A stretch of 61,135 nucleotides of DNA. Source: Desulfobacteraceae bacterium (GTDB lineage: Bacteria > Desulfobacterota > Desulfobacteria > Desulfobacterales > JAABRJ01). Made by a program: the position numbers and the translations under genes. Below, one piece after another: positions 1-61,135 of this stretch (positions are counted from its first letter, which is position 1; each line of letters opens with the position of its first letter). The notes under the pieces are model-generated. The model was not told where the DNA came from and did not search any database. It was given only the letters and a program-made list of their open reading frames with translations. The stretch spans positions 1-61,135 of the forward strand of contig JAJDNY010000089.1 in NCBI GenBank assembly GCA_022340425.1, given 5' to 3'.

Positions 1-158
1 TAGGTGCGGGAGGAGGTGCCGTAGTACACGCGGTAGCCGTCAAGGTCGTTTTCGGGATTCGGCTGCCAGTTCAAAGTGGCGCTGCCGGCCATCGAACTCA
101 GCGGCAGAAAAGCCAAAATCGCCAGAATCAAAAACAATTGAAAATAGTGCTTTTTCAT
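1..158 (-). CDS. exported protein with fibronectin type III-like domain, partial (C-terminus outside window)
   Basis: Reading leftwards from an ATG at 158 gives 52 codons with no stop before the window edge. The first ~25 residues are a signal peptide: MKKH, a Leu/Ile/Phe-rich core, then an Ala-Gly junction (SSMAGS). What follows (ATLNWQPNPENDLDGYRVYYG) is the usual start of a fibronectin type III domain in exported bacterial proteins. A purine-rich ribosome site (GGAAAGGA) lies about 10 bases upstream. Fibronectin-type surface proteins are common in Desulfobacterota beside lipoproteins like the divergent one at 716-1645. The rest of the protein cannot be seen, so its other domains are unknown. 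Confidence 0.75.
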   Translation of the reverse strand, partial: MKKHYFQLFLILAILAFLPLSSMAGSATLNWQPNPENDLDGYRVYYGTSSRT

Positions 159-715
159 TACCCCACATTCCTTTCCGTTGGCACCCCCGCTCACCATCGT
201 CGGGGTGTGGCTCGTCCAATGAATCAGAGGGTTTTGGTCAAAAAGTGTTTTTTTGACAGCCGTAAGCACCGAATGTGCCAAAAACATGATCTTCGGTCTC
301 CCGGTCTCGAGCGCCCCATGCGCCGGCAGGCGACCGCCGCAGGTTTACGCGCAAACTTGAACCCATCGGATATATTTCCAAACCCGGCGATCTCGGAGGC
401 TTTCGTGGAGATTTTTAAGGCTGCACCCCATGCTTTGTTATAAAAAAAAATACAGCCTGCCCGGCTTTTTGGCACCGGCCAACTGTTTAAATCTGGCGCA
501 CCGGAGGCCGCGCAGGGTAGAATCCGGGCTATTGGCCCGCCGTCAAAAGATCGCTTGACGGGGAAAATGGGCGGGGCTAAAAAAATCGAGAAGGATTTCG
601 TGCAGTCAGGTGAATAGCGAGCGGTTTGTCAGCGAGGCGGGCGATGATCCTCTGGTGCCGATCGATTTCAGAGCGTGGCAGCACCCACCCAAAGGGTGCC
701 TTGGCCCGGCCCCCG
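159..715. other. 557-base intergenic region between divergent exported-protein genes
   Basis: I see no convincing gene here. The region holds a sigma-54-like promoter for the leftward gene (264-280) and two inverted repeats. CACCCC/GGGGTG (182-187 and 202-207) lies in the leader of the leftward gene. CCGTCAA/TTGACGG (540-546 and 555-561) lies upstream of the rightward lipoprotein. Short frames that cross it lack plausible starts and protein-like composition. Confidence 0.5.
264..280 (-). promoter_or_regulatory. candidate sigma-54 (-24/-12) promoter for the fibronectin-type gene
   Basis: On the minus strand the sequence is TGGCAC-ATTCG-GTGCTT. The invariant GG and GC are separated by exactly 10 bases, and the -24 box is a perfect TGGCAC; the -12 box is GTGC instead of TTGC. 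It sits about 105 bases upstream of the ATG at 158. The match is good, but a short motif can arise by chance. Confidence 0.45.
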
Positions 716-1645
716 ATGGGACGGGGTTTCCGCGGCATTTTGCTTGCGGTTTTTCTTTTGTCCGCAGTCTCAGGCTGCGCCGCTCCCACCCGGCCGGCAG
801 CCATGGCGGGGGCCGGCACCCGAGAGGCGCCCATCGTGGCCGATCATGGCTGCACCGGAATCGATCGGATCCCCCATTTCTGGATCGCCAAAGCCCGGAC
901 GGAATGCCGGGTTGCCTATGGGTCCAGCCAGACCGGAGGTCAGATCCTGGCCGGCCTGGAAAACCTCGAACTGCGGGATCGGCGCTTTTCCATCGACCGC
1001 CTGGGCGGCAGCGGAGGACTGGCACTTTTCACCGACGAGCTTCAGGGAGATCTGGGAACGCCGGACGCCTACCGATGGGCCGAGCGCACGCGCTTTCTGC
1101 TGGAGAAGGGATGGGGGGACGTCAACGTCGTCGCCTGGAGCTGGGGAGACCAGCTCACCCGCTATGCTGCGGATGAGGTGGACCGCTATCTTCACCAGAT
1201 GGCGGCGCTGGAGGAGCAGTTTTTCGAGGTCGCTTTTGTTTACATGACCGCACCGCTGGACGGCAGCGGCGAAGGGGGCAACGTTCACCGCCGCAATCAG
1301 CAGATCCGCCGTTTCTGCCGCGATCACAACAAGATGCTATATGATTTCGCCGACATCGAGCGCTTCGATCCCGACGGGGTGGACTATCTGGCCAGGGGCG
1401 GCGATTTCGGCTGCTACTACCGCGACGGCAACGGCAGGGTCAACAACTGGGCTGAGGAATGGTGCCGGACACACCCGGAGGCCTGCATGATCTACGACTG
1501 CCCGACCAGCAAACCCCTCAACTGCGACCTCAAAGCGCGCGCCTTTTGGTGGCTTCTGGCGAGAATAGCGGGCTGGAACCCCCAGGACGATGAGGGTGGC
1601 CAGACCGTCAACCGGGGTACCTCGACCGCGCGGACCCCGCGCTAA
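716..1645 (+). CDS. lipoprotein, SGNH-hydrolase-like, conserved in Desulfobacterota
   Basis: I chose the ATG at 716 because it places a lipoprotein signal peptide at the N-terminus: MGRGFRG, a hydrophobic stretch, then the lipobox SAVSGC with Cys21. In-frame codons further upstream would bury this signal. The mature protein contains HGCTGIDRIPHFWI, VNVVAWSWGDQ and NWAEEWCRTHPEACMIYDC. I recall these segments from a family of exported deltaproteobacterial proteins often fused or adjacent to fibronectin type III modules. The GSSQTGGQI segment could hold a nucleophile Ser, but I cannot identify a full catalytic triad. The ribosome site is weak. It is expected on the periplasmic face of a membrane; its role is unknown. 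Confidence 0.65.
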   Translation: MGRGFRGILLAVFLLSAVSGCAAPTRPAAMAGAGTREAPIVADHGCTGIDRIPHFWIAKARTECRVAYGSSQTGGQILAGLENLELRDRRFSIDRLGGSGGLALFTDELQGDLGTPDAYRWAERTRFLLEKGWGDVNVVAWSWGDQLTRYAADEVDRYLHQMAALEEQFFEVAFVYMTAPLDGSGEGGNVHRRNQQIRRFCRDHNKMLYDFADIERFDPDGVDYLARGGDFGCYYRDGNGRVNNWAEEWCRTHPEACMIYDCPTSKPLNCDLKARAFWWLLARIAGWNPQDDEGGQTVNRGTSTARTPR

Positions 1646-1907
1646 CGCGTTTTTACGGCCAGCTCTTGGTCCGCTAGGCCCGCGGTTTGCGACTGTTTTC
1701 CGGCGGCACAGCGCACGGCAACCGCCAAATTCCGCTGGGGGTGAAAAAGGGGGGAGACCGGATGGTGGCCCCTGTGTGCTATTTTGTGCAAAAAATGCCT
1801 TCCAACCAGTCCACCGGCGGGTTTTCCCGACTCTTGGGGCAGCAACCTCGCGAGTTAACGGTTCCCGATCCCGGACTCCCCGGCTGATCTGGCATTTTGG
1901 GGCTGAT

Positions 1908-2258
1908 TCAGCCGCCGAAGCGGCGCATATCCTCGACGAAAAACGGGGTGCAGCGCATGCCGACACTCATTTTTTTGACCCAGATACGGGCCATGGTGAC
2001 GGTCTGCCCGTCCATATCCACTAGGCTGGGGAGTTCCTCGACGTAGGCGATATCATCCGTCATGAACTCGTAGTAGAAGGTGTTGGTGCTGTATGGGTCC
2101 GGCACCAGAATGATCTTTTGGGAATCGTAGGGGTGCTTGCGCGGTGCACCCGAAAACGCGACATGGGTATCGCGAATCGCCTTGGGATCACGGGGTTTTT
2201 TGTAAGCCTGAATTTCAAATTTGTTGGTTTTTCCGGTTTCCACTGGAAAACGCGACAT
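1908..2258 (-). CDS. conserved 116-residue cytoplasmic protein, function unknown
   Basis: The ATG at 2258 follows a strong ribosome site (AAGGGGGGA, about 7 bases away) and begins MSRFPVETGKTNKFEIQ. The protein is highly polar, without signal peptide or membrane segment, and has conserved-looking segments HVAFSGAPRKHP, YYEFMTDDIAYVEELPS and RIWVKKMSVGMRCTPF. I recognise this as a short family of Desulfobacterota. Some entries I recall carry the name Ppa (inorganic pyrophosphatase), but the family I pyrophosphatase signature D-x-D-P-x-D is absent, so I do not assign that activity. It follows the selenoprotein gene at 2330-2512 by 71 bases and probably shares its transcript. Confidence 0.7.
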   Translation of the reverse strand: MSRFPVETGKTNKFEIQAYKKPRDPKAIRDTHVAFSGAPRKHPYDSQKIILVPDPYSTNTFYYEFMTDDIAYVEELPSLVDMDGQTVTMARIWVKKMSVGMRCTPFFVEDMRRFGG

Positions 2259-2329
2259 GCGAATCCCCCCTTGCAGCTGTTTTCCGAATACATCCCGGTG
2301 CTTTGAAGCAGCCACCGTCTGTTGCGACC

Positions 2330-2512
2330 TCACAGCCGGTCGCAGGGAATTTCGGCCAGAAAGCCCTCCAGGGCCTCATCGAATCTATCCACCAGCGCTT
2401 CCAGCGGGTAACGGATGCTGCAGGACCTGCAGACAAAAAATATCTTCCGTCAGGCGCGCTCAAAGCGCATGGGGCGGCCGCACTTCAGACAGGCAACGGG
2501 TTTGCGTTCCAT
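2330..2512 (-). CDS. small selenoprotein with two CXXC motifs (in-frame TGA = Sec21)
   Basis: From the ATG at 2512 the frame reads MERKPVACLKCGRPMRFERA, then TGA (2450-2452), then RKIFFVCRSCSIRYPLEALV and on to a second TGA at 2330-2332, 60 residues in all. Both sides of the internal TGA look like one protein: Cys8-x2-Cys11 precedes it and Cys28-x2-Cys31 follows, with an acidic helical tail. This matches my memory of a family named 'dual CXXC motif small (seleno)protein' in Desulfobacterota. A SECIS-like hairpin lies 22 bases downstream of the TGA, and selA is in the same window (53031-54458). The role is unknown; thiol/selenol redox or metal binding is an inference. Conventional gene calling would miss or truncate it. 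Confidence 0.8.
2416..2435 (-). promoter_or_regulatory. bacterial SECIS-like hairpin for selenocysteine insertion
   Basis: On the coding strand CTGCAGGTCCTGCAG forms a 5-bp stem (CTGCA/TGCAG) closed by the loop GGUCC. A bulged U and two further pairs (UG/CA) lie below it. The E. coli fdhF element has the apical loop GGUC on a GCA/UGC stem with a bulged U below, so the resemblance is close. The loop starts 22 bases after the TGA, within the usual range for bacterial SECIS elements. The hairpin is inside the coding sequence, as expected for bacteria. Confidence 0.75.
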
Positions 2513-2518
2513 GCGCCC

Positions 2519-2547
2519 TACTTAAGAAATATCCCTTATGTTGTCAA
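2519..2547 (-). promoter_or_regulatory. candidate promoter of the selenoprotein gene
   Basis: A perfect -35 hexamer TTGACA (2547-2542) is followed by 17 bases and a weak -10 TAAGTA (2524-2519). Only six bases separate the -10 box from the ATG at 2512, so transcription would begin at or next to the start codon. The transcript would then be leaderless or nearly so. The -10 box is poor. Confidence 0.4.
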
Positions 2548-2763
2548 GGGCTTTTGCCGGTTTTAAGGCCCTTTCCAAATGGCGCATAGACCGCCGCCGA
2601 AGTCTCAATCGCGTTTGACATTGGTGAGCTGTTCTGGCAAAGAAAGGGGCTGGAAACCTCGCCGACGGTGCGCCCCGGATACCGCTTGCCGGCGATGGGC
2701 GCCGCCAGCCCGACCTGCACCCGCGACCCGATCCAACAACCCCTTAGTGAGAGAAACTCCCCC

Positions 2764-3960
2764 ATGACCCAGCCCCACGACGGCATCCAATGCCCGGGAT
2801 TCACAGCGGCCGGCCTGGCCGCCGGCCTCAAAAAAAACGACAAGAAAGACCTCGGCCTGATTTTTTCCGAGGTCCCGGCCAGCGTCGCCGGGATGTTCAC
2901 CACCAATCGTGTCAAGGCCGCTCCGGTGCGCCTGGACATGGAGCGGGTTGCCGGCGGCAAGGCCCAGGCCGTCATCGTCAACAGCGGCAACGCCAATTGC
3001 TGCGTCGGCGAAAAAGGACTTTCGGCCGCGATTGCCATGTGCCGGGCCGCGGCCGCAGGTCTGGGCATCGCCGAAAACCTGGTTCTGGCGGCCTCCACCG
3101 GGGTGATCGGCGAACCGTTGCCGGTTGAAAAGATCGTGGCTGCCGCCCCGCGGCTGGTGCAGGCCCTCTCCGCCGAGGGGTTCGCCGATCTGGCCGAGGC
3201 CATCATGACCACCGACAACGTTCCCAAAACCGTTTCGCGCCGGGCCGCCATCAACGGCAAAACCGTCACCGTGGTCGGGGTTGCCAAGGGGGCGGGGATG
3301 ATCCGACCGGACATGGCCACCATGCTCTGCTTTGTCTGCACGGATGCCGACGGCCAACCGGCGGTGCTGCGGAGATGTCTGTCAAGGGCCTGCGAAAGAA
3401 GCTTCAACCGCATCACGGTGGACGGCGACACCAGCACCAACGACACCCTGCTGCTCCTGGCCAACGGCCTTTCCGGCGCTTCGCTGACCGAAGCCGACGC
3501 CCAGGCCACATTTCAGGAAATGCTGGACGATATCCTGACGGCGCTGGCCCAGATGCTGGTGCGCGACGCCGAAGGCGCCACCAAGCTGGTGGAGATCGTC
3601 GTGAAAGGCGCCGCCAGCGACGCCGAAGCCCGCCGGGTGGCCGATACGGTGGCCAATTCGAGCCTGGTGAAAACCGCCCTTTTCGGTGAGGATGCCAACT
3701 GGGGGCGCATCCTGGCCGCCGCCGGCCGGTCCGGGGCGGAGCTGGCACCCGAGCGGATCGACGTTTTTTTCGACGCGGTCCGCATTTGCCAAAACGGTCA
3801 GGGCTGCGGCAAGGCCGTTGAAGCCGAGGCCACCCGTGTTCTCAAAACAGCGGAATTCACCATTACCCTGGATCTCAAGCTGGGCTCGGGACGGGCTGCG
3901 GTTTGGACCTGCGATTTTTCCCTTGATTACGTCAAGATAAATGCCGATTACCGTTCCTGA
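2764..3960 (+). CDS. argJ: bifunctional glutamate N-acetyltransferase / ornithine acetyltransferase ArgJ
   Basis: ArgJ moves the acetyl group from N-acetylornithine to glutamate in the cyclic arginine pathway, and some members also use acetyl-CoA. The 398-residue product has the family's usual length and the self-cleavage motif KGAGMIRPDMATML. Its Thr186 would be the new N-terminal nucleophile of the beta chain after autoproteolysis. Other family segments are IVNSGNANCC, AASTGVIGEPLP and GEDANWGRI. The ATG at 2764 starts MTQPHDGIQCPGF, the normal N-terminus. Whether it is mono- or bifunctional cannot be told from sequence. No other arginine gene is nearby. Confidence 0.95.
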   Translation: MTQPHDGIQCPGFTAAGLAAGLKKNDKKDLGLIFSEVPASVAGMFTTNRVKAAPVRLDMERVAGGKAQAVIVNSGNANCCVGEKGLSAAIAMCRAAAAGLGIAENLVLAASTGVIGEPLPVEKIVAAAPRLVQALSAEGFADLAEAIMTTDNVPKTVSRRAAINGKTVTVVGVAKGAGMIRPDMATMLCFVCTDADGQPAVLRRCLSRACERSFNRITVDGDTSTNDTLLLLANGLSGASLTEADAQATFQEMLDDILTALAQMLVRDAEGATKLVEIVVKGAASDAEARRVADTVANSSLVKTALFGEDANWGRILAAAGRSGAELAPERIDVFFDAVRICQNGQGCGKAVEAEATRVLKTAEFTITLDLKLGSGRAAVWTCDFSLDYVKINADYRS

Positions 3961-4020
3961 CCCAACCGCCGGGGGCGCGCCCCCCGGCGCCCGGTCCGCC
4001 AGCGATAGACACGGTGACCC

Positions 4021-4782
4021 ATGGCCCTCATGCGCCTGCAAAAATACCTCTCCGCGGCCGGCTTCTGCTCGCGCCGCAGCGGTGAGGCACATATCCGTCG
4101 GGGGGGCGTGACAGTCAACGATCGGACGGTGACGGCGCTGGGCACCAAGGTGGACCCCGACCGGGACACGGTGGCGGTGGACGGCCAGAGGGTAACGCTC
4201 CAAGAAAAGAGCGTCTACATTCTGCTCAACAAGCCCACCGGGTATGTGACCAGCTGCCGGCACCCCGGTGAGCGGGTCGTCCTGGATCTGGTCAGCGTCC
4301 CCCAGCGGGTCTTTCCCGTGGGTCGGCTGGACAAGGATTCCCGCGGGCTGCTGCTTTTGACCAATGACGGCCGGATCCACCACCGGCTCGCACACCCGTC
4401 CTTCGACCACGAAAAGGAATACGAGGTGACGGTGGCGGCCCCGATCGCCGACGGGGCGCTGATGAAAATGGCCCGGGGCATGCCCCTGATGGGTACCCGC
4501 ACCCGGCCGGCAGCGATCCGGCGGCTCACGGCCAGGCGCTTCCGCATCGTCCTGCAGGAGGGCCGCAACCGCCAGATTCGGCGCATGGTGGGCAAGTTGG
4601 GCCACAAGGTCATCGATCTCAAACGCATCCGTCTGGCGAATTTGAGCCTGGGGCGGTTGGCGGAGGGCACCTGGCGCCACCTGAGCCAAGCGGAGGTAAC
4701 CACCCTGCTGAACCGCACCCTGCCCGCCGCAGAACCCGACGCGCCTTCCCAGAAGCCGCCAACCCAAAACCGGCCGGACTGA
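4021..4782 (+). CDS. rluB: RsuA/RluB-family rRNA pseudouridine synthase
   Basis: It converts a uridine of ribosomal RNA to pseudouridine. Residues 4-60 form an S4 RNA-binding domain (RLQKYLSAAGFCSRRSGE, RGGVTVN). The catalytic domain follows, with the signature GRLDKDSRGLLLLTNDG and catalytic Asp104. NRQIRRMVGKLGHKV near residue 180 is the usual C-terminal family motif. The length (253) fits RluB or RsuA rather than the longer RluF. The exact rRNA site cannot be read from sequence; RluB (large subunit) is the more likely. Met4 (4030) is an alternative start. Confidence 0.88.
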   Translation: MALMRLQKYLSAAGFCSRRSGEAHIRRGGVTVNDRTVTALGTKVDPDRDTVAVDGQRVTLQEKSVYILLNKPTGYVTSCRHPGERVVLDLVSVPQRVFPVGRLDKDSRGLLLLTNDGRIHHRLAHPSFDHEKEYEVTVAAPIADGALMKMARGMPLMGTRTRPAAIRRLTARRFRIVLQEGRNRQIRRMVGKLGHKVIDLKRIRLANLSLGRLAEGTWRHLSQAEVTTLLNRTLPAAEPDAPSQKPPTQNRPD

Positions 4783-4866
4783 ACCCGGGCCGGTGATTGC
4801 ACTTGAAATGACCCGTTCGCGCCGCCAACCGCCGTACACACTTTCACACCCTCGAAAGGAACCAGG

Positions 4867-6177
4867 ATGGTCACGTTCGAAAGTCTGCTCTCGGGTCAGG
4901 AAAAAATTGCCGTCGTCGGTCTAGGTTACGTGGGCCTGCCCTTGGCGGTCCACCTGGCGGCGCATTTTACGGTCGTCGGCTACGACCTGAAGGCCGAGCG
5001 CATCGCGGAGCTCCAGGCGGGCAGGGACCGCACCCTGGAGGTTTCAGAAACCGACCTGCGCAAGGCCGCCATCCGGTTCACCGACGACCCCGCAGCTCTT
5101 TCCGGCTGCGGGCTGGTCATCGTGGCCGTCCCCACACCCATCGACGACCACCGCATTCCCGATTTGGGACCGGTCCGCGGGGCTTCCACAGCCGTGGGGC
5201 GCAACCTCGCCCCCGGGGCCTGCGTGGTGTTTGAATCCACCGTCTACCCGGGGGTGACCGAAGAGGTCTGCGTCCCGATCCTGCAGCGCGAGAGCGGGCT
5301 CGCGCTGGGAACGGGATTCAGCGTGGGGTATTCGCCCGAACGCATCAACCCCGGCGACAGGGTCCATACCGTCGACAAGATCGTCAAGATCGTTTCCGGC
5401 TCCGATGCCGCCACCCTGGAGCTGCTGGCCCGGGTCTACGGCCTGATCGTCTCCGCGGGCATCCACCGCGCGTCATCCATCCGAGTGGCCGAGGCCGCCA
5501 AGGTCATTGAAAACACCCAGCGCGACATCAACATCGCCCTGATGAACGAGCTTGCCATGATCTTTCACCGTATGGGCATCGACACCACCGAGGTCCTGGA
5601 GGCCGCCGGCACCAAGTGGAATTTTCTGCCCTTCCGCCCGGGGCTGGTGGGCGGCCACTGCATCGGGGTCGACCCCTACTATCTGACCTTCAAGGCCGAA
5701 GCCCTGGGCTACCACCCCGAAATGATACTGGCCGGACGCCGGATCAACGACAATATGGGCAAATACGTGGCCGAACGCGTGGTCAAGATGCTCATCGGCG
5801 CCGGCAAACAAGTGCGCAACGCCCGGGTGGCGGTGCTGGGGTTGACCTTCAAGGAGGATGTCCCTGACCTACGCAACACCCGGGTGATCGACATCATAAC
5901 GGAGCTCGCCGATTACGGCGTGCAGGCGGTGGTCCACGACCCCATGGCCAGCGCCGACGAGGCCCGCCGCTACTGCGGCCTGGAGCTCCAGCCGTTGGAA
6001 GCGCTGCAGGGCGTCGACGCCGTGGTTCTTGCGGTGCTGCATCGCAGCTACTGTGAACTGGGGCTGGCGTGCGTGGCCGGACTGTGTCAAAATGGAAAAC
6101 CTATAGTGATCGACGTCAAGGGCGCTTTCACCCCGGCCGAGGCCCAATCTTTAGGGATCGCCTATTGGCGCATCTGA
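4867..6177 (+). CDS. tviB: UDP-N-acetyl-hexosamine 6-dehydrogenase (TviB/WbpO type)
   Basis: This enzyme oxidises a UDP-N-acetylhexosamine to the uronic acid with NAD+, a step in making acidic surface polysaccharides. It has the Rossmann motif GLGYVGLPLA near residue 18, the central YSPERINPGD segment, and the active-site motif GGHCIGVDPYYL with the catalytic Cys. LGLTFKEDVPDLRNTRVIDI marks the UDP-binding domain. The length of 436 fits the family. AGGAACC precedes the ATG. No other glycan-assembly gene is adjacent, so the polysaccharide it serves is encoded elsewhere. TviB-type is favoured over UDP-glucose dehydrogenase by the overall motif pattern. Confidence 0.88.
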   Translation: MVTFESLLSGQEKIAVVGLGYVGLPLAVHLAAHFTVVGYDLKAERIAELQAGRDRTLEVSETDLRKAAIRFTDDPAALSGCGLVIVAVPTPIDDHRIPDLGPVRGASTAVGRNLAPGACVVFESTVYPGVTEEVCVPILQRESGLALGTGFSVGYSPERINPGDRVHTVDKIVKIVSGSDAATLELLARVYGLIVSAGIHRASSIRVAEAAKVIENTQRDINIALMNELAMIFHRMGIDTTEVLEAAGTKWNFLPFRPGLVGGHCIGVDPYYLTFKAEALGYHPEMILAGRRINDNMGKYVAERVVKMLIGAGKQVRNARVAVLGLTFKEDVPDLRNTRVIDIITELADYGVQAVVHDPMASADEARRYCGLELQPLEALQGVDAVVLAVLHRSYCELGLACVAGLCQNGKPIVIDVKGAFTPAEAQSLGIAYWRI

Positions 6178-6312
6178 CCTGCGGCGGGCGCTCATGGACC
6201 GGGCTGCCGGTCCAAAGGACCAAAAATGGCGGGCCTATTGCCACCCCCGCCAAAAGGCGATCAGCCCCAAACCCTTTCACAGGATCGCCGACCGCCAAGA
6301 AAGGAACCAGCC

Positions 6313-7002
6313 ATGTCACAGCCCAAAACCATCAGCGGCATTTCCGCCTGCGTTTTCGACGCCTACGGCACCCTCTTTGACGTCCATTCGGCCGTCGGCC
6401 GCCACCGCCCGCGATTGGGCCGGCAGGCCGACGAAGTTTCGGCCCTCTGGCGCAATCGGCAGTTGGAGTACACCTGGCTGCGCAGCCTGATGGGCCGCCA
6501 CGCCGACTTCTGGCAGGTCACCGGGGAGGCCCTGGATTTTGCCCTGGCCGCCCACAACATCCATGATGCGCCCCTCAGGGCCGATTTAATGGCCGCCTAC
6601 CTGGAGCTGGACTGCTATCCGGAAGTACCCGCCACCCTGGACCAGCTCAAGGCGCGCGACATGCGAACTGCGATCCTTTCAAACGGCACCCCCAAAATGC
6701 TCGCGGCCGCGGTGGCCAACAGCGATCTCGAAAAGCGGATCGACGCCGTCCTGTCGGTGGAGGCCGTCAAGGTCTACAAGCCCGATCCGCGGGTCTATCA
6801 GTTGGCCGTGGACAGCCTGCAGCTGCCGGCCGAGGCGATCGTTTTTCTCTCCGCCAACGCCTGGGATGCCGCCGGCGCAGCCGCCTTCGGCCTGCGCGTC
6901 GCCTGGGTCAACCGTTTTGCGCAGCAACCCGAGCATCTGCCGGGCCATCCCGATGCGCAAATCATCTCCCTGGCGGCGCTGCCCGATCTGCTGGCTGCTT
7001 GA
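6313..7002 (+). CDS. HAD-family (S)-2-haloacid dehalogenase, type II
   Basis: The protein is a haloacid dehalogenase-superfamily hydrolase of 229 residues. Motif I is FDAYGTLFDV with nucleophile Asp16, motif II is SNGTP, motif III is KVYKPDPRVY, and the type II signature FLSANAWDAAGA follows. Type II L-2-haloacid dehalogenases hydrolyse short 2-haloacids such as chloroacetate through an Asp-ester. A phosphatase-like activity on another small acid is possible in this superfamily. The ATG at 6313 has AAGGAA upstream and begins just before the family fold. It lies between the sugar dehydrogenase and an acrylyl-CoA reductase-like gene, with no obvious functional link. Confidence 0.85.
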   Translation: MSQPKTISGISACVFDAYGTLFDVHSAVGRHRPRLGRQADEVSALWRNRQLEYTWLRSLMGRHADFWQVTGEALDFALAAHNIHDAPLRADLMAAYLELDCYPEVPATLDQLKARDMRTAILSNGTPKMLAAAVANSDLEKRIDAVLSVEAVKVYKPDPRVYQLAVDSLQLPAEAIVFLSANAWDAAGAAAFGLRVAWVNRFAQQPEHLPGHPDAQIISLAALPDLLAA

Positions 7003-7059
7003 GGCCGCACCACCCGTTCACCGCTAACCAGACCGACTCCCAGCGAAAGGAGACCCCTC

Positions 7060-8061
7060 ATGGCCGCTGAAACCTTCAAGGCGATGATTGTTACCGAAAC
7101 CCCCGAAAAAACCTTTCAGCGCTGCATCCAGGAACGATCCATCGACCAGTTGCCCGACGGCGCGGTGCTCGTGCGGGTGCACTACTCCTCCCTGAACTAC
7201 AAGGACGCGCTTTCCGCCACCGGCAACAAGGGGGTCACGCGCCGCTACCCCCACACCCCCGGAATCGATGCGGCCGGTGTCGTGGCCGCCAGCAGCAGCC
7301 CGGACTTTGCGCCCGGCGAGGAGGTCATCGTCACCAGCTACGACCTCGGCATGAACACCGCCGGCGGATTCGGTCAGTATATCCGGGTACCGGCGGAATG
7401 GGTCGTCAAACGCCCCCAGGGCCTCTCCCTGCGCGAGAGCATGATCTTCGGCACGGCCGGGTTCACGGCCGGGCTTGCGATCCTCAAGCTGACGGCGGCC
7501 GGCCTCACCCCGGCGGCCGGCGAGGTGCTGGTCACCGGGGCCAGCGGCGGCGTGGGCAGCCTGGCGGTGGCGATCCTGGCCCATCTGGGTTTCAGCGTCG
7601 TGGGGGTCAGCGGCAAACCCCGGGGAGCCGACTTTCTGGCCAGCCTGGGGGCCAAGGAAACGATCTCGCGCGAGGCGGCCATCGACAGCAGCGGCCGTCC
7701 GCTGCTGCGCACCCGCTGGGCCGGGGTGGTGGACACCGTCGGCGGCGAGATGCTGGCCACCGCCCTCAAATCGACGGACCTAAACGGCACCCTGACCTGC
7801 TGCGGCAACGTGGGCGGCCCGGCCCTCAACACCACCGTATTTCCCTTCATTCTGCGGGGCGTCGGCCTGCTGGGGATCGACTCCCAGAACTGCCCCATGA
7901 ACCAGCGGCAGCAGGTCTGGCAAAAACTCGCCGCCGCCTGGCGCCCGGAGGCCCTGCACTCAATGGCCGAGGAGGTCGACCTGGAAAGGCTCGACCCCAA
8001 AATCGACCAAATCCTCACCGGCGGCCTCACGGGGCGGGTGGTGGTCAACCTGAACCCCTGA
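7060..8061 (+). CDS. yhdH: YhdH/YhfP-type quinone oxidoreductase (acrylyl-CoA reductase family)
   Basis: A zinc-free medium-chain dehydrogenase/reductase of 333 residues. The family motif SSLNYKDALSATGNKG is near residue 45, and a GroES-like fold is followed by the NADPH-binding motif TGASGGVGSLAVAIL near residue 162. Characterised relatives (AcuI/YhdH) reduce acryloyl-CoA to propionyl-CoA with NADPH, removing a toxic enoyl thioester. The C-terminal CCGNVGGPALNTTVFPFILRG is also typical. A clear ribosome site (AAAGGAG) precedes the ATG. The substrate here is inferred from the family. Confidence 0.9.
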   Translation: MAAETFKAMIVTETPEKTFQRCIQERSIDQLPDGAVLVRVHYSSLNYKDALSATGNKGVTRRYPHTPGIDAAGVVAASSSPDFAPGEEVIVTSYDLGMNTAGGFGQYIRVPAEWVVKRPQGLSLRESMIFGTAGFTAGLAILKLTAAGLTPAAGEVLVTGASGGVGSLAVAILAHLGFSVVGVSGKPRGADFLASLGAKETISREAAIDSSGRPLLRTRWAGVVDTVGGEMLATALKSTDLNGTLTCCGNVGGPALNTTVFPFILRGVGLLGIDSQNCPMNQRQQVWQKLAAAWRPEALHSMAEEVDLERLDPKIDQILTGGLTGRVVVNLNP

Positions 8062-8181
8062 GCGGCGCAGCCGCGACCGCCATCCGGGTCAGCCGCAGCG
8101 CCCCCAGGGGCGCACCGCGGCCGACGCACCGGCAACACGGCCCGCCGATGCCGGTCCGGCCCCCGACCAGTGGAGATGATG

Positions 8182-9018
8182 ATGCCGTTATCGGTGGTGG
8201 ATCTCTATACCAAAGTGCTGCCCCGCACCAACTGCCGCGACTGCGGCCACCCCACCTGCCTGGCGTTCGCCAGCATGGTGGTTTCCGAGCAGCTGCCGCT
8301 GGCGAAGTGCCCGCATCTTTCCGCGCAAACGGTGGCCCGCTATCAGCCGATCCTGGACGCCCAGCACGCCCAGGGCAAATGGACCAAAAGGGACCTGGCC
8401 GCCGACGCCCTCCAGTGGGCCCGGGAGCGCTCGGCCGGCATGCGTCTGGAAGATCTCCCGGCGCGCATCGGGGGCCGGCTGCTGCACACCGCGGACGGTC
8501 AACCGGCGCTGGAACTGCCCTACTTCACCGACACGGTTGTGATCCGACCGCAGGGGATCCACAAAAAGAACGGAACGGCCCTCAACCGCTGGGAGCAGGT
8601 CTTCATTTACAACCACCTCGCCCAGGGCGGCAGCGCCCTACCCGCTGAGGACTGGCGGGGGTTGGAGCAGATCCCCAACACCGTTTCCAAAATCAAGTCC
8701 ATGCAGCGCCACGTGGAGACACCCCTGGTGGCCCGCTTCCGGGGGCACCTGGAGGCGCTTGGCCGGGCGGCCCGCGCCCTGGGGGCCAAAGACGTCACCG
8801 GCCAGGTGGGGTCCGCCGACGCCGCCTTTCGATTCCAGCCCCTGCCCCGCATCCCGCTGCTGCTCCTCTTCTGGGAAGAAGCACCGGCCGACGGTCTCGC
8901 AGCCGGGGTCAAGCTGCTCTTCGACGCCACCATCACCGAGCATCTGGACATCGAATCGATCCTGTTTCTCAGCGAGCGTCTGCGGCAGCTGCTCTGCGAC
9001 GAGGGGGACGACAGGTGA
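8182..9018 (+). CDS. corrinoid-protein-type 4Fe-4S domain protein with DUF3786
   Basis: The N-terminal 45 residues carry Cys18-x2-Cys21-x4-Cys26-x16-Cys43 (NCRDCGHPTCLAFA), the [4Fe-4S] module seen in the large subunit of the corrinoid iron-sulfur protein of acetyl-CoA synthase. The remaining ~200 residues match my recollection of DUF3786, including a PLPRIPLLLLFWEEAP segment. This domain pair is common in anaerobic Desulfobacterota; the reaction is unknown, but a link to C1/corrinoid electron transfer is plausible. I chose the ATG at 8182 because GTGGAG lies 6 bases upstream; a GTG at 8170 is possible. It ends inside the start of darP (GTGA overlap), so the two are translationally coupled. 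Confidence 0.8.
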   Translation: MPLSVVDLYTKVLPRTNCRDCGHPTCLAFASMVVSEQLPLAKCPHLSAQTVARYQPILDAQHAQGKWTKRDLAADALQWARERSAGMRLEDLPARIGGRLLHTADGQPALELPYFTDTVVIRPQGIHKKNGTALNRWEQVFIYNHLAQGGSALPAEDWRGLEQIPNTVSKIKSMQRHVETPLVARFRGHLEALGRAARALGAKDVTGQVGSADAAFRFQPLPRIPLLLLFWEEAPADGLAAGVKLLFDATITEHLDIESILFLSERLRQLLCDEGDDR

Positions 9019-9581
9019 AACGGGATTTTGAGGGCGGATGTGACGCCACGACAGGGGTGGCCCCCCCCGTAAAAAAGAGCAGGACCCGGATCAAGCGGGA
9101 AGTGGAAGCCCTGCAGGCCTTGGGGGAAGAGTTGATCCATCTGCCGCCGGAGACCCTGGGTGCCATGGGGCTGCCGCCGGATTTGGTGGCGGCCCTCACG
9201 GCCGCTCGGGGGATGTCCCGGCGCGGGGCCCGCAGGCGCCAGCTGCAGTTTATCGGCCGGCTGATGCGCGCGGTGGACCCGGCGCCCATTCGCCGGTTTT
9301 TGGCCGACCGTCATCGGTGCAGCAGCCGGGCTGCCCAGGCCTTCAAAACCGCCGAGGCGTGGCGCGACTCGCTGGTGAGCGGCAGCGACGCCCCGCTCCA
9401 CGAGCTTCGCGCGCGTTTCCCCCGGGCCGACCAGCGCCGCCTGGAGCAGCTGGTGGGCAATGCCCGCCGGGGCGGCGCCGGGGCCGGCAGGCAGCTTTTT
9501 CGTTTTCTGTTCTCACTTTTGAGTCCCCCGGCAGCAGGCGCAGAGGCCTCCGGGCAGAGCGCGGAAGCCGATCCGGATTGA
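9015..9581 (+). CDS. darP: ribosome biogenesis factor DarP (YjgA, DUF615)
   Basis: The core SRTRIKREVEALQALGEELIHLPP and RRGARRRQLQFIGRLMR are the hallmarks of the YjgA/DarP family, a helical protein that joins 50S ribosomal assembly intermediates in E. coli. The length (188) is normal. The start codon is GTG at 9015, overlapping the TGA of the Fe-S/DUF3786 gene by 4 bases, and GAGGGGG serves as ribosome site. The very basic N-terminal half fits an RNA partner. The C-terminal ~20 residues are low-complexity and Ala/Gly rich. No ribosomal gene is nearby, so the pairing with an anaerobic metabolism gene is unexplained. Confidence 0.88.
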   Translation: MKRDFEGGCDATTGVAPPVKKSRTRIKREVEALQALGEELIHLPPETLGAMGLPPDLVAALTAARGMSRRGARRRQLQFIGRLMRAVDPAPIRRFLADRHRCSSRAAQAFKTAEAWRDSLVSGSDAPLHELRARFPRADQRRLEQLVGNARRGGAGAGRQLFRFLFSLLSPPAAGAEASGQSAEADPD

Positions 9582-9635
9582 GGCCCAGAACTCATCGGTG
9601 GGGGAGGGTAGCGGAAGGCGGCGCCGTAACCCCTT

Positions 9636-10061
9636 TTAAATCGCAGCCCAGCGGGTGCCGGTCCATTTGCGGTGGAACTTGACTTCCATCACAAAAGCCA
9701 GCCAGATCTGCTCCATAGTGGTGAAAATCTGGTTGGGGTAGCCGGGCAACCGCTGATAGGGGGTTTTCGTCCAGCGGTAGAAAGCTTGGGTGGTGCTGTC
9801 GAATCGCTGCCCCGGCGTTTGGGCCATTTCGATGAGCTGATCCTGGCGGGGCAGCCAAACATGCTTGATCAGACGGATGACCTTGCCGTCGTTCTGGACC
9901 TCAAAACCCCGCCGCAGGCTCCGCCCGCTGCAGGTGGCCGGGATCCAGCAGTCGATGCGGCCGTCGGTATGCACGAAAAAATCCCCGTAGGCCGGCTTCC
10001 AGCGCGCCTGGATATCCCGGGCCTGCTCACACATCATCCGGTAGCGGGGACTGCGGTCCAT
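9636..10061 (-). CDS. conserved hypothetical protein, 141 residues
   Basis: The ATG at 10061 is preceded by GAGGG. The product begins MDRSPRYRMMCEQARDIQ and contains GDFFVHTDGRIDCWIP, KHVWLPRQDQLIEM and FTTMEQIWLAFVMEV, without signal peptide or membrane helix. The pattern WLPRQDQL and the many aromatic residues recall short hypothetical proteins of Desulfobacterota and phages, but I cannot name a family. It is convergent with darP, and its 3' end lies 54 bases from it. Codon use resembles its neighbours. A larger open frame continues upstream through trmO and the HD-GYP gene, but that part is antisense to them and not coding. Confidence 0.65.
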   Translation of the reverse strand: MDRSPRYRMMCEQARDIQARWKPAYGDFFVHTDGRIDCWIPATCSGRSLRRGFEVQNDGKVIRLIKHVWLPRQDQLIEMAQTPGQRFDSTTQAFYRWTKTPYQRLPGYPNQIFTTMEQIWLAFVMEVKFHRKWTGTRWAAI

Positions 10062-10235
10062 GAACCCTCGCGTTAAGATTCGAGACTCGCGGCAGCGGCC
10101 CCCCCGGTGTGCCATCTGCCGCCGGGGGACAAACCGGCGCTGCCAGGTTATCTTTTTCATCCCCGGAAAGCAAGGGGATAGCGATTTTCCGCCGCCCCGC
10201 AAGCAGCGCCGGGGGTTTCCCGGAGCAGCCGTTTG

Positions 10236-10982
10236 ATGCCCGTAGCCCTGGAACCCATCGGCATCGTCCACTCCTGTTACAAGGAGAAATTCGGCATTCC
10301 ACGCCAGGCCGGACTGGTTCGCGAAGCCCGGGCAACACTCGAGCTGCTGCCGCCTTTCGACCGCCCCGAAGCCGTAAGGGGCCTGGAGAGCTTCTCCCAC
10401 ATCTGGATCGTCTTCATTTTCCACGCCAATTGCCGCCAAAGCTGGAAGCCCACCGTGCGGCCGCCTCGCCTGGGGGGCAACCGCCGCATGGGTGTTTTTG
10501 CCAGCCGCTCCGGCTTTCGCCCCAACCCGCTGGGCATTTCCGTGGTCGAACTGGCCGCGCTGCGTTTCCCCGACAACCGGGTGGTGCTGGATATCCGCGG
10601 CGGCGATCTCCTGGACGGGACGCCGGTGGTGGACATCAAGCCCTATCTGCCTTACGCCGACAGCCGCCCCGGGGCCTGCGCAGGCTACGCGCCAGCCCCG
10701 ACGGACGTACGGCTGCCGGTCATTTTCAGCTCCCGCGCCCAGGCCGCCTGCCGCCGCCACCGGCCGGCCGACGGAACCGATCTGCAGGCCCTGATAACCG
10801 CGCTGCTGCAAGCCGACCCGCGGCCGGCCTACCACCGCAAAAGCCCTTGGGGCCGGGTTTACGGCTTCCGCATTTTTGATCTGGATGTGCACTGGCGCCT
10901 GCAGGAGACCACCATCGTAGTCGAGGCGGTTGTAAAGGCGCCCGTTGAGGGCCGCGATCCGGCGCGACGGCCGGAGGTGTGA
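10236..10982 (+). CDS. trmO: tRNA (N6-threonylcarbamoyladenosine37-N6)-methyltransferase TrmO
   Basis: TrmO (TsaA/YaeB family) methylates t6A37 of certain tRNAs using SAM in an unusual beta-barrel fold. The product has PIGIVHSCYKEKFGIPRQAGLV at the N-terminus, SHIWIVFIFH and FASRSGFRPNPLGISVVEL, all diagnostic, plus IKPYLPYADS and YHRKSPWGRVYG. The ATG at 10236 has GGAG about 10 bases upstream; a TTG one codon before it is an alternative. The length (248) is normal. The companion t6A genes are not adjacent, although tsaE lies at 56915-57433. Confidence 0.92.
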   Translation: MPVALEPIGIVHSCYKEKFGIPRQAGLVREARATLELLPPFDRPEAVRGLESFSHIWIVFIFHANCRQSWKPTVRPPRLGGNRRMGVFASRSGFRPNPLGISVVELAALRFPDNRVVLDIRGGDLLDGTPVVDIKPYLPYADSRPGACAGYAPAPTDVRLPVIFSSRAQAACRRHRPADGTDLQALITALLQADPRPAYHRKSPWGRVYGFRIFDLDVHWRLQETTIVVEAVVKAPVEGRDPARRPEV

Positions 10983-11048
10983 GGGCCGCCGGGGCGAATT
11001 GCCGCGAAAGGCTTCCCGGCCACCGGCAGCGCTTTGCAAAAGCCGGAG

Positions 11049-11077
11049 TTGACATCCGGCGCCGGCGGCATAATTAT
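11049..11077 (+). promoter_or_regulatory. candidate sigma-70 promoter for the HD-GYP gene
   Basis: A perfect TTGACA (11049-11054) is followed by a 17-base spacer and AATTAT (11072-11077, four of six consensus bases) in an otherwise GC-rich stretch. The start codon of the HD-GYP gene lies 82 bases downstream. Confidence 0.5.
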
Positions 11078-11159
11078 ACCGTTCCTTGCCGTGTTTTGAG
11101 CGCGGCTCCGTCCACCCCTGCCAAAGCCGCCCCTGCAGGCTGCACAAAACTGGATTTTC

Positions 11160-12707
11160 ATGCTGGATGGTAAAAGCGAATACGACAGTGACCGGCTGTT
11201 GGACCAAGGTTCGGGGTACGCCGCTGCCGAGCCCACCTGGACCGTTCTGGTGGCAGACGGCGATCCACGCATCCACCACCGCATCCACCAGGCCCTGGGG
11301 CGGCATCTTCTGCTGGGTCGCCCGCTGCGGATTCTGAGTGCCGCCGGCGGCCGGCAGGCCCTTTCCCTGCTGGCCCAGAACCCGGAAGCCGCCGTCTTGC
11401 TGCTGCAGGCCGACCCGACCTCCGGCAGCGATTGGCTTTCGATCGCCGCTGCCATCCGCGGTGACAGCCGCAACGCAGACCTGCGGTTGATTTTGCGCTG
11501 CGAAAACGCAGGGTCGCTCCCGCCGCCTGAAACCCTGCTTAAACTGGACATCACCGACTGCCGGACCTCGGCGGACCTGACCCCTGAGCGCTTGGTGCTG
11601 CTGTTCAACGCGGCCGTGGACGCCTTCCGCAGCCACCGCACCATCAGCCGCGGCCGGCTGGGTCTGGTGCGCCTGGCCGACGCGTCCAGTCAGCTGATGG
11701 CGCCCCAGCCGCTGCGCAAGTTCGCCCGCGAGGTGCTGCGGCAGCTGCACGCCGTCCTACAGCTAAACGCCAACCCGCTGCCCTTGCAGGGTTCAGGTTT
11801 CACGGCCACCGAGCAGGAGGGCGAATTCATGATCTGGGCCGCCACCGGATGCTTCGAGGGCATGCTCGGTCAGTCGCCGCAGGCCGCCCTGGAAGGCCCC
11901 CCGCTGAAACACCTGGCGCGGGCCGAGAGCAAGCGCAGCTCCTTTTTCGCCGGCAGCGCCTACTATGGCTACTACTGCACCCGCAGCGGCGTGCGCCACC
12001 TGCTATACCTGGATGCGGGACGGCCGCTGGACCGCCTGGACCGCGAACTGGTGGGGCTACTTTACGGCAGCGTGACTCAGGCGCTGGAGAATCTCCACCT
12101 CGAACGCGAAATCCGGGAGACCCAGGAAGACGTCCTGACCACCTTGGGGGGCTTGATCGCCAACCGCTCCCAGGAAACCGGCAACCATGGGCGCCGGGTG
12201 GCCCAAATGGCCGGCCTTCTGGGGCAGAAGGCCGGTTTGTCGCGCTCCCAGGTCAAGCTGCTGCGGCTGTCGGCGCCCATGCACGACATCGGCAAGGTCG
12301 GCATCCCCGATGCGATCCTGTTCAAGCCCGAACGGTTGAGCGCAGAGGAACTCGAAAAAATCCGCCGCCACACCGAGATCGGTTTCGATATTCTGAAAAA
12401 CGCCCGTCGCGAGGTGATGGCGGCCGCGGTCATCGGCGCCCAGCAGCACCACGAACGCTGGGACGGCTCCGGCTATCCGCGGCGCCTGAAGGGCACCGAG
12501 ATCCATATTTTCGGCCGCATCATCGGGCTGATCGACGTCTTCGACGCCCTGCTGCACAGCCGGGTCTACAAGGATGCCTGGGAGCTGGACAAAGTGCGCG
12601 ACTATATCCGCGCCGAACGCGGCCGTCAGTTCGACCCCGGCCTGGTGGATCTGCTCCTGGCCGACATCGATGCCTTCATGGAGATCAACGCGCGCTTCCC
12701 GGAGTAG
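11160..12707 (+). CDS. HD-GYP cyclic-di-GMP phosphodiesterase with DUF3369 and a degenerate receiver domain
   Basis: Three modules are visible. Residues 27-160 form a receiver-like domain. A DUF3369-type linker covers about 165-330. An HD-GYP domain follows, with HDIGKVGIPD (His374-Asp375) and HHERWDGSGYP intact, so hydrolysis of c-di-GMP is likely. The receiver has lost its chemistry. The acidic pair is ADGD instead of VDDE, the phosphoacceptor Asp is replaced by Gln83 (VLLLQADPT against the usual ILLDVVM), and the conserved Lys is Arg (TDCRTSADLT). It therefore cannot be switched by phosphorylation and probably works by binding a partner. No histidine kinase is nearby. Confidence 0.88.
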   Translation: MLDGKSEYDSDRLLDQGSGYAAAEPTWTVLVADGDPRIHHRIHQALGRHLLLGRPLRILSAAGGRQALSLLAQNPEAAVLLLQADPTSGSDWLSIAAAIRGDSRNADLRLILRCENAGSLPPPETLLKLDITDCRTSADLTPERLVLLFNAAVDAFRSHRTISRGRLGLVRLADASSQLMAPQPLRKFAREVLRQLHAVLQLNANPLPLQGSGFTATEQEGEFMIWAATGCFEGMLGQSPQAALEGPPLKHLARAESKRSSFFAGSAYYGYYCTRSGVRHLLYLDAGRPLDRLDRELVGLLYGSVTQALENLHLEREIRETQEDVLTTLGGLIANRSQETGNHGRRVAQMAGLLGQKAGLSRSQVKLLRLSAPMHDIGKVGIPDAILFKPERLSAEELEKIRRHTEIGFDILKNARREVMAAAVIGAQQHHERWDGSGYPRRLKGTEIHIFGRIIGLIDVFDALLHSRVYKDAWELDKVRDYIRAERGRQFDPGLVDLLLADIDAFMEINARFPE

Positions 12708-13116
12708 CCGGGGGGGTCTTCCCGGAGATGTTTTCAGCCGGATACCAGCCCCGTTTGGCGAGCGCTTCGCGGTAGCGTTGGCCGATAAAGCGGGGGACGA
12801 ACAGCGGGCGGGCGATGTAGGGCAGGACCTGTTGGCAGAAGGAGGCCACCATCGCGGCCACCACGGCGTCCTTTTCGGCCCCGTCAACGAAACTGCGCCC
12901 CATCTTCTTCTCGTAGACCACCTCCGGGCCCAACAGATCACGGACCGCGGTCCAGCTGTCGGCCGCCGCGCCGGCGCTCTGGGCGGTGACCGGCACCGCC
13001 GCGCGGGCCACGACGGCCACCACCCACCGGTCGCCGGCCAGCGGCCGCGAAAGGTCCAGCAGCTCCAGCGTCAGGCCGTTGCTCAGTTTTTCGGTTCGGA
13101 TCAACTTCGCCGTCAT
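12685..13116 (-). CDS. conserved hypothetical protein coupled to UMF1-type transporter
   Basis: The ATG at 13116 overlaps the TGA of the upstream transporter gene (ATGA), giving translational coupling. The 143-residue product begins MTAKLIRTEKLSNGLTLELLDLSRPLAGDRW. It also contains VVARAAVPV, GPEVVYEKKMGRSFVDG and PRFIGQRYREALAKRGWYP. There is no signal peptide or membrane segment. I recall similar short proteins in Desulfobacterota but cannot give a function. The 3' end overlaps the convergent HD-GYP gene by 23 bases. Coupling suggests it acts with the transporter. Confidence 0.65.
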   Translation of the reverse strand: MTAKLIRTEKLSNGLTLELLDLSRPLAGDRWVVAVVARAAVPVTAQSAGAAADSWTAVRDLLGPEVVYEKKMGRSFVDGAEKDAVVAAMVASFCQQVLPYIARPLFVPRFIGQRYREALAKRGWYPAENISGKTPPATPGSAR

Positions 13117-14390
13117 GCCGCCGCCTCCTCCCGCAATGTATCGGTCCGCACACGCTTCAAAACGATCCCCCCAATAACAAAAAGCACCAGGATGCTCAAT
13201 ACCCCGAAACGCGAGCTGCCGCTGGCGCGGCTGACGGCACCCATCAGAAATGGCCCCACGATGGCGGCGAATTTCCCGAAGATATTGTAGAATCCGAAAA
13301 ATGCGGCCGAGCGCTGGGCGGGAATCAGACGCCCGAAGTATGAGCGACTCAGGGCTTGAATGCCGCCCATCGAGGTGGCCACCAGAACGGCCAGGACCCA
13401 GAAAAGAATCGTCTTGGCGCGCATGGAGCCCGCGTCCGGCAGGAAGAAGGCCAGCAGCACGATGGCCATGTAAACCCCGATGCCGACGTAGAGCATGGTC
13501 TTCCCTGGGAAGGCCCTGGCCAGGCGGCCGTAGAGCAGGGTGAAGGGAAAGGCCACCAGCTGGATGGTCAAAATCGCCAGAATCAGGACATCCACCCCCA
13601 GACCGATATCCCGGCCGTAGGCGGTGGCCATGACGATGATCGTATCCACCCCGTCGATGTAAAAAAAATAGGCCACCAGAAAGAGGAAGACGTTGCGGTA
13701 ACGCCGAATCTCCCCCAGGGTCCGCCACAGCCGCCTGAAGCTGTCAGCCACCGGCCGGCGGGACGGCGGCAGGAAGTGCTTCTGCTGCAGGAACAGCGCC
13801 AGGGGAATGGTGAAGATCAACCACCAGACGGCCACGCCGGCGAAACCAAGGCGCGCCGCGCCTTCCGGCAGCGCGGCGCCGGGGTTAGCGGCACTTGCCC
13901 GGCTAATGAGATGCAGCACCCAGAGGAAGGGCACCACGCTGCCGATGTAGCCGGCGGCGTAGCCCATCGCCGAGACCCAGTCCATCCGCTCGGGTGGGGC
14001 GACATCCACCAGGAAGGCGTCGTAGAAGAGATTGGCGCCGGCATAGCCCACCTTGGCCAGTACAAAGATCGCCAGACAGAGGCGCCAGTCGCCCGGCTGG
14101 ATAGTGGTCAGCATCAGGGTGGCGGCCACCCCGAGCCCGAAAAAGGCCAGCAGAAACCGTTTCTTGAAAAAGCGGTAATCGGCGATGCTGCCCAGCACCG
14201 GCGCCAGCAGGGCCAGCAGCAGCGAGGCGAAAGAGTTGGCAAAACCCCAGTGGGCCGTTGAGACGGCGGGATCGAGACCGACGGCGGCGATGTCCTTGAA
14301 GAAAATCGGCATCACGGCCGTCACCACGATCAGGACAAAGGCCGAGTTGGCCACGTCGTAAAGAATCCAGCTGATTTCCTCGCGGGTCAT
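13113..14390 (-). CDS. MFS transporter, UMF1 (Atg22-like) family
   Basis: The 425-residue product has about 12 hydrophobic segments typical of the major facilitator superfamily. It begins with the UMF1-type N-terminus (EEISWILYDVANSAFVLIVVTAVMPIFFK) and has LGSIADYRFFKKR at the motif A position. UMF1/Atg22-like transporters are proposed to export small molecules such as amino acids; the substrate here is unknown. The family N-terminus starts at the first ATG. The stop overlaps the next gene's ATG. Confidence 0.85.
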   Translation of the reverse strand: MTREEISWILYDVANSAFVLIVVTAVMPIFFKDIAAVGLDPAVSTAHWGFANSFASLLLALLAPVLGSIADYRFFKKRFLLAFFGLGVAATLMLTTIQPGDWRLCLAIFVLAKVGYAGANLFYDAFLVDVAPPERMDWVSAMGYAAGYIGSVVPFLWVLHLISRASAANPGAALPEGAARLGFAGVAVWWLIFTIPLALFLQQKHFLPPSRRPVADSFRRLWRTLGEIRRYRNVFLFLVAYFFYIDGVDTIIVMATAYGRDIGLGVDVLILAILTIQLVAFPFTLLYGRLARAFPGKTMLYVGIGVYMAIVLLAFFLPDAGSMRAKTILFWVLAVLVATSMGGIQALSRSYFGRLIPAQRSAAFFGFYNIFGKFAAIVGPFLMGAVSRASGSSRFGVLSILVLFVIGGIVLKRVRTDTLREEAAA

Positions 14391-14411
14391 CGCGCCTCCT
14401 CCGGGACGCCG

Positions 14412-15078
14412 TCAGCCGGCCAGCATGTGCAAGAACAGCTGGTCGGCCGGCAGATTCTGGCGGGCCAGCGCCACCAGGTGGCGATGGTGGGTGAAAAAGA
14501 TCACCTGGGTTCGGCGGGCCAGCTCTCCCAGGCATTTCAGGGTGGCCGCCGAGCGCCCGTCGTCGAACTTGATCATGATATCGTCGACGATGAGCAGTTG
14601 AGTTCGTTTTGCTCGCGCCCGATGGTCTGGTCCAACTCCGACTTCTCCCGGTCCTGACGGGCGGCCTCCTCGCCCAGGCGCATCAGGGCCGGCGCAATCC
14701 CGTGCACAGCCCGCCCAGGGTGCAGGGGGCGTAAGGCGCGTGCCCTTCGCGGCCGCCGGCGCAGGTGTGCAGCAGGCCGATGTTGCAGGCGCCCGCCACG
14801 GCCCGGGGGTAGTCCGCCGAAAGATCGCGGGTGACCGCCCGCGCAGCAAATCTCTGGACGTGCTGAGCCACCGCGAGATCCTCGCGCACCAAGGTTTCGG
14901 GGTGGCGGGTGGCGAAGCGGTGCACATTTTCGGGCAGCCGCAGGTGCCGGGTGATGATGTTTTCAAAGGCCCACCGGCTGGCCTGCCGGGCGGCCGCAAG
15001 GGGAGCGCCAGCGTAGCGCTCTAAACGCTGCAGCGGGCTGATCAGATGGATGTCGGCGGCGTGCAGAAGGTTAGGCAT
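14412..15078 (-). pseudogene. decayed yhaO-yhaN locus (metallophosphatase exonuclease and AAA ATPase remnants)
   Basis: From the ATG at 15078 the sequence reads MPNLLHAADIHLISPL...RLERYAGAP, the N-terminus of a YhaO/SbcD-like nuclease. It jumps from RWAFENI directly to TRHLRLPENVHRFATRHPETL, skipping the ~60 residues that hold the GDxxD and GNHD metal motifs. It continues to NIGLLHTCAGGREGHAPYAPCTL and then breaks. Another frame (about 14600-14700) holds a coiled-coil piece, RLGEEAARQDREKSELDQ. A third holds an ATPase C-terminus, QLLIVDDIMIKFDDGRSAA and IFFTHHRH. The two genes have lost most of their length and have at least two frame breaks. No function is expected. Confidence 0.8.
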
Positions 15079-15115
15079 GGTGCGGCTCTCCGCTCGGAAA
15101 GGGACTTAAGCGTCG

Positions 15116-15138
15116 CGCCCCGCAGGGAGCGCGGGGCG
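15116..15138. terminator. GC-rich hairpin between pseudogene and Dabb gene
   Basis: CGCCCCGC (15116-15123) and GCGGGGCG (15131-15138) form a perfect 8-bp stem with a 7-base loop. There is no T-tract directly after it, so terminator activity is uncertain. Confidence 0.35.
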
Positions 15139-15299
15139 ATCTCTGTTTAACACAATCGGGGGCACAGCGAAAGTTCGGCGGCAGCTGGTGGGGCAAGCGC
15201 CCAAAAGAGGCTTGATGCCAGCCGCTTTTTCTGCCATGCTGCGTTCAACCCACCTGAAAACCAGGATAAAAGCCACTCAACGGACGAAAGGGAAACGGC

Positions 15300-15596
15300 A
15301 TGATCCAGCACATGGTGATGTTCAAACTCAAGGCGGATGTCAGCGAGGCGGCCTTCGCTGAACTGGAGCAGCGGCTGGCGGATCTGCCCCGCCAGATCGC
15401 GGAGATCCAAAGCCTGGACTTCGGGCTGGATGTGGTGCGCTCGGAACGCTCCTACGATTTCGGTCTGCTGGCCGGCTTCAAGGACCTGGAGGCCCTCAAA
15501 CGCTATCAGGAACACCCCGAACATCAGGAGGTCCTCAAAAGCCTGAAGGCCTTCGCGGAGCAGATCATCGCGGTGGACTTTGTCGCCAGAGGGTAG
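15300..15596 (+). CDS. Dabb-family (stress-responsive alpha/beta barrel) protein
   Basis: A 98-residue dimeric alpha/beta barrel of the Dabb family: MIQHMVMFKLKADVSEAAF at the start, LDFGLDVVRSERSYDFGLLAGF in the middle, and YQEHPEHQEV near the end. Known members are small cytoplasmic proteins, some with polyketide-cyclase or other enzymatic roles; many have no known reaction. AAAGGGAAACGGC precedes the ATG. The next gene (DUF2959) starts 39 bases downstream, so the two may be co-transcribed. Confidence 0.88.
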   Translation: MIQHMVMFKLKADVSEAAFAELEQRLADLPRQIAEIQSLDFGLDVVRSERSYDFGLLAGFKDLEALKRYQEHPEHQEVLKSLKAFAEQIIAVDFVARG

Positions 15597-15635
15597 GCGC
15601 AAGCCCCCCCTTTGGCCCGCCAGCGGGAGAATGCC

Positions 15636-16292
15636 ATGAGAATCCGTTCGAGCCTGCGCCGCGCCCTGCTGGTCCTTGCGGCCGTCTGGTTGACGGCGGC
15701 CGGATGCCAGCGGGCCTATTACGCCATGTGGGAGCAGGTGGGAAAGGAAAAGCGGCACCTGCTGCGCGACCAGGTGGACAAGGCCAGCAGCGAACAGCAG
15801 AAGGCCTCCGCGCAGTTCAAGGACGCGCTGACCCGCATCCAGGAGATCTATGGGTTTGAAGGCGGCGATCTGGAAAAATTCTACCGCCGGCTCAGCCGGG
15901 ACCTCGAAGCCTGTGAAACGCGCGCCGAGGCCGTGCGGGAGCGCATCGGGAATGTGGAGCGGATCGCCGCGGATCTTTTTGTGGAATGGGAGCGCGAAAT
16001 CAGCGAGATCTCCACCCCCAGCCTTCGCGACCAGAGCCGCCGGCAGCTCCGCGACACCCGGACCCGCTGGGCGCGGCTGCAGCGCGCCATGACCCAGGCC
16101 GAGGCGCGGATGGAACCGGTGCTGCGCCAACTGCGCGACTACGTGCTCTACCTCAAGCACAACCTCAACGCCCAGGCAGTCGGCGCGCTGCAGCGGGAAG
16201 CGGGCGAGATTGAGATCGAGGTCCAATCGCTGATCGCCGCCATCGCCCAATCGGTCCAGGAGGCCGACGATTTCCTCAAAAATTTTGAATGA
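15636..16292 (+). CDS. DUF2959 lipoprotein, coiled-coil rich
   Basis: The ATG at 15636 (ribosome site GGGAGA) gives a signal peptide ending in the lipobox TAAGC with Cys24. A TTG eight codons earlier would spoil the signal. The mature part is almost entirely helical and charged, matching DUF2959: MWEQVGKEKRHLLRDQVDKA, QEIYGFEGGDLEKFYRRLSR, and the Ala/Gln/Glu-rich C-terminus ending IAQSVQEADDFLKNFE. Function is unknown; location is a membrane lipoprotein facing the periplasm. Confidence 0.85.
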   Translation: MRIRSSLRRALLVLAAVWLTAAGCQRAYYAMWEQVGKEKRHLLRDQVDKASSEQQKASAQFKDALTRIQEIYGFEGGDLEKFYRRLSRDLEACETRAEAVRERIGNVERIAADLFVEWEREISEISTPSLRDQSRRQLRDTRTRWARLQRAMTQAEARMEPVLRQLRDYVLYLKHNLNAQAVGALQREAGEIEIEVQSLIAAIAQSVQEADDFLKNFE

Positions 16293-16342
16293 GCCCAACC
16301 CGGCGTCGCTAAAAGCGCCTGGTTGGCGGTGGGAGGTCCCCC

Positions 16343-16888
16343 ATGTTCCTTGATTTGGTTACCCGACGGCGCAGCATCCGCCGCTTCCTCCAAAAGCCGG
16401 TGGCCCCCGAGGCGGTCGCCCAGCTGGTCGAAGCGGCGCTGCGGGCCCCCTCATCCCGCGGCTTCAACCCCTGGCAGTTCGTGGTGGTCGAGGACCGCGA
16501 GCGGCTGGCCAGCCTCTCGCGCAGCAAGCCCCACGGCGCGGGCTTCCTGAAAGACGCGCCGCTGGGGATCGTGGTTTGCGCCGACCCCCAGCGCTCGGAT
16601 GTGTGGGTCGAGGACGCCGCCATCGCTGCCATTTTTCTGCACCTGGCGGCGGCCTCCCTGGGGCTCGGCAGCTGCTGGGTCCAGATCCGCAAACGGATGC
16701 ACACCGAGGCCCAGTCGGCGGGCGCCTACGCCGCCGATTTGCTGGGGCTGCCGGCCGGCATGGAGGTCGCGGCGATCATGGCCATCGGCTACCCGGCGGA
16801 GGAGAAGCCCCCCCACCCGCCCGCCAGCCTGGCCTACGACAAGGTGCACCGCGAGACCTACGGCACCCCCTGGCAAAGGACAGGTTAG
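16343..16888 (+). CDS. nitroreductase-family FMN protein
   Basis: The 181-residue protein begins with the FMN-phosphate-binding motif RRRSIRRFL. It continues with LVEAALRAPSSRGFNPWQFVVVED and has the C-terminal GYPAEEKPPHP, all hallmarks of the small nitroreductase/NADH dehydrogenase fold. Such enzymes use NAD(P)H to reduce nitro compounds, quinones or flavins; the physiological substrate cannot be inferred. GGGAGG precedes the ATG. The stop codon overlaps the stop of the convergent murJ by four bases. Confidence 0.88.
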   Translation: MFLDLVTRRRSIRRFLQKPVAPEAVAQLVEAALRAPSSRGFNPWQFVVVEDRERLASLSRSKPHGAGFLKDAPLGIVVCADPQRSDVWVEDAAIAAIFLHLAAASLGLGSCWVQIRKRMHTEAQSAGAYAADLLGLPAGMEVAAIMAIGYPAEEKPPHPPASLAYDKVHRETYGTPWQRTG

Positions 16889-18453
16889 CGCCGCAGCCGG
16901 GCCCGGACGCGGACCATCAAATCGTCGATCTCCCGAATGCCCAAACGGCGCCCGAGGAGGGTCAGGACCGCGACGCAGAGCCCGGCGGTACCCAGAACGA
17001 CCCCCAGGCTGCCCGCAAAGCTGTCGGGGGCCGGCAGCAGCGCCCGCAGCGCCTGCCGGCCGCCCGCCAGCAGGAGGCCCAAAGGAAGGCTAAGCGCCAT
17101 GATCTTGAGGTAGAAACGGTAGACCTGCCGGCTACCGAGGTTGACGGTCCGCCTGTTCCAGAGGGCGTAGAGCACCACCACCTGCAGGATGACCGAGAGC
17201 GAAATCGCCAGGGCCACCCCCTGCACCCCCAGACGCTGCATGCCCACCCGGTAGAGCGGAATGCTCGCCAGAACCGCCGCGGTCCCGAAGAGGGCCGGGT
17301 AAAGCGTGTTCTGGATAGCGTAATAGCCCCGCACCACCACGGTTTGGGCGGCAAAAGCGAAGGCCCCGGGCAGCAGGCAGGCCAACACCTGGGCGGTCAG
17401 CGCGGTGGCCGCGGCGTCGAACTGCCCGCGCTGGAACAAGACCCGCACGACCTCGCTGCGCAGCACCATCAGCAGCACCGAAAAGGGCACCACCAGGGCC
17501 AGGTAGCGCAGGGTGCCGTTGAGCAGTCGGTTCATCTCGTCGATCTGGCGCTGGGCCGCCAGCCGCGCCAGAAAGGGGAAGGCCGCGACCCCCACCGCCT
17601 GCCCGAAGAAAGCCACCAGCAGCAGCATGATCCGCAGACCGTAGTTGAGCCCGGCGATGCTGCCGGGGGGCAGAAACGACCCGAAAAAGCGCATGAAAAT
17701 CTCGGTTGAAAACGTCATCGAAAGCCCCACCATCAGCGGCAGGGTCAGCAGGATGTAACGCTTCAGATCCGGGTGGCCCAGATTGAACAGAAACCCCCAG
17801 CGCATGCCGATCTGCCGAGCGCCGTGGTATTGGGCCGCGAAGTTGCCCAGGAAAGCCCCGCCCAGGACGCCCCAGGCGAAACCCTCAATTCCCAGACGCG
17901 GCCCCAGGAGAAGCCCCCCCAGAATGATGCCGAGATTGTAGAGCAGCGGCGCCAGGGCCGGGATCAGGAAGCGCTCCCGGGCAAACTGCACGGCCATCAA
18001 CAGGCCGCCGCTGAAAAAGAAAAACTGGGCCGGGATGATGATCCGGGTCATGCGCACGGCTTTTTGGAAAACGGCCCCTTGGGGCAGCCCCGGGGCCAGC
18101 AGGGCCACCAGTTGGGGGGCAAACAGGCAGGCCACCCCGATGGCCGCCGCCAGGCCCAGGCCGAAAACGGTCATGATCAGGGAAAACACCGCCCAGCCTT
18201 CTTCCTCCTGGTGGGCGGTCAGGTAGCGCGCGAAGATCGGAATGAAGGTCACCGAGAGAAACCCGCTGGCCGCCACATGGTTGAGGACCTCGGGGATCAT
18301 GAAAGCCACCTGGTAGGCGTCCACCGCCTCGCCGGCCCCACCGGCATGCGCGATCACCATCTCGCGTGCCAGCCCCATCAGGCGACTGAGGAAAATGGAG
18401 ACCGTCATGATCAACGCGGCCACTCCCACTTTTTTGGACAAAGCGCTGGACAT
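16885..18453 (-). CDS. murJ: lipid II flippase MurJ
   Basis: MurJ moves the peptidoglycan precursor lipid II across the inner membrane. The 522-residue product has about 14 hydrophobic segments. It carries the family N-terminus KKVGVAALIMTVSIFLSRLMGLAREMVIAHAGG and AYQVAFMIPEVLNHVAASGFLSVTFIPIF, including the conserved Arg of TM1. The ATG at 18453 has AAAGGG upstream; a GTG one codon earlier is possible. It is a single gene here, not in the usual rpsT neighbourhood. Confidence 0.93.
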   Translation of the reverse strand: MSSALSKKVGVAALIMTVSIFLSRLMGLAREMVIAHAGGAGEAVDAYQVAFMIPEVLNHVAASGFLSVTFIPIFARYLTAHQEEEGWAVFSLIMTVFGLGLAAAIGVACLFAPQLVALLAPGLPQGAVFQKAVRMTRIIIPAQFFFFSGGLLMAVQFARERFLIPALAPLLYNLGIILGGLLLGPRLGIEGFAWGVLGGAFLGNFAAQYHGARQIGMRWGFLFNLGHPDLKRYILLTLPLMVGLSMTFSTEIFMRFFGSFLPPGSIAGLNYGLRIMLLLVAFFGQAVGVAAFPFLARLAAQRQIDEMNRLLNGTLRYLALVVPFSVLLMVLRSEVVRVLFQRGQFDAAATALTAQVLACLLPGAFAFAAQTVVVRGYYAIQNTLYPALFGTAAVLASIPLYRVGMQRLGVQGVALAISLSVILQVVVLYALWNRRTVNLGSRQVYRFYLKIMALSLPLGLLLAGGRQALRALLPAPDSFAGSLGVVLGTAGLCVAVLTLLGRRLGIREIDDLMVRVRARLRR

Positions 18454-18610
18454 CACCCGCTGAACCCTTTAAAAGTTGCCCGAAACAGGGTCTGCTTGTA
18501 GCAGAAAAGGTAGGAGAACACCACCGTGCCCCCGGCGCTGCCGCCGGCCGAATGGGGTGGCGGGCAGCAGCGGCGGCCACCCCCACCTCAATCCAGAAGG
18601 AGCCCCCACC

Positions 18611-19099
18611 ATGGAACTCTGCCCCTGCGGGTCGGCAAAACCTTTCGCCGAGTGTTGCGAACCCTATTTATACGGCAGCAGCCAAGCACCCACCGCCGAG
18701 GCCCTCCTGCGCTCGCGCTACACCGCCTACACCCGCTCGGCGGTGGATTACATTCTTCAGACGACCCACCCCTCCCAGCGCCGTCCGGAGGATGAGAAGA
18801 CGGTCCGCCGCTGGGCGAAGGATGCCGCCTGGCAAGGCCTGACGGTCATCGACTGCCAGCAGGGCGGCGCCGACGATCGGCAGGGGTTCGTGGAATTCAT
18901 CGCCAAATACAGCGAAAAGGGGGAGAAAAAGGAGCACCACGAGATCGCCGAGTTCCGCAGGGAAAACGACACCTGGTTTTTCTACGATGCCAAGGCGCCC
19001 AAACCCAAACAGGTGGTGCGTCAGGGCCCCAAAATCGGACGCAACACCCTCTGCCCCTGCGGCAGCGGCAAAAAATACAAAAAATGCTGCGGCCTCTGA
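18611..19099 (+). CDS. ychJ: YchJ-family protein with SEC-C zinc motifs at both ends
   Basis: The 162-residue protein starts [16 protein letters not shown] and ends [18 protein letters not shown], two SEC-C motifs (C-x-C...CC) that bind zinc. The middle is the YchJ NTF2-like fold ([44 protein letters not shown]). AAGGAG lies a few bases before the ATG. The role is unknown; SEC-C motifs elsewhere, as in SecA, bind SecB or ribosomes. The stop is about 95 bases before the GalT-like gene. Confidence 0.9.
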
Positions 19100-19193
19100 A
19101 CCGCCGGTGCCCTGAACTGCCGCAGCTTCGGCTGCCACAGGCCGAGGGCGTCCAGCCTGACAGCGGGATTACACCGCAAAGGAGAACCGATTG

Positions 19194-20228
19194 ATGGAGT
19201 TCACCACCATTGCCAAGGAAACCGTGCTGCTCAACCCGCTCCAGGACATGAAGCGCCGCCGGGTCGCCAGCGAAATCCGGCTGGACCCGCTCACCGGCCG
19301 CAGCTCCCGGATCTGCCACTTCATGAGGCTTGCGTGGCAAAAACCGGATTTGGTCCAGCTGGCGGAGACCACCGCCGCCGGCTGTCCCTTCTGCCCTGAG
19401 CGGGTGACGGCGATCACCCCCTGCTTTCCGCCCGAAATTCTGCCCGAAGGTCGCCTGGTTTCCGAGGACCGGGTCCTTTTTCCCAACCTGGCTCCCTACG
19501 AGGCCATCAGCGCCGTGGCGGTCATGGGGGCGGAGCATTTCATCCCGATGACGGGTCTTGCCCCCGAACGGATTGCCGCCAGCTTCGCGCTCTGCCTGAC
19601 CTTTTTCCGGGCCCTGCAGCGCACCAAACACCCGGAGTCGGTCTATCACATGATCAACTGGAACTACATGCCGCCCTCGGGCAGCTCCATCATCCACCCC
19701 CATCTGCAGGTCTTTGCCGGCAGCTTCGCGCCACACCTCATGCGGCAGGAGCTTGCGGCCGCGCGGACCTACGGCGAGGCCCACGGCACCAATTATTGGG
19801 ACGATCTGGTGGCCGCGGAACGCGCGACAAACGACCGCTACCTGGGCCGCATCGGGCGCACCAGCTGGCTGAGCGCCTTCGCGCCGATGGGGATCGCCGG
19901 GGACGTGGTCGCCGTGGTGGACGATGTCCACTGCACCCTGGAGCTGACCACCGCGGACCTGGCCGACCTGGCCCTGGGGCTGACGCAGGCCCTGGCAGTC
20001 TACGACGGAATGGGGATTTTCAGCTTCAACATGAACTTTTTCACCGGTGCCGCCGGAGACGACCACTATCGCCTGCACCTGGTGCTTTCACCGCGGGCCT
20101 ACTTCAACCAGGCCCTGGGCACACCGGATGTGGGGGCCCTGCAGCAGCTCTACCGCGAAGGGGTCTGCATGGCCTTTCCGGAGGAGATCAACCAGCGGCT
20201 CAAACCGCGTTTCGAGAACGGGCCTTGA
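19194..20228 (+). CDS. GalT-like HIT-superfamily nucleotidyltransferase/hydrolase
   Basis: The 344-residue protein resembles galactose-1-phosphate uridylyltransferase. It has a CPFCPER zinc-type pair near residue 64 and the active-site motif SSIIHPHLQVF (His-x-His). A second HIT half contains FSFNMNFFTG and HYRLHLVLSPR. It is longer and more divergent than true GalT, and no galactose genes are nearby, so the substrate may be another nucleotide sugar or dinucleotide. I chose the ATG at 19194 (AAAGGAG upstream). The dus gene begins 20 bases after its stop, within one plus-strand run that reaches recX. Confidence 0.78.
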   Translation: MEFTTIAKETVLLNPLQDMKRRRVASEIRLDPLTGRSSRICHFMRLAWQKPDLVQLAETTAAGCPFCPERVTAITPCFPPEILPEGRLVSEDRVLFPNLAPYEAISAVAVMGAEHFIPMTGLAPERIAASFALCLTFFRALQRTKHPESVYHMINWNYMPPSGSSIIHPHLQVFAGSFAPHLMRQELAAARTYGEAHGTNYWDDLVAAERATNDRYLGRIGRTSWLSAFAPMGIAGDVVAVVDDVHCTLELTTADLADLALGLTQALAVYDGMGIFSFNMNFFTGAAGDDHYRLHLVLSPRAYFNQALGTPDVGALQQLYREGVCMAFPEEINQRLKPRFENGP

Positions 20229-20248
20229 GGGACGCCGCCGGAACTTCC

Positions 20249-21235
20249 GTGCCTATACCGGCCAGGCTGATGCTGGCCCCCTTGAAGGGGGTTACCGACC
20301 GAATTTTCCGCAACACCCTCGCCCGCCATTTTGACGCCCTGGACGCGGCCGTGGCCCCGTTCATCTCCACCCGCCGCGAACGGCGCATCAGGGCTTCCCA
20401 GCTCTCGGGGCTGCTGCCGCAAAACAACCCCGGCCTGCCGGTGGTACCCCAGATCATGGGCAACGATCCGGACGATTTCATCGCCCTGGCCCGGGTGCTG
20501 GCCGATCTGGGGCATGCCGTGATCAACTGGAACCTGGGCTGCCCCTTTCCCATGGTCGTCAAAAAAACGCGTGGCTGTGGCCTTCTGGCGCACCCCGAAC
20601 GGATCGAGGCCTTTCTGGAACGGGTGGTGCCGCGGATCCCCGCCCGCCTGTCCATCAAGACGCGCCTGGGCCTGCACAGTGCGGCCGAGCTCCATGGCCT
20701 GATGCCGATTTTCAACCGCTTTCCCCTGGCGGAGGTGATCATTCACCCCCGTCTGGGCAGCCAGCGCTACGCCGGACAGCCCGACCTCGCGGCCTTTACC
20801 GAGTGCCTGGCGCGCTGCGCCCACCCCGTGGTCTACAATGGGGACCTGCACACCCTGGATGGCTACCGCCGGATTTCACAGCACTTTCCGACGCTGAAGC
20901 GCTGGATGCTGGGCCGGGGAGTGGTGGCCAACCCCTTTCTGCCGGCGATGATCAAGACCGGGGCAGACGCCGCCGGCGATCAAATCACCCGCCTGCAACG
21001 CTTTCATGACGACCTTTTCAGCGGCTACCAGCAGGTTTTTGCCGGACCGGGCCACCTGCTGGACCGCATGAAGGGATTCTGGTATTATTTTGCCCGGACG
21101 TTTGATAACAGCCGTCGGATCATGAAAAAAATCCACCGGCTCAGGCGGCCTGACCACTACCGCGCCGTGGTGGATCGGTTTTTCGCCGCCGAGGCCCGCT
21201 GGAACCCGTCGGCGGTGACCTTCGAAGAAGGGTGA
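20249..21235 (+). CDS. tRNA-dihydrouridine synthase family protein
   Basis: The FMN-dependent Dus enzymes reduce specific uridines of tRNA to dihydrouridine. The product starts VPIPARLMLAPLKGVTD (the usual MLAPM/L-x-GV segment). It has the catalytic motif NWNLGCPFP with Cys98 and KKTRGCGLLAHPE, then SIKTRLG, VIIHPR for phosphate/tRNA contacts, and YNGDLHT and MLGRGVVANP for FMN. It looks most like DusC-type enzymes. The GTG at 20249 is chosen because VPIPARLML is the normal N-terminus; a TTG at 20225 overlapping the previous stop, or the ATG at 20270, are alternatives. It is followed 4 bases later by the methyltransferase gene. Confidence 0.88.
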   Translation: MPIPARLMLAPLKGVTDRIFRNTLARHFDALDAAVAPFISTRRERRIRASQLSGLLPQNNPGLPVVPQIMGNDPDDFIALARVLADLGHAVINWNLGCPFPMVVKKTRGCGLLAHPERIEAFLERVVPRIPARLSIKTRLGLHSAAELHGLMPIFNRFPLAEVIIHPRLGSQRYAGQPDLAAFTECLARCAHPVVYNGDLHTLDGYRRISQHFPTLKRWMLGRGVVANPFLPAMIKTGADAAGDQITRLQRFHDDLFSGYQQVFAGPGHLLDRMKGFWYYFARTFDNSRRIMKKIHRLRRPDHYRAVVDRFFAAEARWNPSAVTFEEG

Positions 21236-21239
21236 GAGC

Positions 21240-22382
21240 GTGTTCGAATACCAGAAAAACGGGCGCTTCTTCGCCCAGATCCCCGAGGGACTGGAGGCCT
21301 GGGCGCTGCAGGAATTGACCGAGCTGGGGGCCGCGGAGGTCACGCCGGCCTTTCGCGGGGCCTATTTCAGCGCCACTCCCGCGGTTCTCTACCGGGTGAA
21401 CTACGAAAGCCGGCTGCTCACCCGTGTCCTCGCCCCCCTTAAAACCTTCACCTGCCCGGACCGCGCGGCCCTCTACCGGGTGGCTAAGGCCCTGCCCTGG
21501 TCCCAGTTCCTCGGACCCAAAAACACCTTTGCGGTCTTCGCCCAGGTCAGCGACAACCCGCAACTCAATCACGCCGGCTTTGCCGCCCTAGTGGTCAAGG
21601 ACGCCATCGCCGATTGTTTCAGCCAGGCGCTGGGCATCCGCCCCAACGTGGACACTCTCCGGCCGGATGTCTGGATCAATCTCAACCTGCGGGGCAGCCG
21701 CGCGATCCTGCATTTCGACACCTCGGGCAGCTCCCTCCACCGGCGCGGCTACCGGACCGAATCGGTGCCGGCGCCCATGCAGGAGACCGTGGCGGCCGCC
21801 GTCATCCGGATTTCGGGCTGGGACGGCGACTCCCCGCTCTACGACCCCATGTGCGGCTCCGGGACCCTCCTAAGCGAGGCCCTGATGCGCTACTGCCGCC
21901 TGCCGGCAGGGATGCTGCGCAAGCGCTTCGGTTTCGAGCGCATGCCCGACTTCGATCCGCAGCTTTGGCAGACGATCCGTGAAACGGCCCAGGCCGCGGT
22001 CCGGCCCCTACCCGAAGGCCTGATCGGCGGCAGCGACATCTCCGGCCAGGCGGTATCTGCGGCCCGTGCCAACCTCGCCAACCTGCCCTACCGCCAGCGG
22101 GTCCGTCTGAAGACCGCCGCCTTCGAAACGCTGCGCGGTCTGGAAAACCAGACCATCGTCTGCAACCCGCCCTACGGCATCCGCCTGGGCCGACCGCAGG
22201 AGATGGCGCCCCTCTACCGGGCCCTGGGGGATTTTCTCAAGCAGCGCTGCAAGGGCTCCCGGGCCTATATTTTCGTGGGCGACCGTGAGCTGCTCAAATA
22301 CGTCGGCCTCAAGCCCAGCCTGCGCCAGCCCATCAAAAGCGGCGGCCTGGACGGGCGCCTGGTGAAATACGAGCTTTACTAA
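21240..22382 (+). CDS. THUMP-domain class I RNA methyltransferase (RlmL/RlmK-N type)
   Basis: The N-terminal ~160 residues are a THUMP RNA-binding module (QIPEGLEAWALQELTELGA, FRGAYFSA, VLYRVNYESRLLTRVLAPL). The C-terminal half is a SAM-dependent N2-guanine methyltransferase with DPMCGSGTLLSEA for SAM and NPPYGIRLG as the catalytic motif IV. It is most like the N-terminal enzyme of RlmL, which methylates 23S rRNA G2445, or its stand-alone homologues. The start is GTG at 21240, four bases after the dus stop. It lacks the second methyltransferase domain of the E. coli fusion. Confidence 0.88.
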   Translation: MFEYQKNGRFFAQIPEGLEAWALQELTELGAAEVTPAFRGAYFSATPAVLYRVNYESRLLTRVLAPLKTFTCPDRAALYRVAKALPWSQFLGPKNTFAVFAQVSDNPQLNHAGFAALVVKDAIADCFSQALGIRPNVDTLRPDVWINLNLRGSRAILHFDTSGSSLHRRGYRTESVPAPMQETVAAAVIRISGWDGDSPLYDPMCGSGTLLSEALMRYCRLPAGMLRKRFGFERMPDFDPQLWQTIRETAQAAVRPLPEGLIGGSDISGQAVSAARANLANLPYRQRVRLKTAAFETLRGLENQTIVCNPPYGIRLGRPQEMAPLYRALGDFLKQRCKGSRAYIFVGDRELLKYVGLKPSLRQPIKSGGLDGRLVKYELY

Positions 22383-22388
22383 ACTGCC

Positions 22389-22790
22389 ATGAAGCCGTCC
22401 GAGCCCACAGCCCCCTATGAAGCGCCCGGCGACCTGCGGGTCTTCAACCTGCCCGGCGGCTGGACGGTTTTAGCCGGCAAAACCGACAGCGCCAACGACC
22501 GCTTGAGTCTGAAGCTGGCTGGCCCCAACGACTGGTGGTTCCACGTGCGCGGCATGCCCGGCAGCCACGTGCTGCTGCGGGTGCCGCCGGGAGCCGAACC
22601 CCAGCGCGCGGTGCTGAAACGGGCCGCGGCCATCGCCGCCTATCACAGCAAGGCGCGCACGGGCGGGGTGGTGGCGGTATCGGGCACCCGCGCCCGCTTC
22701 GTGACCAAACCGCCGGGGGCCAAGCCGGGGACGGTCGCCATCCGCCGGGAAACCATTTTCAAGGTCCGCCCGGCCCTGCCCGACGAATAG
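22389..22790 (+). CDS. stand-alone NFACT-R (DUF814) RNA-binding protein
   Basis: The 133-residue protein consists only of the NFACT-R domain: NDRLSLKLAGPNDWWFHVRG, MPGSHVLLRV, AAAIAAYHSKAR and PPGAKPGTVAIRRE. In RqcH/Tae2/NEMF this domain sits at the C-terminus of a much larger protein that elongates stalled nascent chains with Ala/Thr tails. Here the NFACT-N, HhH and coiled-coil parts are absent and no trace of them is next door. It begins 6 bases after the rRNA methyltransferase and precedes recX. A role in ribosome or tRNA binding is inferred. Confidence 0.85.
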   Translation: MKPSEPTAPYEAPGDLRVFNLPGGWTVLAGKTDSANDRLSLKLAGPNDWWFHVRGMPGSHVLLRVPPGAEPQRAVLKRAAAIAAYHSKARTGGVVAVSGTRARFVTKPPGAKPGTVAIRRETIFKVRPALPDE

Positions 22791-22824
22791 GCCCGGGCCG
22801 CCTTCACCCCGGGAGGCCGATTCT

Positions 22825-23463
22825 GTGACCCGAACCATTACGGCCCTTAAGATCCAGGTCCGCAACCCCGAGCGGGTCAACGTCCATCTGGACGGGCGCT
22901 ACGCCTTCGCCCTCAGCCTGAATACCGCCCAGGGGCTTTCCCAGGGACAGACCCTGAGCGCCGGCGAGATCGCCCGTCTCAAAGCCGCCGATCAGCCCGC
23001 CGCCGCCTATGACCGCGCCCTGCGCTTCCTGGCCCGGCGCCGGCGCAGCATCCACGAAACCAGAAGCCATCTGCGGCGCGGCGGTTACCCGGCCGCCGTG
23101 GTGGACGCGGTCATCGCGCGTCTGCGCGCGCACCGTTACCTGGACGACGCTGAATTCGCGCGGCAGTGGGTGGCGGAGCGGGAACGCTTCCGTCCGCGCA
23201 GCGGTCGGGCGCTGCGCTGGGAACTGCGCCAAAAAGGGGTCGGCAGCGGCGAGATCGATCGGGCGATAGGCGGTTTGGATGAAGCCGCCTCGGCCCGGGC
23301 GGCCCTTCGCGGGCGCCTCACCCGCTGGCAGGGGCTGGCGCGGCAGGATTTCAAGGCGAAGGTTTTCGGCTTCTTGGGACGGCGCGGCTTCAGCTACGAG
23401 ATCGCCGAAGCGGCCTTTGAAACGGCCTGGGAGGAACGGGAGAGACCGGCGGCAGCGGAATGA
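22825..23463 (+). CDS. recX: RecX regulatory protein
   Basis: RecX binds RecA filaments and limits strand exchange. The product has three-helix repeats typical of the family: AYDRALRFLARRRRSIHETRSHLRRGGY, VIARLRAHRYLDDAEFARQWVAERE, and GRALRWELRQKGV, with a final KVFGFLGRRGFSYE repeat. The length (212) is on the long side because of an N-terminal ~65-residue extension (TALKIQVRNPERVNVHLDGR), which is usual in some RecX proteins. The GTG start follows GGGAGG. recA is not in the window. Confidence 0.88.
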   Translation: MTRTITALKIQVRNPERVNVHLDGRYAFALSLNTAQGLSQGQTLSAGEIARLKAADQPAAAYDRALRFLARRRRSIHETRSHLRRGGYPAAVVDAVIARLRAHRYLDDAEFARQWVAERERFRPRSGRALRWELRQKGVGSGEIDRAIGGLDEAASARAALRGRLTRWQGLARQDFKAKVFGFLGRRGFSYEIAEAAFETAWEERERPAAAE

Positions 23464-23499
23464 CGCGGCCCCGGCCAACGAAAGGCGGAAAAAAACGCT

Positions 23500-24021
23500 C
23501 TATCGGCCCCCCTCCTTGGCCAGGGCCGCCTGAATCGCCTGTGGGTCAAAGCCGCTGATTTGACGCTCTCCGATCAGAATCAAGGGCACCCCGCGACCCC
23601 CCAGACCCTGGAACCGGCGCCGGGCATCCTCCGAGGCGCTGACATCAAGCTCCTCGAAGGCCACCCCTTTCCGGTTGAAATACTCTTTGGCTTTGACACA
23701 GTAGCCGCAGCCGGGGGCCGAGAACATCACCACCCGGGGGCCGTCCGCGGGCCGGGTCCCGTTGGGGGTGCCGCCGCCGGTGAAGAAGTCGCTGCGCCGG
23801 CTGACATTTGCGACCACGGCCTCCCGCTGCCGGGTTTCCAGCTGCCTGCGGTAAGCGCGCCGGACCTCCAGGCTGTTCTGCTCCTCCAGCGCCTGGGGCG
23901 GCGCATCACCGTAATGTTTGACCCCCTGGGCGTCCACCCAGACAAACACATCGGCCCACGACGGTCCGCACAGCATCAGGGCCAGCAAAAGCGGCCAAGC
24001 GGTTTTCACGATCCGTTTCAC
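23500..24021 (-). CDS. exported DUF4124-glutaredoxin fusion protein
   Basis: The GTG at 24021 is preceded by AAAGGGAA and yields a signal peptide (KRIVKTAWPLLLALMLCGPSWA, cleavage after Ala23). Residues 24-42 (DVFVWVDAQGVKHYGDAPP) are a DUF4124 module. After a charged helical linker comes a glutaredoxin domain with active site CGYC (Cys105, Cys108), GVPLILIG with the cis-Pro, and the GFDP segment. It should be a periplasmic thiol-disulfide or de-glutathionylation protein, possibly reduced by a DsbD-like partner not seen here. In-frame codons upstream of 24021 do not look like protein. Confidence 0.87.
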   Translation of the reverse strand: MKRIVKTAWPLLLALMLCGPSWADVFVWVDAQGVKHYGDAPPQALEEQNSLEVRRAYRRQLETRQREAVVANVSRRSDFFTGGGTPNGTRPADGPRVVMFSAPGCGYCVKAKEYFNRKGVAFEELDVSASEDARRRFQGLGGRGVPLILIGERQISGFDPQAIQAALAKEGGR

Positions 24022-24265
24022 GTCGTTCCCTTTCCTTATCGTGTTTGGTGTCTGTCCTTTATCGGCCGGGCGTGGACCGATCTTGATGCGGGTTGCAGGC
24101 ACCCGGTCCCCCCCCGCGGGAGGCCCCGAACCGGCGGTTGGCGACGGCACCCACACGGTTGACTGCAGCGGCAAAAAATTTTAAGAGAATGTGAATGAAC
24201 GCCGTCCCCTTTCAATCAAACCCCCGGCCTAACCTTCCGGCCGTTAGACACCGCTGGAGCACCCC

Positions 24266-24469
24266 ATGGACTGCAAAAAAGAAAAGAATCTCGAAGGCTG
24301 CAACTGCACTTACGACCCTTGCAGCCGTAAGGGCCTCTGCTGCGATTGCCTGCGCTATCACCTCAAGCTGCGCCAGCTGCCGGGTTGCTGCTTTCCCAAG
24401 GAGGCCGAGGCGACCTTCGACCGCTCATTTGAACACTTTGCCCGTCTGGTCCAGGCCGGCCAGGTCTGA
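24266..24469 (+). CDS. DUF6485 cysteine-rich small protein
   Basis: The 67-residue product has ten cysteines (CKKEKNLEGCNCTYDPC, GLCCDCLRYHLK, GCCFPKEAEATFD) and ends with SFEHFARLV. It matches my recollection of DUF6485, a metal-binding-like family of Desulfobacterota and other anaerobes. The Cys pattern suggests zinc or iron-sulfur binding. Function is unknown. It precedes the radical SAM gene by about 100 bases and may be co-transcribed. Confidence 0.85.
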   Translation: MDCKKEKNLEGCNCTYDPCSRKGLCCDCLRYHLKLRQLPGCCFPKEAEATFDRSFEHFARLVQAGQV

Positions 24470-24571
24470 AGCGCCCCATCGCCCGGCCGCCCGAAAAGCA
24501 CCGCCTGGGCGGCCGCAGGGGCCTGCCGCCCCGGGCCACGGATAAACCCGGCGACGGCCGGATGAGACCGC

Positions 24572-26209
24572 ATGCCCGACATCCTCCTGATTCAGCCGCC
24601 CATCCGCGATTTTTACCTGACCGCCAAACGCACCGTCCCCTATGGCCTGGCATCCATGGCGGCAGCCGTCCGTCAGGCGGGTTTCACGGTCGGGATCCTG
24701 GACGGCCTGGCCAGCGCCAAAGCCCGACCCACCCCCCTGCCCTCGGAAATGGCCCACCTGAACGCCTATTACGGAAGGCCCGATGCCTCGCCCCTGGCCC
24801 TTTTTCACCGCTTTCGCCACTTCGGCCGCAGTGTCGAACATATAGGCCGCAAGGCTGCTGAATCCGACGCCTTCCTGGTGGGAATCGCCTCGCTCTTCAC
24901 TGCCTACAGCCAGGAGGCACTGGCAACCGCCCGCAGCGTCAAGTCTTTGCTGCCCGGCTGCCGGGTGGTTCTCGGCGGCCACCACCCCACGACGCTGCCC
25001 GCAGAGGCCATGGCCTGCCCCGCAGTGGATTTCGTCATCCGGGGCGAGGGCGAAGATGCCCTGCCACAGTTGGCCCGCGCCCTGCGCAGCGGCGGCGACT
25101 TGGAGCGCGTGCCGGGGATCGTCTTTCGCCGCCCCGACGGCAGCCTGCACCTCAGCCCGCCCGCTGTGGTGACAGACCTCGACAGCTGCCCGCACCCCGC
25201 CCGGGACCTGATCGACGCGCGCTTCTACCGCCGCCGGCGGCGCGGCAGCACCGTGGTGGTGGCCAGCCGGGACTGCCCGATGGCCTGCAGCTATTGCAGC
25301 CTCGGCCGCTTCTCGGGGATTCCCTACCGCCGCCGTTCGGTGGCCTCGGTTCTGGCGGAGATCGACACGGCGGTGAATGCCCACGATGCACGCTTCATTG
25401 ACTTCGAGGATGAAAACCTGGCTCTGGACAAGCCCTGGCTGATGGCCCTGCTGGAGGGCATTCGGCGGCGCTTCGGCCGCCAGGGGCTGGAGCTGCGGGC
25501 CATGAACGGCCTCTTTCCGCCTTCGCTGGATGCCGAAATCGTTGCGGCCATGTGCGCGGCCGGCTTCCGAAGCCTCAACCTGGCCCTGGCCACAACCCAC
25601 CGCGAGCAGCTGGCGCGTTTTCGGCGCCCGGATGTGCGCCGCGCCTTTGACAGCGCCCTTTTACAGGCCGCCGCGAACCGCCTCGAGGCCGTGGGCTACA
25701 TCATCGTGGGCGCGCCCGGCCAGCGGGCGGCGGAGAGCCTGGCCGACCTCTGCTACCTGGCCGAGCGCCGGGTCCTGGCCGGTGTTTCGCTCTTTTACCC
25801 CGCTCCGGGCAGTCTGGACTTCGAGCGCTGCCGCCAGGAGGGTCTGCTACCGGCTCACCTCTCGCTTTTTCGAGCCACCGCCCTGCCCCTGTCGGCCACC
25901 ACCACCCGCTTGGAGGCCGTCACCCTGCTGCGCTTGGGCCGCCTGCTCAACTTCCTCAAAGCCCTGGCGGCAGACGGGGAGCCCCTGCCGCAAGCCGCCC
26001 GGAGTGAATCGCGCCTGCCGACGGGCACCGACCGCCGCGAGCTGGGGCGCCGCTTGGTGGCCTGGTTTCGCCACGACGGGCGACTGCGGGGGGTAACCCC
26101 CGAGGGTGCGGTCTACGCGCACCGCGTCGACCGCACCCTGGCCGAACGCTTTGCCGGGCTTTTGCCGACCCTTCGAATCAGGCCCGCCAACGAGCGGCGC
26201 CAAGATTGA
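24572..26209 (+). CDS. B12-binding-type radical SAM protein
   Basis: The N-terminal ~180 residues form a cobalamin-binding-like Rossmann domain (DILLIQPPI, PYGLASMAAAVRQAGF, VVLGGHHPTTLP). A radical SAM barrel follows, with the [4Fe-4S] motif CPMACSYC. The classical DxHxxG cobalamin motif is not seen, so B12 use is uncertain, as in several relatives of the BchE/methylthiotransferase-like group. A C-terminal ~150-residue helical region is unassigned. The substrate is unknown. The nearby DUF6485 and PduO genes may be coincidental. The ribosome site before the ATG is weak. Confidence 0.82.
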   Translation: MPDILLIQPPIRDFYLTAKRTVPYGLASMAAAVRQAGFTVGILDGLASAKARPTPLPSEMAHLNAYYGRPDASPLALFHRFRHFGRSVEHIGRKAAESDAFLVGIASLFTAYSQEALATARSVKSLLPGCRVVLGGHHPTTLPAEAMACPAVDFVIRGEGEDALPQLARALRSGGDLERVPGIVFRRPDGSLHLSPPAVVTDLDSCPHPARDLIDARFYRRRRRGSTVVVASRDCPMACSYCSLGRFSGIPYRRRSVASVLAEIDTAVNAHDARFIDFEDENLALDKPWLMALLEGIRRRFGRQGLELRAMNGLFPPSLDAEIVAAMCAAGFRSLNLALATTHREQLARFRRPDVRRAFDSALLQAAANRLEAVGYIIVGAPGQRAAESLADLCYLAERRVLAGVSLFYPAPGSLDFERCRQEGLLPAHLSLFRATALPLSATTTRLEAVTLLRLGRLLNFLKALAADGEPLPQAARSESRLPTGTDRRELGRRLVAWFRHDGRLRGVTPEGAVYAHRVDRTLAERFAGLLPTLRIRPANERRQD

Positions 26210-26224
26210 CGGTTCCGCAAAAAG

Positions 26225-26330
26225 ATAAATCTCTGCGTTGCGCCGCATCTCGAAGTCGCTGCGGCGTAAATAAGTGCGCCTCACTCCTCGCGATTTTCGC
26301 GCCGTAGCTTGAACTTTTTTCGAAATCGCC
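26225..26330. repeat. candidate Desulfobacterales interspersed intergenic repeat
   Basis: The stretch beginning TCTGCGTTGCGCCGCATC (26235), followed by a TGCGGCG arm, GTGCGCCTCACTCCTCGCGA and CGCGCCGTAGCTTGAAC, resembles a dispersed intergenic element I recall from Desulfobacterales genomes. CGCCGCA and TGCGGCG (about 26246-26272) can pair. Only one copy is in this window, so repetition cannot be shown here. Confidence 0.35.
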
Positions 26331-26417
26331 TGGTTTTTTTACTTTTTACCGCTTCATCAAGATTTAGGTTGACGGCGCCGGGCGCTCTCTTTTAAAACCG
26401 TGGGGGTCGGGCAAAAA

Positions 26418-26435
26418 GCGCCGCTTGCGCGGCGC
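26418..26435. other. GC hairpin in the leader of the PduO-type gene
   Basis: GCGCCGC (26418-26424), loop TTGC and GCGGCGC (26429-26435) form a perfect 7-bp hairpin about 60 bases upstream of the adenosyltransferase start. There is no T-tract and no cobalamin-riboswitch box nearby. A role in transcription termination after the radical SAM gene or in leader control is possible. Confidence 0.35.
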
Positions 26436-26496
26436 AGGCCCCTATCCGCCGGCCGCAGGCGGCCGCAAACCAGTAGCCATTCACACGGGATGACCG

Positions 26497-27066
26497 ATGA
26501 AGATATACACCGGCGGGGGCGATCAGGGGAAAACCAGTCTGTTCAGCGGCGAGCGGGTCTTCAAGGCCCATGCGCGCATCGACGCATACGGCGATGTCGA
26601 CGAACTGAACTCCGTGCTGGGGGCCCTGGCGGCCGCCCTGCCGGTCCAGGCCGCCGAGATCGGCACGGTGATCGCCCGCCTGCAGGCCGACCTGATGAAG
26701 GTCGGCGCCTGGCTGGCCACCTCCCCGGAGTCACCGGCGCTGGCGCAGATCGAGGCCCTGACGACGGCGGATGCCGCGGCCCTGGAAGCCGCCATCGACC
26801 ACCTGGATGCGAGCCTGCCGACCCTGCGCAGCTTTATCCTGCCGGGCGGACACCCCGCCGCGGCCTGGGCCCACATCGCCCGCACCGTCTGCCGCCGCGC
26901 CGAACGTAGGGTGGTCGGACTGAACGGCGCTGACGCCGACCCTGCCCGGCAGGGCCATTACGCCGGGCTGCTGGTCTACCTCAATCGGCTGTCCGATTAC
27001 CTGTTCGTGCTGGCCCGCCACCTCAACCATGTCACCGGCATCTCCGAGCGCATCTGGAAAACATGA
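26497..27066 (+). CDS. pduO: cob(I)yrinic acid a,c-diamide adenosyltransferase, PduO type
   Basis: The enzyme adenosylates cob(I)alamin with ATP to give coenzyme B12. The product has the PduO-type ATP motif MKIYTGGGDQGKTSLFSGERV, the DAYGDVDELNS helix, and the C-terminal CRRAERRVVGL and YLNRLSDYLFVLAR motifs. The length (189) is normal. Its last codons overlap the ATG of the next gene (ATGA), so it is translated together with a flavin reductase. Reduction of cob(II)alamin is needed before adenosylation, so the pairing is functionally sensible. Confidence 0.93.
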   Translation: MKIYTGGGDQGKTSLFSGERVFKAHARIDAYGDVDELNSVLGALAAALPVQAAEIGTVIARLQADLMKVGAWLATSPESPALAQIEALTTADAAALEAAIDHLDASLPTLRSFILPGGHPAAAWAHIARTVCRRAERRVVGLNGADADPARQGHYAGLLVYLNRLSDYLFVLARHLNHVTGISERIWKT

Positions 27067-27755
27067 CATCCGGCGCCCCTTCCCCCACCCATGGCATGGC
27101 GCAGGTGTATGCGGTCCGGCTGCTCAAACGCCAACGGCTGGACGAGGGCACTTTTGAGTTCACCCTCAGCCGCCCCGATGGCTTCAGCTTCCGGGCCGGC
27201 CAACGCATCCGGTTCGAACACCCCGGCGGGGAACGCGACTATTCCCTGATCAACGGCCAGGCCGCAGCCGAGCTGCAGCTGTGCGTGCGAGTCGTGCCCG
27301 ACGGGCATTTCAGCCCACGCCTGGCGCACGCCGCCATCCACAGCCGCTTCGATATTTCAGGGCCCCACGGCTATTTCATCTACCAGCCGGCCGAACGCCC
27401 GACGGTTTTCGTGGCCTCCGGCACCGGCATCGCCCCCTTCGTGGCCATGGCCCGATCGGGTGTCCGGGGGTTCACCCTGCTCCACGGCGCCCGCGCGGCC
27501 GATGGCCTTTACTACCAGGCCGAGCTGCGCGCCGCCGCGGGGCGCTATGTCGCCTGCCTCTCCGGGGCCGCAGCGGCCGCCGGGGTGCTTCCGGAGGCTT
27601 TCGCGGGCCGGGTGACGGCCTACCTGGCTGCCCACCTGGCGCCCGGGGCCTATGACTTCTATCTTTGCGGTCGCAGCGAAATGGTCCGCGACGTCACCCT
27701 GCTGGCGGACCGGCGCTTTCCGGCCTCCCTGGTCCGCTCGGAAATTTTTTTCTGA
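27063..27755 (+). CDS. FAD/NAD(P)-binding oxidoreductase (ferredoxin reductase-like)
   Basis: The 230-residue protein has the FAD-binding motif RDYSLINGQ and the following FSPRLAHAAI. The pyridine-nucleotide segments are VFVASGTGIAPFVAMARS and FYLCGRSEMVRDV, as in ferredoxin-NADP reductase-like proteins without an iron-sulfur domain. It overlaps the PduO gene (ATGA) and is itself overlapped by the downstream membrane gene (TGATG). Such tight packing suggests one functional unit. The inference is that it supplies electrons for cobalamin reduction; the family alone does not fix the substrate. Confidence 0.85.
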   Translation: MTSGAPSPTHGMAQVYAVRLLKRQRLDEGTFEFTLSRPDGFSFRAGQRIRFEHPGGERDYSLINGQAAAELQLCVRVVPDGHFSPRLAHAAIHSRFDISGPHGYFIYQPAERPTVFVASGTGIAPFVAMARSGVRGFTLLHGARAADGLYYQAELRAAAGRYVACLSGAAAAAGVLPEAFAGRVTAYLAAHLAPGAYDFYLCGRSEMVRDVTLLADRRFPASLVRSEIFF

Positions 27756-28702
27756 TGACGGTGCACCACCCCATCGCCCGGGCAGCGGTCCTGGCCTTGC
27801 TGGGGCTTTCACTGCTGCTGGCTCTCGACGGAAGCCTGGAGCGGGCCATCAACCTCTGCGGCCTCCAGGCGGTTGCCAACGGCAATGCACGCTACCTGGA
27901 AAACGCTCTGGACCAGTCGCTCAATACCTTTACCGTCCTCTCCGGCCTCAAGGTGGGGCTGGCGGTGGTGGAGGGCACCGAGGTGGGCGTGGGCTTCGGC
28001 CTCCAGATCGGCGACGTCGTCCAAGCGGCCTACGACTTCGTGGATATCGCCTGGCGCACGGTACTGGGCGCCGGGGTCATCCTGGTGGGCACACGCTTTC
28101 TGCTGGAGGCCGCCCGTTTGGTGGACAGCTGGCTGCTGGCCGCGAGCCTGGCGGGAGTGCTGCTGAGCCTGCCGCTGCGCTGGTGGCTCCCACGCGCAAC
28201 CGGACTGCAGCGGACGCTGCGCGACGCCAGCCTGCTGCTGGCGATTCTGGCCGCGGCCTTCTACGTCGTCCTGCCGCTTTCGGTCAGCGGCGGGGCGATG
28301 CTGTCGGCGCAAATCACGGAACCGGTGATGACCGAGGCCGAAACCGGCCTGGAGGCCCTGCGGGCCGAGCTCTTCCCCGGGGATGGGGACCCTGACAAGG
28401 GGTTTTTGGCCCGCTGGGGGGAGACCGGCAAACAGATCGAGCGATTGGCGGCGGGCGTCAGGGAGAAGGCTTCCGCCCTGATGGTCATGGGACTCAAGCT
28501 GATCGCCGGCTACCTTTTCGACTGTGTGGTCTTCCCGCTGGCCCTTTTCATTTTTTTCCTCTGGGCCACCCGGCTGATCGCACGCCACCTTTTCGGCCTG
28601 CAGAAGCGCCGGGAACTCAGGGAAGACCTGGATGCGGTGCTGCAAAGGGCCGGCCTGGGAAAACCCGCCCAGGCACCGGCGGCGCCCGCCGGCAGCCCAT
28701 AA
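27755..28702 (+). CDS. membrane protein of unknown function
   Basis: The ATG at 27755 shares its A with the TGA of the oxidoreductase gene. The 315-residue product starts with a hydrophobic segment (ARAAVLALLGLSLLLALDG) that may be a signal anchor. Further membrane helices are GVILVGTRFLLEAARL, LLAASLAGVLLSLPL, LLLAILAAAFYVVLPL and LFDCVVFPLALFIFFLWATRLIA. A soluble acidic stretch (EPVMTEAETGLEALRAELF and following) lies between the last two. I recall similar proteins only as uncharacterised. Coupling to the cobalamin adenosyltransferase and reductase is the only clue to function. Confidence 0.7.
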   Translation: MTVHHPIARAAVLALLGLSLLLALDGSLERAINLCGLQAVANGNARYLENALDQSLNTFTVLSGLKVGLAVVEGTEVGVGFGLQIGDVVQAAYDFVDIAWRTVLGAGVILVGTRFLLEAARLVDSWLLAASLAGVLLSLPLRWWLPRATGLQRTLRDASLLLAILAAAFYVVLPLSVSGGAMLSAQITEPVMTEAETGLEALRAELFPGDGDPDKGFLARWGETGKQIERLAAGVREKASALMVMGLKLIAGYLFDCVVFPLALFIFFLWATRLIARHLFGLQKRRELREDLDAVLQRAGLGKPAQAPAAPAGSP

Positions 28703-28740
28703 CAGGGCAGCGCCGCGCGTTATCGTTCGGCTTTGAAGCA

Positions 28741-28786
28741 GGGTGGGCCGCGGGCGCAAGAGGCCTGCGAGGACGCGGCCCCGCCC
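28741..28786. other. inverted repeat upstream of the EVE-domain gene
   Basis: GGCCGCG (28746-28752) pairs with CGCGGCC (28774-28780), and the flanks GGGTGG/CCGCCC extend the stem imperfectly. It lies in the 98-base gap before the EVE gene. It could be a terminator for the membrane-protein gene, but no T-tract follows. Confidence 0.3.
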
Positions 28787-28800
28787 GAAAGCGAGGAGCT

Positions 28801-29271
28801 ATGACCCAACGCCACTGGCTGGTCAAATCGGAGCCCACGGAGTACGCCATCGACGATCTGGCGCGCCAGCCCGACCAGACCGACCACTGGGACGGCGTGC
28901 GCAACTTCCAGGCCCGCAATTTCATGCGCGACCAAATGCAGGTGGGCGACGGCGTCCTCTTTTATCACAGCGGGTCCAAACCGGCCGTGGTGGGCACGGC
29001 CGCGGTGGTGCGCGCCGGCTACCCCGATCACACCGCCTGGGACCCCCGCAGCAAGCACTTCGACGTAAGGAGCACGCCGCAAAACCCGGTCTGGTTCATG
29101 GTGGACATCCGCCTCGCCACCCGCTTCAAGCGGCCCGTGCCCCTGGCCGAGCTGCGGCGCATCCCCGAATTGGCCCAGATGACCCTGCTGCGCCGGGGCA
29201 ACCGGCTGTCCGTGATGCCGGTCAGCGCCGAGGAATACGCGATCATCGTCGCAGCGGGCGCGCCCGGCTGA
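28801..29271 (+). CDS. EVE-domain protein
   Basis: The product is a single EVE domain (156 residues, YTH/ASCH/PUA-like fold): HWLVKSEPTEYAIDDL, WDGVRNFQARNFMRDQMQVGDGVLFYHS, VVGTAAVV, WFMVDI. EVE domains bind modified bases in DNA or RNA. Stand-alone ones are widespread, of uncertain cellular role, and sometimes accompany modification-dependent restriction systems, but no such genes are present here. GAGGAG before the ATG is a clear ribosome site. The downstream dehydratase starts 22 bases later. Confidence 0.9.
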   Translation: MTQRHWLVKSEPTEYAIDDLARQPDQTDHWDGVRNFQARNFMRDQMQVGDGVLFYHSGSKPAVVGTAAVVRAGYPDHTAWDPRSKHFDVRSTPQNPVWFMVDIRLATRFKRPVPLAELRRIPELAQMTLLRRGNRLSVMPVSAEEYAIIVAAGAPG

Positions 29272-29293
29272 AGCCCGCCCCGGAAGGACCGGC

Positions 29294-30280
29294 ATGTTTG
29301 CCCAAATCCAGAAGGCCGCCCGGCGTTTGCGGGGACGTGCCCACATCACGCCCATCATGACCTGCCGCACCCTCGACCAGCGGGTGGGGGCGGCGGTCCA
29401 CTTCAAGTGCGAAAACCTCCAGCGCTGCGGGGCCTTCAAATTCCGCGGGGCATTCAACGCCATGGCACGGTTGTCGGCCGCAGAGAAAGCCCGCGGGGTG
29501 GTGGCCTTTTCCTCGGGCAATCACGCCCAGGCGGTGGCCCTGAGCGGACGCCTGCTGGGGGTGGCCGCCACCGTCGTGATGCCGGCCGACGCGCCGGCCA
29601 TCAAGCGCGCCGCCAGCGAAGGCTACGGTGCCAGCGTGATCGAATACGACCCCCGCCGCGACGACCGCGAGGCAATCGCCCGCCGCCTGGTGGCCACCCG
29701 GGGATTTAGCCTGATCCCGCCCTTTGACCATCCGGACGTCATCGCCGGCCAGGGCACGGCCGCCCTTGAACTGCTCCAATCACTGGGAGAACTGGACCTG
29801 CTGCTGGTGCCCTGCGGCGGCGGCGGGCTTTTGAGCGGCTCTGCGATCGCCGCCAAGGCCCTCCACCCCGCCTGCCGGGTGGTGGGCATCGAACCGGCGC
29901 TGGCCGACGACGCCACCCGCTCCTTTCACAGCGGCCGTCTGCAGAGCGTTCACAATCCCGCAACCATTGCCGACGGCACCCGCACAGCGTCTTTAGGGCG
30001 CCTGACCTTCCCGCTGCTCAAGCAGTACGTCGACGATATGCGGACCGTTTCGGAAGAGGCCATCATGGCGGCCGTGCGCTTTCTCTTCCACCGGATGAAA
30101 CTGGTGGTGGAGCCCTCCGGCGCCCTGGGTGCCGCGGCCCTGCTGAGCGGCGTCGTCAGGCCCCGGGGCCGCACCGGCGTCATCTTAAGTGGCGGCAACA
30201 TCGATGCGGCCACCATGATCCGGATTTTGCGCTCCGGAGACGCCGAAGAGCCGCACCCACCGGCACCAGCCGGTACTTGA
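29294..30280 (+). CDS. PLP-dependent threonine/serine dehydratase (serine racemase-like)
   Basis: A fold-type II PLP enzyme of 328 residues. The PLP-binding Lys49 lies in GAFKFRGA, SSGNHAQAVALSG binds the substrate carboxylate, and PCGGGGLLSG binds the PLP phosphate. There is no C-terminal ACT domain, so it is the short catabolic type or a serine racemase. The family catalyses dehydration of threonine or serine to 2-oxoacids plus ammonia, or racemisation. The next gene (crcB) starts 35 bases after the stop. Confidence 0.88.
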   Translation: MFAQIQKAARRLRGRAHITPIMTCRTLDQRVGAAVHFKCENLQRCGAFKFRGAFNAMARLSAAEKARGVVAFSSGNHAQAVALSGRLLGVAATVVMPADAPAIKRAASEGYGASVIEYDPRRDDREAIARRLVATRGFSLIPPFDHPDVIAGQGTAALELLQSLGELDLLLVPCGGGGLLSGSAIAAKALHPACRVVGIEPALADDATRSFHSGRLQSVHNPATIADGTRTASLGRLTFPLLKQYVDDMRTVSEEAIMAAVRFLFHRMKLVVEPSGALGAAALLSGVVRPRGRTGVILSGGNIDAATMIRILRSGDAEEPHPPAPAGT

Positions 30281-30315
30281 GTTGCCCGGCGCAGTCTGTT
30301 GAGGGGTCAAGCGAG

Positions 30316-30714
30316 ATGCCGCCTGTGATGAGCAATATTGGGCTGGTGATGCTGGGCGGCGGCCTGGGCGCCGTCTGCCGCTATCTGTTGGGCCTCGCAG
30401 CCGCCGGCCTCTTGGGAACCCGCTTTCCTTTGGGCACGCTGGCGGCCAACATGACCGGCTGCCTGCTGATCGGGGTGGCCGTGGCGCTCTCGGCCCGGGT
30501 CCGGTTTTTCCCCCCGCCCGCCCGCCTGTTTCTGATGACCGGCTTTCTGGGTGGGCTGACCACCTTTTCCACCTACGCCCTGGAAACGGTGACCGGCAGC
30601 GGCAGCACCGGGGGTTTTATGGCCGCCGCCAACGTGGCGCTCAACAACCTCGGCGGCCTGCTGCTGGTTTTGGCGGGGATGGGCGTGGTCACGACCGTTT
30701 TCAGGGGGAAGTAA
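30316..30714 (+). CDS. crcB: fluoride ion channel CrcB/Fluc
   Basis: A 132-residue four-helix protein: GGGLGAVCRYLL, GTLAANMTGCLLIGVAVAL, FLMTGFLGGLTTFSTYALE, NVALNNLGGLLLVLAGMGV. The GGLTTFST and N-rich (AANMTGCLLIG) motifs are the Fluc channel signatures. It exports fluoride passively as a dual-topology dimer. I chose the ATG at 30316 because GAGGGG lies eight bases upstream; codon 5 (30328) is an alternative. There is no room for, and no sign of, a fluoride riboswitch before it. Confidence 0.92.
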   Translation: MPPVMSNIGLVMLGGGLGAVCRYLLGLAAAGLLGTRFPLGTLAANMTGCLLIGVAVALSARVRFFPPPARLFLMTGFLGGLTTFSTYALETVTGSGSTGGFMAAANVALNNLGGLLLVLAGMGVVTTVFRGK

Positions 30715-31073
30715 ACGCCAGCCGGCAGCGGCCTCAGGAAGTTTCAGCTCGACAAACTATGTAATTTTCTTCCTATTTTCCGCCATCCTTTCCCGCACCT
30801 CCCCTTCCCCCACCCCGGCGCAACCCATCAACCCATTGATTTCACATTAATTTTTTTTTCCTGGGGCAGGCACTCAAATTGCTTGTTCCAAGGCCTGGGG
30901 AAAACAACAGCGGCCGGTGAAACCCCACGGGGGGTCTCGCCGGGTTTTCGCCGCCGGCACGTAACACCCGCCCGGAGAGGAGCAGCCGGGTCCGATCCGT
31001 GGGTTTTTGGCGCAACCGTCGGCAGCGCTTGGGCCCGCAAGCATTCAAATCAACCCCAAACCGGGAAAGCACC
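30715..31073. other. 359-base intergenic region with sigma-54-like promoter
   Basis: No gene is convincing here. The region holds AT-rich patches and pyrimidine runs in an otherwise GC-rich genome. There is a small inverted repeat ATCAA-CCCA-TTGAT (30827-30840) and a -24/-12 promoter (30868-30884). A leader of about 180 bases then runs to the gene at 31074. The leader contains CCGGTGAAACCCC followed by GGGGTCTCGCCGG, which may fold. Confidence 0.5.
30868..30884 (+). promoter_or_regulatory. candidate sigma-54 promoter upstream of the 31074 gene and LonB
   Basis: AGGCAC-TCAAA-TTGCTT matches the sigma-54 consensus TGGCAC-N5-TTGCT at all but the first base. The key GG (30869-30870) and GC (30881-30882) are 10 bases apart. 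A T-rich run lies just upstream, and the start codon is about 190 bases downstream. Sigma-54 genes need an enhancer-binding activator, which is not encoded in the window. Confidence 0.55.
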
Positions 31074-32264
31074 ATGCAGCCAACCACCTCAGCGCCCACC
31101 GTGCAAGCCGGCGCCTGGATCATCGCCGATGGCCGTTTTCTGAAGCGGCAGCAAGACGCGCCGGGGTCGGAGAGCACCCGGGGACCGATGCGGGAATACC
31201 GCATCTCCGATCTCGGCCGCTACCTGCTCTGCCCCCACCCGATTGAGATCGAAAAGCGGCTGGTGGGCTGCGAGGTGGTGTTTCCACCCGGCTGGCGCCA
31301 GTCGGCGGCCTACCGCCTGCGCCGGCTTCTGCCCGGACGCGGCGGCGCGACCGCCGCGGGCCCCCTGGCCCCCTCGGAGGTGCTGATAGCGGAGAGCGCC
31401 AGCGGCACCCCCGCGCTCCAGGACCCGGATCTGGAGGCGCACCTGGCAAAGCTTGAAACGGCGCTCAAAGCCTACAACCCCGTTCTGGCCCGCTTGGAGA
31501 ACCTGGAGTCGCAACGGGTGGTCGATCTCAAGGGGGTTTGCACGGACGCCGGCGGCCAGCGCTCCCGCCTCAACCTGCGCGGCAGCCTGACGGAAAAGCG
31601 CGACTACATCGCCAAGCACTTGAACCGGACGGTGAGGGTGGTCATCGAAAAAGCCCATCTGACCGACGGTCTGTTTGAATTGCAAGGCTTTGATTTCAAA
31701 GCCTTTGATCCCCGCAGGCACCACCGCCTGATCCGTTTCCTGGGGCCGTCCAAGGGACAAGCCTGGGTTCTGAACAGCGACGGCAGCATCGCCTTTCAGG
31801 TGGCGGATATCCGCCTGTTGCAGCACCTTCAGCTTTTCCAGCAAGCCATCGACGCCACCGCGACCTTTCGGGAGGCCCTCGAAGCCTGCACCCTGGGCGG
31901 GGCCAAGGCATTCAAGCTCTACTTCAACCAGCGCCTCGCCATCGACTATGCCAAGGCGGGACTCCCGGCCCTTTACCAGAGCGTCATCGACGCCCACCCC
32001 CTGAACTCCGAGGCTCGCCGGGCGCTCATCGACTCCCTCAACCAGCGGCAGTACGGGATCGCCTTCAACTACCTGCCCGACTCCGGCCCCGGGGCGCCGA
32101 AGCTCTTCACCCACATCGCCGTGATGCACGACCTGCGGGCCCTGGACCCCCTGCGGAAGGAACTGCCGCTGGTCTACTCCGAGATCAACAAACGCGCGTG
32201 GGCCTCCGAAGCCGGGCGCTACTACCTGCTGGACGCCATCAAGGGGAGCAAGCATGAGCCGTAA
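31074..32264 (+). CDS. unrecognised 396-residue protein overlapping a LonB-type protease gene
   Basis: I do not recognise this family. The ATG at 31074 has GGGAAAGC upstream and starts MQPTTSAPTVQAGAWI. The product is soluble, charged and mostly helical, without signal peptide, membrane helix or metal motif. Segments that look structured include RYLLCPHPIEIEKRLVGCEV, KRDYIAKHLNRTVRVVIEKA and ALLKDLE-like charged helices further on. A C-terminal half begins QALFQQAIDATATFREALEA-like. The last 11 bases overlap the protease start, so the two are coupled. It may be an adaptor, substrate or regulator of the protease (inference). A sigma-54-like promoter is upstream. Confidence 0.72.
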   Translation: MQPTTSAPTVQAGAWIIADGRFLKRQQDAPGSESTRGPMREYRISDLGRYLLCPHPIEIEKRLVGCEVVFPPGWRQSAAYRLRRLLPGRGGATAAGPLAPSEVLIAESASGTPALQDPDLEAHLAKLETALKAYNPVLARLENLESQRVVDLKGVCTDAGGQRSRLNLRGSLTEKRDYIAKHLNRTVRVVIEKAHLTDGLFELQGFDFKAFDPRRHHRLIRFLGPSKGQAWVLNSDGSIAFQVADIRLLQHLQLFQQAIDATATFREALEACTLGGAKAFKLYFNQRLAIDYAKAGLPALYQSVIDAHPLNSEARRALIDSLNQRQYGIAFNYLPDSGPGAPKLFTHIAVMHDLRALDPLRKELPLVYSEINKRAWASEAGRYYLLDAIKGSKHEP

Positions 32265-34578
32265 CTACTCGGCCAACGACTACCGCTGGATCCAGGAGTT
32301 GATGAGCTATCCGGAAAAACTGGAAAGGCGCCTCTCCTTTTTCGAGGACACCGCCGATATCCGCCTGCCGGAAGACCCGGTGGAACGGGTCATCTTTCAG
32401 GACCGGGCCAAGGCGGCCATCCGCAAAATCGCCCACAACAAGGGCCACATCCTGATGGTCGGCCGCCCGGGAACCGGCAAGTCTCTGCTGGCCGACATGT
32501 TCCGCGAGGTTCTGGAGCGCTCCATGGGCGACTACCTGCGGCCGCAAAAGGCCATTGCGGCGTATCCCGGCAAGGACAGAAACCATGTCCGCTTCGCCTA
32601 CGAGCTTCCCGAAAAACTCGACCAGCGCCTGGAGAGCATCGGCCGCGAGATCGAGGCGGCGGCCCAGCATGGCGAGGATTTCAGCCTGGGCGAGCAGATC
32701 GATGCCGTCCGCAAGGTCAAGACCGGTCTGGTCTGGGGCACCGCAGCCGGTGCCCTGGCCGGCCTGTTTTTCCCCCCGGCCCTGATCGCCGCCGGCCTCT
32801 GCGCCATGGGCGCGATCTTCCTTTTCATGCAGGAAAACAGCCACCGCGCCCAGGAGCAGATCCAGCGTCAGGGCATGGGCGGCCGGCGCCTGCTGGCCAA
32901 ACAGCTCACCGACCAGCTGCCCGAGGTGCTCTACGACCCGCGCCGCGACCGCGAGTTGATGGCGCGGGTCTCGGAACCCGACGCTCGCAGCATGAAAGGC
33001 GGTTTTCGCCACGATCCCTACCAGTCCGGCGACCTGCAGACCCCGGCCCACAAGCGCACCTACCTCGGGGCGCATGCGCGCGCGCCGATCATCTACATCG
33101 ACGAACTCAAGACCCTCGTCAAGGTCGGCTACATGGCCGACCTGCTGGAGATCATGCAGAACCAGCGCTATGTCCTCGAGGGGGGCCGCAATGCCGGCAG
33201 CGGCGCGGCCGACCGCTCGGAAAACCACCTCAAGGCCGACAACATCATCATCGCCTGCTGCAACCACGACACCCTGGCCTACCTCCAGGCGGAAGGCGAC
33301 GGGGCGTTCCTCAGCCGAATCGAGGACCGCGGGGAAATCATCCAGATGGAAAGCGCGGTTGCCGAAAGCTCGGACACGGTCCGCCAGGTAGCGCAGTACA
33401 TCAAGCAGGAGATCGACGGCCTGGCAAAGGAGTTTAGCCGGGTCTGGGGGGAGATCATCTCACGGGAGGGGCACGCGGGGGTCCGCCGCCGCAGCGAAAA
33501 GATCTTCGGCCGCAGCCTCCCCCGGGAATACAGCTTGACGGCCCGCGAATTTTCCCGCGGGGCGGTGCTGGAGATCATCCGCGAGCTTCGCTGCCGGGCG
33601 GCCGACGGCAAGTTGAGCGCCATCCTGCGGCCGATCAACGGCATCCTCCGGACGGCCGAGCATGAGGCCATCCTGGAAAACGCCCCGCGGGTGGAGGCCG
33701 CCCACGTGCGCCGGGCGCTGGCGCTGCACCTGAGTCTGGAGGGGGCCCTCAACCGCGAAATCCAGGAGCACAAGAAGGACCTCAAGAAGTACATCAGCGC
33801 CATGACCGACGCCGTCGGCTACGTGGTGGGCCTGGCCGTGATCCACTCCCGCGCCAGCGGCCAGATGTACGGCCAGCCGCTGCCAATCCACTGCCAGATC
33901 AACGCCGGCACCTCCGACACCGTCATCGCCCCCGGCAAAACCGGCGACATCGCCAAGGCCGCCGCCCAGAATGTGCGCGCCTCCATCAAGAAGGTGCTCA
34001 AAACCATCGGTGCGCCCTATGTGGGCTACGAGATGCATGTGGAATACATCCAGGCCCACGGCGGCGTGGAGGGCGACAGCGCGTCGGTGGCCATGGACGT
34101 GGCCCTGATTTCGGACTTCATCCAACAGCCGGTCAACCAGACCTACGGGGTGACCGGTTCCCTGACCGGCGACATCATCCTAGCGGTGGGCGGGGTCACC
34201 GAGAAGCTGCGCGCCATCATGGATCCCGACCTGGGAATGCTGGGGGCCTGCATTCCCTGGCAGAACAAGCACGACATCGAACCCCTGCTGATCAACGCGC
34301 AGTTCGAATACACCCAACTGGAGGAGATCCCGGGGATCCGCATCTTCCGCCAAAAGGACCGCCAGGCGCCGTTCGACATCTTCTTCTGCCGGACCAAGTA
34401 CCACGCCTACACGGTCCTCATGGGGCTGAAACGCGAGGCGGTGGAGCTTCGCATGGCGGCCAGGACCCGGCGGGACCTGGAACTGCTTCAGCGGATGCGG
34501 CGCAGCGCCGGAGACACCGGGCAAAAAAGGGCCGCGGACGAAACGGCCGATGCGGCCGCCGCCCCTGCGGCCCCCTGA
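32254..34578 (+). CDS. membrane-anchored LonB-type ATP-dependent protease
   Basis: The 774-residue protein combines an AAA+ ATPase and a Lon-type Ser/Lys protease. Walker A is GRPGTGKS (70-77). Two hydrophobic segments at about 158-192 interrupt the ATPase, as in archaeal LonB. Walker B is IIYIDE (279-284), and CNHD with the SRIEDRGEI region follows. The protease domain has GVEGDSASVAMD with catalytic Ser609 and GGVTEKLRA with catalytic Lys651. It lacks the N-terminal domain of bacterial LonA. It should degrade membrane-associated or misfolded proteins at the inner membrane. The C-terminal ~40 residues are a low-complexity Ala/Arg tail. It is paired with an unknown gene at 31074. Confidence 0.9.
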   Translation: MSRNYSANDYRWIQELMSYPEKLERRLSFFEDTADIRLPEDPVERVIFQDRAKAAIRKIAHNKGHILMVGRPGTGKSLLADMFREVLERSMGDYLRPQKAIAAYPGKDRNHVRFAYELPEKLDQRLESIGREIEAAAQHGEDFSLGEQIDAVRKVKTGLVWGTAAGALAGLFFPPALIAAGLCAMGAIFLFMQENSHRAQEQIQRQGMGGRRLLAKQLTDQLPEVLYDPRRDRELMARVSEPDARSMKGGFRHDPYQSGDLQTPAHKRTYLGAHARAPIIYIDELKTLVKVGYMADLLEIMQNQRYVLEGGRNAGSGAADRSENHLKADNIIIACCNHDTLAYLQAEGDGAFLSRIEDRGEIIQMESAVAESSDTVRQVAQYIKQEIDGLAKEFSRVWGEIISREGHAGVRRRSEKIFGRSLPREYSLTAREFSRGAVLEIIRELRCRAADGKLSAILRPINGILRTAEHEAILENAPRVEAAHVRRALALHLSLEGALNREIQEHKKDLKKYISAMTDAVGYVVGLAVIHSRASGQMYGQPLPIHCQINAGTSDTVIAPGKTGDIAKAAAQNVRASIKKVLKTIGAPYVGYEMHVEYIQAHGGVEGDSASVAMDVALISDFIQQPVNQTYGVTGSLTGDIILAVGGVTEKLRAIMDPDLGMLGACIPWQNKHDIEPLLINAQFEYTQLEEIPGIRIFRQKDRQAPFDIFFCRTKYHAYTVLMGLKREAVELRMAARTRRDLELLQRMRRSAGDTGQKRAADETADAAAAPAAP

Positions 34579-34597
34579 AGCCCACCGCCCCCAGGCC

Positions 34598-37345
34598 TCA
34601 GGCGCCTTTCATCAGCTTGCGCAAGACGTAGGGCAGGATGCCGCCGTTTTCGAAGTAGTCGACGTCCACGTCGGTGTCCAGCCGCACGCGCACCTGGAAC
34701 TCCACCTCGCGGCCGTCGCCGCGGACGGCCTTGACCGCCAGCTGCTTGCGGGGCTGCATCTCCTCCACCCCGCTGATGGTGAAGGTCTCGGAGCCGTCCA
34801 GGCCCAGCGATTGCCAGCTGTCGCCGTTTGAGAACATCAGCGGCAAAACCCCCATGCCCACCAGGTTGCTGCGGTGAATGCGCTCGTAGGATTCGGCAAT
34901 CACCGCCCGCACGCCCAGCAGCGTGGTCCCCTTGGCGGCCCAGTCGCGGGAGGAGCCGGTGCCGTACTCCTTGCCCCCCAGTACCACCAGCGGGACCCCT
35001 TCGGCTTGGTAGGCGCTGGCCGCCTCGTAAACGGCGACTTCCTCGCCATCCGGGAATTTTCGCGTGAAGCTGCCCTCCCGGGGGGACACCAGCTGGTTTT
35101 TGATCCGGATGTTGCCAAACGTCCCGCGCATCATGACCTCGTGATTTCCGCGGCGGGAGCCGTAGGAGTTGAAATCGTCGACGGCCACGCCCTGGGCGCG
35201 CAGGTACTGGCCGGCGGGGTAGGACTCGGGGATCGCCCCGGCGGGTGAAATATGGTCGGTGGTGACGCTGTCGCCCAAAACCAGCAGGGCCCGGGCGGCG
35301 CGGATATCACCGGGCTTTTTGAGCTCCAGGTCGAACCCCTGGAAGTACGGCGGGTTCTTGATGTAGGTGGAGTCAGGGTCCCAGGCGAAGGTCGTGCTTT
35401 CGGTCACCGGCAGGGCCTGCCAGAACTCGTCGCCCTCGAAAATCCGACCGTACTCCTCGGCGTAAAAGGCCTGCTTGACGTGCTGGCCAGCCAGCGCGGC
35501 GATTTCCTCGGCACTGGGCCAGATATCCTCGAGATAGACCGGCTGACCGTTGGGGTCCAGGGAAAGCGGTTCGGCGGTGAGGTCGATGTCGATCCGGCCG
35601 GCCAGGGCGAAGGCCACCACCAGCATCGGCGAGGCCAGAAAGTTGGCCTTGATGCTCTGGTGGATGCGGGCCTCGAAGTTGCGGTTGCCCGAGAGCACTG
35701 CGGCCACGGTCAGATCGTTTTCCGCGATGATCTTCTCGATGGCGGGGTGCAGCGGCCCGCTGTTGCCGATGCAGGTGGTGCAGCCGAAGCCCGCCAAATG
35801 GAACCCCAGGGCATCGAGGTAGGGGCTGAGGCCGGCGTCCTGCAGGTAGCGGACCACCACCTTGGACCCCGGGGCCAGAGAGGTTTTGACGTAGGGCGGG
35901 ACGCGGATGCCGCGCGCCACGGCCTTCTTGGCCACCAGGCCGGCACCCAGCATCACGGAGGGGTTGGAGGTGTTGGTGCACGAGGTGATGGCGGCGATCA
36001 CGATACTGCCGTCGCCGATGCGGTAGTGGTTGCGGTTGAGGCCCACATCGAACCACTTTTTTTCGCCGGGCTGACAGCCCTCCTGGCGGGCGGTGCGGCT
36101 GCCGGATTCGTTGTGAAAGGTGGAGATATCGGCAATTTCGGTGTCCCGGTCGTAGCGGCAGCCCAGAACCTTGGCGAAGGACGCCTTGAGATCGCCGAGC
36201 AGAATGCGGTCCTGGGGCCGCGCCGGACCGGCCACGGCGGGCTGCACCGCGCCGAGATCGAGCTCCAGCACCTTGGTGTACTCGGGCGTCTCGGCGTCGG
36301 TGTAAAACAGTCCCAGGGCCTTGGCGCAGGCCTCCACGCGCTCGGCCCGTCGGGAGCGGTTGGTGGTGTGCAGGTAGGCGATGGTCTTTTCGTCGATGGG
36401 AAAATAGCCCAGGGTGGCGCCGTATTCCGGGGTCATGTTGGAGATCGTCGCACGATCGGTGACCGTCAAATTCTTCATTCCGGGGCCGAAAAACTCCACG
36501 AACTTCTCCACCACCCCCTCGGCGCGCAGCATTTGGGTTACCGCCAGGACCAGATCGGTGGCCGTCACCCCCGCCTGCAGGACGCCGTGGATGCGCACCC
36601 CGATCACCTCGGGGATCGACATGTAGTAGGGCTGCCCCAGCATCACGGCCTCGGCCTCGATGCCGCCAACTCCCCATCCCATGACCCCGATGCCGTTGAT
36701 CATGGGGGTGTGGGAGTCGGTCCCCACCAGGGTGTCCGGGTAGGCCAGGGCCGCCCTTTCGGCTTCCTCGGCGATGATCACGCGGCCCAGATACTCCAGG
36801 TTGACCTGGTGGCAGATGCCGGAGTTGGGGGGAACCACGTTGAAGTTGCGAAAACTCTTCTGGGCCCACTTGAGCAGGCCGTAGCGTTCCCCGTTGCGGT
36901 CGTATTCCCGGGCGACGTTGTCGCGCAGGGCGTTTACGGTGCCGAAATAATCCACCTGAACCGAGTGGTCGACGATCAGCTCCACCGGCACCAGCGGATT
37001 GATTTTTTTGGGATCGCCACCCAGGGTTTTGACCGCATCCCGCATGGCGGCCAGGTCCACCACCGCCGGCACCCCGGTGAAATCCTGCATCAGAACCCGG
37101 GCGGGATGGTAGGGAATCTCCACCGGGGTGTCGTAGGATTTCTGCCAGCCGGCGATCTGGCGCAGGTCCTGCTCGCGGACCACCCTGCCGTCGAGTTTGC
37201 GCAGCAGGTTCTCCACCAGGATGCGGATGGCGAAGGGCAGCCGGCCAATGGGTGCGATCCCGTCCTTTTCAAGCTTTTTTATGTCGTAGATCCGGAAGCT
37301 TTTTCCGCCAACGTTAACCTTCCGGATAAAATCTTCTCTCTGCAT
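34598..37345 (-). CDS. acnA: aconitate hydratase A
   Basis: AcnA interconverts citrate and isocitrate with a [4Fe-4S] cluster in the TCA cycle. The 915-residue product begins with the AcnA/IRP-type N-terminus (REDFIRKVNVGGKSFRIYDIKKLE) and continues with PFAIRILVENLLRK. It has VVPPNSGICHQVN, and the cluster Cys motifs SCTNTSNPSVM and GFGCTTCIGNSGP. A swivelling C-terminal domain with GSSRDWAAKG follows. The length is right for AcnA rather than AcnB. GGGGAGG precedes the ATG. It is monocistronic, with the UspA gene ~110 bases upstream on the same strand. Confidence 0.96.
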   Translation of the reverse strand: MQREDFIRKVNVGGKSFRIYDIKKLEKDGIAPIGRLPFAIRILVENLLRKLDGRVVREQDLRQIAGWQKSYDTPVEIPYHPARVLMQDFTGVPAVVDLAAMRDAVKTLGGDPKKINPLVPVELIVDHSVQVDYFGTVNALRDNVAREYDRNGERYGLLKWAQKSFRNFNVVPPNSGICHQVNLEYLGRVIIAEEAERAALAYPDTLVGTDSHTPMINGIGVMGWGVGGIEAEAVMLGQPYYMSIPEVIGVRIHGVLQAGVTATDLVLAVTQMLRAEGVVEKFVEFFGPGMKNLTVTDRATISNMTPEYGATLGYFPIDEKTIAYLHTTNRSRRAERVEACAKALGLFYTDAETPEYTKVLELDLGAVQPAVAGPARPQDRILLGDLKASFAKVLGCRYDRDTEIADISTFHNESGSRTARQEGCQPGEKKWFDVGLNRNHYRIGDGSIVIAAITSCTNTSNPSVMLGAGLVAKKAVARGIRVPPYVKTSLAPGSKVVVRYLQDAGLSPYLDALGFHLAGFGCTTCIGNSGPLHPAIEKIIAENDLTVAAVLSGNRNFEARIHQSIKANFLASPMLVVAFALAGRIDIDLTAEPLSLDPNGQPVYLEDIWPSAEEIAALAGQHVKQAFYAEEYGRIFEGDEFWQALPVTESTTFAWDPDSTYIKNPPYFQGFDLELKKPGDIRAARALLVLGDSVTTDHISPAGAIPESYPAGQYLRAQGVAVDDFNSYGSRRGNHEVMMRGTFGNIRIKNQLVSPREGSFTRKFPDGEEVAVYEAASAYQAEGVPLVVLGGKEYGTGSSRDWAAKGTTLLGVRAVIAESYERIHRSNLVGMGVLPLMFSNGDSWQSLGLDGSETFTISGVEEMQPRKQLAVKAVRGDGREVEFQVRVRLDTDVDVDYFENGGILPYVLRKLMKGA

Positions 37346-37453
37346 GCGGTCCTCCCCTGTGGATGGATGATGGGAACGTGAGCGTGATGCGGTGGCGTCG
37401 TTGAAATCGGTCCCGGCAAGCCTCCCGCGCGATCCTCTATAGGTGCGGCGGTT

Positions 37454-37909
37454 TCAGCTGACCACCCAGACCGTGGCTTCCTTGGTGTGGTCCACGATTT
37501 TCGAGGAGACGCTGCCGAAGAGAAACTCCTCGGTGCGCGTGCGCCCCTTGCGCCCCACCACCAGGGTGCCAAAGTCGTCGGGCCGCTCCTGCAGGATGCA
37601 CTCGGCCAGGGAGGGGCAGTATTTGATGGTGCTGCGGGTCTTGACCGCCTCCTCGGAGAAACCGGCGCTCAGCAGGATCTCGCGGTAGGCGGCGAGCAGC
37701 TGGGTGATGCGCTCGCCTTCGCGTTCCATCCAGGCATCCCTTTCGGCTGCGGTCGGGAAAAAGTCTTCCTCCGGCTCCGCAATCACGTGCAGCACGGTCA
37801 CCTTGAAACCCGGCGTGCCGCCCAGCAGCTCGGCCACGTATTCCACCGCCCGGCGGGAGTTGTCGGAGTCGTCGACGGCTATCAGGATGTTGCGATTGGG
37901 ACCCTTCAC
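37454..37909 (-). CDS. universal stress protein (UspA family)
   Basis: The 151-residue protein begins NILIAVDDSDNSRRAVEYVAE, and its C-terminal part has the nucleotide-binding pattern GRKGRTRTEEFLFGSVSSKI (G-2x-G-9x-G-S/T), so it probably binds ATP. It is a single-domain cytoplasmic stress protein. The start codon is GTG with GGGGGT just upstream. A kinase-like gene lies ~210 bases downstream on the genome, upstream in transcription; the two may be functionally related, since Usp proteins are known kinase substrates in other bacteria. Confidence 0.9.
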   Translation of the reverse strand: MKGPNRNILIAVDDSDNSRRAVEYVAELLGGTPGFKVTVLHVIAEPEEDFFPTAAERDAWMEREGERITQLLAAYREILLSAGFSEEAVKTRSTIKYCPSLAECILQERPDDFGTLVVGRKGRTRTEEFLFGSVSSKIVDHTKEATVWVVS

Positions 37910-38120
37910 AGCTACCCCCTTTCAAAAATGTTCCGCGATTGAACCGCGGCGGCTGCCGGCGCTGGCGTCGAAGCGGGGCGGCCACCGGCAGACTGCGGCT
38001 GCCAAAGGGCTGCAGCACACAAACCACATGACGCGCAAAGCCCGGTCCAGCATGGGTGCCGAAGTCGGTGGACAAGCGGCATGCCCGTGGCCCGCCCAGC
38101 ACGCGCCTGGCCGAGAGCCT

Positions 38121-39098
38121 TCAGGCCAGGGCCGCGCGCACCTCCCGCAGATCCTCCAGCAGCTCCCTTGTGTTGAGATAAAAGCGGTTGGTGGTTTCGG
38201 AAAAATGCATCAGGATCCGGTTGAGCGGCTTGGGGAGGTAGGGAAAAATCTTGCGAAGGTTCACGACCCGGTTGCGGAAAACGATATTGATGTCCCCGCC
38301 GGTCAACTCCGCCGCCCCGTGAACCCCCGCCATCACGTCCTTGACCAGGATGTCGCCCTTGCCGACGATAAACGCCAGGACGTTGCCCAGGCCGAAAAGA
38401 TCGTAACCGTAGATGTTTTCGCGGTGGCGGTAGTTGAAGTCAAAATCGATCCAGCGGTAGCGGCCGTCGTGGGAATCGATCAGGATGTGGTCGCGCCGGA
38501 TGTCGCCGTGTTTCTCCCCGTTGTCGTGCAGCAGCAGGATGGCGGCGACGCAGTCGATGAACTGGTCCAGGACTTCCGGAAAGACCTTGGTGAAGTAATC
38601 CTCATGGCTGTCGGGCAGCCCCGTGATAAAGTGGTCGAGGGTTTTCCCCTGGATCAGGTCCAGAATCCGGACGACGTTGCCGCGCTCATCGGTGATCGAC
38701 ACGCCCTGCATGAAATTGGGCAGGCCTTTGACCAGCGCCAGGATGCGCGCCTCCTTGCGCGGGCTGCGGAAACACTCGAAGGCGATCCCCCCGACGGTGG
38801 CCGTGAAGCGCTCGTAAAACACCAGCTTGATAATTTTCTTTTCCCCGTCGGCGAGCCTCACCGCCCGTTTGACCCAGTATTTCTCCTGTTCGTCGATCCC
38901 GAAGCGCCCTTCCTTGGCGTTGGTTCGGACCAGATAGGGGACACCGTCCAGCAGCACGACGTCGTTGTAGTCGACCCGGTAGTAGTCGGAGGTGTCCGTG
39001 ATGATGTTCAGGCGAGGGGGAAGCGCATCGGCTTTCACCCAGCGGCCAGCCATCGTCAGAAGCTCTTCCTGAGAAAAGGGTTGGGTGGTGGTGGTCAT
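38121..39098 (-). CDS. protein kinase-like protein with altered catalytic loop
   Basis: The 325-residue protein has a kinase-like core. Lys91 lies in KKIIKLVFYERF (beta 3 position), the catalytic-loop equivalent is HGDIRRDHILID (His197, Asp199), and WIDFDF (216-221) stands for the metal-binding DFG. Two usual residues differ: the Asn of HxDxxxxN is His204, and DFG is DFD. Catalysis is therefore uncertain, though some fructosamine- or aminoglycoside-kinase-like relatives tolerate changes. An N-terminal ~85-residue part is unassigned. I chose the ATG at 39098 because GGGGGG lies upstream. It is next to a UspA gene on the same strand. Confidence 0.75.
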   Translation of the reverse strand: MTTTTQPFSQEELLTMAGRWVKADALPPRLNIITDTSDYYRVDYNDVVLLDGVPYLVRTNAKEGRFGIDEQEKYWVKRAVRLADGEKKIIKLVFYERFTATVGGIAFECFRSPRKEARILALVKGLPNFMQGVSITDERGNVVRILDLIQGKTLDHFITGLPDSHEDYFTKVFPEVLDQFIDCVAAILLLHDNGEKHGDIRRDHILIDSHDGRYRWIDFDFNYRHRENIYGYDLFGLGNVLAFIVGKGDILVKDVMAGVHGAAELTGGDINIVFRNRVVNLRKIFPYLPKPLNRILMHFSETTNRFYLNTRELLEDLREVRAALA

Positions 39099-39185
39099 GC
39101 AGCCCCCCGGACGAGGTCTGAGCTGCAAAAGCGCAGCAGGCTTGGAAAGTATCGGAAAGGATAGATAAAGGCGCCGTGGATGTCA

Positions 39186-39191
39186 ATTATA
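39186..39191 (-). promoter_or_regulatory. -10 element for the kinase-like gene
   Basis: A perfect TATAAT on the minus strand lies 88 bases before the ATG at 39098, in the AT-rich stretch between the divergent kinase and DUF2914 genes. The -35 region is not recognisable. The same stretch on the plus strand has TTGAAA followed by TATCTT. Confidence 0.35.
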
Positions 39192-39334
39192 AAACTCTTG
39201 AAAAAAAGCCCGAATCGGATATCTTGTTTAAACACAGCAACGGTCGCGCCCCCCGCGCGGCAGTCGGCCCGGACACCCCCGTCACCCCTGCCCCCAGCGG
39301 GCGGCGCAACCTCTTTTGGAGGTTTTAGAATCCC

Positions 39335-39793
39335 GTGGTTGCCCGCCACCCCCCATCATCAGCGGCCCCAACGCCGTCCGCAGGCGCCATCCTGCTGCTG
39401 GTGCTTTGGGCTGTGCTGGCAACCCCGCCCCCGGCGGCCGCCGAAAACGGGTCCGAGACCACCAAAGGGACCGCGACGCTGGTCCGGGCGGTCATGTGCG
39501 ATGGCATCGAGAACTTCGCCCCCGTCAACCCAGCGGTGGTCTTTCCCATCACCATCGGCAAAATATTCTGTTTCACGACCTTCGATCCGGTCGCCGCGAA
39601 AACCTTCATCCATCACGACTGGTACTGCCGCGACAAGCTCTGCAAAAGGGTCAAGCTGGACCTCCAGCCGCCACGCTGGTCGACCTACAGCAGCATTCAG
39701 CTGCGGGAGGAGGACAAGGGCCCCTGGCACGTGAACATCACCGCCTCGGACGGCAAGGTCCTCCAAAGCCTGCGGTTCAGCATCACCGACTGA
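39335..39793 (+). CDS. exported DUF2914 protein
   Basis: The 152-residue product starts at a GTG with GGAGG about 12 bases upstream. It has a Pro/Ala-rich N-terminal signal (GAILLLVLWAVLATPPPAAA) and a DUF2914 domain (ATLVRAVMCDGIE, IGKIFCFTTFDPV, FIHHDWYCRDKLCKRVKLDLQ, GPWHVNITASDGKVL). DUF2914 domains are beta-rich periplasmic modules of unknown function. The stop codon is 6 bases before the diadenylate cyclase gene, so they probably form an operon. Confidence 0.82.
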   Translation: MVARHPPSSAAPTPSAGAILLLVLWAVLATPPPAAAENGSETTKGTATLVRAVMCDGIENFAPVNPAVVFPITIGKIFCFTTFDPVAAKTFIHHDWYCRDKLCKRVKLDLQPPRWSTYSSIQLREEDKGPWHVNITASDGKVLQSLRFSITD

Positions 39794-39799
39794 TCGCCC

Positions 39800-41248
39800 A
39801 TGAAAAATCTCCTCTTGCCGCTCACCAGCATCCGCTGGCAGGACATCATCGACATCATCCTGAACAGCTACATTCTCTTCCGCTTCTATGTCATTTTCCG
39901 GGGAACCAACGCCTTTCGCGTCCTGATTGCCATCGTCGTGCTGTGGTTCAGCCAGCGCATCGCGGTCTATGCCGGTCTGATCGTGACCAGCTGGGCGATC
40001 CAGGCTATCACCGCGGTGGCGGCGATCATCATCATCGTGGTCTTCCGCAACGAAATCGGCAGCGTCCTGCAGGCCAAAACGGTCAAGACGCTGCTGTGGG
40101 ATTTCGCCCGCAAAACGGCCGACACCCCGGTGGCGGTCCTGCTGGAGGCCGTCTATGAACTGAGCCGCACCCACACCGGTGCGCTGATCGTCCTGCCGGC
40201 GCGCGACAGCCTCGAGGAGGTGGTGCATGCCGGCATCCCGTGGAACGGCCAGGTTTCCAAGGAGATGCTCCTCAGCATCTTCTGGCCCGACAACCCGGTG
40301 CACGACGGGGCCGCAATCCTCCAGGGCAGCAGGGTCCGGGAGGTGGGCGCGATCCTTCCGCTGTCACGCAACAAGAGTCTGCCCTCCTACTACGGCACCC
40401 GTCACCGGGCCGGTCTGGGGTTGAGCGAGCAGACCGATGCGATGGCCATTATCGTATCCGAGGAGCGCGGCAACGTGACCGTCGCCAGAGGCGGGCGTTT
40501 GGTGGAAATCCAGAAAATGGCGGAGCTGGGCGAAGTGCTCCAAAACCATTTGGGCGGCGCCCAAGGCAAGGACCGGCCTCCCCGGGGGGAAAAGCGGGAG
40601 CTGGTGATCGCGGCCCTGGTCTCTTTTCTTTTCGTGCTGGGGATCTGGTTTAGCTTCTCGCGCGGGCAGGAGGCCCTGTTCACCCTGGAGGTCCCGATCC
40701 AGTACTACAACCGTTCCCCCGAAATGGAGATTGTGAACACCTCATCGGACAACGTGCGCCTGAACCTCACCGGGGCCGACGCCTTGATCCGGACCATCCG
40801 CCCCGAGCATGTGGCGGTGCGCATCAATCTGGCCAACGGCCAGATCGGCCGCAACACCTTCGCCATCGCCCAGAACGATATCCGCCTGCCGCCCGGCATC
40901 GTGATCGAACGCGTGGAGCCTACCACGGTCACGGTCGTCCTGGATGCGCTGATGGAAAAAGAGCTGCCGGTGCAGGTCGACTGGGTGGGAAGCCTGCCGC
41001 CCGACCTGATCATGGTGTCGGCGACGGTCACTCCGGCCACCGTCCGGGTATACGGCGGCAGCCTGATGGTCCAGGATATCGGCACGATCTACACCGAGCC
41101 GCTGCCCCTGGACGACATCCGCAAAAGCGGCAGCCTCACGGCCAACCTGGTCCTCTCCCCGCCCTCCCTGCGCCTGGCACCCGACAGCCGCGAGCGCGTC
41201 GCCGTCGCCTACGTGGTGAAGCGCAGGAGCGCGCCAGAAGAACCTTGA
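39800..41248 (+). CDS. diadenylate cyclase CdaA fused to YbbR (CdaR-like) domains
   Basis: The N-terminal ~100 residues hold three membrane helices (IIDIILNSYILFRFYVIF, VLIAIVVLWF, ITAVAAIIIIVV). They are followed by the DAC domain with DGA (169-171) and RHR (201-203, RHRAGLGLSEQTDA), so c-di-AMP synthesis from two ATP is likely. Another membrane helix (268-284) leads into about 180 residues of YbbR repeats outside the membrane, with EVPIQYYNRSPEME and LPVQVDWVGS. In Firmicutes CdaA and its regulator CdaR (YbbR) are separate adjacent genes; here they are one polypeptide, placing the regulator on the same chain. GlmM is not adjacent. Confidence 0.9.
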   Translation: MKNLLLPLTSIRWQDIIDIILNSYILFRFYVIFRGTNAFRVLIAIVVLWFSQRIAVYAGLIVTSWAIQAITAVAAIIIIVVFRNEIGSVLQAKTVKTLLWDFARKTADTPVAVLLEAVYELSRTHTGALIVLPARDSLEEVVHAGIPWNGQVSKEMLLSIFWPDNPVHDGAAILQGSRVREVGAILPLSRNKSLPSYYGTRHRAGLGLSEQTDAMAIIVSEERGNVTVARGGRLVEIQKMAELGEVLQNHLGGAQGKDRPPRGEKRELVIAALVSFLFVLGIWFSFSRGQEALFTLEVPIQYYNRSPEMEIVNTSSDNVRLNLTGADALIRTIRPEHVAVRINLANGQIGRNTFAIAQNDIRLPPGIVIERVEPTTVTVVLDALMEKELPVQVDWVGSLPPDLIMVSATVTPATVRVYGGSLMVQDIGTIYTEPLPLDDIRKSGSLTANLVLSPPSLRLAPDSRERVAVAYVVKRRSAPEEP

Positions 41249-41276
41249 AGACGGGCCGCAGGGGTTCTCAGCCGAC

Positions 41277-42503
41277 TCACGGGCTCAGCACCGTCCGGAT
41301 GCGCCCCATGGCCTTTTTGACGTTGTCCAAGCTGTTGAAGGCGCTGATGCGAACATAGCCCTGGCCGCACCTGCCGAAGCCGGCGCCCGGGGTGGTGACC
41401 ACCCCGGCTTTTTCCAGCAGGAGGTCAAAAAAACCCCACGAGTCCGTCCGGCCGGCGACCCAGATGTAGGGGGCGTTTTCGCCGCCCACGCTGCGGTAGC
41501 CCAGGGCGTCCATCTCCTGGCGGATAAGGGCCGCGTTTTGGAGATAACCATCGATCAGGGCCCGGATCTCGCGTTGGCCCTCGGGGGAGTAAACCGCCTC
41601 GGCCGCGCGCTGCACCGGATAGGAAACGCCGTTGAATTTGGTCGTGTGGCGTCGATTCCAGAGGGCGTGCAGGCTGTGGGCGTGCCCCCCGCGGTCATAG
41701 CCCACGCAATCCCGGGGCACCACGGTGTAGGCGCAGCGGGTGCCGGTGAAACCGGCGGTTTTGGAGAAGCTGCGAAACTCGATGGCCACCTGGCGGGCCC
41801 CCTCGACCTCGTAGATCGAATGGGGCAGCGCATCGTCCCGGATAAACGCCTCGTAGGCGGCGTCAAACAAGATCAGGGCCCGGTTCTCGCGGGCAAAAGC
41901 GACCCACTCGGCCAGTTGCGCCCGGGTGATCGTGGCCCCCGTAGGATTGTTGGGAAAGCACAGGTAAATCAGGTCCACCGGGGCGTCGGGCAGCGCGGGG
42001 ATAAAGCCGTTTTCAGCCGTGCTTTCCAGATAGACCATGCCCCCGTAGCGATCGGCTTCGAACCGGCCGCTGCGGCCGGCCATGACGTTGGTATCCACGT
42101 AAACGGGGTAGACCGGGTCGGGAATGGCCACCCGGGCATCGGTGGCAAACAGCTCCTGGATATTGCCGGTATCGCACTTGGCGCCGTCGCTGACGAAAAT
42201 TTCATCGGGCTGGATCTCGGCCCCGCGCGCCTGGAAATCAGTGCGTGCGATCTTCTCCCGCAGAAACGGGTAGCCCTGTTCGGGCCCGTAACCCCGGAAG
42301 GTGCTGTCCGCGCCCATCTCCTCCACGGCCGCATGCAGCGCCCGGATGCAGGCCGGGGGCAGCCCGCGGGTGATGTCGCCGATGCCCAGCTTGATGATCT
42401 CCTGCTCGGGATGCGCCGTCTGGTAAGCCGTCACCCGTTTGGCGATCTCCGAAAAAAGATAGGAAGACTGCAGCTTCAGGAAATTCTCATTGATTCTGAT
42501 CAT
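41277..42503 (-). CDS. dapL: LL-diaminopimelate aminotransferase
   Basis: DapL converts tetrahydrodipicolinate directly to LL-diaminopimelate with glutamate, bypassing the succinyl steps of lysine/peptidoglycan synthesis. The 408-residue product has the family segments [60 protein letters not shown] and [16 protein letters not shown] with the PLP Lys, as in plant and deltaproteobacterial DapL. I chose the ATG at 42503 because AGAGGTGG lies upstream; longer frames upstream lack protein character. Aspartate kinase, the first enzyme of the pathway, is at 55532-56800. Confidence 0.95.
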
Positions 42504-42686
42504 GCACCACCTCTGGCAAAGACGTTTGCGGTCGCAGCCGGCGGGCCGGCCCGTTTTTGGCCGGGGACTATAGAGGAAAGCCCCCGGGCTGTCAATCGCC
42601 CCTGAATGGCACCCGTCGGTGGCACCTGGCAGGGGGAAAACCCCCTCGGGTCCCGCCGCCAAACCCTTTGGAGAACAGGAGCCTCC

Positions 42687-43157
42687 ATGATTCGAACCGC
42701 CATCCCAGGCTTTGGCCAACTGGAGATCGCCCATCTGGTGCTGGATTTTAACGGCACCCTGGCCGTGGACGGGGAGCTGCTTGCCGGGGTCAAGGCGCTG
42801 CTCGGCGACTTGGCCCGCAAGCTGACCGTGCATGTCCTCACCGCCGACACTTTCGGCACCGCCCGCAGCCAGCTGGAGGGGGCCGCCTGCCGCTTTTCGG
42901 CCCTTCCCGAGGGAGACCAGGACCTGGCCAAAGACCGCTACGTGCAGCAGCTGGGCGCGGGGCAGACCGCCTGCATCGGCAACGGCCGCAACGACCGCCG
43001 CATGCTTCGTTCCGCCGCCCTGGGGATCGCCGTCATTTTAGGGGAAGGGGCGGCGGTCGAAAGCCTGCTGGCCGCGGATATCGTCTGCACCGATATCCGC
43101 GATGCCCTGGCCCTGCTGACCCACCCTTTGCGGCTGACCGCCAGCCTGCGTTCGTGA
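42687..43157 (+). CDS. HAD-like small phosphatase (soluble P-type ATPase-like)
   Basis: The 156-residue product has a HAD motif I variant, [13 protein letters not shown], and a later [12 protein letters not shown] matching motif IV, typical of the small P-type-ATPase-like HAD group. The cap domain is tiny. A phosphatase or phosphate-binding role is likely. GGAGAACAGGAG precedes the ATG. It is divergent from dapL, and the GIY-YIG gene starts right after its stop, so the pair is probably an operon. Confidence 0.78.
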
Positions 43158-43158
43158 G

Positions 43159-43746
43159 ATGCCCGGGACCCCGCCCGGCGGAGGCCGGACAGGGCAGCGG
43201 CCGCCGCCGCTGACAGCACCCGGTGCGCCGCAAGCCGCCGGGCGCGGTCGCCGAAACAGTCTTGGCGGGCTGACACCGACCGCGGCCCTTGGCATTCCGG
43301 CCGTTCCCGGGGCCTACATCCTGATACTGCGTCTGATCCACCCGCAGCGGATCAGGATCGGCCGCCTGGGGCTCTTGCGATTTGCCAGCGGCCGCTACGC
43401 TTACGTCGGCAGCGCCTGCGGGCCGGGGGGACTGCGGGCGCGCATCGGCCATCACCTGCGGGCGGCGGCGCGGCCGCACTGGCACATCGATCATCTCAGA
43501 GCGGCCGCTGGGGTGGCGGCGGTCTGGTTCGCAGCCGGCGACCGCCGCCTGGAGACGCTTTTCGCAAAGATCTTGGACGATCACCGGACCCACTTCAGCC
43601 CGGTCGCCGGGTTCGGGGCCTCCGACAGCCGGGACTGCACGCATCTGTTCCGTATCCGGCGAAAGGCGGGGGCCAATTGGTTTGCCCAACGCCTGAGACC
43701 GCTTTTTTCGGAGACGCGTCTGCTGCGCTGGCTGCCGTCTGATTAA
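43159..43746 (+). CDS. GIY-YIG family protein (DUF123)
   Basis: From the ATG at 43159 the first ~45 residues are Pro/Gly-rich and unlike protein. The DUF123 domain begins near VPGAYILILRL and contains GRYAYVGSACGPGGLRARIGHHL and HWHIDHL, typical of the GIY-YIG-related DUF123 family. The real start may be internal; no clear ribosome site decides it. DUF123 proteins are GIY-YIG nuclease-like but usually lack a demonstrated activity. It overlaps the end of the HAD gene by operon spacing of one base. Confidence 0.75.
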   Translation: MPGTPPGGGRTGQRPPPLTAPGAPQAAGRGRRNSLGGLTPTAALGIPAVPGAYILILRLIHPQRIRIGRLGLLRFASGRYAYVGSACGPGGLRARIGHHLRAAARPHWHIDHLRAAAGVAAVWFAAGDRRLETLFAKILDDHRTHFSPVAGFGASDSRDCTHLFRIRRKAGANWFAQRLRPLFSETRLLRWLPSD

Positions 43747-43857
43747 GCTTGATTCGCGGGGCGCGACCTGATAAGCGAAAGTCCAGCCACCGCATGGTAG
43801 GAACCGTTAGGGCGACACCTGCTGTCGACCCGTCTGTTCCGCGCGCGGACGGCCATC

Positions 43858-43918
43858 AGCCCGGGCCGCCACAGGATTTGTGCGAGAAAACGTTGCCTCC
43901 ACTTCTGCGGCCCGGGCT
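43858..43918. other. long inverted repeat between convergent genes
   Basis: Arms 43858-43869 and 43907-43918 form a 12-bp perfect stem (core GCCCGGGCCGC/GCGGCCCGGGC) around a 37-base loop, which itself can form CACA-GGATT-TGTG. It lies in the 187-base gap between the convergent DUF123 and moaA genes. TTCCTTTT follows on the plus strand, so it may end the plus-strand transcript, but the loop is long for a terminator. It may be a structured RNA; I cannot assign it to a class. Confidence 0.5.
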
Positions 43919-43933
43919 TCCTTTTGCCCCCCG

Positions 43934-44926
43934 CTACCCCCCGATGGAGCACATCTGCCCGTTCACCGGAAGGTGCCGGTCGACCGCCAGACAGTGGTCG
44001 ATGGGCTTGCGCCGCACGGCCGCGGCAAAGATCTCGGCCAGCTCGCGGTCGCTGCACCCCCGCCGCAGCGCGGTTTTGACGTCCTCGTGGTGGTCGGCCA
44101 GCAAACAGGGGCGCAGCTGCCCGCTGGCGGTCAGGCGCAGACGATTGCAGTGGTTGCAGAAATGATGACTGAGGGCGCTGATGAAGCCGATTTCGCCGGG
44201 GGCGCCGGCGAAGCGGAAGCGCCGCGCCGGGCCGTCGAAAACCCCTTGGTCGACGGGGGTCAGGGGGCCCAGGGCGCTGAGGCGGCGCCTGATTTCGGCG
44301 GTCAACAGCAGTTGGTCGGTGTTCAGGCGGGATTTGCCGATGGGCATGAACTCGATGAAGCGGACGTGGAAGGGATAGGCCAGGGAGAGACGCGCCAGGT
44401 CCAGCAACTCGTCGTCATTGACCCCGATCAGGGCGACGGCGTTGATCTTGATGGGCGCAAAACCGGCATCCAGCGCGAGCCTGATGCCCTCCCAGACCGT
44501 GTCGAAGCGGTCAAAGCCCGTTACCCGGCGGTATTTCTCACGGCTCAGGGTGTCCAGACTGACGTTGAGACGCCGGACGCCGGCCTGCTGGAGGCGCTCG
44601 ATGTTCGCCTTGAGCAGCACGCCGTTGGTGGTCAGCGACACATCCTCCAGCCCGGCCATGTGGTTTAGCTCCGCGAGGAAATCGTAGACCCCCTGACGGA
44701 CCAGGGGCTCGCCGCCGGTCACGCGCACCTTGGTGATCCCCATCCCGACCCCCACCCGGATCACCCGCAGGATCTCCTCGTAGCGCAGGATTTCGGAATG
44801 CGAGAGCTTGGCTATGCCTCCCGGCGGCACGCAGTAGATGCAGCGCAGGTTGCAGCGATCGGTGATGGACACCCGCAGATAGTTCAGATGGCGGTTGTAG
44901 GGGTCGACAAGTTTACTGGCAGCCAA
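43934..44926 (-). CDS. moaA: GTP 3',8-cyclase MoaA
   Basis: MoaA is a radical SAM enzyme that begins molybdenum cofactor synthesis from GTP. The first cluster is bound by Cys25, Cys29 and Cys32 (DRCNLRCIYC); the second by a C-terminal set (HHFCNHCNRLRL and RPC). The terminal Gly-Gly is present (MCSIGG). The start is a TTG at 44926 with AAGGA nine bases upstream. No other moa gene is nearby. It is the last gene of the minus-strand run from gpgS. Confidence 0.95.
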   Translation of the reverse strand: MAASKLVDPYNRHLNYLRVSITDRCNLRCIYCVPPGGIAKLSHSEILRYEEILRVIRVGVGMGITKVRVTGGEPLVRQGVYDFLAELNHMAGLEDVSLTTNGVLLKANIERLQQAGVRRLNVSLDTLSREKYRRVTGFDRFDTVWEGIRLALDAGFAPIKINAVALIGVNDDELLDLARLSLAYPFHVRFIEFMPIGKSRLNTDQLLLTAEIRRRLSALGPLTPVDQGVFDGPARRFRFAGAPGEIGFISALSHHFCNHCNRLRLTASGQLRPCLLADHHEDVKTALRRGCSDRELAEIFAAAVRRKPIDHCLAVDRHLPVNGQMCSIGG

Positions 44927-44972
44927 GGGGTCGCTTCCTTTCTGGTTGGATCAGCGGCAGGTGGCGCCGCTT

Positions 44973-45950
44973 TCAGGCCGCGCCGCGCTTGAACCTGGCA
45001 CGATATTCCGGAATCTGGACCATCGGCGGCCGCTCCAAGCCCTCGATCCGAAAAATGTCCGGCTGGTAAGCGTTGCGTACCAGGTTGTACTGGATCATCT
45101 CGTTGTGGAGTTCCCCGCGGCAGTCCATCAGGTCCATCTGCTGAAGCCGCTGGCAGAAGGTTTTCAGAATTACAAAGGCCATCTTGCCCAGCGCCCGGGT
45201 GTCCTGGTTGCGGTGAATGCGCTTTTCCAAGTCCACCTGGGCCATCACCGCCAGCCCCCGCTGCTGGTAGATATCCAGGATCATCGTGGTTTCCACCGCG
45301 TAGCCGATGGGGAACGGAATCTCTTCGAACACTTCGCGGAAGCCGGCATACTCGCCTGAGAGCGGCTGCAGAATCTGGGTCAGTTCCGGGAAAAACAGCG
45401 AAAAAAGCGGCCGGATCACCAGTTCGGTCACCCGGCCGCCGCCGGTGGGCCGGATCTTGTTTTTGCCGATGGCAATCGGACGGTCGTAAAAGGCCTTGCT
45501 GTACTTGATGGTATCGGACATCAGCAGGGGGCCTAACAGGCCGTAGGCAAAGCGGTGGTGGATATTTTTAATGTCCGCATCAAGATACACGATAATATCG
45601 CCGCGGGTGATGTAAAGCGCCTTCCAGAGGTTCTCGCCCTTGCCGCGAAAAGCCCCGAGGTGCGGCAGGATGTCAGCGGCGCTGTAAACGTCCGCCCCGT
45701 AGGCGGCCGCCACCTCCAAGGTCTGGTCGGTGGAGCCCGAATCCACCACGACGATTTCGTCGATCAGGGGACGCCGGGTCATGAGTTCGGATTTCAGGAT
45801 CACGATCTCTTTGGCGATGGTCTTTTCCTCGTTGAGGGTCGGCAGGCAGAGCGAGATGGAGAGATTTTTGCGCTCCTTGAGCGCCACCAGCCGCTTGAGG
45901 TCGCTGAAGGCCGAGTAGTGAAATGTATTGCTTTCAAGCCAGCTTTTCAT
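44973..45950 (-). CDS. gpgS: glucosyl-3-phosphoglycerate synthase-like glycosyltransferase
   Basis: A GT81-type glycosyltransferase of 325 residues: ISLCLPTLNEEKTI, EIVVVDSGSTDQTLEVAA, YLDADIKNIHHRF (the DxD-type metal motif) and RPTGGGRVTELVIRPL match glucosyl-3-phosphoglycerate synthase. The product is a precursor of glucosylglycerate, a compatible solute, in other bacteria. The start overlaps the end of the M20-like gene by 17 bases, and GCGGAG serves as ribosome site inside that gene. The phosphatase GpgP is not seen here. Confidence 0.85.
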   Translation of the reverse strand: MKSWLESNTFHYSAFSDLKRLVALKERKNLSISLCLPTLNEEKTIAKEIVILKSELMTRRPLIDEIVVVDSGSTDQTLEVAAAYGADVYSAADILPHLGAFRGKGENLWKALYITRGDIIVYLDADIKNIHHRFAYGLLGPLLMSDTIKYSKAFYDRPIAIGKNKIRPTGGGRVTELVIRPLFSLFFPELTQILQPLSGEYAGFREVFEEIPFPIGYAVETTMILDIYQQRGLAVMAQVDLEKRIHRNQDTRALGKMAFVILKTFCQRLQQMDLMDCRGELHNEMIQYNLVRNAYQPDIFRIEGLERPPMVQIPEYRARFKRGAA

Positions 45951-47103
45951 CGTCGCAGACTCCGCTGTCGATGGCCCGGATGATCCCCACCACCTGTGCG
46001 ATACCGGTGAACAGGGGCGCGATTTCGATGGAAGCGTCCTCGCGGTGGAAATTATGCCCGTGGGTCAGGCCCACGGTGACGGCGGGAATTCGGCGGGAGA
46101 GAAAAATAGAGAGTTCCGACTCGCTGGGTTCGCTGAGGGGCTTGAGGTTGAGGGCCTTCATGACCGCCACCGTGCTTTTGACCAGGGGGTGCCGATAGGG
46201 CAGGCGGGAGGCCTTGATGTTGCTGATGGTGTCCAGCGTCAGGTCCACCTGGTGCTCGTGCACGATGCCGTCCACGATGTCCTGAATATCGTCCAAGACC
46301 TGCCGCACCATGCGATCGACATCGCTCTGGATCTCGAAGCCGAGGGTGGCGTTGTAGGCGATCAACCCATGCTTGAAGCCGCCCGCGATCTTGCCGATGA
46401 TCACCCGGGCCCTGGGCCGCTGGGGCAGCCGCAGCTGCAGCAGCTGGTTGATGACCTCGTTCAGCACCAGAATGGCGTTGGGCCTGAATCGCTGCACCGC
46501 CGGGTTTTCGGGTGCAACCCGGCAGGTGATGTCACAGCGGATCATGCCGTCGGCGGTGTAGTTCAGACGTCCCAGTTCGGTGCCCTCCACCACCACCGCC
46601 CCCCGGATGGGTGTCGACCAGGTTTTCAGCAGATGCCGAACCCCCCTTAGATTGCCGCGGCCCAGGGACTGGATCACGCCCGCCAGGACGATATCCGACT
46701 GAAAGCGCAGGTTGAGCCGCCGGAAGATTTCGGGCATGGTGGCCAGCACGCCGACACTGGCCGAGTTGTCGGACACCCCCGGCCCCGAAATGGTGTTGCG
46801 CTCGACGCTGAAATTGTGATCGACGTCGGCGGGGAAAAAGGTGTCCAGGTGGGCGACGATAAAAATCGGCGGTTTGTTGCGCGACGCGCCGCGAATGATC
46901 CCGATGGGGTTGCGGTAGCCGTCGAAGGTGCACTCGTCCACCTGGAATTCGGCCAGACGCTCGAGAAAAGCGGCCGCCCGCTGTTTTTCCTTGAAGGTCG
47001 GCGCCGGAATCTGTCCCAGCAACACGATGTTGGCCAGAATACATTCCTTGAGGGCGGCGATGGTCTCCACAGATGCCGGAAGTTCTTCCAGGTAGCGGGT
47101 CAT
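45934..47103 (-). CDS. M20-family peptidase-like protein
   Basis: The 389-residue protein shows the M20 metallopeptidase pattern: VAHLDTFFP (first ligand His and catalytic Asp), GPGVSDNSAS (bridging Asp), VVVEGTELGRL in the place of the catalytic Glu pair, and GLTHGHNFHRE for the last His. The dimerisation domain lies between. Substrate is unknown; M20 proteins hydrolyse peptides, acylated amino acids or related amides. GAGGAGG precedes the ATG. It overlaps gpgS by 17 bases, a link I cannot explain biochemically. Confidence 0.8.
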   Translation of the reverse strand: MTRYLEELPASVETIAALKECILANIVLLGQIPAPTFKEKQRAAAFLERLAEFQVDECTFDGYRNPIGIIRGASRNKPPIFIVAHLDTFFPADVDHNFSVERNTISGPGVSDNSASVGVLATMPEIFRRLNLRFQSDIVLAGVIQSLGRGNLRGVRHLLKTWSTPIRGAVVVEGTELGRLNYTADGMIRCDITCRVAPENPAVQRFRPNAILVLNEVINQLLQLRLPQRPRARVIIGKIAGGFKHGLIAYNATLGFEIQSDVDRMVRQVLDDIQDIVDGIVHEHQVDLTLDTISNIKASRLPYRHPLVKSTVAVMKALNLKPLSEPSESELSIFLSRRIPAVTVGLTHGHNFHREDASIEIAPLFTGIAQVVGIIRAIDSGVCDDEKLA

Positions 47104-47230
47104 GGAGCCCTCCTCGGCCCTTGCCGGGATGCGCAGGCAGCACCCGCGGGCTGCGCGCGCGGGGCCCTGCGCCCGCACCCGCCGACGGGGTGGGTGGCGG
47201 CCGTTGAAACGGCGCCCGTCCTGGCGGTGG

Positions 47231-47252
47231 TCAGGGCCGGGTCAGGGCCGGG
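47231..47252 (-). repeat. 11-bp tandem duplication over the cobA-hemD stop codon
   Basis: CCCGGCCCTGA occurs twice in tandem on the coding strand. The first copy supplies the stop codon (TGA at 47242-47244) and the second follows directly. It may be a recent slippage event with no effect on the protein. Confidence 0.6.
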
Positions 47253-48762
47253 TGTAGAAACTCAGGATCGCTTCGCACAAACCAGCGATGGTGTATGTCT
47301 CGGCGCTGATGTGAACCTCAAAACCGAGCCCGCGGGCAGTCTCGCTGGTGATGGGGCCGATGCTGGCGACCGTCACCCCCGCCATCAGGCGCGCAAAGTC
47401 CGCCTGCGGCAGCAGCGCCTTGAAGTTTTTGACGGTCGAGGAGCTGGTGAAGGTGACCAGGTCGATCCGGCCATCTTCCAGATGCTGCCGCAGGGTTTCG
47501 GCCCCATCGCCGACCGCCAAAGTTTCATAGGCGGTCACCTCATCGACGACGGCCCCCTGGGCCCTCAGGGCCTCGGGCAGCACCGAGCGGGCCTCGCGCG
47601 CCCGGGGCAGCAGAATTTTTTTCCCGCGCACGTCCTGGCGCGCAAATGCCGCCGCGACCGCCTCGGCCCGGTAGCTGTCGGGCAGAATATCGGTGGTCAG
47701 CCCGAAGGCGCGCAGCCCTTCGGCCGTGGCCGGACCGATGGCCGCGGTCCGCAGGTGTCCCAGGGCCCGCACGTCGCGGCCCCGGGCGAAGAGGCGCTCG
47801 AAAAAAAAGCGCACACCGTTGACGCTGGTGAACACGATCCAGTCATAGGATGCCAGGTGGGCGATCGCCCGCTCCAGGGGGGCCCCGTCGGTGGCCGGCA
47901 CCACCCGGATGGTGGGGCATTCCAGGCATGCCGCGCCCAGCTCGGAGAGCGCGCGCAGCAGGTCGCTGGCCTGCTCCCGGGCGCGGGTGACCACCACCGT
48001 CCTGCCCATCAGGGGCCGTTTTTCAAACCACTGCAGCCGTTCCCGCAGGCCCACCACCTCGCCGACCACGATGATCGCCGGGGCTTTGACCCCCGCCGCG
48101 CGAACCGCATCCTCGATGGTCTCCAGGGTGCCGGTGACGGTCTGTTGGGCGGCCGTCGTCCCCCAGCGCACCACCGCCACCGGCTTGTCCGGCGGCATGC
48201 CGTGGGCGGTCAGCTGCCGCGTGATGTGGGGCAGGTTCTTGACCCCCATGAAGAACACCAGGGTGCCGATGCCCCGCGCCAGGGCCCCCCAGTCGATGCT
48301 GGAGGCCGTTTTGGTGGGGTCTTCATGCCCCGTAACGAAGGCCACGGTGGAGGTGAAATCCCGGTGGGTCAGCGGAATCCCGGCATAAGCCGGCGCGGCG
48401 ATGGCCGAGGTCACCCCGGGGACCACCTCGTAGGGGATCCCGGCCGCCACCAGGACTTCGGCCTCCTCGCCGCCGCGCCCGAAAATATAGGGGTCGCCCC
48501 CCTTGAGGCGCGCCACCACGGCGCCCGCAGCGGCCTTGGCCACCAGCAGGGCGTTGATCTCCTCCTGGGGCAGGGTGTGGTCGCCCCCCTTTTTGCCCAC
48601 GTAGATCAGTTCCGCGTCCGCCCGCGCCGCCTCCAGCAGCACGGGCGCGGCCAGGTAGTCATAGATCACGACGTCGGCCGCGGCGATGCATGCACGCCCC
48701 TTGACCGTTATCAGCCCGGGGTCGCCGGGTCCGGCGCCGATCAGGTAGACTTTAGCCTTCAT
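47242..48762 (-). CDS. cobA-hemD: uroporphyrinogen-III C-methyltransferase / uroporphyrinogen-III synthase fusion
   Basis: Residues 1-245 are a SAM-dependent methyltransferase (VYLIGAGPGDPGLITVKG, ARLKGGDPYIFGRGGEEAE, VPGVTSAIAAPAYAGIPLTHR), which makes precorrin-2. Residues ~250-505 are HemD, which closes hydroxymethylbilane to uroporphyrinogen III (VVVTRAREQASDL, IVFTSVNGVRFFFERL, VAAIGPAT, TFTSSSTVKNF). The fusion is common in clostridia and Desulfobacterota and feeds siroheme, heme d1 or cobalamin. It starts three bases after the hemC stop, forming the fmdB-hemC-cobA/hemD operon. Confidence 0.94.
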   Translation of the reverse strand: MKAKVYLIGAGPGDPGLITVKGRACIAAADVVIYDYLAAPVLLEAARADAELIYVGKKGGDHTLPQEEINALLVAKAAAGAVVARLKGGDPYIFGRGGEEAEVLVAAGIPYEVVPGVTSAIAAPAYAGIPLTHRDFTSTVAFVTGHEDPTKTASSIDWGALARGIGTLVFFMGVKNLPHITRQLTAHGMPPDKPVAVVRWGTTAAQQTVTGTLETIEDAVRAAGVKAPAIIVVGEVVGLRERLQWFEKRPLMGRTVVVTRAREQASDLLRALSELGAACLECPTIRVVPATDGAPLERAIAHLASYDWIVFTSVNGVRFFFERLFARGRDVRALGHLRTAAIGPATAEGLRAFGLTTDILPDSYRAEAVAAAFARQDVRGKKILLPRAREARSVLPEALRAQGAVVDEVTAYETLAVGDGAETLRQHLEDGRIDLVTFTSSSTVKNFKALLPQADFARLMAGVTVASIGPITSETARGLGFEVHISAETYTIAGLCEAILSFYTRP

Positions 48763-48765
48763 GCG

Positions 48766-49698
48766 TCAATGGCCTTCCGATTTCAGTTTATCCAGGATCT
48801 CTCCTGCCCCCAGCGCCAGCAGGTGCTCCGCCAGCTGGACGCCGACGGCTTGTGACGCGGCGGCCGCGCCACTCCGGCTCTGGCGGATGATGGTCCGGCC
48901 GTCGACCTCCGCTACCAGCCCGGTGAGTGAAAAAACCCCGCCGGCCAGCCTCCCGTGGGCCGCGATGGGCACCTGGCAGCCGCCCTCCAGCCGTTTCAGA
49001 AAGGCCCGCTCACCGGCGACCACCGTGCGCGTCGCCGGATCGTCCAGGGCGGCCGCCAGCCGGGCGACCCGGGGGTCTCCCCGCCGCATTTCGATGCACA
49101 GCGCCCCCTGCCCCACGGCCGGCAGCATCACATCCGCGCAGAGGTATTCACTCACCTGCCCGGCCAGCCCCATGCGAAGCATCCCGGCCGCCGCGAGGAC
49201 GATGGCATCCAGATCGCCCTCCGCCAGCTTGCGCAGGCGGGTGTCGAGATTGCCCCGCAGGGTGCGGATCTCAAGATCCGGCCGCCGGCCGCGGAGTTGG
49301 GCTGCGCGGCGCAGGCTGCTGGTGCCCACCCGCGCCCCCTCGGGCAGCGCAGAAAGCCCCCCCCCGTTGCGGGTGATCAGCACGTCCAGGGGGTTTTCGC
49401 GCTCGGGCACGGCACCGATGCAAAGCCTCTCGGGGATAGCGGCCGGCATGTCCTTCATGCTGTGAACGGCCAAATCGATCCGGCCGGAGATCAATGCCTC
49501 TTCGATCTCCTTGACGAAGAGGCCCTTGCCGCCCACCTTGGCCAGGGCCACGTCGAGAATTTTATCCCCCTTGGTCTTGATGACCAGCAACTCGACCCTC
49601 AGATCGGGAAACCGCTCGCTGAGGGCACCGCGCACCCAGTTGGCCTGCCACAAAGCCAGCTGGCTGCCGCGGGTGCCGATGACGATCGTTTGCGCCAT
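48766..49698 (-). CDS. hemC: hydroxymethylbilane synthase
   Basis: HemC polymerises four porphobilinogen units. The 310-residue product has the N-terminal GTRGSQLALWQANWV, SMKDMP, RGNLDTRLRKL, and the cofactor-attachment Cys241 in LEGGCQVPIAAHG, all as expected. Its ATG overlaps the TGA of the fmdB gene by one base (TGATG), and cobA-hemD follows three bases later. Confidence 0.96.
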   Translation of the reverse strand: MAQTIVIGTRGSQLALWQANWVRGALSERFPDLRVELLVIKTKGDKILDVALAKVGGKGLFVKEIEEALISGRIDLAVHSMKDMPAAIPERLCIGAVPERENPLDVLITRNGGGLSALPEGARVGTSSLRRAAQLRGRRPDLEIRTLRGNLDTRLRKLAEGDLDAIVLAAAGMLRMGLAGQVSEYLCADVMLPAVGQGALCIEMRRGDPRVARLAAALDDPATRTVVAGERAFLKRLEGGCQVPIAAHGRLAGGVFSLTGLVAEVDGRTIIRQSRSGAAAASQAVGVQLAEHLLALGAGEILDKLKSEGH

Positions 49699-49928
49699 CA
49701 GTGGCCGCAGCCGGCACAGCTGCTGGCGCTGCAACCGCTGCAGGAGGAGGTGGCGGCGGTGGTTTTGAGGGTCTGGCCGCCGCTGCCCTTTGAAACGAAG
49801 CCACAGGTGGACATCAGACGGCAGACTTCCTTACTGTGACAGGCCTGGCACTCGGGCTCCTCGGCACCCAGGAGCAGGTATTCGAAGTCGTGACCGCATT
49901 TTTGACAGTGGTACTCGTAGATCGGCAT
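49698..49928 (-). CDS. FmdB-family zinc-ribbon protein
   Basis: The 76-residue product begins MPIYEYHCQKCGHDFEYL, with Cys8-x2-Cys11 and Cys27-x2-Cys30, the FmdB zinc ribbon. The C-terminal ~15 residues are Ser/Cys/Gly-rich (CSGCSASSCAGCGH), also common in this family. Its function is unknown, possibly regulatory. GGAG precedes the ATG. It is the first gene of the tetrapyrrole operon. Confidence 0.9.
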   Translation of the reverse strand: MPIYEYHCQKCGHDFEYLLLGAEEPECQACHSKEVCRLMSTCGFVSKGSGGQTLKTTAATSSCSGCSASSCAGCGH

Positions 49929-50052
49929 GGGGTGTTCTCCTTAACGAAAATGAACCCTTCTGGCGCCCGGGCTGCGTGCCGGCGCAGAAACAAACAGGCG
50001 GGGGCCAAACGGCGACGCCTGCCCCGCATTCATCAGGCGATATCAAAAAATT

Positions 50053-50081
50053 ACTATAAACGCTTATGGAAGTTTAATCAA
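50053..50081 (-). promoter_or_regulatory. sigma-70 promoter of the fmdB-hemC-cobA/hemD operon
   Basis: On the minus strand TTGATT (50081-50076), a 17-base spacer and TATAGT (50058-50053) form a near-consensus promoter. The start codon of fmdB is about 125 bases downstream. It overlaps the stop codon of the upstream gene (50078). Confidence 0.6.
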
Positions 50082-51037
50082 TCGGGGTCCGCCAGTTGCT
50101 CCAAAATGGCGGCGGCGATCAGGGGCAGCATGATCTCGTGGTGACCGACGAGGTTGATCCCCCGTCCGCCCCCAAGAGTGGGGCGGTGGACCACGTTGGT
50201 CAGGGGCCGATACTGACGGATGAAGTCCAGGTTGACGGTGGTCAACTCGGAGACCTGATAGCCGCGGTTGCGCACCAGGCTGAGGGCCTTGAGAAAAATT
50301 TCCGGCAGAATCACGGCCGATCCGATGTTGAGGTAGACCCCGCCCTGGAGGTGGGCCACCATGGCGGCAAAGGTCCGAAAATCACGGTGGCTGGCAGCGC
50401 CGGCGGCCCGGGGGTCAAACTGCGGGTGCATGTGCAGGATGTCGGTGCCGATGGCCACGTGAACGGTCACCGGGATCTCCAGCCGCGCCCCGGCGGCCAG
50501 AAGGCTGTGATCCGCAAAGGGCAGGCGGGCCTCCAGGATCTCGCGCCCCACCGCCTCCCCCAGTCCGATCTCCTCGCGGTCGGCCCGGCGAATGGCCGTC
50601 CCGAGAAACTCGCAGGTTTCGCGCGCCATCCCGAAGGCGCCGGCGCCGAGACCGGCGGCCACATCCTCGGAGGTCCGCCCCACCAGGGCCAGTTCAAAAT
50701 CGTGGATGATGCCGGCGCCGTTGAGGGCGATTCCGCTTAAGACCCCCCGCTGCATGAGGTCCACCACCACCGGGGAGAGCCCGACCTTGATCACGTGGGC
50801 GCCCATGCCGGCCACCACGGTCCTCCGGCCGCGGCAGGCCGCCACCACCGCGGCGACCACCGCCCGCAGGTCATCGGCCGCCAGCACCTTGGGCAGGCTC
50901 GCCAGAAAGCTCGCGAAGCTCCCTCCGGCCTGCCAACGGGCGGCGAAATCGGCCTTACCGACCTTGCTGGGACGATCCCGGAGGGAGTAAGTCTCCAAAT
51001 CCTGGAGAACGATCGGGGCGAATCGCTGTTTGGGCAT
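50078..51037 (-). CDS. deoxyhypusine synthase-like protein
   Basis: The 319-residue protein resembles the deoxyhypusine/homospermidine synthase family in overall pattern: VVAGMGAHVIKVGLSPVVVDL, SGIALNGAGIIHDFELALVG, ASHRDFRTFAAMVAHLQGGVYLNIGSAV, and GGGRGINLVGHHEIM at the C-terminus. Bacterial members mostly have unproven substrates; eIF5A, the usual acceptor, is absent from bacteria. An NAD-dependent polyamine or thiol transfer is possible. It is the last gene of the selA-TPR-gmhA run (28 bases after gmhA). GGGAG precedes the ATG. Confidence 0.7.
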   Translation of the reverse strand: MPKQRFAPIVLQDLETYSLRDRPSKVGKADFAARWQAGGSFASFLASLPKVLAADDLRAVVAAVVAACRGRRTVVAGMGAHVIKVGLSPVVVDLMQRGVLSGIALNGAGIIHDFELALVGRTSEDVAAGLGAGAFGMARETCEFLGTAIRRADREEIGLGEAVGREILEARLPFADHSLLAAGARLEIPVTVHVAIGTDILHMHPQFDPRAAGAASHRDFRTFAAMVAHLQGGVYLNIGSAVILPEIFLKALSLVRNRGYQVSELTTVNLDFIRQYRPLTNVVHRPTLGGGRGINLVGHHEIMLPLIAAAILEQLADPD

Positions 51038-51065
51038 TCAAGTGACTCCCGGGACGGTTCTGGGT

Positions 51066-51653
51066 TCAACCGGCGGCTTGGGGGAAAAGGATCCGCTCCA
51101 CCAGATCGCACCAGATGTGCACCAGCGTGATATGCGCCTCCTGGATGCGGGCGGTAACCGCCGAGGGTGCGCAGAAGACGCGGTCGGCCGCCAAGGCCAG
51201 AGCGCCGCCGCCGCCGCCGGTCAGGGCGATGGTTAGCAGCCCCCGCCCGGCGGCCGTCTGGATCCCCCGCAGGACGTTTGGCGAGTTGCCGCTGGTGCTG
51301 ATTCCCAGCGCCACGTCCCCGGCACGGCCCAGGGCCTGCACCTGCTTGGCGAAGATCTGGTCGAAACCGTAGTCGTTGCCGATGCTGGTGATGACGGAGG
51401 TGTCGGTGGTCAGCGCGATGGCCGGCAGGGGCCGCCGCTCCAGCCGAAAGCGGTTGACAAATTCGGCGGCCATGTGCTGGGCGTCGGCGGCGCTGCCACC
51501 GTTTCCGAAAATCAGCAGTTTGCCGCCGGCCGCCAGGGAGATGGCCAGCAGCTCCGCGGTCTCGCGGATCTTGTCCACCTGCGGCCGGATAAAGGCGTCC
51601 TTGACCGCCAGGGCGTCCTCGAGAATGGCCAGAATCTGGTGGGTGGGATCCAC
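51066..51653 (-). CDS. gmhA: sedoheptulose 7-phosphate isomerase
   Basis: A SIS-domain protein of 195 residues with IFGNGGSAADAQHMAAEFVNRF, LTTDTSVITSIGNDYGFDQIFAKQ and ISTSGNSPNVLRGI, the hallmarks of GmhA, which starts ADP-heptose synthesis for lipopolysaccharide. The start is GTG with a weak ribosome site. It follows the TPR gene by 22 bases. No other heptose gene (gmhB, hldE) is nearby. Confidence 0.9.
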   Translation of the reverse strand: MDPTHQILAILEDALAVKDAFIRPQVDKIRETAELLAISLAAGGKLLIFGNGGSAADAQHMAAEFVNRFRLERRPLPAIALTTDTSVITSIGNDYGFDQIFAKQVQALGRAGDVALGISTSGNSPNVLRGIQTAAGRGLLTIALTGGGGGALALAADRVFCAPSAVTARIQEAHITLVHIWCDLVERILFPQAAG

Positions 51654-51675
51654 GGGGGTCGCGCCTCCGGCTGTT

Positions 51676-53034
51676 TCAGGACGCCCTGGCGGTCAGGCGG
51701 CGCTGCAGGCTGTCGATCTCCTCGCGGGCGTCGTAGCCGCGCGCGAGCGCAGCCTCGAAAGCCTCCAGGGCCGCTTCTAGCTGGTCCTGCTTGAGCAGCA
51801 GCCGGCCCAGGCGATAGCGGTAGAGGCCGCTCTCCGGCTCCAGCGCCACGCTCTGTCGACAGAAGAGGGTGGCAATCTCCGGATTTTCCCCCTGAAGATC
51901 GAACAGGTGCCCGATGGCCGAGAGCGAGGCGGCGTCGGCGGGGTTCTGCTTGACAGCCCGTTTGTAGGCGGCAACGGCCTCCCGGGGGCACTCCAGGACT
52001 TCGTAGCACTGCCCAAGCAACGCCTGGACGGGGCCGGCCGCGGGTTGAAGCCCGGCCGCCTTTTCCAGAAAAGCGAGGGCCTTGGTGGGCTCGCCGGTGA
52101 GCAGGTGGAGCTTGCCAGTCTGGAAAGCCACTTCGAAAAGCTCCGGCGCGATCCGGCCGGCTTCCCGGAAACAGGTCAGGGCCGCGTCGTTGCGGCCCTG
52201 GAGCATGTGCACCAGGCCGCTGTTGTAGTGCGCCAGGGGTTCTTGGGGGTCCAGAAAGACGGCGGCCTCGAAGGCCGCCAGGGCCTCGTCCAGCCGCCCC
52301 AGAAGCCCGTAGCAGACCCCCAGGCTGTTGTGCACGTTGACCTCGGCGGGGTTCAGTAGCAGCGCCCGCTGGAACTCTTCCACGGCCCCGGCAAAATCGC
52401 CTTCCTGATAAAACCGGTCGCCGCTGATGTTCAAACTGACCGCGTCGAACACCACCCGGCTGCCGGGCCCGAAAAAAGCGGCGTGGTCGACCGCCTTGCG
52501 GGCGTTGGCGAGCATCTGGCGTCTGTGGTAGTTGATGCAGGGGAACATGGCGATCCCGATGGAGACGCTCTCCGATCGCTGGGCGCAAAAGGTTTGCTGA
52601 ATGCGGCGGGCGGCTTCGCGGCATTGGGGCGCGTTTCGGCCGGGCAGAAAACAACCGATGGCATCCACCCCGATCTCGGCCCACAGACCGTCTTCATCCC
52701 GACAAAGGCCGTCCACGACCGCCGCGAGAGCCTTGCGGACGGTTTCCAGCTGCTCCTCGGCCTGCCCGTCGTCGACCACCTCCATGGGGTCGATGCGGAC
52801 GGCGAGCGTCCCGAAGCCGCCCGCACTTGTCAGCTGCGGCATGGCGCGCGCCAGAAAGGCCGCTTCGGCCGCTTCATCGACGGTGAAAGGCGGCGCCTTG
52901 GCCGCGGCGGCGCCCAGCGCCGGTTCGGCTGCCCGCACCGCCGCCGGCGGCCCGGCCGGGGACTGGTTGCGGGAGAAGAGAAATTCGCGGTCTGAGCCGC
53001 AGCGGGTCTCAATCTGGGGGTCGTGTGGGGTCAT
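51676..53034 (-). CDS. degenerate GGDEF-like / tetratricopeptide repeat protein
   Basis: Residues ~75-197 resemble a GGDEF-like domain in which the signature is EIGVDAIGCF in place of GGDEF; other GGDEF landmarks such as SVSIGIAMF and ANARKAVDHA are present. Cyclic-di-GMP synthesis is therefore ruled out. Residues ~205-440 are about seven TPR units (for example AVEEFQRALLLNPAEVNVHN, AHYNSGLVHMLQGRNDAAL). It starts with an ATG that overlaps the TGA of selA (ATGA), so it is coupled to SelA. It may be a scaffold protein; a role in selenium metabolism is only suggested by position. Confidence 0.8.
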   Translation of the reverse strand: MTPHDPQIETRCGSDREFLFSRNQSPAGPPAAVRAAEPALGAAAAKAPPFTVDEAAEAAFLARAMPQLTSAGGFGTLAVRIDPMEVVDDGQAEEQLETVRKALAAVVDGLCRDEDGLWAEIGVDAIGCFLPGRNAPQCREAARRIQQTFCAQRSESVSIGIAMFPCINYHRRQMLANARKAVDHAAFFGPGSRVVFDAVSLNISGDRFYQEGDFAGAVEEFQRALLLNPAEVNVHNSLGVCYGLLGRLDEALAAFEAAVFLDPQEPLAHYNSGLVHMLQGRNDAALTCFREAGRIAPELFEVAFQTGKLHLLTGEPTKALAFLEKAAGLQPAAGPVQALLGQCYEVLECPREAVAAYKRAVKQNPADAASLSAIGHLFDLQGENPEIATLFCRQSVALEPESGLYRYRLGRLLLKQDQLEAALEAFEAALARGYDAREEIDSLQRRLTARAS

Positions 53035-54458
53035 CTCGGGGCCCTTTTCAGTATGTTCGCGAAGGCGTCGACGATAATGACGGTCTCGCCCTCCTGCAAC
53101 GTCCGGGTGTCCAGGATCACCAGATCGTCTTCGATCCTTGCAACCACCGGCGGCGTTCCGGCCCGCAGGGCCGCCTCCAGGCGGCTGGCGGAAAGCCCCC
53201 GGAGGCGGACCGCCACGCATAGGCTGCGCAGGTCCAGCAGGGGCAGGGCCCCTCCGCCGGCCTTGGAAACCAGTTCGCGCAGCAGGACCTCCAGACGCCC
53301 GTCGCCCAGAGCCGCCAGCGCATCGCGCAGCCCACGGGCGCGGCCCTCGGTGACCGCAAAGGGCATCGTCACCATCTGCAGGGTGGGGATAGCCGCCACG
53401 GCGCGGCGCGGGTCGCGGTAAAGCCGCAGGGTGCTCTCCAGGGCCGCCAGGGTCATCTTGTCGATGCGCAACGCCCGGGTGATGGGGTTCGTGCGGATGC
53501 GCGCGATGATCGCCCGTCTGCCCACAATCAGCCCCGCCTGGGGACCGCCGAGAAGCTTGTCACCGCTGAAGGTGACCACATCAGCGCCGGCGGCCACGGA
53601 CTCCTGGACGGTGGGCTCCTTGGCCAGCCCGTACTGGGAAAAGTCGATGAAGGTCCCGCTGCCCAGGTCCTCCATCACCGGCAGCCCGTGCCGGGCGCCC
53701 AGGGCCGCCAGCTCAGGCAGCGACACCTCGGCGGAAAACCCGACGATGCTGTAATTGCTCTTGTGGACCTTGAGCAGCAGCGCGGTCTGCTCGTCGATTG
53801 CGCCGGCGTAATCCCGCAAATGGGTGCGGTTGGTGGTCCCCACCTCGCAGAGAATGCCGCCGCTTCTGGCCATGACGTCCGGGATGCGGAATGCGCCGCC
53901 GATCTCCACCAGTTCCCCGCGCGAGACGATCACCTTGCGGCCCCGGGCCAAGGTCTCCAGGCACAGCAGAACAGCCCCGGCGTTGTTGTTGACCACCATG
54001 GCCGCCTCGGCCCCGCTGATCTCGCAGAGGACGTCCTCCACGGCTGTATAGCGGGAGCCGCGCCGGCCGGCCACCAAATCGAATTCCAGATTGGAGTAAC
54101 AGCTGGCGATTTCCACCAGGTTGGCCAAAACCGCCGGGGCCAGCAACGAACGCCCGAGGTTGGTGTGGACGACGATGCCAGTGGCATTGACCACCCGTTT
54201 GAGGTTGTGGGCCATCGCCTGGGCAACCCGCTCCAAAACCTCTGCGACGATCGTCTCCAGGGTCGGGCCGACCGCGGGCGCCTGCCGGCCGCCGGCCAGG
54301 ATCCGCTCGCGCCACACCGCCAGGGTCGACCGGGCGCAGCCCGCCAGAACGGCTTTGGGCACATCGGCGACTTCGGCCATCGGCTCCAGCGATGCGAGAA
54401 TGCGATCCACACCGGGCAGCGCGCGCAGCAGTGAGCGTTGGCCTTCATCGGGTGACAT
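53031..54458 (-). CDS. selA: L-seryl-tRNA(Sec) selenium transferase
   Basis: SelA converts Ser-tRNA(Sec) to Sec-tRNA(Sec) with selenophosphate and PLP. The 475-residue protein has the N-terminal RALPGVDRILAS, NATGIVVHTNLGRSLLA, VNNNAGAVLLCL, RGELVEIGGAFRIPDVM, HKSNYSIVGF, and the PLP-binding Lys301 in TFSGDKLLGGPQAG. GAGGA precedes the ATG. selB, selD and the Sec tRNA are not in the window. Its presence supports selenocysteine decoding of the TGA at 2450-2452. Confidence 0.96.
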   Translation of the reverse strand: MSPDEGQRSLLRALPGVDRILASLEPMAEVADVPKAVLAGCARSTLAVWRERILAGGRQAPAVGPTLETIVAEVLERVAQAMAHNLKRVVNATGIVVHTNLGRSLLAPAVLANLVEIASCYSNLEFDLVAGRRGSRYTAVEDVLCEISGAEAAMVVNNNAGAVLLCLETLARGRKVIVSRGELVEIGGAFRIPDVMARSGGILCEVGTTNRTHLRDYAGAIDEQTALLLKVHKSNYSIVGFSAEVSLPELAALGARHGLPVMEDLGSGTFIDFSQYGLAKEPTVQESVAAGADVVTFSGDKLLGGPQAGLIVGRRAIIARIRTNPITRALRIDKMTLAALESTLRLYRDPRRAVAAIPTLQMVTMPFAVTEGRARGLRDALAALGDGRLEVLLRELVSKAGGGALPLLDLRSLCVAVRLRGLSASRLEAALRAGTPPVVARIEDDLVILDTRTLQEGETVIIVDAFANILKRAPR

Positions 54459-54795
54459 GCGAAATCCTCGTGGGCGGTCGCCGCGGCCGGAACCGGATAC
54501 GGCCTCCGAGCAGCGCCGGCGTATGTGAAAAAAAGAATCGGCCGATACCCCGGCCCGGCTTTAGTTAGCACCCGGCCATCCAATTTTTCATTGGATTTCT
54601 CGGGGTTTGCCCATTTTCTCGAAAAATGGGTTTTCCTCCGGCGTAAATTCCGCTATGAACCCTGCGGGGGCCCGGACAGCGCCGGCGGCGGTTGCAGCGG
54701 CCAAGATTCTCGGCCGACTCCGCGGGTGCCGTCCGGTGTTCCGCGCTCCCACCCCCGATCGTCCGCCAAATCCAAAACCGATCAAGGAGCCCGCC
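54459..54795. other. 337-base divergent region between selA and pyrF
   Basis: No gene is seen here. It contains two AT-rich hairpins (54578-54634), the leader and ribosome site of pyrF (AAGGAG before 54796), and GC-rich pieces of no evident function. No selC tRNA is present. Confidence 0.5.
54578..54634 (+). terminator. two tandem AT-rich hairpins in the pyrF leader
   Basis: ATCCAAT-TTTTC-ATTGGAT (54578-54596) is followed by TTCT. CCCATTTT-CTCGA-AAAATGGG (54610-54630) is followed by TTTT. Both are perfect stems of 7 and 8 bp. No plus-strand gene ends just upstream, so they lie in the pyrF leader about 170 bases before the start. They look like intrinsic terminators or an attenuator. Confidence 0.5.
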
Positions 54796-55482
54796 ATGCC
54801 CAGCCGGATCATCCTGCCGCTGGACCATCTTCCCTGGAACCAGGCCCGTGAGATCATCACCCGCACCAGCGGGCAGGTGTGGGGCTACAAACTCCGGCGC
54901 GCGGTTCTCGACCGCGGGCTGGGGGTCCTCGAGGAGATCAAACCTTACGGCCGGGTGATGCTGGACTTCAAGCTCTACGACATCCCCAGCGCCATGACCG
55001 AGTCGCTGCGGCAGCATCTCTCGGCCGGAGCCGACATCACCACCGTGCACTGCACGGCCGGCTACGACCCGGCGGCTGAGGGCCTCAGCGGGGAAAAACT
55101 GGCCGGTGTCACCGTCCTGACCTCCATCGGGCCGGAGCACTTCAGTCGTTATTACCGCGGCCCCGGCATTGCCGCCATGGTCGCCCGCATGGCCCACGAG
55201 GCCGCCGGCCGCTACGGCTATCTGGTCTGCTCGGCCCGCGATCTGGGCGCCATCCAAGAGCTGCCCATCAAAAAAATCTGCCCGGGGATCCGCCCCGCCT
55301 GGTACACCCGGGGCGATGACCAGCAGCGCACCGCCACACCGGCCGATGCCATCCGCGCCGGCGCCCACCTGCTGGTGATCGGCCGCCCCCTGCTGGAAGC
55401 TGCAGACATCCAAGGGGCCCTGAGGCGCACCAACCAGGAAATCGCGTCGGCCCTTAAGCCCGCTTCAGCTGGCTGGGCGTGA
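54796..55482 (+). CDS. pyrF: orotidine-5'-phosphate decarboxylase
   Basis: PyrF makes UMP from OMP. The 228-residue product has Asp10, Lys32 (GYKL) and the catalytic DFKLYDIP (Asp57, Lys59, Asp62), then the phosphate-binding PGIRPAW and DDQQRTATPADAIRAGA with VIGRPL. The ATG at 54796 follows AAGGAG. It is convergent with lysC, 49 bases apart at their 3' ends. Two hairpins in its leader suggest regulated transcription. Confidence 0.95.
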   Translation: MPSRIILPLDHLPWNQAREIITRTSGQVWGYKLRRAVLDRGLGVLEEIKPYGRVMLDFKLYDIPSAMTESLRQHLSAGADITTVHCTAGYDPAAEGLSGEKLAGVTVLTSIGPEHFSRYYRGPGIAAMVARMAHEAAGRYGYLVCSARDLGAIQELPIKKICPGIRPAWYTRGDDQQRTATPADAIRAGAHLLVIGRPLLEAADIQGALRRTNQEIASALKPASAGWA

Positions 55483-55531
55483 CCGCCCTTCCCAGCCGGA
55501 AACCCCCTCCCACAGGGGAAGACAGCCGCCT

Positions 55532-56800
55532 TCAAGCGCAGCAAGCTGAGGCGCCGCCGGATGCCCCCTGCCCTGGCTGCGGCGGCTCCCGGTCCAGCTC
55601 GAAAGCGGAGTGCAGCACACGAACCGCCAGCTCTGCATATTTTTCGTCGATTACGCACGAAATCCGGATTTCCGAGGTGCTGATCAGCCGGATGTTGATA
55701 TTTTCGCTGGCCAACGCCGCGAACATCTTGGTGGCGACACCCGAGTGGCTTTTCATGCCCAGCCCGGTCACCGACACCTTGGCGATGTCGTCCCGGCCCT
55801 GAACGCCCTTGGCACCGATCTCCGCCGCCACCCGCTCTTCGATCTGCATGGCCTGGGGGTAATCGGTTTGTGGAACGGTAAAGGTGATGTCGTTGCGCCC
55901 GCCGGCGGGGGAGGTCTGAATGATCATGTCCACCAGGATGCCGGCTTCGGCGATGGGGGCGAAGATCTTGTGGGCGATCCCGGGCCGGTCGGGTACCTGC
56001 ACCAGGGTGATGCGGGCTTGACGCTTGTCACAGGTCACACCGGAGACGACAACTCTTTCCATGTAGGAATCCTCCTCCACCACCATGGTACCCTCCTCGT
56101 CCACAAAGGACGATCGCACGTGAATCGGCACACCATATTTTTTGGCAAATTCCACCGAACGGATTTGGAGCACCTTGGCCCCGAGGCTGGCCATCTCCAA
56201 CATCTCCTCATAGGAGATGGTGTGAAGTTTGCGCGCCCTCTGGCAGATGTTGGGATCCGCCGTGTAGATGCCGTCGACATCGGTGTAGATTTCGCACATA
56301 TCGGCCTTGAGGGCGGCGGCGATAGCGACCGCCGAGGTGTCCGAGCCGCCGCGGCCCAGGGTGGTGATGTTGCCGTTGTCGTCACTGCCCTGGAAGCCCG
56401 CCACCACCACGATATTGCGCCGTTGCAAGAGATCGGGAATCGGTCCGCCGCCGATGTCGCGAATCCGGGCGTTGCCGAACCTGTCGTCGGTGAGCACCTT
56501 GACCTGGAACCCCAGCAGGGACTGGGCGGGGTAGTTCATCTCCTTGAGCATCATGGCCAAGAGCGCCGCCGTGGTCTGCTCGCCGGTGGCCAGGAGAACA
56601 TCGAGTTCACGCTTGTCGGGAAGAGTGGCCACCTGGTGGGCCAGTTGGATGATGCTGTCGGTTACCCCGGCCATGGCCGAGAGAATCACCACCACGTCGT
56701 TGCCCTGGTCGTAGGTCTGAGTGACCCGCTTGGCCACGTGCTGAATGCGGTTGAGATTGGCCACCGAGGTGCCGCCGAACTTTTGAACGATGAGGGCCAT
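55532..56800 (-). CDS. lysC: aspartate kinase
   Basis: LysC phosphorylates aspartate, the first step to lysine, threonine and methionine. The 422-residue product begins [18 protein letters not shown]. It contains [16 protein letters not shown] and [15 protein letters not shown], followed by two ACT domains for feedback regulation ([51 protein letters not shown]). A Pro/Gly/Cys-rich tail of ~20 residues follows the last ACT domain. It is the last gene of the minus-strand run from the HD protein and feeds the dapL route. Confidence 0.95.
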
Positions 56801-56914
56801 GGAAGTCTATGTCTCAGTTAAGGTTAATAAAATCATTGGGAAAGAAGAGTTCCCGGGGGGCCTCTTTCCGATTCCGGACGCGACGCGAAACCGGTGCAAA
56901 GCGGCCCTTGGGGT

Positions 56915-57433
56915 TTAATCCCGCATCCGGCTGTCCGACCCTTTGGGCGGAAACGCCTGCGATGCGGCGAGAGTTTTTATCAGATCGCGGCTTTCACGTC
57001 CAGTGGCAACCAGGGTGATCCGGCGGCCGTGATCGCTTTGGAATTCCAAATTAACCGCAATAAAGTCGGTCAGGTAGCCCTGGGGCAAGCGTTCGGCCCA
57101 CTCGATGGCCAGCACCCCGTCGCCGCCGGCCATTTCATCCAGCCCCAGCGCCGTCAGATCATCCCCCGTCCCCGACAGCCGGTAGAGATCGGCATGGTAG
57201 AGCGGCACCCGGCCGGGATAAACGTTCACCAGGGTGAAGGTTGGGCTGGTGATGTAGTAATCCGCCGGGACATCCAGACCCGCGGCCAACCCCTGAACGA
57301 AGGTCGTTTTCCCGCTGCCGAGATCCCCCGTTAGGGTCACCGTCATGCCGGCCGTCAACCCGGCGCCGAGGGCGCGGGCCAGGGCTTGGGTCTCGTCGGC
57401 CGTGTGTGCAATGATCTCCAGTCTGTCCGCCAT
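56915..57433 (-). CDS. tsaE: tRNA threonylcarbamoyladenosine biosynthesis protein TsaE
   Basis: TsaE is the ATPase of the complex that makes t6A37 in tRNA. The 172-residue product has Walker A GDLGSGKT (36-43), the family segment TSPTFTLVNVYPG, YHADLYRLS, and IEWAERLPQG. I chose the ATG at 57433, six codons into the longer frame, because it starts four bases after the nnrDE stop and the family N-terminus begins here. It fits with trmO (10236), which methylates t6A. Confidence 0.92.
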   Translation of the reverse strand: MADRLEIIAHTADETQALARALGAGLTAGMTVTLTGDLGSGKTTFVQGLAAGLDVPADYYITSPTFTLVNVYPGRVPLYHADLYRLSGTGDDLTALGLDEMAGGDGVLAIEWAERLPQGYLTDFIAVNLEFQSDHGRRITLVATGRESRDLIKTLAASQAFPPKGSDSRMRD

Positions 57434-57437
57434 GAAG

Positions 57438-59021
57438 CTACCCGCCGGCAAGGCCCGGCGCGGGATCCGCCCCCCCGGCCAGCTCCCGGAACTGTCCGGG
57501 GATGGCGGCCATCACCTCCGATGCCAGATAGCCCCACGGTGCCACCTGGCGGGCCAGCCCATCCGCGGCCCGGCCGTGCACATAAACCCCGGCACGGGCG
57601 GCTTCGGCCGGCGGCACACCCCGTGTCACAAGACCCGCAATGACACCGGTGAGCACATCCCCCATGCCGCCGGCGGCCATCCCGGGGTTGCCGGTGGGGT
57701 TCAGGTAGACGCTGCCGTCGGGGTGGGCGACCACAGTCCCGGCACCTTTGAGCACCAAGTGGACATTGAACTCCTGCGCAAAATGGCGGGCGCAGGCAAT
57801 CCGGTCGGTCTGCACCTCCTGGACCGTGACGCCTGCCAGGCGGGCCATCTCACCGGGGTGGGGGGTCAGAATCACCGGCACCTCGAGGTCTTTCAGGACC
57901 GCGGGCTCCGCCGCCAGGCAGTTCAGGCCGTCGGCGTCGATCACAACGGGCAGCGGGCAGACCGAAAGCAACTGCCGCACCAGGGCGCGGGTATCATCGC
58001 CGGTGCCCAGCCCGGGCCCCAGGGCCAGGCATTTCTTGCCGGGCAAGAGCCCGAGGATCTCCCCGGCGGCCGCCGATCCCAGGCCGCCGTCGGCCGCCGC
58101 GGGCAGCGGGACGGTCATGGCCTCGAGCACCAGGGTCTCCAGGACCGCATTTAAAGCGGCCGGAACGCCGAGGCTCACCAGCCCGGCGCCGCTGCGCAAT
58201 GCGGCCATCGCCGTCATGGCGGCGGCGCCGGTCTTGCCAGGCGCACCGGCCAGCACCAGCAGGTGGCCGGTGGTGCCCTTGTGGGCGCCGGCCGGCCGCG
58301 CGGCAAGGGCGCCGGCAAAGGCCGGGGGGGTGAGCAGGTAGTGGCGGGGGTGGGCCTTGGCGACGATATGGGGCGGAATCCCGATATCCACCACCCGCAA
58401 GGCCCCGCTGAAGGTCGCCCCGGGCTGTTGAAAATGGCCGGTCTTGGCCAGCCCGAAGGTGGCCGTCGCCTGCGCCCGGATGCAATCGCCGCAGGGCTGT
58501 CCGGTGTCGGCATGGAGACCCGAGGGGATATCGACGGCAAACACCGGGCGCCCGGAGCGGTTGATGAAACCGATCACGCTGCGATAAAACCCCCTCACTT
58601 CGGAGGTCAGGCCGGTGCCCAGGATGGCGTCGATCCACAGATCAACGGCGGCCATCTCCTCCCGGCGGGCGTCAAAGACGGCCTCGTCGGGCAGGATCAC
58701 CACCGGCACCGAGAGGGGCGCCAGCAGCTCGAGGTTGGCGGCGGCGTCCCCCCGTACCCGCTCTGCGGCGCAGAGCAGATAAACGGTTACCGCAAGCCCC
58801 CGCTGGGCCAGGCAGCGGGCCATGACGAAGCCGTCACCGCCGTTGTTTCCGGGCCCGGCGGCCACCGCCAGCCTGCGGCCCGCCAGGTCGGGAAAGCGCT
58901 CCAGCAGAAAACCGGTGGCACCGCGGCCGGCGATTTCCATCAGCACCCGCCCGGGGATGCCGAAACCCTCGATGGTTTCCCGATCCATCGCCTGCATCTG
59001 GGATGCCGTGACAAGGTTCAT
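57438..59021 (-). CDS. nnrDE: bifunctional NAD(P)H-hydrate epimerase / ADP-dependent dehydratase
   Basis: The enzyme repairs damaged NAD(P)H. Residues 1-215 are the epimerase (VTASQMQAMDRETIEGFGIPG, AGPGNNGGDGFVMAR, VDIPSGLHADTG). Residues ~230-510 are the dehydratase (GAHKGTTGHLLVLAG, ALGPGLGTGDDTRAL, TPHPGEMARLAG, NPTGNPGMAAGGMGDVLTG). The length (527) is normal for the fusion. GGAGAAGA before the ATG is the ribosome site. It lies between ybeY and tsaE, a frequent order in bacteria. Confidence 0.95.
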   Translation of the reverse strand: MNLVTASQMQAMDRETIEGFGIPGRVLMEIAGRGATGFLLERFPDLAGRRLAVAAGPGNNGGDGFVMARCLAQRGLAVTVYLLCAAERVRGDAAANLELLAPLSVPVVILPDEAVFDARREEMAAVDLWIDAILGTGLTSEVRGFYRSVIGFINRSGRPVFAVDIPSGLHADTGQPCGDCIRAQATATFGLAKTGHFQQPGATFSGALRVVDIGIPPHIVAKAHPRHYLLTPPAFAGALAARPAGAHKGTTGHLLVLAGAPGKTGAAAMTAMAALRSGAGLVSLGVPAALNAVLETLVLEAMTVPLPAAADGGLGSAAAGEILGLLPGKKCLALGPGLGTGDDTRALVRQLLSVCPLPVVIDADGLNCLAAEPAVLKDLEVPVILTPHPGEMARLAGVTVQEVQTDRIACARHFAQEFNVHLVLKGAGTVVAHPDGSVYLNPTGNPGMAAGGMGDVLTGVIAGLVTRGVPPAEAARAGVYVHGRAADGLARQVAPWGYLASEVMAAIPGQFRELAGGADPAPGLAGG

Positions 59022-59049
59022 GGCGGTCGTCTTCTCCTGCGGTTTGGGG

Positions 59050-59508
59050 TCAGGGAGCAGCCCCCGGCGGGCGGCAATCCAGGAGGGCCGAGAGCTCCCG
59101 GCTCTTGGCGTCCATCTCACGGGCTTGGGCCGGATCGGTTTCATGGTCATAACCCAGGAGGTGCAGAATCCCGTGAACCAGGAGCGCCATGAGACGCGCC
59201 ACCATCGGGATGCCGGCCTCCCGGCCCTCACGCGCGGCGGTATCCGCCGAGATCACCACGTCCCCCAGTAGGTGGGGCGAAATCGCGGCAAATTCCCCCT
59301 CCTGCATGGGAAAGGCCAGCACGTTGGTGGGGCCGCTGCGCTGCAGATAGCGCTGGTTGAGCTCGGCAATTTCGGCGTCGTCGACGATCACGATGGACAG
59401 TTCGGCCTCAGGACAGTCCAAGGCGCTTAAGACGACCTGTGCCGCCCGCTTTATTTTCCTTAGGGGGATCGGTTGACGGTTTTGCCGGTTGTCGATCAGA
59501 ACTTCCAT
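59050..59508 (-). CDS. ybeY: endoribonuclease YbeY
   Basis: YbeY is a single-strand RNase that matures 16S rRNA and checks ribosomes. The zinc site HGILHLLGYDH (His112, His116, His122) and the N-terminal MEVLIDNRQNRQPIPLRKIKRAA are diagnostic. I chose the ATG at 59508 because GGAAAGAGC lies just before it; a start at 59544 would add 12 unlikely residues. The gene begins inside the 3' end of the HD gene, a 101-base overlap. Confidence 0.93.
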   Translation of the reverse strand: MEVLIDNRQNRQPIPLRKIKRAAQVVLSALDCPEAELSIVIVDDAEIAELNQRYLQRSGPTNVLAFPMQEGEFAAISPHLLGDVVISADTAAREGREAGIPMVARLMALLVHGILHLLGYDHETDPAQAREMDAKSRELSALLDCRPPGAAP

Positions 59509-61135
59509 TTTTGCTCTTTCCGCTGCCAGCGGCCAGATTTTCACTGTACTCGATCCGGTGGTGGTGAATCCCGTTGAGGATCTTGTTGAAACTCTTGGCG
59601 ATTTGATGCAGGTCCTTGAGGGTCAGCTCGCACTCGTCCAGTTGGCCGTCGGAAAAGACCTTGTTGATCAGGTTCTGGACATGCCCCTGGATGCGCGCCG
59701 GGGTGGGGTTTTCCAGGGTGCGCGAGGCCGCCTCGACGACATCGGCCAGCATCACCAGGCCGGCTTCGCGGGTCTGGGGGCGGGGTCCGGGATAGCGATA
59801 GTCATCGATCTTGACATTTTCCTCGCCTTTGCGCTGTTTGGCCTTTTCCAGAAAATAGCTGATCAGGCTGGTGCCGTGGTGCTGCCGGATGGTATCCGTG
59901 ATCGCCTGGCCGAGCTTGTGTTCCCGGGCGATTTCGACCCCATCCTTGACATGCGCGATCAGGATCAGGGCGGACATGGACGGTGCCAGCTTGTCGTGCT
60001 TGTTTTTGCCGTGGATCTGGTTTTCCACGAAATAGAGGGGTTTGCGGATCTTGCCGATGTCGTGGTAGTAGCCGCAGACCTTGGCCAGCAGGGAATTTGC
60101 GCCGATGGCGGTAGCGGCGGCCTCCACCATCGAGCCCACGATGACCGAGTGGTGATAGGTCCCGGGGGCCTCGATCATCAGGCGCCGCAAAATCGGACGG
60201 TCCAGGTTGGCCAGCTCCAGCAGTTTGATGTCGGTGGTGTAGTCGAAGGCAATCTCCAGCAGGGGGGCGATCCCGGCCGCCACCAGGCCGGCGCCGAAAC
60301 CGCCCAGAAAGGCGAACGCCCAGTGCCACAAGAGCCGGATGCCGATCAGATCGCCGCTGTAAAGATTCAGGGCCGTTACCAGGACGACGTTGAGCATGCC
60401 GAGACGGGTGCCGGCCCGGATGAAGGCCTTGCGCTCGCGGCAGTTCTGAAGCCAATAGGCCGCCATGGAGCCGTTGATCAGGAAGTAGATGAAAATCTCC
60501 AGGCGATTGTGGAAAAGCACCGCGACAGAGACGGCGGTGACCACCGCAAAGGCGATCGCCCACTCCAGGCACAAAAACAGACAGACGCTCATGGCGCCCG
60601 CCGCCAACGGGATGCCGTAGGATATCGCAGCGGCGGTGATGCCGAATGGCTCGTTGACCGCGACGGCGCGCGCCAAAAGCAGCGAGATCTTGGCGACAAA
60701 GAGAAAGATCACGAAAACCGTCGCCAAAAACAGGAGGGTCTTGTTGTGGTCCTGCCCGCCCGGGATGTTGTCGCGGGCGTGCAGGGTACACGTGGTCATC
60801 AGCAGGCAAAGGATCAGCAGCCCGGTGCCGGCGCTGCGAACCCACAGCTGGGTGCTGTGGGTCTGGTCCTGGAGCGTCTGCAGTTTGAGAAGCTGCATCG
60901 GGGTGACCCGCTCCCCCTCCCGCAGCAGCATTTCACCGGCCTTGATCTGGTAGAGGATCGGTTTGATCTCCGCCGCTGCGGACTCCTTGCGGGCCTCGGT
61001 CTCATTGCGGTTCAGGGTGATGTTGGGCTGGATCAACTGCTGAATGAAATCCACGATGAGGTTGCGCAGGGAGTACTCCAGATCCTTGAGGTAGGGCTGC
61101 CCGATGATCCGCACCATGGACTTGGCCTGGTCCAG
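59408..61135 (-). CDS. 7TM-HD (HDIG) membrane phosphohydrolase, N-terminus outside window
   Basis: The reading frame runs off the right edge (LDQAKS precedes Met at 61117), so the extracellular 7TMR-HDED domain is cut. Visible parts are seven membrane segments (for example AGTGLLILCLLMTTC, LLFLATVFVIFLFVAKISLLL, LNVVLVTALNLY) and a cytosolic HD domain with YHHSVIVGSMVEAAA and YYHDIGKIRKPLYFVENQ. The family (PgpH/YqfF-like) often degrades c-di-AMP, which would pair with the CdaA protein at 39800. The C-terminal ~45 residues after HHHRIEYSE are Lys/Pro/Ser-rich and overlap ybeY. Confidence 0.92.
   Translation of the reverse strand: MDQAKSMVRIIGQPYLKDLEYSLRNLIVDFIQQLIQPNITLNRNETEARKESAAAEIKPILYQIKAGEMLLREGERVTPMQLLKLQTLQDQTHSTQLWVRSAGTGLLILCLLMTTCTLHARDNIPGGQDHNKTLLFLATVFVIFLFVAKISLLLARAVAVNEPFGITAAAISYGIPLAAGAMSVCLFLCLEWAIAFAVVTAVSVAVLFHNRLEIFIYFLINGSMAAYWLQNCRERKAFIRAGTRLGMLNVVLVTALNLYSGDLIGIRLLWHWAFAFLGGFGAGLVAAGIAPLLEIAFDYTTDIKLLELANLDRPILRRLMIEAPGTYHHSVIVGSMVEAAATAIGANSLLAKVCGYYHDIGKIRKPLYFVENQIHGKNKHDKLAPSMSALILIAHVKDGVEIAREHKLGQAITDTIRQHHGTSLISYFLEKAKQRKGEENVKIDDYRYPGPRPQTREAGLVMLADVVEAASRTLENPTPARIQGHVQNLINKVFSDGQLDECELTLKDLHQIAKSFNKILNGIHHHRIEYSENLAAGSGKSKNGSSDRQPAKPSTDPPKENKAGGTGRLKRLGLS

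Follow-up and report, generated by a model that had tools for sequence, protein, structure and literature searches.

The closest described relatives of the gene analysed here are two protein families, both listed under the NCBIfam model NF041197 in PMC13188914, where the model appears twice: once for OS_HP3 (motif RxU) and once for the "hypothetical protein DW" (motif GxU). That paper credits OS_HP3 to its reference 60 (Zhang and Gladyshev 2007) and DW to its reference 65. OS_HP3, which PMC9312934 also lists, is a protein of the Olavius algarvensis symbiont; DW was reported as a new family in PMC12013277, and OS_HP3 was the one known selenoprotein of the test genome in that study that its deep-learning tool missed. 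In the portions drawn on here, PMC13188914, PMC12013277 and PMC9312934 give no function for either family.

The window (the whole stretch of 61,135 nucleotides that was analysed) is assigned to the Desulfobacterales because of the relatives of its SelA, the nearest named of which are ~60-67% identical. The segment 2330-2512 on the minus strand is very probably an authentic gene for a selenoprotein, belonging to the NF041197/OS_HP3 family and carried by a Desulfobacterales-type genome, this confidence covering the selenoprotein nature and family identity only; it adds one more member to a family that is known but functionally uncharacterised. The likeness to OS_HP3 consists of a full-length profile match, both CXXC motifs, a selenocysteine (Sec) within an RxU motif and the same spacing (9 residues separate Sec from the first CXXC and 6 from the second); there is no difference in kind, and in the window copy the second CXXC is followed by Ser-Ile where others have Gly. 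DW shares the dual CXXC, the central Sec and the spacing, although by motif it corresponds to a different subfamily. Added here are a synonymous-codon test of the SECIS hairpin, its two registers, a count of Sec/Cys switches, the two-subfamily structure and a predicted placement of Sec at the tip of a zinc ribbon.

Gene and product

The coding sequence (2330..2512, minus strand; start ATG 2512-2510, stop TGA 2332-2330) encodes 60 amino acids when the in-frame TGA is translated as Sec, giving MERKPVACLKCGRPMRFERAURKIFFVCRSCSIRYPLEALVDRFDEALEGFLAEIPCDRL. Codon 21 is the in-frame TGA (2450..2452, minus strand), and the translation places the first CXXC (Cys8-Cys11; 2480..2491, minus strand) before it and the second (Cys28-Cys31; 2420..2431, minus strand), whose codons form the apex of the SECIS hairpin, after it, as the original prediction of a frame open across this TGA had it. 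The product matches NF041197 (CxxC_Se_CxxC) at 64.7 bits (cut-off 40; profile positions 1-53 of 53; NCBIfam, Sec read as Cys), in line with the "dual CXXC motif small (seleno)protein" family to which the original prediction had linked it. It is at most 49% identical to any relative found. A plain ORF search listed no ORF in this frame, just as had been anticipated for standard gene calling; the epithet "unannotatable" is apt for such a caller, but is too strong, since a curated NCBIfam model covers exactly this family.

Homologues and Sec/Cys exchange

Matches were found in 112 of 395 sampled genomes of the phylum, with 88 exceeding the cut-off, and most matches have exactly one in-frame TGA; a gene missed by ordinary ORF calling thus belongs to a widespread family, present in ~28% of these genomes. 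The homologues were supplied by a search of the genome collection, the alignment being too diverse for a pattern scan; one protein scan of genome contigs found no relatives, and tblastn returned no phage or plasmid copies of the gene. After removal of duplicates, 127 homologues were located by a pattern that demanded Sec or Cys at the Sec position, which is occupied by TGA in 98 and by TGC/TGT in 29, and a wider profile search without this requirement found Sec or Cys in every full-length match. Alignment at position 21, which had been proposed as a check, shows Sec or Cys there with conservation beyond it. In an alignment of 63 sequences (all matched by NF041197), Cys8, Cys11, Sec/Cys21, Cys28 and Cys31 show no variation, and past the TGA conservation extends to a C-terminal DR[LI]. 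The first CXXC and Sec are separated by 9 residues, and Sec and the second CXXC by 6, in nearly all homologues.

The tree splits at 100/100 support into two subfamilies, A (87 members, R-x-U-R), in which the window gene is placed, and B (40 members, G-x-U-A, with a different tail), and judged by their motifs these correspond to OS_HP3 and DW, respectively. Both are present together in 26 genomes. Sec and Cys have switched at least 5 times on the tree, against 26 for shuffled labels; the strongly supported branches alone require at least 2 switches. Owing to the shortness of the alignment, individual branches are weak. The Sec flanks in most of subfamily A read R-[T/S/R]-U-R, and those of the window protein R-A-U-R. 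Further, a cysteine in the tail occurs in 40/61 Sec members of A and 34/37 of B; it is not universal, and may serve as the resolving thiol for a selenenyl bond in many, not all, members. In one clade of Cys forms (L014-L025, L030, L032 and L046) the C-terminus is different (IIYD), and a pyrE-like gene on the same strand lies directly upstream.

Predicted fold and possible role

The AlphaFold model, of modest confidence (pLDDT 76, ~84 in residues 11-40; pTM 0.54), has strands at 16-20, 23-27 and 34-36 and helices at 37-43 and 46-53. It predicts a zinc-ribbon-like fold, with the two CXXC knuckles on a beta-hairpin and Sec21 in the turn between the strands 16-20 and 23-27, and a small zinc ribbon is the most likely form of the product on this model. 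Pfam gave zinc ribbons below threshold only (Zn_ribbon_6, 15.7 bits against a cut-off of 25), while Foldseek found no PDB fold match below an E-value of 0.1 (best 0.18). The weak Foldseek and profile matches are zinc ribbons: RPB9 along with further polymerase ribbons, eIF2-beta, LysW, YfgJ and HypA. The ribbons of RPB9/TFIIS, eIF2-beta, LysW, YfgJ and HypA likewise have a beta-hairpin linking two CXXC knuckles, but lack a Sec at the hairpin tip, and the similarity is too weak for family membership.

Metal binding combined with a redox role is tentatively favoured for the product. The four CXXC cysteines would hold a structural metal (zinc) in a small ribbon, after which comes a helical tail that is short and acidic. 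Sec21, lying between basic residues, would be exposed at the beta-hairpin tip and act as a reactive selenol on a partner, either by thiol/selenol exchange or by reduction of a peroxide or electrophile. The predicted position of Sec at the ribbon tip, the frequent occurrence of two subfamilies per genome and the natural Cys homologues make the role directly testable.

With five invariant chalcogen residues within 24 positions, and the zinc sites of HypA and YfgJ type among the weak sequence matches, Sec might instead be a metal ligand, or a metal or oxidant sensor, in a Cys4-Sec site whose oxidation or metal loss opens the ribbon, so that no catalytic selenol would be involved. This is unlikely, as four cysteines alone complete a zinc site and the predicted strands set Sec21 at the hairpin turn, which in zinc ribbons is the end away from the CXXC knuckles. 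Less probable still is a zinc-ribbon adaptor that binds RNA polymerase, the ribosome or RNA in the manner of RPB9/TFIIS or eIF2-beta, with the Sec tip in a cavity of its partner. Such an adaptor would accord with the best Foldseek matches (RPB9-type and eIF2-beta zinc ribbons, all weak) and with the basic Sec flanks of subfamily A; nevertheless, zinc ribbons are generic, the E-values are 0.18 or worse, and the gene is absent from most genomes of the phylum, unlike a core subunit of transcription or translation.

A more specific form of the redox reading can be put forward as a speculation that we ourselves regard as improbable: a catalytic Sec at the ribbon tip would reach into a cavity of the partner protein, and the two paralogous forms (RxU and GxU) would serve two partners per cell. 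An analogy is offered by TFIIS, whose ribbon extends its acidic tip into RNA polymerase; we know of no precedent for a selenoprotein with a catalytic Sec at the hairpin tip of a zinc ribbon.

Gene neighbourhood

The divergent upstream neighbour is argJ (2764..3960, plus strand; NF003802, 518 bits), an arrangement common to four other families of the order. Downstream, on the same strand as the selenoprotein gene and beginning ~70 nt after its stop, lies an ORF of ~116 amino acids (1908..2258, minus strand; MSRFPVETGKTNKFEIQ...) for which no Pfam or NCBIfam match was obtained; in seven other genomes of the order a truA-like gene, not seen here, is found downstream. Other contexts include fabD/gcvH-like/moaA, pyrE ahead of the Cys-form genes in one clade and, for subfamily B, a region with TPR, NrfD-like and ferredoxin genes, the neighbours having been named from their sequences except for the profile-tested argJ. 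Clustering of neighbours across the homologues revealed no conserved neighbour that would indicate a partner or reaction, the contexts being lineage-specific.

A LysW/ArgW-like carrier role was considered, prompted by the neighbouring argJ and by one member's weak match to LysW. It was rejected because the tail DRL is unlike that of LysW, which ends in a terminal Glu, and because the association with argJ does not extend beyond the order.

The closeness of the ORF 1908-2258 on the same strand also admits a reading in which the short Sec frame is a regulatory leader, whose selenium-dependent read-through controls that ORF. It is very improbable, since lineages differ in what lies downstream (a truA-like gene in the seven genomes of the order, different genes in other genomes), and since it is the protein that is conserved, even where Cys replaces Sec.

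Selenium machinery of the genome

The presence of selA in the window, claimed in the original prediction, agrees with a TIGR00474 match of 595 bits (cut-off 267.9) to an L-seryl-tRNA(Sec) selenium transferase gene at 53031..54458 on the minus strand. The search of the genome for selB, selD and selC, suggested as a check, yielded the first two: selB lies elsewhere in the genome (367.5 bits), adjoining tRNA-His and not selC, and selD (L042 1501-2487, minus strand) is itself a selenoprotein gene, with an in-frame TGA in ETVAGAGUASKL. The selC part of the check came back empty, as no tRNA-Sec was found in this draft assembly (209 contigs, 97.7% complete) by covariance model, ARAGORN on the best matches, pattern or BLAST, and the RF01852 matches are other tRNAs, the best being a tRNA-Ser.

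Among eight checked genomes of the order, tRNA-Sec is present in seven (76-77 bits), and the eighth, the only same-genus genome and a draft 84% complete, yielded none. In two relatives the neighbour of selC is an M20-type peptidase gene, of which this genome holds no close counterpart that could mark the selC site. Because the assembly is in 209 contigs, a gap is the likeliest cause of the missing selC; a divergent selC in this genus is a possible alternative. The selenoprotein reading draws support from the NF041197 match, the Sec/Cys homologues, the conservation up to the C-terminal DR[LI] and the joint presence of selA, selB and a TGA-containing selD. That the TGA is a real stop, leaving a peptide of 20 residues or a reading frame in decay, is suggested by the missing tRNA-Sec and the absence of the frame from plain ORF calls, but can be practically dismissed, as homologues are conserved beyond the TGA to the C-terminus, those with a Cys codon read straight through, and this genome's selD also depends on such recoding.

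Predicted SECIS hairpin

In the selenoprotein reading, SelB would bring Sec-tRNA to the UGA at 2450-2452 under the direction of a SECIS hairpin, the apex of which would be formed by the second CXXC's codons. The predicted bacterial element (2409..2452, minus strand) comprises a UGA-containing lower stem, a bulged U, an upper stem of CUGCAG/CUGCAG (2418-2432) and a GUC/GGUCC loop; the palindromic hairpin at 2418-2432 reads CTGCAGGACCTGCAG on the plus strand and CUGCAGGUCCUGCAG in the mRNA. Folding thus reproduces the bulged U and GGUCC loop that had been described, while the distance of 22 bases given for the start of the hairpin fits the loop, which lies 22-23 nt past the UGA, and not the CUGCAG stem, which starts 17 nt past it. 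The SECIS of E. coli fdhF has a UGCAGGUC-type apex and a bulged U, and its UGA is situated just beneath the hairpin. The window element shares these three features, but its loop is a few nucleotides further from the UGA, its upper stem differs in length and its apex is partly dictated by the CXXC codons. Rfam gave no gathering-level match in the window, and a permissive search nothing relevant at the locus.

The element folds at -14.8 kcal/mol (z -2.7), with 4/200 shuffles as good. Nevertheless, the hairpin alone is weak evidence, because the window contains 98 TGA sites with SECIS-like hairpins at least as stable as -7.5 kcal/mol. At just three of them does the sequence look coding both before and after the TGA: the selenoprotein gene and two places where one ordinary gene directly follows another in a shared frame. 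It is because of the homologues that the observation exceeds chance. Since the CXXC codons (TGC-NNN-NNN-TGC) alone favour a small GC stem, a synonymous-codon control was used, in which the protein was kept and synonymous codons were shuffled with local usage. Against this null the window hairpin (-7.6 kcal/mol, loop 23 nt after the UGA) is moderately significant (p 0.03). The mean hairpin of TGA members is -9.3 kcal/mol in A and -8.8 kcal/mol in B, versus null means of -4.1 and -3.7, respectively, whereas A-type Cys members average -3.6 kcal/mol versus a null of -2.6; B-type Cys members (n=3) are too few to judge. The z-scores of Sec and Cys members differ with p 8e-6, a statistic that ignores kinship.

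The loop occurs in two registers, one 21-24 nt after the UGA, within the codons of the second CXXC (including the window gene), and one 16-18 nt after it, at the first Cys codon of that motif. Both are found in both subfamilies with constant spacing of the protein motifs, and the family thus shows a SECIS element changing register beneath a fixed protein motif. Because the loop shifts while the motif stays in place, the RNA element itself appears to be selected, which argues that the hairpin is not merely a by-product of the CXXC codons. The lineages with the SECIS ~6 nt nearer the UGA and unchanged protein spacing include L056, L053, L104-L109 and their relatives, from both subfamilies.
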